Below, piece by piece: positions 1 to 45,461 of a stretch of 45,461 bases of DNA (position 1 is its first letter; each line of letters starts with the position of its first letter). This stretch comes from Acidiferrobacterales bacterium (lineage in GTDB: Bacteria; Pseudomonadota; Gammaproteobacteria; Acidiferrobacterales; Sulfurifustaceae), in the NCBI GenBank assembly GCA_919902925.1, contig CAKKRZ010000035.1, forward strand, positions 1,663 through 47,123, written 5' to 3'. The notes under the pieces were generated by a model. That model searched no databases, had not been told where the DNA came from, and worked only from the letters and a program-made list of their open reading frames with translations. The translations under genes and the position numbers were made by a program.

Positions 1-81
1 TCCGGCGATTGCGACCGACTCGCCACGGTTGCATCCCCACCGCTCCGCGATGGGGCCCCTGCGCCCTGCTCGCAGTCGCAC
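1..81 (-). other. Edge segment, possible 5' end of a downstream gene
   Basis: On the minus strand, 27 open codons follow the algH stop, beginning with a GTG that overlaps the stop (TGAGTG at 84-79). A second GTG lies nearer the edge in another frame. In relatives, algH is followed by ruvX (yqgF), but the translated residues here do not show the RuvX start with its DFG-type motif, so the gene cannot be named. Confidence 0.2.
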
Positions 82-642
82 TCAAGCGTGCCCCGCCTGC
101 CCGGACAGGGTGGCGAGGTCCACGCCCACCAGCAGGGCCGCCGCCTGCCAGCGTTGCTCGGCCGGGGTCTCGAAAAGGATGGCGCGGTCGGCCGGGCAGT
201 GCAGCCAGGAGTTCTCCGCAATCTCGCGTTCCAGTTGCCCGGGGGACCAGCCGGCGTAACCGAGCGTGACCAGATAGCGGTCCGGCCCGCGTTGTTCGGC
301 GATGGCCTGCAGCACGTCGCGCGAGGTGGTGATACCGAGGCTCTCCCCCAGCCGCAGGGTCGAATCCCAGTGACCGGCCGGTTCGTGCACCACGAAGCCG
401 CGGTTGGTCTGCACCGGTCCGCCGAAGTAGACGGTCGTTTCCCGGTCGTGGGCGTGATCGGCGTCGATGCCGACCTCGCTGAATACGTCGAGCAGCTGCA
501 GGTCGATGGGCCGGTTGATGACCAGCCCCATGGCGCCCTGCTCGTTGTGTTCGCACAGCAGCATCACGGTGCGCGCGAAGTTCGGGTCGGTCATGGCCGG
601 CATGGCGATCAGGAAGTGGTTGTGGAGCGATTCGCCTTTCAT
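82..642 (-). CDS. algH: YqgE/AlgH family protein (UPF0301)
   Basis: A 186-residue protein of the usual length for the YqgE/AlgH family. It opens with the family signature: FLIAMPAM near residue 11, then FARTVMLLCEHN and the GAMGLVINRP segment at about residues 37-46. A second conserved block, YFGGPVQ, is near residue 72. The family is cytosolic and structurally characterised, but its biochemical role is unclear. In Pseudomonas it was linked to alginate gene expression. It starts 8 bases after the tonB stop on the same strand, so the two are probably co-transcribed, as in the Pseudomonas tonB3-algH-ruvX order. Confidence 0.93.
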   Translation of the reverse strand: MKGESLHNHFLIAMPAMTDPNFARTVMLLCEHNEQGAMGLVINRPIDLQLLDVFSEVGIDADHAHDRETTVYFGGPVQTNRGFVVHEPAGHWDSTLRLGESLGITTSRDVLQAIAEQRGPDRYLVTLGYAGWSPGQLEREIAENSWLHCPADRAILFETPAEQRWQAAALLVGVDLATLSGQAGHA

Positions 643-650
643 GGCCGTGG

Positions 651-1583
651 TCAGCGCGCGCTGCCGAAGGTTTCGTTGAAGATCCAGGTGCGGGTGATGT
701 GCAGGACGTCGGTCTCGCTCTTCATGTCGGCGGTGAACGGCATGAACGGCGCGGACATCTCGACGATGCGCATGGCGGCGTCGTCCAGCAGTTTATGACC
801 GGAGGAGCGGCGCACGACGATAGCGTTGACGCTGCCATCGCCGTTGAGCGCCACGTCCAGCACCAGGCTGCCGGTCAGTCCGCGGCGCTTGGCCTCTTCC
901 GGATAGTTCAGATTGCCGATGCGCTCGACCTTGGCGCGCCAGGCATCCATGTAGGCGGCGTAGCGGTATTCCTGGGTGCGGGCATTCAGGTACTTGCGCC
1001 GCGGCGCCTGTTGCAGGTCCTGCCAGGAGCGCGAGATCTCGGCGTTGAGGCGCGCGCGTTCAGCGCGCTGCTCCGGGGTTTCCAGCACCGCCAGGTTGAG
1101 CGGTTCGTTCTGGAGCGGTTTGTTCTCCGGCTTGGGGGTGCGCGCCTTCACGCGCCAGTCGGAGCGAGACGAACGCAGCAGATCGGTGACTTCGCGCGGT
1201 GACTTTACCCGCGGCTGCGGGGTGGTGCGCAGGGTCGGGAAGTCGCGGCTGTCGCTGATCTCGCGCACCGGCAGCGGGTTGCGGGCGATGTCCGGCTTGT
1301 TGGAGGTGCCGCCGCCGTCCTGGCTGGCATTGGCGAGGAAGTCCGGCTTCTCGGGCTTTTGATCGCTGGTCGTCTGCACCAGGGTGATCTCCAGCGTCGG
1401 CAGGCCGTGCAGTTCCCGCAGGGCGGGCAGGGCAAAGGTGATGCCGAGGATCACCAGCATGTGCAGCAGCACCGAGCCGAACATGCTCACGCCCAAGCGG
1501 TCGTGGGCCGACAAAGCCGGCAGTCCCCCGGGGGCCGGGGACAGGTTCGGCGGAGAAAACCGGCTGAGGGTCATTACATCCAT
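651..1583 (-). CDS. tonB: TonB-family energy transducer
   Basis: About 310 residues. A single N-terminal membrane segment (about 32-54) is followed by a long Pro/Lys/Arg-rich periplasmic spacer (about 70-210). A C-terminal TonB domain (about 225-305) carries the NYPEEAKRRGLTGSLVLDV motif. TonB proteins pass proton-motive-force energy from ExbBD to outer-membrane receptors. The closest positional counterpart is Pseudomonas tonB3 next to algH and the pil-chp genes, which has been linked to twitching motility; that link is inference here. The frame stays open far upstream, but the antiporter gene occupies that DNA. The ATG at 1583 (or 1574) is the sensible start because the membrane anchor follows at once. 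Confidence 0.88.
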   Translation of the reverse strand: MDVMTLSRFSPPNLSPAPGGLPALSAHDRLGVSMFGSVLLHMLVILGITFALPALRELHGLPTLEITLVQTTSDQKPEKPDFLANASQDGGGTSNKPDIARNPLPVREISDSRDFPTLRTTPQPRVKSPREVTDLLRSSRSDWRVKARTPKPENKPLQNEPLNLAVLETPEQRAERARLNAEISRSWQDLQQAPRRKYLNARTQEYRYAAYMDAWRAKVERIGNLNYPEEAKRRGLTGSLVLDVALNGDGSVNAIVVRRSSGHKLLDDAAMRIVEMSAPFMPFTADMKSETDVLHITRTWIFNETFGSAR

Positions 1584-1634
1584 AAGTATACCGCAGACCC
1601 GTGACGCCGGTGCCCGACGGGGTACCATAGGCGC

Positions 1635-2801
1635 ATGGCGCATTCGCTGGTTTTTACCATCTTCCTGATCTTTGCCGGCGCGGCGGTGCTGGCGACCGTG
1701 GCCCTGTATGCCCGGCAGGCGCTGATCGTGGCCTACATCGTGCTCGGTATCCTGTTCGGGCCCTCGGTTTTGGGCTGGGTGGCGGATGCCACCCTGATCC
1801 AGGGGGTGGCGGACTTCGGCATCATGTTTCTGCTGTTCCTGCTCGGCCTGAACATGTACCCGCAGAAGCTCTGGCAGTTGTTGCGCCAGGCCACGGTGGT
1901 CACCTTCGCCAGTTCGGCGCTGTTTGCCCTGTTGGGCGTCGTGATCGCGCGTCTGTTCGGGTTTGGCTGGTTCGAAAGCGCGGTCATCGGCAGCACGCTC
2001 ATGTTTTCCAGCACCATCATCGGCCTGAAGCTGCTGCCGACGACCGTGTTGCACCACCAACACACGGGCGAGATCATCATCAGTGTGCTGTTGTTGCAGG
2101 ACCTGATCGCCATCATCCTGCTGGTGATGTTGCAGGCCGAGGGCGGACAGGAGGCATTGTTGTTCGACATCGGTCGGCTGATCATCGCCCTGGGCGGCCT
2201 GATTGTGTTCGCCTGGGCGATCGAGCGCTTTGTGCTGATCCGCCTCATCACCCGCTTCGACCAGATTCAGGAATACATTTTTCTGCTGACCATCGGCTGG
2301 TGCCTCGGGATGGCGGCGCTGGCCCAGTATATCGGCCTGTCGCACGAGATCGGCGCCTTTATCGCCGGCGTCGCCATCGCCAGCAATCGCATCTCGCTGT
2401 TTATCGCCGAAAGCCTGAAGCCGTTACGGGATTTCTTTCTCATCATCTTCTTTTTTGCCATCGGCGCGTCGCTGGACCTGCGCCTGTTCAATGACGTCAT
2501 CCTGCCGGCCGCCGTACTGGCGGCGGTCATGCTGTTGGTCAAACCGTTCGTGTTTGCATTCCTTCTGCGCCGCTCCGGCGAGTCCGTCAAGCGGGCCGGC
2601 GAAGTGGGGGTGCGCCTGGGACAGGGCAGTGAATTCTCGTTCCTGATCGCCGTGCTGGCGCTCAATACCGGCGCCATCGGTCAGGGTGCTTCCTACGTGA
2701 TCCAGCTCAGCGCGCTGCTGACGTTTGTCGTTTCGACCTATCTGATCGTCCTGCGTTACCCCACGCCGATCGCGGTCAATCCTGAGCTGCGGAGAAACTG
2801 A
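1635..2801 (+). CDS. CPA2-type monovalent cation:proton antiporter
   Basis: 388 residues, almost entirely hydrophobic, with about 11-12 membrane segments and no soluble C-terminal TrkA-N domain. This matches the Na+/H+ exchanger core of the CPA2/KefB family. Typical elements are GILFGPSVLGW near residue 38, the FLLGLNMYP segment, a central LLLQDLIAIILL stretch, and FFLIIFFFAIGASLDL near residue 270. Ion specificity (Na+ or K+) cannot be read. It is transcribed away from tonB (52-base divergent gap) and converges on gshB (11-base gap), so it stands alone on the plus strand inside a block of minus-strand genes. KefB-type systems are gated by glutathione adducts; the gshAB neighbours make that idea tempting but unproven. 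Confidence 0.88.
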   Translation: MAHSLVFTIFLIFAGAAVLATVALYARQALIVAYIVLGILFGPSVLGWVADATLIQGVADFGIMFLLFLLGLNMYPQKLWQLLRQATVVTFASSALFALLGVVIARLFGFGWFESAVIGSTLMFSSTIIGLKLLPTTVLHHQHTGEIIISVLLLQDLIAIILLVMLQAEGGQEALLFDIGRLIIALGGLIVFAWAIERFVLIRLITRFDQIQEYIFLLTIGWCLGMAALAQYIGLSHEIGAFIAGVAIASNRISLFIAESLKPLRDFFLIIFFFAIGASLDLRLFNDVILPAAVLAAVMLLVKPFVFAFLLRRSGESVKRAGEVGVRLGQGSEFSFLIAVLALNTGAIGQGASYVIQLSALLTFVVSTYLIVLRYPTPIAVNPELRRN

Positions 2802-2812
2802 GGACGCGGTGG

Positions 2813-3790
2813 TCAGGAAGAGGTCGCCGTGCGGCGACGGGCGGAGAGTCTTGTCTCCAGCACCTCGAACAGCCGCGCGCTCAGGTTGAGGCCGTATTGG
2901 GCGTCGAGTTCGCGCACGCAGGTGGGGCTGGTGACGTTGATCTCCGTCAGGTAATCGCCGATCACATCGAGACCGACAAACAGCAGTCCTTTCTCGCGCA
3001 GGGTCGGACCGACCTGTGCGCACAGCCAGCGATCCCGTTCGGTGAGTGCCACACCCACGCCGCGCCCGCCGGCGGCGAGGTTGCCGCGCGTCTCGCCCGG
3101 GGCCGGGATGCGTGCCAGCGCATAGTCGCCGGCCGGCTTGCCATCGATGACGATGATGCGTTTGTCCCCGGCGCTGATCTCGGGCAGGAAGCGTTGCGCC
3201 ATGATGAAACGCGACCCGTGGCCGGTCATGAGTTCCAGCACCACGTTGATATTGGGGTCGCCCTGGCGCAGGCGGAAGATGGAGGCGCCTCCCATTTCAT
3301 CCAACGGCTTGACGACGATATCGACCTGCTCGGTCAGAAAATTCCGGAAACGTGCCGGTTCGCGCGCGACCAGCGTCGGTGGCATGCACTGCGGGAACCA
3401 GGCGGTATACAGCTTCTCGTTGGCGTCGCGCAGGCTCTGCGGTTTGTTCACGACCAATACGCCGCGCGCCTCGGCGTGCTCCAGCAGGTAGGTGGCGTGG
3501 ATGTATCCCATGTCGAACGGCGGGTCCTTGCGCATCAGGATCGCATCCAGCCCGGCGAGCGGTTCGTCGCGTTCGTCCAGGAATTCAAACCACGGGGTCG
3601 TGTCGCGGAACAGTTTCAAGCCGCGCGTGCGCGCGTGCGCTTCGCCATCGCGCAGGAACAGGTCGGCCATTTCCATGTAACGGATCGACCAGCCACGCGC
3701 CTGCGCCTCGAGCAGCAGGGCATAGGTGGTGTCCTTCTTGATGTGAATGGACCCGATCGGGTCCATGACCACGCCGAGAACGCGCTTCAT
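2813..3790 (-). CDS. gshB: Glutathione synthetase
   Basis: 325 residues, the normal GshB length. It joins gamma-glutamylcysteine and glycine with ATP. The start MKRVLGVVMDPIGSI is characteristic. The ATP-grasp region includes VVKPLDEMGG near residue 155, and a C-terminal metal-binding segment carries EINVTSPT. The frame is open upstream, but the ATG at 3790 gives the family N-terminus. gshA ends 10 bases upstream on the same strand, so gshA-gshB form a two-gene unit for the whole glutathione pathway. Confidence 0.96.
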   Translation of the reverse strand: MKRVLGVVMDPIGSIHIKKDTTYALLLEAQARGWSIRYMEMADLFLRDGEAHARTRGLKLFRDTTPWFEFLDERDEPLAGLDAILMRKDPPFDMGYIHATYLLEHAEARGVLVVNKPQSLRDANEKLYTAWFPQCMPPTLVAREPARFRNFLTEQVDIVVKPLDEMGGASIFRLRQGDPNINVVLELMTGHGSRFIMAQRFLPEISAGDKRIIVIDGKPAGDYALARIPAPGETRGNLAAGGRGVGVALTERDRWLCAQVGPTLREKGLLFVGLDVIGDYLTEINVTSPTCVRELDAQYGLNLSARLFEVLETRLSARRRTATSS

Positions 3791-3800
3791 GGGTGGATGC

Positions 3801-5114
3801 TCAGATTTTTTTGACGCCGCCGGCTTCCTGGGTCTCGCGGGCGGCGGCCAGCAGCGCGAGACGGGCGACCACCCCATAGGCATAGAAGCGGTTGGGGACG
3901 GCATTGGTTGTGCCGGAGAGATCCGGATAGGTGCCGGGCTCGGCAAACGCCAACGGCTCGAAATGTGAACCGGGGGCGTTGAGATTCTCGTCCTTGCCGC
4001 GGTTGCGGTGCACGCGGTAGAAGCCGCCGACCACGAAACGGTCGAACATGTAAACAACCGGTTCGGCGACGGCATGCTCCGGTTCCCAGGTCTCGAAGGT
4101 GTAGATGCCTTCCTGCACCAATACCTCGCTGACTGTCTGGCCTTCCTTGCCGTAGGCCATCTTGGTGCGTTGCTTGCGGTTGAGATCGCGCACGTCCTCG
4201 GTTTTCTTGACGGTCATGATGCCCATGCCGTAGGTGCCGCTGTCAGCCTTGACGATGACAAAGGGTTCCTGGGCGATACCGAGTTCGCGATACTTGGTGG
4301 CCACCTGATTCAGCACGAAATCGACCGAGCTGGCCAGACATTCCTCGCCCTCGCGTTTCTGAAAATCGATCTTGCCGCAGCTCATGAAGGCCGGGGTGAT
4401 AAACCATGGGTCGATATCGAGGTATTCCGCGAAGTTACGGGCCAGCGTTTGATAATGCAGAAAGTGGTTCGACTTGCGCCGCTTCCACCAACCGAGGGCG
4501 AGGGGCGGGATCACCGGTTGCTCGATGCCTTCCAGGATCGGCGGGCTGCCCGCGGACAGATCGTTGTTGAGCAGCAGCGTGCAGGGATCGAAATCGCCGC
4601 CGACCTTGATGCGATTTCCCTCGCGCGTCAGCGGTTCAAGCGTCACGGAGCGGCCGCTGGGCAGGTCCAGGGTGGTGGCCTGGGTGATCTCCGGCAACAG
4701 CGTGCCGATGCGCAGATTAAGGCCGGCGGCCCGCAGCAGGTCGGAGAGCGTGGCCAGGTTTTCCAGATAGTAGGTATTGCGGGTGTGGTTCTCCGGGATC
4801 AGCAGCATGTTGCGGGCGCTGGGGCAGACATGGTCAATGGCCGTCTGGATGGCCTGGACGGTCAGCGGGTAGAAGGCCGGGTTGAGATTGTTGTACCCGG
4901 CCGGAAACAGGTTGGTATCGACCGGGGCCAGTTTGAAACCGCTGTTGCGCAGGTCGACCGAACAGTAGAAGGGAGCCGGCGTTTCGGTGAAGCGGGCACG
5001 AAACCAGTGCTCGATGGCCGACTGGTTGTCGAGAAACAGGGTCTCGAGCGGCAGCGGTGGACCGTGCGGGGCGGTGGTGAGGTGGGGGACCGCCGGCAAT
5101 GCTTCGTTTCCCAT
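3801..5114 (-). CDS. gshA: Glutamate-cysteine ligase, Acidithiobacillus type
   Basis: About 437 residues. This matches the separate family of glutamate-cysteine ligases first described from Acidithiobacillus ferrooxidans and found in many beta- and gammaproteobacteria, not the E. coli or plant type. Recognisable segments are CSVDLRNSGFKLAPVDTNLF, the IPENHTRNTYY segment and the VKADSGTYGMGIMTV stretch that resembles an ATP-binding loop. It makes gamma-glutamylcysteine, the substrate of the adjacent GshB. I prefer the ATG at 5114 because AGGA lies just upstream; an in-frame ATG at 5153 would add 13 residues that look non-conserved. Confidence 0.92.
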   Translation of the reverse strand: MGNEALPAVPHLTTAPHGPPLPLETLFLDNQSAIEHWFRARFTETPAPFYCSVDLRNSGFKLAPVDTNLFPAGYNNLNPAFYPLTVQAIQTAIDHVCPSARNMLLIPENHTRNTYYLENLATLSDLLRAAGLNLRIGTLLPEITQATTLDLPSGRSVTLEPLTREGNRIKVGGDFDPCTLLLNNDLSAGSPPILEGIEQPVIPPLALGWWKRRKSNHFLHYQTLARNFAEYLDIDPWFITPAFMSCGKIDFQKREGEECLASSVDFVLNQVATKYRELGIAQEPFVIVKADSGTYGMGIMTVKKTEDVRDLNRKQRTKMAYGKEGQTVSEVLVQEGIYTFETWEPEHAVAEPVVYMFDRFVVGGFYRVHRNRGKDENLNAPGSHFEPLAFAEPGTYPDLSGTTNAVPNRFYAYGVVARLALLAAARETQEAGGVKKI

Positions 5115-5518
5115 GGCTTCCTGACCTTTGTTTCCCGGGCGGGTTCCGGGCATCTTAGCCTACCCGGAGGGGCCTGCCGAACCGTCCCCGTTGTGATGGC
5201 ATGGTTCATGCATTTTGCTAACGGATTTCAGGCGTTTTCCCGGCAGGGCGGCAAAGGCTAATCCGCCGGTAACGGGTCGAATCGGGCGCAGCACATCCGG
5301 ATGGTGATCGACTATAGTGAGCCATGGGTTGGAGTTGGGTCTGAGCGACCGAGCAGTACATGGATTTTGTGTGGAATTTGTGCTAACAAATCATGATACT
5401 AGGCGGGAATCTGAATAAAACTGATTAAATGACTTTCCCCCAGCCGTTTCATTGCGCGAGCCGTGCAGTCGCGCAACCGTACGGCCGGGCGTAATGGAAG
5501 CCGCCAGAGGCATGACAC
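5115..5518. other. Divergent intergenic region gshA / pilG
   Basis: About 400 bases without a convincing gene, separating minus-strand gshA from plus-strand pilG. It should hold both promoters. AT-richer patches at 5320-5405 contain -10-like words (TATAGT near 5314, GATACT near 5396), but none has a convincingly spaced -35, so no promoter is called. The pilG ribosome-binding site AGAGG sits at about 5506-5510. Confidence 0.5.
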
Positions 5519-5884
5519 GTGACGATCAAGGTAATGGTTATCGATGACAGCAATACGATCCGCCGGACCGCGGAGGCTTTGCTCAAGAAGGCCGGGTATG
5601 AGGTCTTTACCGCCTCGGACGGTTTCGAAGCGATGTCGCTGATTACCGACCATCAGCCGGACATCATTTTTGTCGATATCATGATGCCGCGACTGGACGG
5701 CTACCAGACTTGTCAGTTGATCAAGAACAACAAGAAGTTCCGGGACACGCCGGTGATCATGCTGTCCAGCAAGGACGGACTGTTCGACCGGGCGCGCGGC
5801 CGGATCGCCGGGTCGGAGGAGCACGTGAACAAACCGTTCACGCAGGAAGAACTGATCGACGTCATCAACAAGTACGTGCACTGA
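5519..5884 (+). CDS. pilG: Twitching motility response regulator PilG
   Basis: 121 residues, a single receiver domain. Residues expected for phosphotransfer are present: the acidic pair in VMVIDDSN, the phospho-acceptor Asp in IIFVDIMMPRLDGYQ, and Lys in the VNKPF loop. In the Pil-Chp system PilG takes phosphate from ChpA and promotes pilus extension. The GTG at 5519 is chosen because AGAGG lies 8 bases upstream and the coding potential starts there; an internal ATG at 5534 would remove the first beta strand. First gene of the pilGHIJ-chpA operon, 36 bases before pilH. Confidence 0.92.
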   Translation: MTIKVMVIDDSNTIRRTAEALLKKAGYEVFTASDGFEAMSLITDHQPDIIFVDIMMPRLDGYQTCQLIKNNKKFRDTPVIMLSSKDGLFDRARGRIAGSEEHVNKPFTQEELIDVINKYVH

Positions 5885-5920
5885 TCTATGGACATTAACG
5901 ATTCGACGGGGTACTGAAGC

Positions 5921-6283
5921 ATGGCAATCAAAAACGTATTGGTGGTCGACGATTCGCCGACCGACACCCACCTGGTCACCCAGATCCTCAAGAAGCTGGG
6001 ATTCAACGTGATCTATGCGACCAGCGGCGAGGAAGGTATCGCCACGGCCAAGAAGGAGAAGCCGGACCTGGTGCTGATGGATATCGTCATGCCCGGCATG
6101 AGCGGCTTCGAGGCGACGCGCGCGATTTCACGCGATCCGGAGACCTCTCACATTCCCGTCATCATCTGCTCCACCAAGGGGCAGGAGACCGACAAGGCCT
6201 GGGGGTTGCGCCAGGGCGCCAAGGATTACATCGTCAAACCGGTCAACGAGAAGCTGCTGCTGGAAAAGCTGAAAGGACTGTAA
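5921..6283 (+). CDS. pilH: Twitching motility response regulator PilH
   Basis: 120 residues, a stand-alone receiver domain. It has VLVVDDSPTD at the N-terminus, LVLMDIVMPGMSGFE with the phospho-acceptor Asp near residue 52, the conserved Thr/Lys switch region (IICSTKGQE), and DYIVKPVNE at the end. PilH is the second CheY-like protein of the Pil-Chp pathway and in Pseudomonas acts against PilG. It lies 10 bases before pilI. Confidence 0.93.
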   Translation: MAIKNVLVVDDSPTDTHLVTQILKKLGFNVIYATSGEEGIATAKKEKPDLVLMDIVMPGMSGFEATRAISRDPETSHIPVIICSTKGQETDKAWGLRQGAKDYIVKPVNEKLLLEKLKGL

Positions 6284-6293
6284 GACCCCATTT

Positions 6294-6836
6294 ATGGTGC
6301 AGGCACACATCGACCCAATCGACCTGCTGCGACGCATGCAGCAGGAGAGTTTGCAGCACACGCACGGACTTCCGCAGGAAGTCGAGGCGGCGGTGCTGTG
6401 GTCGGGCGTGGGCTTCCGGCTGGCCGACATGCACCTGGTGTCGCCGCTCGATCAGGTGGCCGAGGTGTTGCCGGCCCCGGGGATCACGCCGGTGCCGGGC
6501 GTGAAGCCGTGGGTGAAGGGCGTCGCCAATATTCGCGGCAATCTGATGACCATCATCGATCTGGCCCAGTATTTCGGCAAGCCGCCGGTGTTCGTGGACG
6601 ATATGGCGCGCATCATGGTGCTGGGCGTGGCGGAGCTGCACGCGGCCGTGCTGGTGAATGACGTGCTCGGCCTGCGGCATTTCGACGAGGAGCTTGAACG
6701 GCAGGATTTGTCCGGCATCAATGATCCGGTGCTGGCCAACCTGACCGGAGCGTTTCTGCACGAAAATGTGTTGTGGGGTGTGTTTGACATGAAGTCGCTG
6801 GCGGACAGTTTGACCTTCCGCCACGTGGCGGCCTAG
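6294..6836 (+). CDS. pilI: CheW-like adaptor PilI
   Basis: 180 residues with one CheW domain (about 35-175). The segment [27 protein letters not shown] is the usual CheW core. PilI couples the PilJ receptor to the ChpA kinase at the inner membrane. Position between pilH and pilJ matches the Pseudomonas gene order. It is followed by a 61-base gap containing GAGGAACTGG, which provides the ribosome-binding site of pilJ. Confidence 0.92.
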
Positions 6837-6897
6837 GCGCCGCCCGCGACGAGACGCGGAACGAGAACGTTCCGCACGAATCAACGAGGAACTGGAT

Positions 6898-9033
6898 ATG
6901 GCCAAAAAAGACAGTTACATCGATCAACCGTCGGAAGACATCATCGATCTTGCCGATGCGGATGCCGACCGCGGCGGCGAAGGCTTTGTCGACCTGCCGG
7001 CGAAAGGCAAACGCAGCTCGTCCGCCTTCGGGTTAATGGACTTCAAGTTCGCCGGTCTGCCGCTCATCATTGCCGGCCTGGTCCTGTCCATGATCGCGCT
7101 GGTGTGGGCGCTGATGGTCAACGCCCAGCAGTCCTCGCGCGAATCCAAGTACATCGAGCAATCGTCGCAGCTGCTGATGCTCTCGCAGCGCATCGCCAAG
7201 GACGCGCGCGAGGCCGTGCTCGGCCAGAAGATCGCCTTCGGCACGCTCAAGGACTCGCGCAACCAGTTCGAGACCATCGTCAACAACCTGCGCCTCGGCA
7301 GCGCCGATGTCGGTATCCCGCCGACCTCGGAGGATAGCCATTCCGGCCAGGCGCTGGCATCGGTCATCAAGCTGTGGGCGCCGAAGCCCGGCGAAGGCGT
7401 GCGTGCCTCGGTCGACATCATCGTCCAGCAGGAAAAGGCGCTGTTCGCCATGCACGAGCACGTCGAACAGATCAACCAGAGCGCACCGTTGCTGCTGACC
7501 ATCCTCGACGAGATCATCGAGGACGGCACCAAGCTCGGCATGCGCCAGCGCGAGCTGAACCATGTCGCCTTGCAGGGCGTGTTGTCGCAGCGCATCGCCA
7601 AGGACGTCAATATCTTTGCCCAGGGCGGTAACGAGGCCGCGGTGGCCGCCTCGTCCTTCGGCAAGGACATGAAGACCTTCAAGCAGTCGTTTGTGCGGTT
7701 GCAGGCGGTGGCGCCGGCGGCCCTGCGACCCAAGATCGAGAGGGCGCAGAAAACCTTTGGCGCGATCGAGAAGAACATCGAGGGCATTCTCGGCAGCGCC
7801 TCGGACCTGTTTATCTCGCAGCGCGCCAGCCAGCAGATCTTCGAAAGTTCGGACCCGATGCTGAAGACCTCGCGCACGCTGGTGGATGCCTATGCCGGGA
7901 CCGGCGGTGGACGCGCCTACCTGACCTACACCTCTATCGGTTCCGGCGTGCTGGCCGCCCTGTTCATGATGCTGCTGGCCTACCGGGTGTACAACGACCA
8001 GCGCGTGCGCGTGAAAGAGAGTGACGCACAGAACCGCACCACCCAGGACTCAATTCTCAAGCTGCTCGATGAGATGGGCGACCTGGCCGACGGCGATCTG
8101 ACCATTCAGCCGGAGGTGACCGAACAGATCACGGGCGCGATCGCCGACTCGATTAACTACGCGGTACGCGAAATGCGCAACCTGGTTTCGCGCATCAAGA
8201 ACGCCGCCCAGCAGGTGGCAGTGGCGTCCGAGCACTCCCGGCAGACCGCCACCGAGCTGACCGAGGCGACCTTGCGCCAGGCGGCGCAGATTACCGACGC
8301 CAGCAACCTGATGATCTCGATGGCCCGCTCGATGGACGACATGTCCAAGTCGGCGGAACGTTCCGCCGAGGTGGCGCAGGGCTCGGTGTCCACCGCCAAA
8401 CGCGGCGCACTGGCGGTGCAGGACACGATCCGCGGCATGGACCAGATGCGCGAACAGATCCAGGAGACGGCCAAGCGAATCAAGCGCCTGGGCGAGTCCT
8501 CGCAGCAGATCGGTGAAATCGTGGAACTCATCAACGACATCGCCGAGCAGACCAACATCCTGTCGCTGAACGCCGCCATTCAGGCGGCCATGGCGGGCGA
8601 GGCAGGCCGCGGCTTCGCGGTGGTGGCGGACGAAGTGCAGCGTCTCGCCGAACGCTCGGCCGAGGCGACCAAGCAGATCGGCGAACTGGTGAAGACCATT
8701 CAGGCCGATACCAACGAGGCGGTGGCCTCGATGGAGCAGGCGACCCAGGGCGTGGTCTCGACCACGCGGCTGGCGGATGCCGCCGGCCAGGCGCTCGGCG
8801 AAATCGAATCGGTATCCGAGCAGTTGTCGAACCTGATCGTGAACATCGCCCGCGACGCGCATCGCCAGTCCGAGTCGGCGACCAGCATCTCGGGGACGAT
8901 GACCAAGATTCAGGAAGCGACCACCATGACCTCGACCGGTACCCGCCAGACGGCGGACTCGATCGGCAAGCTGTCGGACCTGGCGCGCGAACTGCAAGCG
9001 TCGGTGGCCGGTTTCAAGTTGCCGACGGCCTGA
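6898..9033 (+). CDS. pilJ: Type IV pilus methyl-accepting chemotaxis protein PilJ
   Basis: 711 residues. A cytosolic leader of about 50 residues precedes membrane segment 1 (about 54-75). The periplasmic region (about 76-340) contains two copies of the PilJ-type helical sensor module, seen as the repeated SQRIAKD motif near residues 98 and 233. Membrane segment 2 (about 343-362) is followed by a HAMP-like linker and a long signalling coiled coil. Its tip, with [16 protein letters not shown], lies near residue 560 and has the PilJ-type variation of the usual MCP hairpin. There is no C-terminal CheR-tethering pentapeptide. The protein senses surface or pilus-related signals and feeds ChpA. Confidence 0.94.
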
Positions 9034-9055
9034 CGAACGATATCAGCTCTCAAAA

Positions 9056-9150
9056 CCCCTCCCTCGACGGAGGGTTGAAAGGGGGAGTGTGAACGTATGA
9101 GACGCACGAGCACCCCCACCCCATCCCTCCCCCGTGAAGGGGGAGGGGAG
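9056..9150. repeat. Paired-hairpin repeat (BIME-like), copy 1
   Basis: Between pilJ and chpA there are two GC-rich hairpins in opposite orientation. The left one, with CCCTC/GAGGG arms, is near 9061-9074. The right one, with CCTCCCCC/GGGGGAGG arms, is near 9125-9148. About 50 bases lie between them. The same layout recurs at 35448-35541 and 43050-43153. It ends about 26 bases before the chpA start, and no good Shine-Dalgarno sequence remains there. Confidence 0.7.
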
Positions 9151-9176
9151 CCGGTGGATAACCCTCCAATCGAACG

Positions 9177-12100
9177 ATGAGCACGCAAAGCAAGGTTGAC
9201 CTGGCCACCCTCGGTTGGGTCAGGAACGAAATCGACGAGACGCTCAAGCAGGCGCGTCTGGCGCTTGAGTCGTTCCTCGAATCCCCGTCCGACGACACGC
9301 GTCTGCGATTCTGCATCACCCACCTGCATCAGGTCGTGGGCACGCTGCTCATGGTCGAGCTGGACGGTGCGGCCCGGCTCGCCAAGGAGGCCGAGTCGCT
9401 GGCCGAGGCCATGCTGGCCGACAACTCGCTGGCGACCCACGATAATCTGGCGACCCTGACACGCGCGCTGGTGGTGCTGCCCGACTATCTGGCGCGCCTG
9501 CAGGCCGGTCAGCCGGATGTTCCGCTGCGTCATTTGTCGATACTCAACGAACTGCGCACGGCGCATGGCGTTGAGGCGCTGCGCGAACTGGACCTGTTTT
9601 CGCCCGACCTGTCCGCGCGTCCGCCCCGACCCGAGGGGGAGGAACGTCTTGACGAGGCCGGCTACGCCGCCCTGGCGCGCCAGTTGCGCCCCGCCCTGCA
9701 GGCCGACTTGCTCGCCTGGTTGCGGGACAGCCGGCGGCAGGACGCGCTGGAGGATATCGGCGGTCTCTTCGAACAGTTACAGGTGCGGGCGCCAGCCGGG
9801 CCATTCGAGCAGCTCTTCTGGGTGGCCGGCGGTCTGATCGAGGCGCTGCGCGAGGGCGGGCTCGAGGCCAGCGCCGAACGGAAGAAGTTCTTCGCGCGCC
9901 TCGACCAGCAACTGAAAAAAATCATCGACGGCAGCGAACGCAGTCAGCTGCGCAAACTGTCCGAGGAACTGGTGCGCGGCATGTTGTTCGAACTGGGCAC
10001 CGCGGCCTCGCGCGGGCCGCGGGTCAGCGCGTTGCGCCAGGCCTTCTCCCTCAATTCCATGCTCGGCGAGGCGGAGCGTGGCTCCGTCGACCTGCCGACA
10101 CCGCAAGCCCTGCAGTCGGTGTCCACGGCCATGGGCAAGGAAATTGAGATCGCCCAAGACCTGCTGGCGACCCATTTCGATCCGGAACACCACGAGCCGA
10201 CGGCACTCGGCCGGCTGCTGGAGCAGTTGCGCAAGATGGGCGGCATCCTCGACATGCTCGGCGTTTATCCGCTCAAGTCGCTGGTCGATGAGCTGGGTGC
10301 CACTGGTCTCGCCCTCCAGGAGGGTCGGGTCAGCGATCCCCAGGGAGCCTCGATGCCCATGGCCCAGGCACTGTTGCTGGTGGAAAGCAGCGCCCGCGAC
10401 TTCCAGCATTCGGCGGAGGGCTGGAAGGCCCGCCTCGACGACGCCATCCAGCGCCTGCACGGTCTGCACGCGGAGGGCGCGGCCCCGCCGGATTCCGCCG
10501 GCTACGAGGTGCAGGACGCGGTCCTCACCGAATCGGATTTTCACCAGTTGGTGTCGGTGGTGGCGGAGGAGATCGGCGTCAACCTCGCCAAGGTCGAGGA
10601 GGCGGTGGAATCGTTCGCCGCCGAGACCGGCAGGCCGGGGCTGCTCGACGAAGTGCCCGGCTCGCTCAACCAGATACTGGGCGCGCTGCAGATCCTGGGT
10701 CAGGAGCGCGCCGCCCAGTTCGTGGACGAGACGCGCAGCCACGTCGAGGCGATCCGCGAAAGCGTGTTGATCCCGGACGCGGCGGTCCTCGACGGTCTGG
10801 CCGTGTGCGTCGGCACCATCGGTGCCTACGTCGAAGGCCTGAAGGCCGGCCGCAGCGGCCTCGATACCCTGCTCGATGGCGCGCGCCGCGAGATGAGCAC
10901 GGCCATGCGGCGCCTGCAGGGACCGCGCGAACCCACCGCCCTGGCGGCCAGCCTGCGTGCCCACCTGGAATCGTGGATGTCGACGGCGGCCGAGTCGTCG
11001 CTGGCCGGCGCCCAGACCGATCTCAACGAGCTGACCGAACTGGCCCACGAGCAGGGCCAGGAACGAATCGTGCGCCTGGCCGGCGAGATCCGCCGGCTGT
11101 TGCAACTGGTCCAGGAAGACCCGGCGGCGCTGACGGATGAATCGCTGGCGTTACTCCATCAGTCGAGCGAGGCGCTGGCCACGATGGTCGGCCGTTTCCT
11201 GACTGCCCGCGCACCGGCGGCAGCTGGCGCGCCTGCCCGTGGCACCGCCGCCGCGCCGACACCACCACCGTCGATGGCCGCGCAGTCGGCGCGCGCCGCC
11301 GCCCAGGCCGAGGAGGCCGACCCGGAGATCATGCTGATCTTCGTCGAGGACGCGCGTGACGTCCTTAATATGGTGCGCAAGGAGTTTTCCGCCTACCGCC
11401 AGAACCCCGACAACATCACCCCGCTGCTGGAGATGCGCCGCGGTTACCACACCATCAAGGGCAGCGGCCGGATGGTGGGCGCGACCGACGTTGCCGAACT
11501 CGCCTGGGCAGTCGAGAACATGCTGAACAAGGTCCGCGACGGCAAGATCGAGCTCCAGGACAGCATGCTCACGCTGCTGGAGCGCGCCCAGAATGAAATC
11601 GCCCGCATGGTGGACGCCCTCGAGAGCGGCGCGCCGATGGGCGATGTCGAGGCCCTGCGGCTACAGGCCTGGAGTTACGCCCAGGGTGGGGCACCGGAAA
11701 CGTCGACCTGGTCCGATGCCGCGACGGCGCCGACGGAAACCGGGGCGCCGGTGGAGGAGTCCGCGAGTCCCTTGCCGGAAATCGACAGTACCTTGTTCGA
11801 GATTTTTTCCAGCGAGGCCAGCGGGCATCTCGATACCCTGCGCACGGAGGCCGCCCGCTGCCGCCAGGACGGTACCTGCCTGGTATCGGACCCGCTGTTC
11901 CGTTCCACGCACACGTTGCTCGGCAATGCCCGTTCGCTCGGTCTCGACATGATGGCCGGCAGCTGTTTCGAGGTGGAAAAACTGCTGCAGCATCTGCGCG
12001 CGCAGAATCTGCCCATGGCCGCGGCGCACCTGGACCTGATCGATTCGCTGGAGACAGCGGTGCGCGCGCTGATTGAGGCCCTCCAGCAGGGGCAGCACGA

Positions 12101-14690
12101 TGCCGGCGATCTGGGCGCGCGCTTTGCCGACATCAAACACGCTGCCCATGCCTATCAGGTAGCTACGGATGGCGGCGCCCCGCCGGCCGCCAGCCACACT
12201 CGCCCGGCACCCGTGGCCGCCACCCCGAGCGCCCCGGTTTCTCAGCCTCCCCCGGCGCGGCGCAAACCGGCACGCCCGGCGGCGGGCGACAGTGCGGTGA
12301 GCGAGCAGCTCGACTCCGAACTGGTCGAGATCTTCCGCGAAGAGGCGGTCGACATCATGGCCACCATCGACGAGTCGCTGAGTGTCTGGCGCGGCCGTCC
12401 CGACCAGACCGAGGCCATTCATGAACTCAAGCGTGCCCTGCACACCCTGAAGGGCGGCGCGCGCATGGCCGGTGCCATGGCCATGGGTGAACTGGCGCAC
12501 AACACTGAAAGTTTGCTCGGCCAGATCGAATACGGCCGACTCGAGCCAGGCCAGGACGTGCTCGACCTGCTCGACGAGGCGCACGACAAGTTGGTCACCA
12601 TGCTCGACAGCCTGCGTGCCGGTCAGTCGATGATCGGCGCGCAGGGCATCAATGCCCGGCTGCAAGCCGCGATCGGCGGCCAACCGTCGCCCGAGTCCGG
12701 GTTGCCCGAGACATCCGACGCCGTCGACAAGGCCCCGGCCCCGGGCACGCGCGCCGGGTTCACGCCGTCCCCGCTGGCGGACGTCGCTGCCAGCCTTGAA
12801 GAAGAACGTCGCGACCTGCCGGAGACCGGCGATCGCCAGTGGCCCGAACCGCTGGATCGCCGTGGCCAGATCCGCGTCAATACCCGGCTGCTCAACAACC
12901 TCGTCAACTTCGCCGGCGAGGTGTCGATCTCGCGCTCACGCATGGAGCAGCAGATCTACGGTTTCCGCGACAACATGTCGGAGCTCAAGCGCAACATCGC
13001 CCGTTTCCGTGAGCAGATCCGCGAACTCGAGATTCAGTCCGAGTCGCAGATCCTCTATCGAACGGAGAATGCCGGCAGCGAGGGTGCCGGGCAGGGCTTT
13101 GACCCGCTGGAATTCGATCGCTTCTCGCGCCTGCAACAGCTCAGCCGCCAGCTGGCCGAGAGCCTGCACGACCTTTCCACCATCCAGGGCAACCTCGGCC
13201 TGTTCGTCGGCGAGGCGGAGACCACCCTCGCCCAACAGGCGCGGCTGAATACCGATCTGCAGGAAGGCCTGATGCGCACGCGCATGGTGAGTTTCTCCAC
13301 CCAGGCCGGCCGCCTGCGCCACATCGTGCGCACCACCGCGCGCGAACTCGGCAAGCGTGTCGAACTCAATCTGCAGGGGGCGGAGGTGGAACTGGATCGC
13401 ACCGTGCTCGACCGCATGGTCGGCCCGTTCGAGCACATGATCCGCAACAGCATCGACCACGGCATCGAAACCGACAGCATTCGCCGCCAGCGCAAAAAGC
13501 CCGCCGGCGGCACGGTCACCATTGCCACCGTCCAGGAAGGCGGCGAAATCGTCATCCGCTTCAGCGACGACGGCGGCGGCCTCAACACCCGCGCGATCCG
13601 CCAGAAGGCCGTCGAACGCGGCCTGATGGCGGCCGACGCCAACCTCACCGACGACGAGCTGATCCAGTTCATCCTCATGCCGGGTTTCTCGACCGCCGAG
13701 AAGGTCACCCACCTTTCCGGCCGCGGCGTCGGCATGGACGTGGTGCACAGCGAAGTCAAACTGCTGGGTGGCACCATGGCGGTCGACAGCCGGCCGGGCG
13801 AGGGCGCGACCTTCACCATCCGGCTGCCGCTGACGCTGTCGATCACCCAGGCGCTGATGATCTATGTCGGCGACCAGCAGTTCGCCATTCCGATCGCATC
13901 GGTCTCGAACATCATTGAATTCCCCGTCGACCGCATCGACGAACTCTCGGTTGGCGACAACCCGCTGCTCAATTACCAGGATCAGGTCTACCCGTACCTG
14001 CACCTGGGCGCGCGGCTCGGCATTCCCACCGGCGCCGCCCGCAACGGCAAGAAGGTGCCGGTGCTGATCGCGCGCGCCGGTCAGCGCGAGGTGGCGATGC
14101 AGGTCGATGGTCTCGGCGGCACGCGCGAAATCGTCATCAAGGCGCTCGGCCCGCAGTTGGTGGAGATCAAGGGGCTGGCCGGTGCCACCATCCTCGGCGA
14201 CGGCCGCGTGGTGCTGATCCTGGACGCGCCGGGCCTCTGGTTCCGCGAGGACGCCATCCAGGTGGAGCACGGCGCGGCCCGCAAGCCGGCTGAGCCGGCG
14301 CACATCCGGCCGGTGGTGATGGTGGTCGACGATTCGCTCACCGTACGCAAGATCACCGGCAAGCACCTGACCAAGCACGGCATGGAGGTGCTGACCGCCA
14401 AGGACGGCATCGATGCCTGGGAGCAACTGCGCGATCGCGTGCCCGACATCATGCTGGTGGACATCGAGATGCCGCGCATGGACGGCTACGAGCTGACCTC
14501 GCGCATACGCAGCGACGAGCGCCTGCGGCACATCCCGATCATCATGATTACCTCGCGCGCCGGTGCCAAGCACAAACAGCGTGCACTCGACATCGGCGTG
14601 GACGACTACATGTCCAAGCCTTACCAGGAAGACGAGTTGTTCCGCAATATCGACAAACTTCTGTCGATGGCGCGCGGCGGCAACGCCTGA
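9177..14690 (+). CDS. chpA: Hybrid chemotaxis histidine kinase ChpA (PilL)
   Basis: 1837 residues, the CheA-like kinase of the Pil-Chp system. Reading from the N-terminus: a degenerate Hpt-like module (HLHQVVGTL near residue 52); helical modules around residues 300-430 and 460-540 that resemble Hpt but lack the His; an Ala/Pro linker; a clear Hpt (RGYHTIKGSGRM near 757); a weaker one (STHTLLGNARS near 909); a third with ALHTLKGGARMAG near 1088. Then come dimerisation helices, a CheA-type ATPase (RNSIDHGIE near 1423, later GRGVGMDVV), a CheW-like domain, and a C-terminal receiver with VDIEMPRMDGYE near 1763. Phosphate should pass to PilG and PilH. Confidence 0.94.
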   Translation: MSTQSKVDLATLGWVRNEIDETLKQARLALESFLESPSDDTRLRFCITHLHQVVGTLLMVELDGAARLAKEAESLAEAMLADNSLATHDNLATLTRALVVLPDYLARLQAGQPDVPLRHLSILNELRTAHGVEALRELDLFSPDLSARPPRPEGEERLDEAGYAALARQLRPALQADLLAWLRDSRRQDALEDIGGLFEQLQVRAPAGPFEQLFWVAGGLIEALREGGLEASAERKKFFARLDQQLKKIIDGSERSQLRKLSEELVRGMLFELGTAASRGPRVSALRQAFSLNSMLGEAERGSVDLPTPQALQSVSTAMGKEIEIAQDLLATHFDPEHHEPTALGRLLEQLRKMGGILDMLGVYPLKSLVDELGATGLALQEGRVSDPQGASMPMAQALLLVESSARDFQHSAEGWKARLDDAIQRLHGLHAEGAAPPDSAGYEVQDAVLTESDFHQLVSVVAEEIGVNLAKVEEAVESFAAETGRPGLLDEVPGSLNQILGALQILGQERAAQFVDETRSHVEAIRESVLIPDAAVLDGLAVCVGTIGAYVEGLKAGRSGLDTLLDGARREMSTAMRRLQGPREPTALAASLRAHLESWMSTAAESSLAGAQTDLNELTELAHEQGQERIVRLAGEIRRLLQLVQEDPAALTDESLALLHQSSEALATMVGRFLTARAPAAAGAPARGTAAAPTPPPSMAAQSARAAAQAEEADPEIMLIFVEDARDVLNMVRKEFSAYRQNPDNITPLLEMRRGYHTIKGSGRMVGATDVAELAWAVENMLNKVRDGKIELQDSMLTLLERAQNEIARMVDALESGAPMGDVEALRLQAWSYAQGGAPETSTWSDAATAPTETGAPVEESASPLPEIDSTLFEIFSSEASGHLDTLRTEAARCRQDGTCLVSDPLFRSTHTLLGNARSLGLDMMAGSCFEVEKLLQHLRAQNLPMAAAHLDLIDSLETAVRALIEALQQGQHDAGDLGARFADIKHAAHAYQVATDGGAPPAASHTRPAPVAATPSAPVSQPPPARRKPARPAAGDSAVSEQLDSELVEIFREEAVDIMATIDESLSVWRGRPDQTEAIHELKRALHTLKGGARMAGAMAMGELAHNTESLLGQIEYGRLEPGQDVLDLLDEAHDKLVTMLDSLRAGQSMIGAQGINARLQAAIGGQPSPESGLPETSDAVDKAPAPGTRAGFTPSPLADVAASLEEERRDLPETGDRQWPEPLDRRGQIRVNTRLLNNLVNFAGEVSISRSRMEQQIYGFRDNMSELKRNIARFREQIRELEIQSESQILYRTENAGSEGAGQGFDPLEFDRFSRLQQLSRQLAESLHDLSTIQGNLGLFVGEAETTLAQQARLNTDLQEGLMRTRMVSFSTQAGRLRHIVRTTARELGKRVELNLQGAEVELDRTVLDRMVGPFEHMIRNSIDHGIETDSIRRQRKKPAGGTVTIATVQEGGEIVIRFSDDGGGLNTRAIRQKAVERGLMAADANLTDDELIQFILMPGFSTAEKVTHLSGRGVGMDVVHSEVKLLGGTMAVDSRPGEGATFTIRLPLTLSITQALMIYVGDQQFAIPIASVSNIIEFPVDRIDELSVGDNPLLNYQDQVYPYLHLGARLGIPTGAARNGKKVPVLIARAGQREVAMQVDGLGGTREIVIKALGPQLVEIKGLAGATILGDGRVVLILDAPGLWFREDAIQVEHGAARKPAEPAHIRPVVMVVDDSLTVRKITGKHLTKHGMEVLTAKDGIDAWEQLRDRVPDIMLVDIEMPRMDGYELTSRIRSDERLRHIPIIMITSRAGAKHKQRALDIGVDDYMSKPYQEDELFRNIDKLLSMARGGNA

Positions 14691-14716
14691 CCGACCGGAT
14701 TGCCGGGACCGCCGCC

Positions 14717-15160
14717 TTGTCTGACACCAACCAATATTTGCGTCTTGAGGTCGCCGGCCATTCCTACCTGCTGCCGAGCGTGCAGCGCTACACCATCGAG
14801 CAACGCGACAACCTGACCGAGAATCTTGATCACGCCAGCGGCGTGGCCGCGTGGCGGATCGTGCGCAACGATCGCTGGCCGGCCTATGCGCTTGACGGCG
14901 CATTGCGCCTGGCCCGCGCCACGCCGCAATGGCAGCGGGCGGTGTTTCTGGAGGGCTCGCCGCACATGGTTGGACTGATCGTCGATGACGTGCAGTTGCT
15001 GCCGCGCGGCGCCGTGACGGCGACGCCGTTCACGCCGCTCGGACCTTCGCCGACGGGCGAAGGGCACCTGTTCGTCAACGCCTGGGTCAACGCCGGCCGT
15101 GTCACGCTGGTCTTTTCACCGCCCGCCCTGTTGGGCTATCTGCGCAGTCTGGGAGGCTGA
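14717..15160 (+). CDS. CheW-like protein of the Pil-Chp operon
   Basis: About 147 residues with weak similarity to the CheW fold: a start like MSDTNQYLRLEVAGHSYLLP, a VAAWRIVRNDRWPAYAL segment, and VGLIVDDVQLL near residue 93. It lies 26 bases after chpA and 2 bases before a second CheW-like gene, so it is in the operon. The chosen start is TTG with only a weak GGGA upstream, so the exact N-terminus is uncertain. It probably corresponds to a ChpC-like or ChpE-position accessory adaptor; the role is inference from position. Confidence 0.7.
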   Translation: MSDTNQYLRLEVAGHSYLLPSVQRYTIEQRDNLTENLDHASGVAAWRIVRNDRWPAYALDGALRLARATPQWQRAVFLEGSPHMVGLIVDDVQLLPRGAVTATPFTPLGPSPTGEGHLFVNAWVNAGRVTLVFSPPALLGYLRSLGG

Positions 15161-15162
15161 GC

Positions 15163-15621
15163 ATGCGCAAACTGGCCACTGACCAGATCCACGGGCTGGA
15201 GATACCGATCTCCGGCCTGTCGCTGTTTCTGCCGAGCGCCACCATCGCCGAGATCGTCAACGTTGGCACCCTCACGCCCGTGCCGTTCGCGCCGCCCTGG
15301 CTGATCGGGGCCATCGGCTGGCGCACGGTGGCCGTGCCGATCGTGTCGTTCGAGGCCCTGCTCGGCGGTGCGGTGACCGCGCCGCGTCCGCAATCGAAAC
15401 TGGTGGTGCTGTATCCGCTGCGCGGCCGGGCCGACTGGGAATTCGTGGGCGTGCTGACGGCCTCCGAGCCGCGACCGTATATGGTGCAGACGGCCACGAC
15501 CGTGACGCCCTCGACCGATGATCTGCCCGTTACGCCCTACCTCGCCACCGGTATCAAGCTCGGCGATCGCCTGTTCGGTATCCCCGATCTCGATCGCCTC
15601 CGCCAGGCCTTCTACCCGTAG
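15163..15621 (+). CDS. chpC: CheW-domain protein, ChpC-like
   Basis: 152 residues, a CheW-fold adaptor. FLPSATIAEIVNVGTLTPVP and the segment PPWLIGAIGWRTVAVPIVSFEALLG match the CheW binding core. A GGGAGGCTGAGC ribosome-binding site precedes the ATG. It is the last gene of the operon; its stop codon touches the outer end of a MITE-like element. In Pseudomonas, ChpC is an accessory CheW that links extra inputs to ChpA. The symbol is given by position and fold only. Confidence 0.72.
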   Translation: MRKLATDQIHGLEIPISGLSLFLPSATIAEIVNVGTLTPVPFAPPWLIGAIGWRTVAVPIVSFEALLGGAVTAPRPQSKLVVLYPLRGRADWEFVGVLTASEPRPYMVQTATTVTPSTDDLPVTPYLATGIKLGDRLFGIPDLDRLRQAFYP

Positions 15622-15824
15622 CAGGCTGCTGAAAAACGAGTTCTTCAGCAGCCTGCGGCGCGGCACAGGGATGTGCCGTCATTTTTCGAACACGCCAGTG
15701 TTTGAAAAATGGAGCGAGCCGCGGACGAATTGGTAGCCCTACTCGCTACGCTCGCTCGTCCTGAGGTATGAAACGCGGCGAAGCGAGCTGAAAAAGTCCA
15801 GGAAGGACTTTTTCAGCATCCTGC
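15621..15824. mobile_element. MITE-like element with 16-base terminal inverted repeats
   Basis: A non-coding stretch of about 204 bases bounded by GCAGGCTGCTGAAAAA (15621-15636) and its inverted copy at 15809-15824 (15 of 16 bases match). Inside are four further hairpins: 15621-15656 (13-base perfect stem), 15662-15677, 15680-15711 (14-base stem with one mismatch) and 15788-15816 (12-base perfect stem). No reading frame for a transposase is present, and no target duplication is obvious. It fills the space between chpC and the rhomboid gene, which converge. Confidence 0.7.
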
Positions 15825-15836
15825 CAGATTCCCCCG

Positions 15837-16742
15837 TCAGCCCTCGACCAAGCTCTGCGCCCAATGGCGCTTGCGGCGGAACAGGGTGATGCCGAGCAGC
15901 AGGCCGATGCCGGCACCGGCCAGGTGTGCCACCAGGTTGGTACTGCCGCCCGTGCCCGCGAACGATGCGTACAGATCCCAGCCAACGTAGGTCAGGGCGA
16001 ACACCCAGGCGGGCACGCTGAACCGTTTCCAGAAGACCACCAGCCACAGGATGCAGCGGATACGCACGCGTGGCAGAAAATAGGTGAACAGCGCCATCAC
16101 CCCCATGACCACGCCCGAGAGGCCGAGCGTTGGCAGCGCCTGCGGATCGCCGGCCGTGGCCAGCGAATAGACCGCGTGCGTGCCGGTGGCCAGTACCACC
16201 AGCAGCAGGCTGTGCAGCAGCGGGCCGAGCAGCATTTCCAGGGTGGCGGCGAAGGCGAAAAAGAAAAACAGATTGGCGATCAGGTGGATCCGGCTGCCGT
16301 GCGCCACGGAAGCGGTCAGCATGCGCGACACGTTCCAGTCCCGCGGGGTATACCAGAGGCGCGCGGTCAGATCGCGCGGTGCGTGGCGCCGGTAGTTTTG
16401 CCAGACCTCGTGCAGGATGTCCCGGTAATGAGAGATGAGCGCCGCATCGCGCCGGCCGAGCCATTGCGCCAGCCGTTCAATCTCCGCGCGCGCATCGCTG
16501 GCGGCGTCCAGGCGCAACATCATTTTGCCGCAGGCGTAGGCATCCGTTCGCCCGGTGAGCTTGGCCAGGCTCTGGAGAAAACCGGTGTCGAGGCGCTGCG
16601 TGCAGAAATCGCGCAGGTGGTGAATATGCTGGCGCTGGTTCATCTCCTGCGCCACGTACACGGCGATGCACAGGACTGATACCAGTACCGTGACCAGCGG
16701 AAACCGGAACAGCCGGATGCGTGCGCGGTAGGGGAGGATCAT
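15837..16742 (-). CDS. Rhomboid-family intramembrane serine protease
   Basis: 301 residues. A first membrane segment (about 14-31) is followed by a soluble helical region of about 100 residues, then the six-helix rhomboid core. Catalytic features are visible: HLIANLFFF (His153, Asn157), the GLSG motif with nucleophile Ser209, and His273 in VAHLAG. Such enzymes cut transmembrane segments of membrane proteins; the substrate is unknown. It starts 6 bases after the bioA stop on the same strand and is probably co-transcribed, with no obvious functional link. Confidence 0.9.
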   Translation of the reverse strand: MILPYRARIRLFRFPLVTVLVSVLCIAVYVAQEMNQRQHIHHLRDFCTQRLDTGFLQSLAKLTGRTDAYACGKMMLRLDAASDARAEIERLAQWLGRRDAALISHYRDILHEVWQNYRRHAPRDLTARLWYTPRDWNVSRMLTASVAHGSRIHLIANLFFFFAFAATLEMLLGPLLHSLLLVVLATGTHAVYSLATAGDPQALPTLGLSGVVMGVMALFTYFLPRVRIRCILWLVVFWKRFSVPAWVFALTYVGWDLYASFAGTGGSTNLVAHLAGAGIGLLLGITLFRRKRHWAQSLVEG

Positions 16743-16748
16743 CGCCGC

Positions 16749-18092
16749 TCAGTCCGTCGTCGCCTGCGCGATGCCGTCGGCGGCGATGCGCGCCAGTTGA
16801 TCGATCTCGTCCGGTTCGATGACGTAGGGGGGCATGAAGTAGATGACGTCGCCCAGCGGGCGCAGCAGCGCGCCTTGTTCCAGGGCGTAACGGTACACGC
16901 GCCGTCCGCGCCGTTCGGCCGCCGGGTAGGGCGTGCGCGTTTTTCCGTCCCGGGCCATTTCGATCGCCAGGATCATGCCGGTCTGGCGGATCTCGGCCAC
17001 GTGCGCGTGGTCGGCCAGCGGCGCCGTCGCGCGCGCCAGGTGCGCGGCCAACTCGCGGTTGCGGGCCAGCACGTCGCCGGATTCGAACAGGTCGAGCGTG
17101 GCGTTGGCCGCCGCGCAGGCCAGTGCATTGCCGGTGTAGGAATGAGAGTGCAGGAAGGCCGCCGGCGATCCGTGCTCGCTGTCAAAGGCGTTGTAAATCT
17201 CGTCGCTGACCAGGCACACGGACAGCGGCAGGTAGCCGCCGGTCAGGCCCTTGCCCAGCAGCAGCAGGTCGGGGCGGATACCGGCCTGTTCGCACGCGAA
17301 CATCGTGCCGGTGCGGCCGAAGCCCACGGCGATTTCATCGGCGATCAGGTGCACGCGGTGGCGATCGCAGGCCGCGCGCAACAGGCGCAGGTACAGTGGA
17401 TCGTGCATGCGCATGCCGCCGGCGCACTGCACCAGCGGCTCGACGATCACTGCGCAGACTTCGCCGGCATGCTGTTCCAGCAAGTGCTCCAGGACGGACA
17501 TCTGCCGGCGCGCGACATCGGCGGCCGACTCGCCGTCCGCACGAACATAGGCATCGGGCGATGGCGCCACCAGCGGTTGGAGCAGCAGGGGTTCGTACAC
17601 CTGGCGATAAAGGCCGACGTCGCTGACCGACAGCGCGCCCAGCGTCTCGCCGTGGTAGCTGTTGGCGAGGCAGATATAACGCGTGCGCCGGTGTTCGCCG
17701 CGATTGCGCCAGTAGTGAAAGCTCATCTTGAGAGCGATCTCGACCGCCGCCGAACCGTCCGAGGCGTAGTAACTGTGACCGAGACCGGTCAGCGCCGCCA
17801 GCCGCTCCGAGAGGCGGATCACCGGCTCGTGGGTGAAGCCGGCCAGCATGACGTGTTCCAGCCGCTCCAGTTGATCGCGGATGGCGGCATTGATGACCGG
17901 ATGGGCGTGGCCGAACAGGTTGACCCACCACGAGCTGATGGCGTCGAGATAGCGGCGACCGTCGTAGGCCTCCAGCCACACGCCGCGGGCGGAACGGATC
18001 GGGATGGGCGGGAGATCGTCGAGATCGCGGGTGGGTGTGCAGGGGTGCCACAGCGCGCGACGGTCGCGCTCGGCCCAGGACGGATGGTTCAT
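16749..18092 (-). CDS. bioA: Adenosylmethionine-8-amino-7-oxononanoate aminotransferase
   Basis: 447 residues, class III PLP aminotransferase with the BioA signatures: the N-terminal [15 protein letters not shown] region, [18 protein letters not shown] near residue 50, [27 protein letters not shown], and the PLP lysine in [16 protein letters not shown] near residue 280. It converts 7-keto-8-aminopelargonate to 7,8-diaminopelargonate using S-adenosylmethionine. It stands apart from other biotin genes: bioD lies about 25 kb away, and bioB, F, C and H are not in the window. Confidence 0.95.
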
Positions 18093-18100
18093 GAAGCCTA

Positions 18101-18130
18101 GCTTGAAGCCTCACGCCTCAAGCTTCAAGC
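18101..18130. repeat. Short inverted repeat between bioA and the phnD-like gene
   Basis: GCTTGAAGC at 18101-18109 and its complement GCTTCAAGC at 18122-18130 enclose a loop made of similar words (CCTCACGCCTCA). The stem can form a hairpin just upstream of bioA, at the 3' side of the phnD-like gene. It has no T-tract on either side. Confidence 0.5.
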
Positions 18131-18132
18131 GA

Positions 18133-18987
18133 TCAGTATCCCCAGTATTCTTTGAGCACGCGACTCTGGTTGTGATAGGTCTCGGCGCTGGCCGCTTCGA
18201 ATCCCGGAAAGCCGATGCCTTTCAGCATGGCCCGTCCGGCTTCGCTGTTCGGGGCGCTGAGCAGGGCCTGACGAACCCGGTCGCGCAGGGCCGGATCGAT
18301 GTGCGGCGCGGCGGACAGAGCGATGTGCGGGATCGGCTCGGTGGTCATGACCACGTAGATGTCGCCGTGCCGTGCCAGCCGCTGGCCGACGATCGGGGTC
18401 GGCAGGATGGCAGCCGAGACGCGGCCCTTCACCACCAGTTCGATGCCTTCCTCGGCGCTGGCCACCTCGCGGATGGCCGGCTGCCGCATCGGGTTCGGGA
18501 ACATGGCGTTCAGGCGGGCGGCGCCGATCGACGGCGGACCCAGGGTGGCGATGACCTTGCCGAGCAGTTCCTGCGGATCGAAAACGGTTTCGGATTTCGG
18601 CGTGATCAGGCTGTAGCTCACCCCTTCAGGAATTTTGGCGAGCACGATGTAGCCCTGCTTCTGTGCCCGGTAATCGGTGAAGTGGGCGGCGTCCATGACG
18701 AAGTCGATGCCCTGGTTGCGCTGGATCATGTGCCAGTAGGCGAGAAAGTTGGGGGCGGTGTGGACCCGGCAGGTCCGGCCGGCCTGTTTGGCGATGAAAT
18801 CGCACAGCGGCTGGAAGGCCTTGCGGGTCTGCTCTTCGTTCAGGACCGGCTGCACCAGCAGCACCAGCGGGGCTTGCTCGGCGGCGCGCGCTAACCCCGG
18901 CGCCAGCAGGGTCGTGACCAGCAGGACCGTGAGCATTCGCGAGCGGGCGCAGGCAGGGTCGGTTATTCGGTGTCGAAATTTCACCAT
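18133..18987 (-). CDS. PhnD-like phosphate/phosphonate-type ABC substrate-binding protein
   Basis: About 284 residues. A basic start is followed by a hydrophobic segment (MLTVLLVTTLLAPGLARAAE) that looks like a signal peptide. The mature part is a type 2 periplasmic binding protein: LLVQPVLNEEQTRKAFQPLCDFIA, DFVMDAAHFTDY, the conserved switch region around DPQELLGKVIATLGPPS, and VVKGRVSAAILPT. The family binds phosphonate, phosphite or related anions, or acts as a sensor for other proteins. No permease, ATPase or kinase gene is adjacent, so the ligand and partner are unknown. The ATG at 18987 has GGTGAG upstream; 18999 and 18936 are alternatives. Confidence 0.82.
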   Translation of the reverse strand: MVKFRHRITDPACARSRMLTVLLVTTLLAPGLARAAEQAPLVLLVQPVLNEEQTRKAFQPLCDFIAKQAGRTCRVHTAPNFLAYWHMIQRNQGIDFVMDAAHFTDYRAQKQGYIVLAKIPEGVSYSLITPKSETVFDPQELLGKVIATLGPPSIGAARLNAMFPNPMRQPAIREVASAEEGIELVVKGRVSAAILPTPIVGQRLARHGDIYVVMTTEPIPHIALSAAPHIDPALRDRVRQALLSAPNSEAGRAMLKGIGFPGFEAASAETYHNQSRVLKEYWGY

Positions 18988-19186
18988 TGAGCTCACCATC
19001 AGATAACGATTGATTGCTCAATGGTAAGCATAGACCGTGCCGGGTATGCCTCCATCGACCATAAAATGGTTTAATAGAAGGTCCCGGATGGTGGCGAAAA
19101 CCCCGTCTACCCTCAGGAATTTTCCCCCGGACAGCGGAGAGATTTCCCGATATCGTGACCCTGGTGTAACCCCGAGGACTGTTTTT

Positions 19187-19738
19187 ATGGTTCGTACCGA
19201 AACCCCCGTATGCGACTTCGGTCAGTCGGCCCCGGATTTCAGCCTGCCCGGCGTGGATGGCAAAACCTGGCGCCTGGCGGATATGCGCGGCTCGAAGGGA
19301 TTGCTGGTCATGTTCATCTGCAATCACTGCCCGTATGTGCAGGCGGTCCGCCAACGCCTGATCCGCGACGCGCAGGAACTCATATCACACGGGATCAACA
19401 CCGTCGCGATCATGTCGAACGACCCCGCCGACTACCCGGAGGATTCATTCGACAATATGCGCAAGGTCGCCGCGCAGTTCCGGTTTCCGTTTCCGTATCT
19501 TTACGACGAAACCCAGGAGGTCGCCAGGCGCTTCGGCGCGGTCTGCACCCCGGATTTTTTCGGATACAACCAGGATCTCAAGCTCCAGTATCGCGGCCGG
19601 CTGGACGAGTCGCGCAAGGAAGCGGTGCCGAATGCCCGGCGCGACCTGTTCGAGGCCATGCAGCAGGTGGCCCGGACCGGCCACGGACCGAAAGACCAGA
19701 TCCCGAGCATGGGGTGCTCCATAAAATGGAAGCAGTGA
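19187..19738 (+). CDS. Thioredoxin-like peroxiredoxin (AhpC/TSA-type redoxin)
   Basis: 183 residues, a thioredoxin fold. The start VCDFGQSAPDFSLPGVDGKTW is typical of redoxins, and the active-site region reads FICNHCPYVQ with Cys45-x-x-Cys48. This CNHCPYV group is common in bacteria and annotated as thioredoxin-family or peroxiredoxin-like; a thiol reductase or peroxidase role is expected but its substrate is unknown. The frame stays open upstream to 19037, but the ATG at 19187 preceded by GAGGACTG is the good start. It diverges from the phnD-like gene. Confidence 0.86.
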   Translation: MVRTETPVCDFGQSAPDFSLPGVDGKTWRLADMRGSKGLLVMFICNHCPYVQAVRQRLIRDAQELISHGINTVAIMSNDPADYPEDSFDNMRKVAAQFRFPFPYLYDETQEVARRFGAVCTPDFFGYNQDLKLQYRGRLDESRKEAVPNARRDLFEAMQQVARTGHGPKDQIPSMGCSIKWKQ

Positions 19739-19824
19739 TAAGTTATAAGTTCAAAGTGATAAGTATAGGTGCGCGCTTTGCGCGCCCATTAACTTAGCAC
19801 TCATCACTTATCACTAATCACTTT
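19734..19824. repeat. AT-rich inverted-repeat element (AGTGATAAGT type)
   Basis: AGTGATAAGT occurs at 19734 (overlapping the redoxin stop) and 19755. Its inverse ACTTATCACT is at 19806-19815, with ATCACTTT running to the next start codon. A GCGCGC-TTT-GCGCGC hairpin (19771-19785) sits in the middle. The whole stretch can fold into a long stem. It fills the entire gap between two genes, and the composition is much more AT-rich than the surroundings. Confidence 0.65.
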
Positions 19825-20241
19825 ATGTACGTAGAGGAAACCTTCTATCGCCGTGACGAGCTGATGCGCGAGGCGCGCACGCTGCCCGCGGCGACCTATA
19901 ACCTCGCTCGCACCCTGCTCGGTCGTGCGCCGCACGGCTGTCTGTTTGTGCCGATCCGCAGCATGCAGTGGCTGGCCGTGCTCGATGCCGAGGAAATCGT
20001 TTTTGTCGACCGCGAGGCCGGACGCTTCATCGACATCGCCTGGCGCGAGTTCCGGCCGCAGGCGCGCCAGTCGCTCGACGAACCGGTCGCCTACCTGGCG
20101 GTGTACTACAGCCGCGAGGACGCGGCGCGCATGGTCCGGCTGCAGGGCGAATTCCCCAAGGCCCTGCGCGAACTCGAGCACCGGCAGGTAACGCCGCCCC
20201 CGGGTCGTGTCCTGCGCATCGAGGATCACCGTGTCGGATAA
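19825..20241 (+). CDS. Conserved-looking hypothetical protein
   Basis: 138 residues, not assigned to a family. It has no signal peptide or membrane segment and looks like a compact soluble alpha/beta protein (MYVEETFYRRDELMREART at the start, SMQWLAVLDAEEIVFVDREAG in the middle). It overlaps the start of the next gene by 11 bases, which suggests translational coupling to the inositol-monophosphatase-family gene. No Shine-Dalgarno sequence precedes the ATG at 19825, because the AT-rich repeat runs up to it; the start could be the ATG at 19864. Confidence 0.75.
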   Translation: MYVEETFYRRDELMREARTLPAATYNLARTLLGRAPHGCLFVPIRSMQWLAVLDAEEIVFVDREAGRFIDIAWREFRPQARQSLDEPVAYLAVYYSREDAARMVRLQGEFPKALRELEHRQVTPPPGRVLRIEDHRVG

Positions 20242-21040
20242 CCTGCCGGCTCCCGGAGAGGTTGAGGCCATCGTCCGGCAGGTGGCGCGCGAGGAAATCC
20301 TGCCGCGCTTCGCCGATGTCCAGCACCACGTCAAGCACGATGGCAGTATGGTCACCGCCGCCGATCATGCCACCCAGCATCGTCTGCAGTCGATGTTTCG
20401 CCAGCATTGGCCGCGATTCGGTTTTCTGGGGGAGGAAATGCCACCGCAGGAGCACGAGCGCGTGATTGCCAGCGATTCCGGGCTGTGGTGCGTTGATCCG
20501 CTCGATGGCACCAGCAACTTTGCCACCGGCATTCCTTTCTTCTCGGTATCCGTCGCGTTGTTGCAGCACGGACGGCCGGTGTTGGGGGTGGTCTACGACC
20601 CGGTGCGCGACGAATGTTTCAGCGCCAGCCCGGGCATGGGTGCCTGGCTCAATGGCGCGCGCCTGGGCGGCGCCCACGCCACGGACCACCCGCTCAGGCG
20701 GGCGATCGCCTGCATTGACTTCAAACGCCTGGATCGCGCGCTCGCCGCGCGGCTGGTCGCCGAACCGCCGTTCGGTTCGCAGCGCAACTTCGGCTCATCG
20801 TGTCTTGAATGGTGCTGGCTGGCCGACGGTCGATTCCATATATACCTGCACGGCGGACAGAAATTGTGGGACTACGCGGCGGCCTCGCTGGTGCTGTCCG
20901 AAGCCGGCGGATACGCGATGACGCTGGACGGCGAGCCGGTGTTTCAAGCCGGGCTGGCGCCGCGCTCCGTGATCGCCAGCATGGACGCGGGTCTGTTTCG
21001 TGACTGGGTGGCGTGGCTGGGCGTTGCGTCCGGCCAATAG
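20231..21040 (+). CDS. Inositol monophosphatase family protein
   Basis: 269 residues, a Mg2+-dependent sugar/inositol phosphatase of the IMPase/FBPase/HisN superfamily. Metal-site motifs are present: DGSMVTAADHATQ, FLGEEM, then WCVDPLDGTSNFATG near residue 90, and a C-terminal KLWDYAAASLVLSEAGG motif. The substrate cannot be told from sequence: inositol-1-phosphate, histidinol phosphate, 3'-phosphoadenosine phosphate and fructose bisphosphate are all possible. The GTG at 20231 is favoured by GAGG six bases upstream and by its overlap with the previous gene. Tkt follows after 322 bases. Confidence 0.9.
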   Translation: MSDNLPAPGEVEAIVRQVAREEILPRFADVQHHVKHDGSMVTAADHATQHRLQSMFRQHWPRFGFLGEEMPPQEHERVIASDSGLWCVDPLDGTSNFATGIPFFSVSVALLQHGRPVLGVVYDPVRDECFSASPGMGAWLNGARLGGAHATDHPLRRAIACIDFKRLDRALAARLVAEPPFGSQRNFGSSCLEWCWLADGRFHIYLHGGQKLWDYAAASLVLSEAGGYAMTLDGEPVFQAGLAPRSVIASMDAGLFRDWVAWLGVASGQ

Positions 21041-21362
21041 CCGTTTCCCGTTTGCCCGACCACCATATTCAGCCGTTTTTCCGGCTGACAAGCCCGACTT
21101 ATAGCCAAATCAGCCCTGTTCATGAGTATCCCGCTATTGCCCAAACGGAGGGTGTGGTGGAAAATGCACCTCCGTTTTTCCGGGGTCGGCGGAAACAGCG
21201 CGCCGGACGCCCGGCCATGTCGTGAAATAAGCAAGGCAAAGCACGGCAACTGGACAACAGGAATTCCAGATACAGCGCCCGGAGAAACCCCGTTGGCCAG
21301 CGGCTGAGCCAGGAAAATTTTTTGTTGACCGCAGAATTCTGACTTATATAGAGGAAACACCC
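21041..21362. other. Intergenic region upstream of tkt
   Basis: 322 bases without a gene; expected to carry the promoter of the tkt-gap-pgk-pyk-fba run. A short AGCCG-TTTTTC-CGGCT hairpin lies near 21070. TTGACC (21326) and TATATA (21345) occur close to the start codon but are badly spaced and too near the GAGGAA ribosome-binding site, so they are not called as a promoter. No clear CbbR motif was seen. Confidence 0.5.
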
Positions 21363-24412
<3,050 letters not shown>

Positions 24413-24419
24413 TATCTCT

Positions 24420-24550
24420 TGCCGCAAAGACGCAAAGAGCGCAAAGGCTTTTATGAATTCTTTTGCCTTTCTTTGCGATGAACAAGGATGTTCGAGTGCC
24501 GTGAAGCGCATGGACGCGCGAGAGCGGCCGTCCTTCGCGCCTTTGCGGCA
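24420..24550. mobile_element. MITE-like element between gap and pgk
   Basis: A 131-base non-coding element with ends TGCCGCAAAG (24420-24429) and its perfect inverse CTTTGCGGCA (24541-24550). Imperfect pairing extends to about 17 of 20 bases. The left part repeats the word CGCAAAG several times and has its own internal inverted repeat (CGCAAAGG near 24440 with CCTTTCTTTGCG near 24467). No transposase is encoded. It sits inside the Calvin/glycolytic gene run. Confidence 0.65.
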
Positions 24551-24575
24551 GACATTCATATAGGCTCTTAAAACC

Positions 24576-25757
24576 ATGTCCTTTATCAAGCTGACCGATC
24601 TCGACCTCAAGGGCAAGCGCGTGCTGATCCGCGCCGACCTTAACGTCCCGGTAAAGGACGGCAAGGTCACCTCCGACGCCCGCATCAGCGCATCCATGGC
24701 GACCTTTCAGCACTGCCTCAAGGCCGGTGCCAAGGTCATGGTGATGTCACATCTCGGTCGTCCGACCGAAGGTGAGTACAGTGAAGAGAACTCGCTCAAG
24801 CCGGTGGCTGACGACTTGTCGAAAAAACTCGGCAAGCCGGTGCGTCTCGTCAAGGACTGGATCAACGGCGGCTTCGAGGTCGCGGCCGGTGAACTGGTGC
24901 TGCTTGAGAACGTGCGTTTCAACAAGGGCGAGAAGAAGAATCTCGACGAGACGGCACAGAAGTACGCCAAGCTGTGCGACGTGTTCGTGATGGATGCCTT
25001 TGGTACCGCGCACCGCGCCGAGGGCTCGACCCACGGTGTCGCCAAGTTTGCGCCGGTGGCCTGCGCCGGCATCCTGCTGACCGGAGAGCTGGAGGCGCTG
25101 ACCAAGGCCCTGCTCAACCCCAAGCGCCCGATGGTTGCCATCGTCGGTGGCTCCAAGGTTTCGACCAAGCTGACCGTGCTCGAATCGCTGTCCGAGAAGG
25201 TTGACCAGATGGTGGTCGGCGGCGGCATCGCCAACACCTTTCTGGCCGCCGCTGGCAACAAGATCGGCAAGTCGCTGGCCGAGGCCGATTTGATTCCGAC
25301 CGCCAAGGCGCTGATGGTGAAAATGACCAAGCGCGGCGCCACTATCCCCATCGCCGTGGACGTAGTGGTCGGCAAGAAGTTCGATGCCAACGAGAAGGCG
25401 GTGCTCAAGGATGCCGGAGCCGTGGCCGACGACGACATGATCTTCGACATTGGCCCGAAGAGCGCCCAGCAACTGGCCGACATCATCATGAAGGCCGGCA
25501 CCGTGGTGTGGAACGGTCCGGTCGGCGTATTCGAATTCGACCAGTTCGGCGCCGGCACCCGGAAGATTGCCGAGGCAATTGCCAATACCAATGCATTCAC
25601 GCTCGCGGGCGGCGGCGACACCATTGCTGCAATCCAGAAGTACAACATCTATGACAAGGTGTCGTACATCTCCACGGCCGGTGGTGCGTTCCTGGAATTC
25701 CTCGAAGGCAAGAAACTGCCGGCGGTTGATATCCTCGAACAACGCGCGAAAAAATAA
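24576..25757 (+). CDS. pgk: Phosphoglycerate kinase
   Basis: 393 residues, normal length. The N-terminal domain has [19 protein letters not shown] and SHLGRPT; the C-terminal nucleotide-binding domain has [20 protein letters not shown] and the closing GGGDTIAAI motif followed by [13 protein letters not shown]. It phosphorylates 3-phosphoglycerate, the RuBisCO product, in the Calvin cycle and works in reverse in glycolysis. It is 163 bases downstream of gap, with most of that gap filled by a MITE-like element. Confidence 0.97.
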
Positions 25758-25798
25758 GACGACACACCTCTGTAGTAACACATATAAAGGCCACCCCA

Positions 25799-27229
25799 TT
25801 GCTGCGTAGAACAAAAATCGTTGCCACCATCGGCCCTGGATCGGAAGATCCCAAGGTTCTCGACAAACTGATTGAGGCCGGCGTGGATGTGGTGCGCCTC
25901 AATTTTTCGCACGACGCTCACGATATCCAAAGGCAACGTGCCGAGACCGCGCGCGAGCGCGCCCAGGCTCATGGCCGTCACGTTGGCGTCATGGTCGATC
26001 TGCAGGGTCCGAAGATTCGCGTCGGCAAGTTCAAGGGCGGCCCGATCCAGCTCAAAGAGGGCGAGCGCTTTGTCATTGATGCCGACCATCCGCTCGATGC
26101 CGGCAACCAGGACGTGGTCGGCACCACCTATAAGGAACTTCCAGGCGATGTCAGCCGTGGTGCCACGCTGCTGCTCGACGACGGCAAGCTGACCCTGTGG
26201 GTTGACCAGGTCGAAGGTAGCCGGATCATCTGCCGGGTGGTGGTTGGCGGCGAACTCAGCGGTGGCAAGGGCATCAACCGCCAGGGTGGCGGCCTGTCCG
26301 CGACGGCGCTCACCGACAAGGACCGCGCCGACATCAAGGTTGCGGCTGAGATCAAGGCCGATTATCTGGCTGTATCTTTCCCGCGCTCCGCCGCCGATAT
26401 TCACGAGGCTCGCAAATTGCTGAGGGCGGCCGGTGGGCACGGCGGCATCGTCGCCAAGATCGAGCGTGCCGAAGCCGTCCAGAACATCGAAGAAATCATC
26501 AAGGTCTGCGACGTCGTCATGATTGCCCGCGGCGATCTTGCTGTCGAGATCGGCGATGCTGCCGTTCCTCCAATCCAGAAACGCATCATCCGCATGGCTC
26601 GGGTGCTGAACAAGGTGTCCATCACCGCCACCCAGATGCTGGAGTCGATGATCGAAAACTCCGTGCCGACGCGTGCCGAGGTGTCGGACGTCGCCAATGC
26701 CGTGCTCGACGGTACCGATGCCGTCATGCTCTCGGCCGAAACCGCCAAGGGCAAGCACCCGGTGGCGGCCGTCTCGGCCATGGACCGTGTTTGTCGCGTG
26801 GCCGAGCAGGAGCGCGAAGTCATGCAGTCCGCGCACCGCATGGATCACCGGTTCGAGCGCATTGACGAGGCCATCGCCATGGCCACCATGTACACGGCCA
26901 ATCATCTGAACGTCAAGGCGATCGCTGCCCTTACAGAATCCGGGGCTACTCCGCTGTGGATGTCCCGCATCAGCTCGGGGGTACCCATCTATGCCTTGAC
27001 GCAACATGTTGAGACGCGTAGAAAAGTGACGCTCTACCGCGGCGTTTACCCGGTGGCCTTCGATATCCGCACCAACGATCATGCCGAGTTGAACCGCGAA
27101 GCCATCGACGAGTTGCGTCGGCGGGGGACAGTGCGCGAAGGTGATATTGTCATTATTACCAAGGGCGACCTGACCGGCGTGTTGGGTGGCACCAACGCCA
27201 TGAAGATTGTGGTGGTGGGCGCCGCCTAG
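25799..27229 (+). CDS. pyk: Pyruvate kinase
   Basis: 476 residues. The start [41 protein letters not shown], the metal and substrate site around [17 protein letters not shown] and [12 protein letters not shown], and [22 protein letters not shown] are all typical of pyruvate kinase. It makes pyruvate and ATP from phosphoenolpyruvate. The start is TTG at 25799, with AAAGG about 8 bases upstream; no ATG exists near the conserved N-terminus. It lies 41 bases after pgk, giving a glycolytic exit inside the Calvin gene run. Confidence 0.95.
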
Positions 27230-27287
27230 GCCCGCCGGAATCAACGAACGAATCCGATTTACTGATTTTAATCCTTCAGGAGGAACC

Positions 27288-28352
27288 ATGGCACTTGTTA
27301 CGCTCCGCCAATTACTCGACCACGCCGCTGAGTACAAATATGGCGTCCCGGCGTTTAACGTCAACAACCTCGAGCAGATGCGCGCCATCATGGAAGCGGC
27401 CGCCGAGACCGATAGCCCGGTGATCGTGCAGGCCTCGGCCGGTGCCCGCAAGTATGCCGGTGCCCCGTTCCTGCGCCACCTGATCCTGGCCGCCATCGAA
27501 GAGTGGCCGCAAATTCCGGTCGTGATGCATCAGGATCACGGCTCGTCGCCGGCCGTGTGTCAGCGTTCCATTCAATTGGGCTTTTCTTCCGTCATGATGG
27601 ACGGCTCGCTCAAGGAAGACATGAAGACCCCGGCTTCGTATGAATATAACGTGGACGTGACCCGCCGCGTGGTCGACATGGCGCATTCCTGCGGCGTGTC
27701 GGTGGAAGGCGAGCTCGGCTGCCTGGGCTCCCTCGAGACCGGCATGGCCGGTGAAGAGGACGGCTCCGGTGCCGAGGGCAAGCTCGATCATTCGCAACTG
27801 CTGACCGACCCGGACGAGGCCGCGGACTTTGTGAAGAAAACCAAGGTGGACGCGCTCGCGATCGCCATCGGCACCAGCCACGGCGCCTACAAGTTCACCC
27901 GTCCGCCGACCGGTGACATCCTCGCCATCGAGCGCATCAAGGCCATCCACAAGCGCATCCCGAACACGCACCTGGTCATGCATGGCTCGAGTTCGGTGCC
28001 GCAGGAGTGGCTCAAGATGATCAACACCTACGGCGGCGACATGGGCCAGACCTATGGCGTGCCGGTGGAAGAGATCGTGCAGGGCATCAAGCACGGCGTG
28101 CGCAAGGTCAATATCGACACCGATCTGCGCATGTCCTCGACCGGCGCGGTGCGCAAGTTCCTGGCCGAAAACAAGAAGGAATTCGATCCGCGCAAGTGGC
28201 TCGCCGCCTCGACCAAGGGCATGAAGGAAATCTGCAAGGCGCGTTATGAGGCCTTCGGCTGTGCTGGTCAGGCGTCCAAGATCAAGCCACTGTCACTCGA
28301 AGCCATGGTCAAGCGCTATGACAAAGGCGAGCTCGATCCCATGGTGAAGTAA
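27288..28352 (+). CDS. fba: Fructose-bisphosphate aldolase, class II
   Basis: 354 residues, the Calvin-cycle (CbbA-type) class II aldolase. Zn2+ ligands lie in [10 protein letters not shown] (near residue 83) and [11 protein letters not shown]; the substrate region has [13 protein letters not shown] and [14 protein letters not shown], and NIDTDLRM follows. It condenses triose phosphates to fructose bisphosphate and probably also makes sedoheptulose bisphosphate. The ATG at 27288 has a perfect AGGAGGA site; the frame is open farther upstream but overlaps pyk. A REP-like hairpin and a terminator follow. Confidence 0.97.
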
Positions 28353-28365
28353 AGACTCTCTCCTG

Positions 28366-28393
28366 CCCCTTTCCCGTATCGGCGGGAGAGGGG
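28366..28393. repeat. Single REP-like hairpin after fba
   Basis: CCCCTTTCCCG and CGGGAGAGGGG arms around a short loop resemble one arm of the paired-hairpin repeat found at 9056, 35448 and 43050. It is located 14 bases after the fba stop. Confidence 0.5.
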
Positions 28394-28420
28394 AATCGAT
28401 CGAACATCCACGAATTTCCT

Positions 28421-28444
28421 GGGGCGGGCAACCGCCCCTTTTCT
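28421..28444 (+). terminator. Rho-independent terminator after fba
   Basis: GGGGCGG-GCAA-CCGCCCC is a perfect 7-base GC stem with a 4-base loop, followed by TTTT. It closes the tkt-gap-pgk-pyk-fba run. Confidence 0.85.
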
Positions 28445-28602
28445 TTGTTCAATGCTGATGCCTTTGGTGCTGTAACCGCGATTGCTTGAATACCCCAGGT
28501 TCGGCGATTTGCATGAGCGGCCTGTTATTTCCCTGAAATCCTTTGACTTGAGTCAGCAACTCTCGCGGAGACCCCCGGTAAATTGACTGTCGTTTGGCGG
28601 TA

Positions 28603-28641
28603 TTGACAGACGGGGTGATAATGTAAATAATAATCATTATC
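28603..28641 (+). promoter_or_regulatory. Promoter with overlapping Fur box upstream of the porin gene
   Basis: A consensus -35 TTGACA (28603-28608) is followed at 15-17 bases by AT-rich TAAATAATAAT, which serves as -10. Overlapping it, 28623-28641 matches the 19-base Fur consensus GATAATGATAATCATTATC at 16 positions by my count, with further Fur-like hexamers (GATAAT, ATCATT) on each side. Iron-bound Fur would block polymerase here. The porin starts at 28672, 31 bases further on. The match was counted by eye. Confidence 0.75.
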
Positions 28642-28671
28642 ATTAACAACATTGGCACAGGGGTAATAGTT

Positions 28672-29814
28672 ATGAAGAAGTTGGCATATCTGGCGGCAGG
28701 TACAGTGATGTTTGGGGCGGGGGCGGCCAACGCCCAGATGGAAACACAGGTCATCGGCGATGTGCGGGGAGGCGGGTACGTGACTCGCACCGACAACCGC
28801 AACGGGACCGAGACGAAAGTGGATGATGTGCGGATCCGGTTGCGGCCCGGTCTCGAAGCCCGGTTCAGCGAGCAGTGGCAGGGCACCGTTCGGTTCGCCG
28901 GACATTACTCGGACGGAATGCCGGAGAAACGCTTCAGTTTTCATTCAACGAATGAATCACGTCCTTTCGGGCAGTCGACGTTCGACATGCTCAACATCCG
29001 CTATTCGCCCTCGAAATCGTCGAGCATTACAGTGGGTCGCATGCAGACCAAGTTCGAGCTCGACGGGGTGGCGAAAAAATCGCTTGATCGCAATGACAGC
29101 CCAAACGTGGATATCGACTTCACGAACGGTGTCCATGCCGCGTACGCTTTCGACTCCGGCTGGAAGGCGCACCTGATCGTGCAGCACAATCCCAACCTCG
29201 TAAAAAGTCAGCTCAGTCTTGCGCCCAACGTCCTGCGTGGACCGCTCGACTTTGCGGACAGCCAAACCCGCCTGAGCACGTTTGTGGCACTGGAGAACAA
29301 GACCAAAAGCGGTCCGTTTGTTCAGCGTGCCCTGGACGTTACCTATATGCCGGATGCGTTGTTAGTGACGGGCAGTAGCTCAGGCGGCCGCGAAGATTAT
29401 GTCACCGTGGTGGGCAGAACGGCGTTGGCTTGGCCGATGGGGGCTGGCAAAGAGCGGTTTCATCTGGGGTTAGAGGTCGGTTATGCGCCCAATACACACC
29501 GCGCGTCAGCCGTGAGCCTGGCTGGCTCAGGCGAGGTCAAAGGATACGCCTGGCAAACGTCCCTTAATCTGATGGAGTTTGCTCCGGGCCATAGTGTGGG
29601 TCTTGTTTGGGGCGAGGCTCAGGCAGGGTGGCTGATCTCACCCGATTTTCGTGAGAACGAGCGCCTGCTCGAGGTGCGTCATCAATATGTTTTTACCAAA
29701 CAGTTGAGCATGGAAAGCCGTATCCGCCAGCGTCTGGAACTGGAACAACTGACGACCGCTGTTCGCAAGCGCGATGATAGAGATCTGTATGTGCGGCTGA
29801 CCTACAAATTCTAG
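28672..29814 (+). CDS. Outer-membrane beta-barrel porin, probably iron-regulated
   Basis: 380 residues. The N-terminal signal peptide (about 1-23, ending in AANAQ) is clear. The mature part alternates polar and hydrophobic residues through many strands and ends in TYKF with a terminal Phe, the usual barrel-assembly signal. It is too short and lacks the plug domain for a TonB-dependent receptor, so a 16-strand-like porin is the best reading; no named family is certain. A strong Fur box lies directly upstream, and a strong terminator follows, so it is a single-gene unit likely expressed when iron is low. Confidence 0.82.
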   Translation: MKKLAYLAAGTVMFGAGAANAQMETQVIGDVRGGGYVTRTDNRNGTETKVDDVRIRLRPGLEARFSEQWQGTVRFAGHYSDGMPEKRFSFHSTNESRPFGQSTFDMLNIRYSPSKSSSITVGRMQTKFELDGVAKKSLDRNDSPNVDIDFTNGVHAAYAFDSGWKAHLIVQHNPNLVKSQLSLAPNVLRGPLDFADSQTRLSTFVALENKTKSGPFVQRALDVTYMPDALLVTGSSSGGREDYVTVVGRTALAWPMGAGKERFHLGLEVGYAPNTHRASAVSLAGSGEVKGYAWQTSLNLMEFAPGHSVGLVWGEAQAGWLISPDFRENERLLEVRHQYVFTKQLSMESRIRQRLELEQLTTAVRKRDDRDLYVRLTYKF

Positions 29815-29832
29815 AAAAAAATCGCACGACTG

Positions 29833-29860
29833 GGGAGGGCAAACGCCCTCCCTTTTTTTT
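29833..29860 (+). terminator. Rho-independent terminator after the porin
   Basis: GGGAGGGC-AAAC-GCCCTCCC forms a perfect 8-base GC stem, directly followed by eight T residues. Confidence 0.92.
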
Positions 29861-29947
29861 GGCAGTATCCAGCGGTCAAGTCGCAGAAGCCGGGTTGGGT
29901 AAAGCCGCTTCCCGGTTGCATTTCAATTCCGCACGACCGATAGTTGA

Positions 29948-30349
29948 ATGATGAAAATGGGGTGCCACAACTATCCTTGTCCGTGCTGCGGTTATCGGGT
30001 ATTCGCCCGTCAGCCCGGTAGCAGCGAACGTTGCCCGGTCTGTCTGTGGGAAGACGATCTGGCGCAACTTCGTTTTCCGCGCTTGCCGGGCAGTGCCAAC
30101 CATGTTTCGCTCGAAGATGCGCAGCACAACTTCACCGATTTCGGCACTGCCGAGCGTCGTCACCATGGCGAAGGGCGCGAACCGCTCGACATCGAAGCGC
30201 GCGACCGGGATTGGCGGGCGCTCGACCCGGCGCGCGACAACATCGAAGAGCCGGAACGCGGTGTCGACTATGGTGACTCTTATCCACTCGGCGATACCAC
30301 GGTGCTTTATTACTGGCGCGAGACCTACTGGCGCCGGCTGGCCAGTTGA
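29948..30349 (+). CDS. CPCC-family cysteine-rich protein
   Basis: 133 residues (ATG at 29948 or 29957). The N-terminal YPCPCCGYRVF motif, with Cys at 11, 13 and 14, and a second CPVC pair at 29 and 32 define the Cys-rich CPCC family and suggest a small Zn-binding fold. The middle part (VSLEDAQHNFTDFGTAERR and LDIEARDRDWRALDP) is also typical. Function is unknown; members are often found near toxin-immunity or mobile genes, but no such partner is seen here. It has no membrane segment. It stands alone after the porin terminator. Confidence 0.85.
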   Translation: MMKMGCHNYPCPCCGYRVFARQPGSSERCPVCLWEDDLAQLRFPRLPGSANHVSLEDAQHNFTDFGTAERRHHGEGREPLDIEARDRDWRALDPARDNIEEPERGVDYGDSYPLGDTTVLYYWRETYWRRLAS

Positions 30350-30796
30350 GCGGATGACGAACAGGCCTACGAAAGAACCACCCCGGTTTCACCTCTTCAC
30401 AACCCCACCTGTCCCAGCCACAGCCCAACTAACAGCCGTCTGTTTGTTCAACGATTGCCGGTACCAAAGTCCTGGCGCAATTCCGAGTTTCTCGATCAAC
30501 AATGACCAGCAAACCGTTTGTTATTTATGGAAATTGGTCCGTTTGCCGAATCAGTGTTTTCACGTCGGCAGGATAAGAGTATCGTTTTACGAGCAAATGG
30601 CCGGTTAAGGAGCATTCTCCCTATTCTTCCACACACGGTACGCAAAACCTGCCATGGCGTGTGTCTGTACCCGCACACTACGTGTTGTCTGGTGCGGTAA
30701 ATCGTAACGGCTGTCGTCAGGGATTTTCAGGTAGCGGGAGCACCGCACTCCCTCCTGGCTATCCATTAATCGTGGAGTGCACAAATGGAGGATGCC
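30350..30796. other. Long intergenic region before the cupin-like gene
   Basis: 447 bases, clearly more AT-rich than its surroundings, with no convincing gene on either strand. Near the end, GCACTCC (30745-30751) and GGAGTGC (30774-30780) form an inverted repeat just before the translation start region. No promoter is called. It may be decayed DNA or a long leader. Confidence 0.5.
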
Positions 30797-31180
30797 ATGA
30801 ACGCGAACAAGAAGTGGCTGGTGTCGGGTTTTGGCAGTGGGTTTCTGGCAGCGACGGCGTTGTGGGCAATTGCCGCCAATGCGCCCCTTTCACACGAGGC
30901 GGAACCTGGTGTCTACAAGGTGGTGGCCGAGGATGAGTATCTGCGGGTGGTTGTCGGCACTTGGAAGCCGGGGCAACGGGACAAGTTCCATTCGCACCCG
31001 ATTTTCGTCGCCTACTCGTTGACCGATTGCCACCGGCGCCTCTACAAGCCGGACGGCACATTCGACGAGAAGCAGCTCAAGGCGGGATCAACGCGGGTCT
31101 TCAAAGCGGTGGGATCACACTCCTTCGAGAACGTGGGCAAAATGGAATGCAAGAATCTGCTTGTTGAACGCAAGAAGTAG
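30797..31180 (+). CDS. Exported small cupin-like protein
   Basis: 127 residues. The N-terminal hydrophobic stretch (about 6-26) with AANAPLSHEAE looks like a signal peptide or anchor. The rest is one small beta-barrel like a cupin: VAEDEYLRVVVGTWKPGQRDKFHSHPIFVAYSL, with His residues in the HSHP pair and a later GSHSFEN motif that could bind metal. Function is unknown; periplasmic location is inferred. The ATG at 30797 has GGAGG five bases upstream, so it is preferred over 30785. A terminator follows. Confidence 0.8.
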   Translation: MNANKKWLVSGFGSGFLAATALWAIAANAPLSHEAEPGVYKVVAEDEYLRVVVGTWKPGQRDKFHSHPIFVAYSLTDCHRRLYKPDGTFDEKQLKAGSTRVFKAVGSHSFENVGKMECKNLLVERKK

Positions 31181-31226
31181 GCACACATACAAGGCAGAAA
31201 ACGCCTTAACACGACGTAAACGCCAG

Positions 31227-31249
31227 GGGGCGGGTAACCGCCCCTTTTT
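31227..31249 (+). terminator. Rho-independent terminator after the cupin-like gene
   Basis: GGGGCGG-GTAA-CCGCCCC (31227-31244) followed by TTTTT. Nearly identical to the terminator after fba at 28421. The convergent cbbR gene ends 44 bases further on. Confidence 0.88.
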
Positions 31250-31293
31250 CAATTTTGCATTGGTCATTCGCCTGGGGCGGGAATGCCGTTTGT

Positions 31294-32193
31294 TCAGGTG
31301 TGTGTCCGAGTCTCATCCAGCAGGAATTTTCTGAACGCTTCCGCCGCCGCCGACGGGCGTTTGCCACGCCGGTGTACCACGTACCAGTGGCGCATGATCG
31401 GAAACTCGGCGATGTCGAGCACGACGAGGCGTTTTAACGCGAGTTCCTGTTCGATAGTGGCGCGTGACAGCAGCCCGAGCCCGAGCCCGGCCTGCACGGA
31501 TTGCTTAATCGCTTCGTTCGAGCCCACCTCCATGCCGGTCTTGAGCCGCATGCCGCGCTCGTTGAAGAAGCGTTCCATGGCGATGCGGGTGCCGGAGCCG
31601 GATTCGCGCACGAGGAAGGTTTCTTCCTGTAACCGCGCGAGGGGGATCTTTTTCTTGCCGGCGAGCGGGTGATCGAGTGGGGCCACGACCACCAGCGGGT
31701 TGTCCTTGAAGGCTTCGGCCTCGACATCGGCCTCGACCGGCGGCTGGCCCATGATGACGAGGTCGACCGTGTTCTCGCCCAGTTGCCTTAATAGTGTCTC
31801 GCGGTTCGTGACATCGAGCGAGATCGTCACGTCCGGAAAATTGCGCGAGAAGCTGCCGAGCAGGACGGGGATGAAGTAATTGGCGGTGGTGGCGACCGAT
31901 ATGCGCAGACGCCCGCCCTGCATGCCCTTCATGCGATTCAACACCGTTTCCATCTCATCGAGTTGCTGGCCGATGGTGCGGGCGTAGGCCAACACTTCTT
32001 TTCCGGCCTCGGTCAGATGGATGCGTTTGCCGAGCTGTTCAAATAGCGCCAGACCCAGTTGTTCCTCCAGCTGCTTGACCTGCATGGACACCGCCGGCTG
32101 GGTTAAAAAGAATTCCTCGGCTGCGCGCGTGTAGTTCAGGTGGCGTGCAACCGCTTCGAAGATCTTGAGTTGCCTTAAGCTGATGTTTTTCAT
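31294..32193 (-). CDS. cbbR: LysR-type regulator of the RuBisCO operon, CbbR
   Basis: 299 residues, typical LysR family. The N-terminal winged helix-turn-helix is LRQLKIFEAVARHLNYTRAAEEFFLTQPAVSMQVKQLEE, followed by the effector-binding domain (about 90-295) with VDLVIMGQPP and FLVRESGSGTR. CbbR proteins activate Calvin-cycle operons and sense metabolites such as NADPH, ATP or RuBP. It is divergent from cbbL with a 196-base shared control region, exactly the usual arrangement. Confidence 0.93.
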   Translation of the reverse strand: MKNISLRQLKIFEAVARHLNYTRAAEEFFLTQPAVSMQVKQLEEQLGLALFEQLGKRIHLTEAGKEVLAYARTIGQQLDEMETVLNRMKGMQGGRLRISVATTANYFIPVLLGSFSRNFPDVTISLDVTNRETLLRQLGENTVDLVIMGQPPVEADVEAEAFKDNPLVVVAPLDHPLAGKKKIPLARLQEETFLVRESGSGTRIAMERFFNERGMRLKTGMEVGSNEAIKQSVQAGLGLGLLSRATIEQELALKRLVVLDIAEFPIMRHWYVVHRRGKRPSAAAEAFRKFLLDETRTHT

Positions 32194-32215
32194 GGAGCCG
32201 CTCGGTAATTCAACT

Positions 32216-32262
32216 ATAAGTTAAATCTTATCATGACCATCATAAAATATGACTATTGTTTA
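32216..32262. promoter_or_regulatory. Probable CbbR operator array in the cbbR-cbbL intergenic region
   Basis: The established CbbR motif is TNA-N7-TNA. By eye it occurs as TTA(32221)-N7-TCA(32231), TCA(32240)-N7-TGA(32250) and TGA(32250)-N7-TTA(32260). A dyad ATAAG-N6-CTTAT (32216-32231) overlaps the first pair. The block is very AT-rich and lies 23-70 bases from the cbbR start, a standard place for LysR-type binding. Confidence 0.6.
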
Positions 32263-32371
32263 TGGTTAATTCGGGTATGGTAGCCGCCGATGCAAGAGTC
32301 TGCGCCAGGCCATTTCTTCATCAGTTTTGAGCGGGGTGGCCGACGGTAGTGCAACAGTTTTTCCACAGTAA

Positions 32372-33874
<1,503 letters not shown>

Positions 33875-33896
33875 TTTATTTTAGGAGAAGCAACTT

Positions 33897-34331
33897 ATGA
33901 TGACCAATCAAGGTAATCGCGTCACACAAGGGCAGTTTTCGTTTCTGCCTGACTTGACCGATGCGCAAATCACCGCGCAAATCAAATATGCCCTGAGCAA
34001 GGGCTGGGCGTCGAGCGTTGAGTACACCGACGATCCGCACCCGCGCAACACCTATTGGGAAATGTTCGGCAACCCGATGTTCGACCTGAAGGATCCCGCC
34101 GGGATTCTGATGGAGATCAACAATTGTCGTAAGACGTTCCCGAATCACTACATCCGCGTCATCGCGTTCAGCGCCGTGCGTGGGGTAGAGAGCGTGACCA
34201 TGTCTTACATTGTGAACCGTCCCAAGAAAGAGCCGGGCTTCGGTCTGGTGCGTCAGGAAACAGATGGCCGCACCATGCGCTACACCATTCACTCTTACGC
34301 CACCGACAAGCCGGAAGGCGAGCGGTATTAA
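33897..34331 (+). CDS. cbbS: RuBisCO small subunit, red-type
   Basis: 144 residues. It starts with [18 protein letters not shown], has the [32 protein letters not shown] segment, and carries the C-terminal beta-hairpin extension (about 110-140: [21 protein letters not shown]) that red-type small subunits use to build a barrel in the centre of the L8S8 complex. The ATG at 33897 has AGGAG nine bases upstream. It directly follows cbbL. A palindromic repeat and a terminator-like hairpin separate it from cbbX. Confidence 0.97.
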
Positions 34332-34340
34332 TATTCAGAT

Positions 34341-34376
34341 GTAGGGCGGGTTAGGCCGACAGGCCGTAACCCACCG
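34341..34376. repeat. REP-like palindrome after cbbS
   Basis: GTAGGGCGGGTTAGGCC-GACA-GGCC followed by GTAACCCACC folds into a stem with GGGTTA pairing with TAACCC. Elements beginning GTAGGG(C/T)GGGTTA are common dispersed intergenic repeats in proteobacteria. It begins 10 bases after the cbbS stop. Confidence 0.6.
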
Positions 34377-34394
34377 AACCGTTGAAACTGCAGC

Positions 34395-34424
34395 ACACCC
34401 GGGGCGCGAGCCCCGGGTGTTTTT
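34395..34424 (+). terminator. Terminator-like hairpin between cbbS and cbbX
   Basis: ACACCCGGGGC-GCGA-GCCCCGGGTGT is a perfect 11-base stem with a four-base loop, running into TTTTT. It should stop or reduce transcription from cbbLS into cbbX. Confidence 0.88.
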
Positions 34425-34470
34425 CCCCGCCGAACACCGGCATCTTTTATCCAAGCGATGAGGCAGCAAC

Positions 34471-35415
34471 ATGTCGCCGAACGATTCCAAAACCACGCCG
34501 GACGACATCCACGTGGACCTCGATGCCGAATTCAAGGCATCCAATATCCAGGAACTGCTCGACCAGCTCGACCGTGAGCTGATCGGTTTAAAACCTGTCA
34601 AGACCCGTATCCGCGAAACCGCAGCGCTGCTGCTGGTCGACCGCGTGCGCCAGAAAATGGGCCTGACCGCCGGCGCGCCCAGCCTGCACATGTGTTTCAC
34701 CGGCAACCCCGGCACCGGCAAGACCACGGTGGCCATGCGTATGGGCGAAATCCTCAAGCGCCTCGGTTATGTGCGCGAAGGTCACCTCGTCACCGTGACG
34801 CGCGACGACCTCGTGGGCCAGTACATCGGCCACACCGCGCCCAAGACCAAGGAAGTCATCAAGAAGGCCATGGGCGGCGTGTTGTTTATCGACGAGGCCT
34901 ATTATCTCTACAAGCCCGAGAACGAGCGCGACTACGGCGCCGAGTCCATCGAAATCCTGTTGCAGGTCATGGAAAACAACCGCGACGACCTGGTCGTGAT
35001 CCTGGCCGGTTACAAGGATCGTATGGACAAATTTTTTCACAGCAACCCCGGCATGCGCTCGCGCGTCGCACACCACATTGACTTCCCGGACTACAGTCCG
35101 AGCGAATTGCTTAGCATCGCCAAGCTCATGCTGGCAAGCCAGAACTACCGTCTCAGCCCCGAGGGCGAGAAGGCGTTCGGTGAGTACATCAAGCTGCGCA
35201 TGAAGCTCGAACATTTCGCCAATGCCCGCTCGGTGCGCAACGCGTTGGACCGCGCGCGCCTGCGTCAGGCCAACCGCCTGTTCCTCGGGGCCAAGAAAAA
35301 TCTCTCCAAGACCGACCTCATGACACTCGAAGCCGAAGACATACTCGCGAGCCGCGTGTTCAAGGAAGGCGCGCTCGATCTCGATGGCGATGAGGGCGCG
35401 GATCATTCCGCGTGA
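34471..35415 (+). CDS. cbbX: Red-type RuBisCO activase CbbX (AAA+ ATPase)
   Basis: 314 residues. Walker [10 protein letters not shown] is at about 78-86 and Walker B LFIDEA at about 138-143; sensor and arginine-finger region follow around [17 protein letters not shown]. CbbX hexamers pull the C-terminus of the red-type large subunit to release inhibitory sugar phosphates. Presence next to Form IC cbbLS is expected. It starts 139 bases after cbbS, behind a terminator-like hairpin. Confidence 0.96.
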
Positions 35416-35447
35416 ACAGGGACGCGCGCAAGCGCGCTCGGCTCGCT

Positions 35448-35541
35448 CCCTTCTCCCTCCGGGAGAAGGGGTGGGGATGAGGGGGGTTGGTAGAAACGTT
35501 AAGGAAGCCCCCACCCCTCTCCCGCTGATGCGGGAGAGGGG
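35448..35541. repeat. Paired-hairpin repeat (BIME-like), copy 2
   Basis: Left hairpin CTTCTCCC-TCC-GGGAGAAG (35450-35468) is base-for-base the same as the left hairpin at 43051-43069. Right hairpin CCTCTCCCGC-TGAT-GCGGGAGAGG lies at 35516-35539. GGGGATGAGGGGG and CCCCCACCCC between them also pair, giving a long outer stem. Confidence 0.75.
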
Positions 35542-35570
35542 GAGCAGGCGAAAATCCATTTTATGATCCG

Positions 35571-35888
35571 ATGAACCTTAACGAACTCCACGCCGCCATC
35601 AGCAAGGCGCTCGCGCAAACGTCAGAAACCGCACCCCTGCACGGTCTGGCGATTGAAGCGGAGCGCCTGGCCGACATGACCGGCTGGGCGATTGGACCGA
35701 TCGATCCGCAAGGGCGAATCGCCGCCGCCTTCGAATTACTTAAACTGCAGGCCCGGGTGCGTTTCGAGGAAACACAGAGCCCCGAGGTGGCGCAGTTGCA
35801 CGACGCGCTCGGAGACCTCATCAACGCCATCGCCAGTCACGACGACGATCTCAACCCCGACGGGATCGGTGCTTCCGAGGACGACTGA
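35571..35888 (+). CDS. Small hypothetical acidic protein downstream of cbbX
   Basis: 105 residues, not recognised. It is acidic (SHDDDLNPDGIGASEDD at the end), mostly helical by composition (ELHAAISKALAQ, AAAFELLKLQARVRF, LHDALGDLINAI), with no signal peptide or membrane segment. It lies 155 bases after cbbX, behind a repeat, so co-transcription is uncertain. Its stop overlaps the 5' edge of a truD remnant, as if the two were once translationally coupled. Confidence 0.65.
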   Translation: MNLNELHAAISKALAQTSETAPLHGLAIEAERLADMTGWAIGPIDPQGRIAAAFELLKLQARVRFEETQSPEVAQLHDALGDLINAIASHDDDLNPDGIGASEDD

Positions 35889-36128
35889 CTGAGCCGTCCT
35901 GGCCGCGTACCGCGCTCCCGCCGTTGACTGCCGCGACGCTGCGCGCGACGCCGGAGGATTTCATCGTTGAAGAGCGTATGCCATTCACCCTGGCCGGCGC
36001 GGGCGAACACCTGTGGGTGAAGCTGTGCAAGCGCGGCCGACACCGAGCAGGTGGCAAAGCAGCTTGCGCGTACGGCCGGAGTGTCCGGTCGGGTGTTCCC
36101 GTATTTTCCGTTAATATCCTGTGCATGA
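35885..36128 (+). pseudogene. Frameshifted 5' remnant of a second truD
   Basis: The translated stretch LRATPEDFIVEERMPFTLAGAGEHLWVKLCKRG aligns to the start of TruD (compare LRTQPEDFVVSEELGFPLTGSGEHVW in the intact gene at 39184). After KRG (about 36031-36038) the homology shifts to the +1 frame and continues as ADTEQVAKQLARTAGVSGR, then stops at about 36091. The rest of TruD, about 300 residues including the catalytic Asp, is missing. The shifted frame ends at a TGA that overlaps the ATG of the next gene. By eye about half the residues match the intact copy, so this is not a recent duplicate. Confidence 0.8.
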
Positions 36129-37069
36129 ATCCTGAACGCCTGAAGATTGTGGACGTCGCGGTCGGTGTGGTCCAACAATCAGACGGCCGAGTCCTGCTGG
36201 CTGAGCGGCCTCCCGGAAAACCGTGGGCTGGATACTGGGAATTTCCGGGTGGCAAGATCGAGCCCGGAGAGAGTGCCCTGCAGGCCCTCAGTCGCGAACT
36301 GCACGAGGAACTCGGCATCGAGATCGATCGCGCCTACCCGTGGATTACCTTCAACTACGCCTACCCCGAGAAACTCGTGCGCCTGCATTTCTACCGCGTA
36401 CACGTCTGGCACGGCACACCCCATGGGCGCGAAACGCAGCGCATGTCATGGGAGGACCCGCTCGCCATCGGTGTCCAGCCGCTGCTGCCGGCCAACGAGT
36501 CGGTTCTGCGCGCGCTGAACCTGCCGCCGGTGTATGCCATCACGAATGCCGGCAAGCTCGGTGTCGATGCATTTATGGACCGGCTTCGGGCGGCACTGAA
36601 GAGCGGGGTGCGGCTGATTCAGGTGCGCGAGCCGCCGATGGCTCCGGCACAACTGGCGGAATTCGCCCAGCAGGTGGTGACTCTTGCCCACGCGCACGGT
36701 GCACGGGTATTGGTTAGCGGCGACAGGGTCGTCGCGCAACGCGCCGGCGCCGATGGTGTGCATCTGCCGGCAGAGCAGCTGATGATGCTCTCGGCCCCGC
36801 CCGACACGGGGTTGTGGGCAGCCTCGTGCCACAACGCCGCTGAATTGGCGCGCGCCGCCCAACTCAACGCCAGCTTCGTGGTGCTGTCTCCGGTATTGCC
36901 GACGCCGACCCATCCCGAGGCCGCCGGCATGGGTTGGGGGAGATTTGCGGAGCTGATTCGCGACTACCCGCTGCCGGTGTATGCGCTTGGCGGCATGAAG
37001 CTCGATCATCTGGACACAGCCATGCAGCGCGGCGCACACGGTATCGCGCTCCTGAGCGGTATTTGGTGA
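36125..37069 (+). CDS. Nudix hydrolase (MutT-type) fused to a ThiE-like domain
   Basis: 314 residues in two domains. Residues 1-130 are a MutT-type Nudix hydrolase with the full Nudix box (GGKIEPGESALQALSRELHEELGI near residue 40). Residues about 135-314 resemble thiamine phosphate synthase (YAITNAGKLGVDAF, VRLIQVREPPM, GADGVHLP, VVLSPVLPTPTHPEA, YALGGM). This fusion is known in Pseudomonas and other gammaproteobacteria; it probably cleans 8-oxo-dGTP, while the role of the ThiE-like half is unclear. The ATG lies inside the truD remnant, with no clear Shine-Dalgarno sequence. Confidence 0.9.
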   Translation: MNPERLKIVDVAVGVVQQSDGRVLLAERPPGKPWAGYWEFPGGKIEPGESALQALSRELHEELGIEIDRAYPWITFNYAYPEKLVRLHFYRVHVWHGTPHGRETQRMSWEDPLAIGVQPLLPANESVLRALNLPPVYAITNAGKLGVDAFMDRLRAALKSGVRLIQVREPPMAPAQLAEFAQQVVTLAHAHGARVLVSGDRVVAQRAGADGVHLPAEQLMMLSAPPDTGLWAASCHNAAELARAAQLNASFVVLSPVLPTPTHPEAAGMGWGRFAELIRDYPLPVYALGGMKLDHLDTAMQRGAHGIALLSGIW

Positions 37070-37133
37070 AGCCCGCGAAGCGCCCATGGCCCGACATGGG
37101 CACAGCCGGTAGAATGCCGCCCGGGACGTACGC

Positions 37134-38165
37134 ATGCGCTTCACTCTGACACAACCGGACGACTGGCATCTGCATCTGCGCGATGGCGCGGCGCTGGCCG
37201 CGGTGCTGCCCGATACGGCACGTCGGTTCGCGCGCGCCATTGTCATGCCCAACCTGAAACCGCCGGTCACGACCGTCGAGGCCGCGCGCGCCTATCGCGA
37301 GCGGATTCTGGCCGCATTGCCAAAAGGTATGAGCTTCGAGCCGCTCATGACCCTTTATCTCACCGATGTCACGAAGCCCGATGAAATCGCCAAGGCCAAG
37401 GCGAGCGGTTTCGTGCAGGCCGTGAAATATTACCCGGCCGGCGCCACCACCAACTCGGAAAACGGCGTGACCGATCTGAAGCGCGTCAATCCCGTATTGA
37501 CGGAGATGGAGAAGCATGACCTTCCGCTCTTGCTGCACGGCGAGGTGACCGACAGCGATGTCGATGTCTTTGACCGCGAGGCGGTGTTTATCGATCGCCA
37601 TCTGGCACCACTCACGCGCGCGTTCCCCAAGCTGCGTATCGTTTTCGAGCACGTGACGACGAAACAGGGTGTGAGCTTTGTCGAGCAGGCCGGGCCGAAC
37701 ATGGCGGCAACGATCACCGCCCATCATCTGCTGCTCAACCGCAATGCCATGTTCGCCGGCGGCATCCGCCCGCACGCCTATTGTCTGCCGGTGTTGAAGC
37801 GCGAGGAGCATCGACAGGCCTTGGTGCGTGCCGCCACCGGTGGCAACCCGAAATTCTTCCTCGGCACCGACAGCGCGCCGCATGGCCGGCGCACCAAGGA
37901 GTCGGGCTGCGGCTGTGCCGGTATCTACGCGGCGCACGCGGCCATCGAACTGTATGCCGAAGCCTTCGAGCAGGCTGGCGCGCTCGACCGGCTGGAGGCA
38001 TTTGCCAGTTTCCACGGACCGGATTTCTACCGACTTCCCCGCAACCGCCACCAGCTGGTGCTGGTGAAGGACTCCTGGACAGTTCCCGCCGAGCAGACCT
38101 TCGGTGACGACACGCTGGTCCCCTTGCGTGCGGGGGAAACCATTAGCTGGCGCCTGGCCGGCTGA
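37134..38165 (+). CDS. pyrC: Dihydroorotase, class II
   Basis: 343 residues, the E. coli PyrC type. The metal site begins with [10 protein letters not shown] (residues 9-18), the carboxylated lysine is in [15 protein letters not shown] near residue 100, further His ligands are in LLLHGEV and IVFEHVTT, and the catalytic Asp is in FLGTDSAPH. It makes dihydroorotate in pyrimidine synthesis. Located 64 bases after the Nudix gene and 34 bases before the TerC gene. Confidence 0.96.
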
Positions 38166-38199
38166 TCGACGTTCTGTTCTTTCCCGAGGCTCGTTCATC

Positions 38200-39156
38200 A
38201 TGATTGAAACCATTGCTGCTGGCTGGATGTGGGCCGTCTTTATCGTGTTTGTGCTCGCTATGCTGGCCGTCGATCTCTATGTTTTCGGTGGGCGGGTGGC
38301 ACACCGGGTCACGCCGCGCGAGGCACTGGCCTGGTCGCTGGTATGGGTGACGCTGTCGTTCGCCTTCGCGGGATTATTGTGGTGGTACCTGGACGGCACC
38401 GCCGGACGGGAGGTCGCCAACACCAAGTCGCTTGAGTTCCTGACGGGTTATTTGATCGAGAAATCGTTGTCGGTCGACAACATCTTTGTATTCCTGATGA
38501 TCTTCGGCTACTTCGCCGTGCCGGCGGAGTATCAGCGGCGTGTGCTGCTGTACGGCGTGCTCGGCGCGATCGTGTTGCGCGCCATCATGATCCTGGCCGG
38601 TGTCTGGATCGTGAGCATGTTTCACTGGGTTCTGTACCTGTTCGGGGCGTTCCTGGTCGTCACCGGCATCAAGATGTTCCTGTTCGCCGAACACAAGCCG
38701 GACCTGGAAAAGAACCCGGTGCTGCGCTGGATGCGCGGGCACCTGCGCATCACGCCTGGCTTCGAGGGTGAGCGCTTTTTTGCGCATCGCGACGGCGTAC
38801 GATACGTCACGCCGCTGCTGCTGGTGCTCGTGCTGGTCGAGGTGAGCGACATTGTGTTCGCGGTCGACAGCATTCCGGCGATCTTTGCGATCACGGCCGA
38901 TCCCTTCATCGTCTTTACCTCGAATATCTTCGCCATTCTCGGTCTGCGCGCCCTGTATTTCCTGCTGGCGGATGCCGCCGACCGTTTCCACCTGCTCAAG
39001 TACGGACTGGCCCTGGTACTGCTGTTCGTCGGCACCAAGATGCTGATCGCGCCCTGGTTCAAGATCCCGATTGCCGCGGCGCTCGGTACGGTCGCGGCCA
39101 TTATCGTTACCTCGATGGTGCTGAGCCTGGTCAGGACCCGCAAACACTCCGGCTGA
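38200..39156 (+). CDS. TerC/Alx-family integral membrane protein
   Basis: 318 residues, about nine membrane segments. Conserved acidic membrane motifs are LIEKSLSVDNIFVFLMIF near residue 86 and LVEVSDIVFAVDSIPAIFAIT near residue 212. Members (TerC, Alx, MeeF types) are now linked to Mn2+ export and metallation of exported proteins. There is no yybP-ykoY-type leader: only 34 bases separate it from pyrC. The ATG at 38200 (just after TTCATC) gives the family N-terminus; the open frame farther upstream overlaps pyrC. Confidence 0.92.
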   Translation: MIETIAAGWMWAVFIVFVLAMLAVDLYVFGGRVAHRVTPREALAWSLVWVTLSFAFAGLLWWYLDGTAGREVANTKSLEFLTGYLIEKSLSVDNIFVFLMIFGYFAVPAEYQRRVLLYGVLGAIVLRAIMILAGVWIVSMFHWVLYLFGAFLVVTGIKMFLFAEHKPDLEKNPVLRWMRGHLRITPGFEGERFFAHRDGVRYVTPLLLVLVLVEVSDIVFAVDSIPAIFAITADPFIVFTSNIFAILGLRALYFLLADAADRFHLLKYGLALVLLFVGTKMLIAPWFKIPIAAALGTVAAIIVTSMVLSLVRTRKHSG

Positions 39157-39183
39157 TTGGCCTGATTCGAATCATTTCGCGCG

Positions 39184-40296
39184 ATGTCTGATCTATTCCC
39201 GACCGCGGCCTCGCCGCCGCTGGTGTCCGCGCTGCTGCGAACCCAGCCGGAGGATTTCGTGGTCAGCGAGGAGCTGGGTTTCCCGCTCACCGGTTCCGGT
39301 GAACACGTGTGGCTGCGCGTCCGCAAGCGCGGTTTCAACACCGACCAGGTCGCCGGCCACCTCGCGCGCCGCGCCGGGGTATCGCGCCGCAACGTCAGCT
39401 ATTCCGGCATGAAGGATCGGCATGCCGTGACCGAGCAGTGGTTCAGTGTCTGGCTGCCACGCGCCGAGGTAGCGAACTGGCAGGATGGCATGCCCGAGGG
39501 TGTCGAGGTGATCGAGGTTACCCGCCATTCACGCAAGCTGCAACGCGGCGCCCATCGTTCCAACCGGTTCATCATCACGTTGCGGGAATGTGCCGGTGAC
39601 GCCGCATTGGCCGCACAACGGCTTGCCGAAATCGCCCGGGACGGTGTGCCTAATTATTTCGGTGAGCAGCGTTTCGGGCGTGACGGCGACAACGTGGCTC
39701 ATGCCGAGGCGATGTTCGCCGGGCAGGAAGAGGCGCGGGATAAGCACCGGCGCGGTATCTATCTGTCGGCGGCCCGCTCCTTCCTGTTCAATCTGGTGCT
39801 GGCCCGCCGCGTCACAGACGGCAACTGGAACCGCATCCTGCCGGGCGAAGCGTTGATGCTGGATGGCAAGAACAGCTATTTTATCGCCGATGGGATCAAG
39901 GCGAGGGCCGCAGGCCAAGGACGGCCTGATTGCGGTTTTGCCGATGAAACAGACGACACCCTGTGTGAGCGGTTAGAGCGTCACGACATCCACCCGAGCG
40001 GGCCGTTGTGGGGCGAGGGTGAACTGCCGAGCCGTGGCGAGGCCCGCGCGCTGGAAGAGGGCATCGTGTCTGAACATCGCCCGCTGGCCGATGGGCTCGC
40101 CGCTGCCGGCCTGCGCCAGGAGCGCCGCGCCCTGAGGCTGATACCGGCCGGGCTTTCGCACCAGTGGCTCGACCCGGCCACGCTACGGCTGGAATTTTCC
40201 CTGGCGCGCGGTTGCTATGCCACGACGGTGCTGCGCGAAGTGGCCAACTACCGGAATGCGGCCGGCCAGTCCGGAGCGGGCGACTCGGGAGACTGA
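39184..40296 (+). CDS. truD: tRNA pseudouridine(13) synthase TruD
   Basis: 370 residues. The catalytic region is SYSGMKDRHAVTEQWFSV with the conserved Asp near residue 78; other family blocks are HRSNRFIITLR, GVPNYFGEQRFGRDG, the DIHPSGPLWGEG segment, and the C-terminal FSLARGCYATTVLRE. It makes pseudouridine 13 in tRNA-Glu. A stretch of about 18 residues between IADG and FADE is extra compared with what I expect for TruD and corresponds to a palindromic insertion. It lies 27 bases after the TerC gene and 3 bases before the SemiSWEET gene. Confidence 0.95.
   Translation: MSDLFPTAASPPLVSALLRTQPEDFVVSEELGFPLTGSGEHVWLRVRKRGFNTDQVAGHLARRAGVSRRNVSYSGMKDRHAVTEQWFSVWLPRAEVANWQDGMPEGVEVIEVTRHSRKLQRGAHRSNRFIITLRECAGDAALAAQRLAEIARDGVPNYFGEQRFGRDGDNVAHAEAMFAGQEEARDKHRRGIYLSAARSFLFNLVLARRVTDGNWNRILPGEALMLDGKNSYFIADGIKARAAGQGRPDCGFADETDDTLCERLERHDIHPSGPLWGEGELPSRGEARALEEGIVSEHRPLADGLAAAGLRQERRALRLIPAGLSHQWLDPATLRLEFSLARGCYATTVLREVANYRNAAGQSGAGDSGD
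39893..39946 (+). repeat. In-frame palindromic insertion inside truD
   Basis: GCCGATG is present at 39886-39892 and again at 39940-39946, exactly 54 bases (18 codons) apart. The intervening DNA contains CCGCAGGCC and GGCCTG plus GCGG, an imperfect inverted repeat around AAGGAC (about 39908-39934). Removing one 54-base unit joins SYFIAD to ETDDTLCERL, which is a normal TruD sequence. The unit therefore looks like a small palindromic insertion with a 7-base target duplication. Confidence 0.65.
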
Positions 40297-40299
40297 ATC

Positions 40300-40557
40300 A
40301 TGATGGATGCAACTACCCTGTTGGGCATTGCCGCCGGTTCGGCGACGACGCTGGCGTTCATTCCCCAGGTCATCAAGACTTGGCGGACGCGCAGCACACA
40401 CGACATCTCGCTCGGCATGTTCCTGCTGTTCAGCACCGGGCTGGTGCTGTGGCTGATTTACGGCGTGCTGATCGGTTCCTGGCCGATCATCATCGCCAAC
40501 AGCGTGACGCTGGTGCTGGCGCTGATGATCGTCGTGCTCAAGCTACGGTACGGTTGA
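40300..40557 (+). CDS. SemiSWEET-family (PQ-loop) transporter
   Basis: 85 residues with three membrane segments (about 5-25, 39-58, 62-82), a half-size SWEET sugar transporter that works as a dimer. The PQ motif lies in LAFIPQVIKTWRTRS near residue 22, and HDISLGMFLLFSTG starts segment 2. Sugar specificity is unknown. The stop of truD is three bases upstream, so both are likely one operon; GGGAGA serves as the ribosome-binding site. Confidence 0.9.
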   Translation: MMDATTLLGIAAGSATTLAFIPQVIKTWRTRSTHDISLGMFLLFSTGLVLWLIYGVLIGSWPIIIANSVTLVLALMIVVLKLRYG

Positions 40558-40610
40558 TATCAGCACACGCACGTTGCTGTAGTTGAGCGGATAATTCGCA
40601 GCGGACGTTT

Positions 40611-41324
40611 TCAGCAGCCGGAGTCTTTGCCCCGTTGCCACCTTGTGCCGTCCAGGTAGAGCCCCTCTTCGCTGACGGTGACCCTGTACCTTTGCTGCGA
40701 TCCATTGTTTGCCCGTAATACCAGGAGGCCCGCATTGGCCGGGCCGGAAGCCTGCCAGCGACCTGCGCCGCCACGCCGCGCGTCGCTATAGGCACCGCCG
40801 CCGAAGTTGCCCGAATTGCTGCTCGTGCGGTAGGTGCCGTTGCGGCACAGAAACAGGGATTTTTGCGAGTAGTGTCCGGTGCCGCTGCTGATGAGTGCAA
40901 GCTCGCGTCCAAGCAGATCCTTGGACCAATGCCCGCCGTCGCTCGAAGCCGCCGGATTTTCCGTTCCCGGTCCGCCCGGCGCATCGGCCGATACCCCAAA
41001 CGCGGCCGCCAGCCGTTGCTGGCTCTTCTGGTATTCCTCTTCGTTCGCTTTCCAGGCGATGAGCCGGCGGGTCTTGGCGTTGAACTCCAGGTCGTACGGG
41101 ACGTTGCCCTTCCAGGCCACGTGCAACGACCAGCGGGCCATGAACCGTCCTTGTTCGAGCTGTGACGAAGCCGGTTGGCCCAGCAGCGCGACCACCTCCG
41201 GATAGGTCATGCCTTCACGGAGTTGTGTGATTTTTTTCCCGGAATCGAATTCAAAGCCGGCACAGCCGGCGAGCAAGAGCGTGGCGGCCATCACCACTAG
41301 CAGCAACTGGCGAACGTGTTTCAT
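40611..41324 (-). CDS. Lipoprotein with SmpA/BamE-like N-terminal domain
   Basis: 237 residues. A lipoprotein signal with lipobox LLLAGC puts the lipidated Cys at residue 21. Residues about 30-100 (KKITQLREGMTYPEVVALLGQPASS) resemble the SmpA/BamE two-layer fold. The C-terminal part (about 130-237) is a beta-rich, Ser/Gly-rich domain of unknown type (LALISSGTGHYSQKSLFLCRNGTYRTSS). It is probably an outer-membrane lipoprotein. AAGGAG precedes the ATG. It lies 38 bases downstream of another outer-membrane protein gene on the same strand and may share a transcript with it. Confidence 0.78.
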   Translation of the reverse strand: MKHVRQLLLVVMAATLLLAGCAGFEFDSGKKITQLREGMTYPEVVALLGQPASSQLEQGRFMARWSLHVAWKGNVPYDLEFNAKTRRLIAWKANEEEYQKSQQRLAAAFGVSADAPGGPGTENPAASSDGGHWSKDLLGRELALISSGTGHYSQKSLFLCRNGTYRTSSNSGNFGGGAYSDARRGGAGRWQASGPANAGLLVLRANNGSQQRYRVTVSEEGLYLDGTRWQRGKDSGC

Positions 41325-41362
41325 CGAAGTATTCTCCTTAAATTAATTAGGTAGGGCGGGGT

Positions 41363-42220
41363 TTACCAGTGGTAGCTCAGACTCACGCGGCCGTAGGCCG
41401 TTTCCAGATTACTGCCTTCCGTTTTGCTGATCCCACCTTCCATCTCGACGCTCAGCCATTTGGCCGGAAAGAAACGGTGGCGCAGGCCGAAGGTGTCGCT
41501 GTAGCGCAGGTTGATCGCCGAGATGCTGCGCGTGACAGCCAGACCGAGATAGCTGTCCGGCCAGGAGTAGCCGACCTCGAATGAATCCACCCGGTCGCTC
41601 AGGGTGGAAGCGATGGTGCCGCCGCGGACGGTGCTCAGCAGGAAGGCGAAGGCAGGGGTGTTGAGTTGAGTCAGGTCGGTGTCGAATTCATAGGCGGCGT
41701 GCTCGATGCTCGCTCCCCAGCCGCGAGACGGCATGTAACCGGCCTGGATGCGCCAGCCCTTGCTTTCCATCTCGCGCGGGGAGCGCACGCCGGCGATCGG
41801 CCGGGACAGGAAGAAATGATCGCGATACTCGCCGTACAGGCTCAGCGACCAGGCTTCACCCTGCCACACGAGCGACGGCTCCACGGTTTTCAGCGTCAGC
41901 TCGCCGCGCTCGCCCCAGTAGCGGTATTCCAGCCCGGGCTCGACGCGGCCCAGCCGCTGCGTGCGGTAGCCCACGGTGTAGTTGTCGAGGATGATGTCGC
42001 CGAGCCCGCCCTCGGTCTTGGTCTGGCCCGCGCCCAGCGTCAGCCGGTCGCGCTTGCCCAGGGCCAGGTCGATATCGACGTTGAGATCGCGCGTATTCTC
42101 CGAATCGAGGCCGTACACGACACGGGCGGTGTTCTGGGGGGCGGCGTCGTTGGCCGTAGCGGCCTGGATCGACAGGACAGCGACCGCGGTGGCGATGACG
42201 CGGGTGAACGGACTGGACAT
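41363..42220 (-). CDS. Outer-membrane beta-barrel protein, hypothetical
   Basis: 285 residues. A signal peptide (about 1-23, QAATAND) leads into a barrel-like sequence with alternating strands (LTLGAGQTKTEGGLGDIILDNYTVGY, GLEYRYWGERGELTLK) and ends in LSYHW with a terminal aromatic. It is not recognised as a named porin. AAGGGAG lies before the ATG. Followed by the lipoprotein gene, which may form an operon with it. Confidence 0.75.
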   Translation of the reverse strand: MSSPFTRVIATAVAVLSIQAATANDAAPQNTARVVYGLDSENTRDLNVDIDLALGKRDRLTLGAGQTKTEGGLGDIILDNYTVGYRTQRLGRVEPGLEYRYWGERGELTLKTVEPSLVWQGEAWSLSLYGEYRDHFFLSRPIAGVRSPREMESKGWRIQAGYMPSRGWGASIEHAAYEFDTDLTQLNTPAFAFLLSTVRGGTIASTLSDRVDSFEVGYSWPDSYLGLAVTRSISAINLRYSDTFGLRHRFFPAKWLSVEMEGGISKTEGSNLETAYGRVSLSYHW

Positions 42221-42530
42221 ACTGATGCTCCCTTACGATTATTCGTGTTCTGGAAATGCGGCCGCCATCATACCGCCATTGGCGGTCCGGGTTGAGGGCC
42301 GGCCGGCCCCCGGAAATGCTATAGTTTCGCCGATGGGAGACGTAATAGGCGGGACGCCAGGGACACGTGTCCGAGGGCCGCGCGCCGTAACGGAAGCCCT
42401 ACTCGCTCTGCTCGTTCGTCCTGTCATAAAATCAGCCGCGATAGCGGCTTTGCGGTTCCCGGCCGGCCCGTCGCCGTACCGGGGCGGGCGGATCGACCGA
42501 ATCTAAATTTTATCGCGCAGGAGAAGAATC
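42221..42530. other. Divergent intergenic region with dispersed-repeat fragment and palindrome
   Basis: 310 bases without a gene. It contains a CCGCC-ATT-GGCGG hairpin near 42274, a TATAGT word near 42319, a perfect 12-base palindrome GGACACGTGTCC (42361-42372), and at about 42392-42423 a copy of the word AGCCCTACTCGCT...GCTCG.TCGTCCTG that also occurs inside the MITE-like element near 15734-15763. The purE ribosome-binding site AGGAGAAG is near 42521. Confidence 0.55.
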
Positions 42531-43022
42531 ATGGCAAAACCCCTCGTGGCCATCGTCATGGGCAGTCAGAGTGACTGGGACGAAATGTCCACGGCCGTCA
42601 AAGTACTGAACGATTTTAGTGTTGCCTGCGAGGCCAAGGTGATGTCGGCCCATCGTACGCCCGACCTCGTTGTCGATTACGTGCGTGCCGCGCCGGCCAA
42701 TGGCATCCAGTGTTTCATCGCCGGCGCCGGTGGCGCCGCGCATCTTGCCGGCGTGATCGCCGCGCACACCACCTTGCCGGTGCTGGGCGTGCCGATGCCA
42801 TCGAAGCACCTGAACGGCATGGACTCGCTGCTCTCGACCGTGCAGATGCCGCAGGGTATCCCGGTTGCGACCTTTGCCATCGGCAAGGCCGGGGCCGGCA
42901 ATGCGGCGTTGTTCGCCGTCGCCATGTTGGCACTGAACGACGCGGCACTGGCGAAGAAGCTCACCGATTTCCGCAAGAGCCAGGCCGACAAGATCCGGGC
43001 CACGATCCTGCCCGGGGTGTAA
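42531..43022 (+). CDS. purE: N5-carboxyaminoimidazole ribonucleotide mutase
   Basis: 163 residues, class I PurE. The signature segments are [14 protein letters not shown] at the start, [12 protein letters not shown] near residue 43, [19 protein letters not shown] near residue 65, and [16 protein letters not shown]. It isomerises N5-CAIR to CAIR in purine synthesis and normally works with PurK, which is not next to it: the downstream space is a paired-hairpin repeat and then bioD. Confidence 0.96.
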
Positions 43023-43049
43023 CAACGCTTGTTAGCAACCATACCCGTT

Positions 43050-43153
43050 CCTTCTCCCTCCGGGAGAAGGGAGGGATGAGGGTGCAACAATATGCTGTTG
43101 GTGACGATCCAGGTTATCCCCTCACCCCAACCCTCTCCCGGAGGGAGAGGGGG
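43050..43153. repeat. Paired-hairpin repeat (BIME-like), copy 3
   Basis: Left hairpin CTTCTCCCTCCGGGAGAAG (43051-43069) is identical over 19 bases to the one at 35450. Right hairpin CCCTCTCCC-GGA-GGGAGAGGG lies at 43131-43151. GGGATGAGGG and CCCTCACCC between them also pair. The element occupies the purE-bioD gap. Confidence 0.75.
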
Positions 43154-43178
43154 ATAGTTGCATCGTTGAGGTTTCAAC

Positions 43179-43865
43179 ATGCGCGGACTTTTGATCACAG
43201 GGACCGACACGGGGGTTGGCAAGACCACGGTCGGCGCGGCGCTGGCGCGGTTGATCGCCGCGCGTGGCTTCACCGTCCGGGCGCGCAAGCCGGTGGAAAC
43301 CGGTTGTCATTCCGATCACGGCCGTCTGCGCCCCGCTGACGCCGCGTTATTGCAGGCGGCGGCCGGCGCGAACGAATCGCTCGCCACGGTCTGTCCTTAC
43401 CCGTTTGAAGCCACGGTCTCCGCCGAACGCGCCGCGCGTCTGGCTGGCACACGCCTGTCGCTGGACGATCTGGTCTCCGCCTGCCGCACGGGTGTCGCCG
43501 CCGGCGATTTCCTGCTGGTGGAAGGAGCGGGCGGCCTGTTGTCACCGCTGGCCGAACGCACCACCGTCGCCGATCTCGCCCGTGCGCTCGGATTGCCGGT
43601 GTTGCTGGTGGTGCCGGACCGCCTCGGTTGTCTCAACCACGCGTTGCTGTGCACCGAGGCGCTGGTGGCGCGCGGCCTGCGCTGCGCGGCAATCGTGCTG
43701 AATCGACTGGCACCCGCGCACCCGGCCGATCTCGACAACGCCGACGATCTGTCGCGCTGGCGGACGGAACCGGTGATCGCGCTTCCCTATGCGGCGGAGA
43801 TCGCCGATACCGTACCGGAAGACTGGCGGCCCAGGCTCGCGTCGATCCTGCCCGGACTGCTATAG
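43179..43865 (+). CDS. bioD: Dethiobiotin synthetase
   Basis: 228 residues. The P-loop [10 protein letters not shown] is at residues 8-17, followed by RKPVETGC (substrate carbamate site) and the [13 protein letters not shown] motif near residue 112. It closes the ureido ring of dethiobiotin using CO2 and ATP. With BioA about 25 kb away, these are the only biotin genes in the window. It begins 25 bases after a repeat and ends 42 bases before lemA. Confidence 0.95.
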
Positions 43866-43907
43866 TAAAAAACAGCTGTCCCGAAAATCGCACCGGAGAA
43901 AACGCAC

Positions 43908-44492
43908 ATGGGTATCTGGATCTTTCTCGGCATCATCGTTCTCGTGGTCGTCCTGGTGGTCGGGATGTACAACAACCTCGTCCGCCTGCGCAACGCCTTC
44001 AAAAACGCTTTTTCCCAGATCGATGTGCAACTGACGCGCCGGCACGATCTCATCCCGAACCTGGTCGAGACCGTCAAGGGTTACATCAAGCACGAGCGCG
44101 AAACGCTGGAGGCCGTCATCGCCGCCCGCAACCAGGCAATCGCCGGGCTCAAGGCGGCCAGCGCCGATCCCGCGAATGCCAAGGCGATGCAGACCCTCGG
44201 CAGCGCCGAAGTGGCGCTCGGCGGCGCGCTCGGCCGCCTGCTGGCGGTGGTCGAGGCCTATCCAGACCTCAAGGCCAACCAGAACATGATGCAGTTGTCC
44301 GAGGAACTGTCGAGCACCGAAAACCGCGTGTCGTTCGCGCGCCAGGGGTACAACGATTCGGTCATGAGCTACAACAACGCGCGCGAAACTTTCCCGAGCT
44401 CGATGATCGCCGGCACCTTCGGCTTCCAGCCGGCGGCGCTGCTCGAAATCGAGTCGCCGGCCAAGCGCGAGGTCCCCAAGGTCGGTTTCTGA
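43908..44492 (+). CDS. lemA: LemA family protein
   Basis: 194 residues. A single N-terminal membrane segment (about 3-22) is followed by a helical LemA domain: MYNNLVRLRNAFKNAFSQIDVQLTRRHDLIPNLVETVKGY, a later NMMQLSEELSSTENRVSFARQ segment and NNARETFPSSMIA. The function is unclear; LemA proteins often sit beside M48 proteases or TPM-domain proteins, as here. GGAGAAAACGCAC precedes the ATG. Confidence 0.94.
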   Translation: MGIWIFLGIIVLVVVLVVGMYNNLVRLRNAFKNAFSQIDVQLTRRHDLIPNLVETVKGYIKHERETLEAVIAARNQAIAGLKAASADPANAKAMQTLGSAEVALGGALGRLLAVVEAYPDLKANQNMMQLSEELSSTENRVSFARQGYNDSVMSYNNARETFPSSMIAGTFGFQPAALLEIESPAKREVPKVGF

Positions 44493-44562
44493 CGGCGCAC
44501 TGAAGCCGAAGGCGCGACATCCTGTCGCACGGCCCTCGACTCAATCCCATCGCCGACGCGCC

Positions 44563-45461
44563 ATGCGCTTCTTCGAACACCAGGCCCGCGCCCGCCGCCG
44601 CACGCTGTGGCTGGTGCTCGGCATGCTGGTCGCCACCGCGATTGTGGTGGTGGCGGTTGATGCCGTGGTGGCCTTTGCCGCGTACCTGTCATCCGACACA
44701 CCCCAGGCCGGCTTCGACCGCTGGTGGCCGGCCCAGACCGGACTGCTCGCCACCGCGACCGCGATCACCCTGCTGCTGATCGGCGGCGGCAGCCTGTACA
44801 AGATGGTGGCGCTGTCCGGTGGTGGCGCGGAGGTGGCGCGTTCGGTCGGCGCGGTGCCGATTGAGTCCGACACCACCGATCCGGCGCGCAAGCGTCTCGT
44901 CAACGTGGTCGAGGAAATGGCCATCGCCGCCGGCATTCCGGTGCCCGCAATCTTCGTGATGGAAGGCGAGTCCGGCATCAATGCCTTCGCCGCCGGTTAC
45001 TCGCCGTCGGATGCGGCCATTGCCGTTACCCAGGGAACACTCGACACGCTGACCCGCGACGAGTTGCAGGGCGTGATCGCGCACGAGTTCAGCCACATCT
45101 TCAACGGCGACATGCGCCTCAACCTGCGCCTGACCGGTCTGTTGCACGGTATCCTGCTGATCGCGCTCGTCGGCCGCGGCATGATGCGCGTAAGCGGCCG
45201 GGGCGATGGCAAGGGCGCGGCCTTCCTGGTCAGCACCGGCTTTGCCCTGTTCGTGGTCGGTTTCATCGGCGTGTTGTGCGCCCGGATCATCAAGGCGGCG
45301 GTTTCGCGCAGCCGCGAATTCCTGGCCGACGCCTCGGCCGTGCAGTTCACGCGCAACCCGTCCGGCATCGGCGGGGCGCTGAAGAAAATCGCCGCCGGTG
45401 ACGGGTCGGTGCTGGCGCACACCGAGGCCGAGGAGGTCAGCCACATGCTGTTCGCCACCGG
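44563..45461 (+). CDS. M48-family membrane metalloprotease (partial, cut by window edge)
   Basis: 299 complete codons are visible and the frame runs off the end. Two membrane segments occur near residues 15-40 and 62-82. The zinc motif is HEFSH in GVIAHEFSHIFNGDM near residue 180, followed by membrane segments and the third-ligand region SRSREFLADASAVQFTRNP near residue 250. This is an HtpX/Ste24-like protease of the type that follows lemA. HtpX itself differs in details, so no symbol is given. It starts 70 bases after lemA. Confidence 0.9.
   Translation, partial: MRFFEHQARARRRTLWLVLGMLVATAIVVVAVDAVVAFAAYLSSDTPQAGFDRWWPAQTGLLATATAITLLLIGGGSLYKMVALSGGGAEVARSVGAVPIESDTTDPARKRLVNVVEEMAIAAGIPVPAIFVMEGESGINAFAAGYSPSDAAIAVTQGTLDTLTRDELQGVIAHEFSHIFNGDMRLNLRLTGLLHGILLIALVGRGMMRVSGRGDGKGAAFLVSTGFALFVVGFIGVLCARIIKAAVSRSREFLADASAVQFTRNPSGIGGALKKIAAGDGSVLAHTEAEEVSHMLFAT

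Follow-up and report, generated by a model that had tools for sequence, protein, structure and literature searches.

The question raised by this locus is how a truD gene can carry 18 additional codons and remain an intact reading frame. The stretch of DNA analysed here (45,461 nucleotides, referred to as the window) comes from an Acidiferrobacterales bacterium, and truD, which encodes the tRNA pseudouridine(13) synthase, occupies positions 39184-40296 on the forward strand (assigned from the list of open reading frames, the NCBIfam TruD models and PDB entry 1sb7).

An insertion of 18 codons in truD

We observed that the truD reading frame was uninterrupted despite the insertion and encoded a product of 370 aa, and in profile searches the NCBIfam TruD models spanned the inserted segment (E 2e-114). 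When the protein was aligned with its relatives (45-62% identity), it was longer by exactly 18 residues than each of the eight sequences that spanned the site, and the extra residues fell between SYFIADGI and DDTL. The E. coli enzyme (1sb7) was also shorter at this position. The original prediction that removing one unit would restore a normal TruD was thus correct, as was its observation that GCCGATG occurs twice, 54 bp apart, inside the intact frame (at 39886 and 39940). The length of 47 bases that it had given for the insert was not; the unit gained is 54 bp. This unit lies at 39885-39938 on the forward strand, is translated in the truD frame as ...GIKARAAGQGRPDCGFAD..., and scored 76.5 bits with the covariance model described below (R1).

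An AlphaFold model of the protein was confident overall (mean pLDDT 84.8). The sole internal segment with a pLDDT below 50, residues 239-254, falls within the inserted peptide, which is predicted to form a disordered loop.

The remnant of a second truD was seen at 35900-36060 of the window. It covers roughly 40 codons from the start of the gene, with 49% identity to TruD residues 5-53, and opens a 381-aa reading frame (35924-37069), the remainder of which resembles, by eye, Nudix/MutT and thiamine-phosphate synthase proteins.

A dispersed repeat with a two-hairpin fold

A BLAST search with the truD insert found 48 places in the genome (G000, a 2.2-Mb draft that is 87.6% complete). The covariance model R1, built from 43 distinct copies, was then run on the draft with 150 candidates scored and found at least 144 places at E<=0.1, in genes and between genes, which were grouped in 123 clusters. 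The commonest length was 54 nt (98/144 copies), and other copies measured 53, 81, 96 or 123 nt. The 81-nt form carries 27 additional nucleotides in hairpin 1, the 96-nt form carries 42 in the apical arm (TACTCGCTTCGCTCGTTCGTCC), and the 123-nt form combines the two extensions. Tandem arrays had a period of 54 bp, and some copies were nested within the apical-arm sequence of other copies. None of 4227 Rfam models matched at E<=1 when five loci with copies were searched.

The window itself holds three copies. Besides the one in truD, there is a long form of 123 nt at 42328-42450 (forward strand; R1 E 0.0025), extended in hairpin 1 as well as in the apical arm; its inserts of 30 and 48 nt stand at the expected places, and its layout is that of the 123-nt copy at C44:4972-5094. 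The third, a 53-nt copy at 44503-44555 (reverse strand; R1 64.5 bits), lies between two genes and has a CGGC variant of hairpin 1.

Numerous copies were located at contig ends of the draft (C9, C43, C81, C103, C124, C148 and C167), so assembly probably fails at the repeat, and the genome would hold more copies than were counted. Two copies, C146:4680 (L062) and C45:6377 (L054), are flanked by another palindromic repeat, of the AACGCAGATAAACGCGGAT type, into which they seem to have inserted.

The original prediction had also described an imperfect inverted repeat in the unit, and this is real. The unit folds into CGCC/GGCG and then GGGCCGC/GCGGCTT, the latter enclosing an inner arm of 5 bp. On the forward strand of truD, the left arm of hairpin 1 (CGCC, 39885-39888) pairs with the right arm (GGCG, 39900-39903), and other copies show a compensatory change from C-G to G-C. 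The left arm of hairpin 2 (39905-39916; outer GGGCCGC, inner AGGCC) pairs with an inner right arm (GGCCT, 39923-39927) and an outer right arm (GCGGTTT, 39932-39938), with double changes at 5/5 inner and 4/7 outer pairs. The folding energy of the truD copy alone was weakly unusual (z -1.7 as DNA and -2.0 as RNA). Over the 43 distinct copies, standard pairs filled 97.7% of pair cells against a shuffled mean of 86.8%, double changes were present at 10 of 16 pairs, and the covariation score was 0.293, far above shuffled (0.099) and slid (<=0.087) controls. None of 500 shuffles reached the observed values of pairing, double change or covariation. Among imperfect pairs, G-T exceeded A-C by 16:4, a weak bias in a statistic that ignores the relatedness of the copies, hinting weakly that one particular DNA strand folds.

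In-frame insertion, target and codon register

To place the copies relative to genes, a codon score trained on G000 was applied to 240 bp on either side of each cluster, with the element itself ignored; the codon phases given here rest on these flank scores and on a subset of the copies in the genome. Away from contig ends or gaps, 93 clusters could be scored. Coding DNA was present on both flanks in 26 of them, and in 21 the frame was identical across both flanks, as for an element that lies within a gene without shifting its frame. Three clusters had flanks on the same strand in different frames, all of them boundaries between two genes, and two had flanks on opposite strands. Many copies were intergenic. 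Within genes, the sense and antisense orientations numbered 6 and 13.

The host genes named by profile searches, in addition to TruD, were Rep, UvrD, CoaBC, MurD, FtsQ, GlcF-like, RecB/AddA-like, GlnE, RlmN, GcvPA, MoeA, Mfd, glutaredoxin, a CopA-like ATPase, PpsA, PrmA, YgfZ, an ABC-F-like ATPase, MnmE, FolE2 (near its start) and an M23 peptidase; a number of these hosts are not in the set of 21, since the copy is close to a contig end or had a score for just one flank. The profile matches broke exactly at the element in Rep, MurD, FtsQ, GlnE and RlmN. The MurD insertion consists of three units (204 bp), and that in FtsQ is the 96-nt form. Twelve further in-frame cases were found in the related genomes G045, G007 and G004, with GlnE and CoaBC among the hosts and, by eye, GpmI, CysS, HemB and TsaD.

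In GlnE, the element occupies a similar inter-domain linker in two genera (L163 1420-1555; L230 1300-1395), as if this linker were a tolerant hotspot or the insertion an old one. At the gene boundaries L182 and L046, the element appears to supply coding ends: the stop codons of the gene that lies upstream of a 55-nt copy, and a possible KdsC-like N-terminus (MPQTRHPW...).

One codon register was common to 32 of the 33 in-frame cases (21 here and 12 in relatives), reading ...ADGIEARAAGQGWPVCGF... in sense and ...AANAPSLARGPRLDPIGE... in antisense. The exception was an 81-nt copy at C86; the YgfZ copy (C60), which is not in the automatic set, is also in a different register. When we examined the flanks of single copies, the preceding base was T in 78/83, and the bases beyond the other end of the element were C in 64/83 and G in 51/83. 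The target is T^CG, and insertion is precise, just after the T, although this T could be the element's own, being able to pair with the A at position 20. In host coding DNA, 69% (sense) and 76% (antisense) of T|CG occurrences are already in the observed phase, so the choice of target explains most of the register bias. A count of 32/33 against an expectation of about 0.72 gives p ~3e-4 if independence is assumed, and this excess suggests selection.

The same flanks bear on the proposal that the GCCGATG repeat was a 7-base target duplication, which does not hold. The first GCCGATG (39886-39892, forward strand) is part of the element's left end, where GCCGA is intact in 36 of 43 single copies; the second (39940-39946, forward strand) belongs to the host gene, where it encodes Ala-Asp, and GCCGATG recurs in the right flank of just 2/43. 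The repeat in truD is therefore a matter of target similarity or chance and not a target site duplication. Nested copies gave the same answer, since their joined flanks aligned without gaps to intact paralogous apical-arm sites, with exactly 54 bp gained and no duplicated base at these empty sites. By the same two observations, the target site duplication expected of a classical MITE was not seen.

Mobility, rival readings and known systems

The element was present in 10 of 57 genomes of the order, G000 included. Copies numbered 103 in G000 (under stricter filters), 28 in G045, 20 in G007, 8 in G004 and 6 in G002, and a few carriers had one or two. Among 274 genomes sampled across the class there was one other carrier, with a single copy. 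A pattern scan of ~85,000 species genomes gave matches in MAGs of Gammaproteobacteria/Pseudomonadota, several of them from groundwater; one contig in a Nitrospira bin also matched, but its coverage is low and it may be stray. Searches of phage, plasmid and viral collections gave no match.

The reading that we consider probable is a non-autonomous, very short mobile palindrome of two adjacent hairpins, inserted precisely at T^CG-like targets without duplication by an enzyme acting in trans. The element would spread by entering just after the T of such targets, most likely as a folded single strand on which that enzyme acts. In GC-rich genes one codon phase accounts for most T^CG sites (NTC|G; GAN when read from the opposite strand). 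Every major size form has a length divisible by 3, and the 54-nt consensus unit is free of stop codons in all six frames; together with the target phase, these properties would let an insertion add 18 (or 27, 32 or 41) residues in frame. Copies on tolerant surface loops, even of core proteins, would then survive selection. We infer past or present mobility and functional neutrality. As to the original prediction of a small palindromic element that enters coding DNA in frame, similar in idea to the Rickettsia palindromic elements (RPEs), the in-frame cases, the genomic copies and the empty TruD site bear it out, whereas its 7-base target duplication falls away. A bolder form of our reading, offered tentatively and with somewhat less than even confidence, is that the element represents a new class of very short mobile DNA, with two hairpins in 54 nt and neither a terminal tag nor target duplication, moved by an unrecognised enzyme, in which the T^CG preference, the length divisible by 3 and the stop-free frames make up a 'coding-compatible' strategy for colonising essential genes.

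The alternative that survives best, although we think it rather unlikely, is an element of the REP/RAYT type or one derived from IS200/IS605, in which hairpins are moved as single strands by a Y1 (HUH) transposase without target duplication. The hairpin anatomy, the entry 3' of a short target with no duplication and the strand-biased wobble pairs, which resemble Y1 chemistry, agree with it, and intragenic REPs are documented (PMC3733652). However, Y1_Tnp was not found in four of the five main carriers (G000, G002, G004 and G007; G045 has one), all searched as incomplete assemblies, while many relatives without the element are rich in it, and the 54-nt consensus ends in neither GTAG nor CGTC. 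Mobilisation by a reverse transcriptase was set aside, as no RVT_1 was found in the incomplete assemblies of G000 or G045.

It is improbable that selection maintains the element as an exapted peptide or as a functional RNA or DNA site (for example in processing or nucleoid binding) and that it is not selfish. Strong compensatory change does hold the fold across divergent copies, and the many intergenic copies would suit such a role. The host proteins are unrelated, however, and with both orientations represented neither a peptide nor an RNA strand is consistent; the taxonomic spread is also narrow.

We regard as very improbable a cargo-less, attC-like folded site moved by an integron integrase. 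A full integrase (498 bits) is encoded in G000 at C110:209-1150 (L236 170-1162), several genomes of the order have one, the carriers G007 and G002 among them, and the two-hairpin fold with its variable apical arm recalls attC. Against this, the element has no RYYYAAC/GTTRRRY core, nothing resembling attC was found within 12 kb of the integrase, and the junction is T^CG and not G^TT. The two also occur apart, as G045 and G004 carry the element without a full integrase and G003, G005 and G008 show the reverse. Finally, ordinary tandem duplication or slippage in truD, which the 7-bp direct repeat around the insert might evoke, is refuted by the dispersed copies, as the 54-bp sequence occurs at more than 100 unrelated loci and TruD sequence outside the insert is not duplicated.

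As a mobile palindrome, the element would add a new case, from free-living bacteria, to the rare 'selfish DNA inside proteins' that is best known from Rickettsia. To our knowledge, no mechanism has been agreed by which selfish palindromes colonise core genes in frame. The element offers, outside Rickettsia, a boundary that is exact, a target rule that can be measured (T^CG, no duplication) and a bias in codon register, which together make the question of frame-keeping testable; the phase of the target would supply most of it and selection the rest.

RPE-1 to RPE-10 are short palindromic repeats found in frame in unrelated genes, with a conserved encoded peptide at positions predicted to be solvent-exposed (PMC3767692; PMC10969869). 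The element resembles them as a dispersed palindromic repeat with covarying hairpins (144 matches) that enters pre-existing reading frames of unrelated function (21 clusters, and 12 cases in relatives). It differs in its core of 54 nt, against about 100-150 bp for RPEs, in its modular two-hairpin fold and in its gammaproteobacterial, free-living hosts (groundwater and similar MAGs). A CGTC tag is reported for RPE-4/-6 (PMC3733652), while the 54-nt consensus begins CGCC... and ends ...CTT, without such a tag.

With the GTAG/CGTC REPs the element shares high-copy palindromes, dimers and arrays, and some in-frame copies in genes. It differs from them in its larger double hairpin, which has +27 and +42 modules, in lacking either terminal tag in its 54-nt consensus, and in that no RAYT was found in four of its five main carriers. 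The QMITE1 and QMITE2 repeats of Coxiella burnetii are also gammaproteobacterial, non-autonomous and overlap reading frames (PMC5896051), but they measure 150-400 bp and have direct repeats, in contrast to 54 nt and no target duplication here. Since terminal GTAG/CGTC tags, and a RAYT in G000, were looked for and not found, we do not file the element as a REP or RPE; by analogy, it would work like the RPEs, which were compared by description, and the intragenic REPs. The known hosts of intragenic GTAG/CGTC REPs include UvrD/Rep helicases, RecBCD and pseudouridine synthases (PMC3733652), and the parallel with Rep, UvrD, RecB-like, Mfd, TruD and MnmE here is striking; this overlap in victim genes (Rep/UvrD, RecB-like, pseudouridine synthases) is worth explaining.
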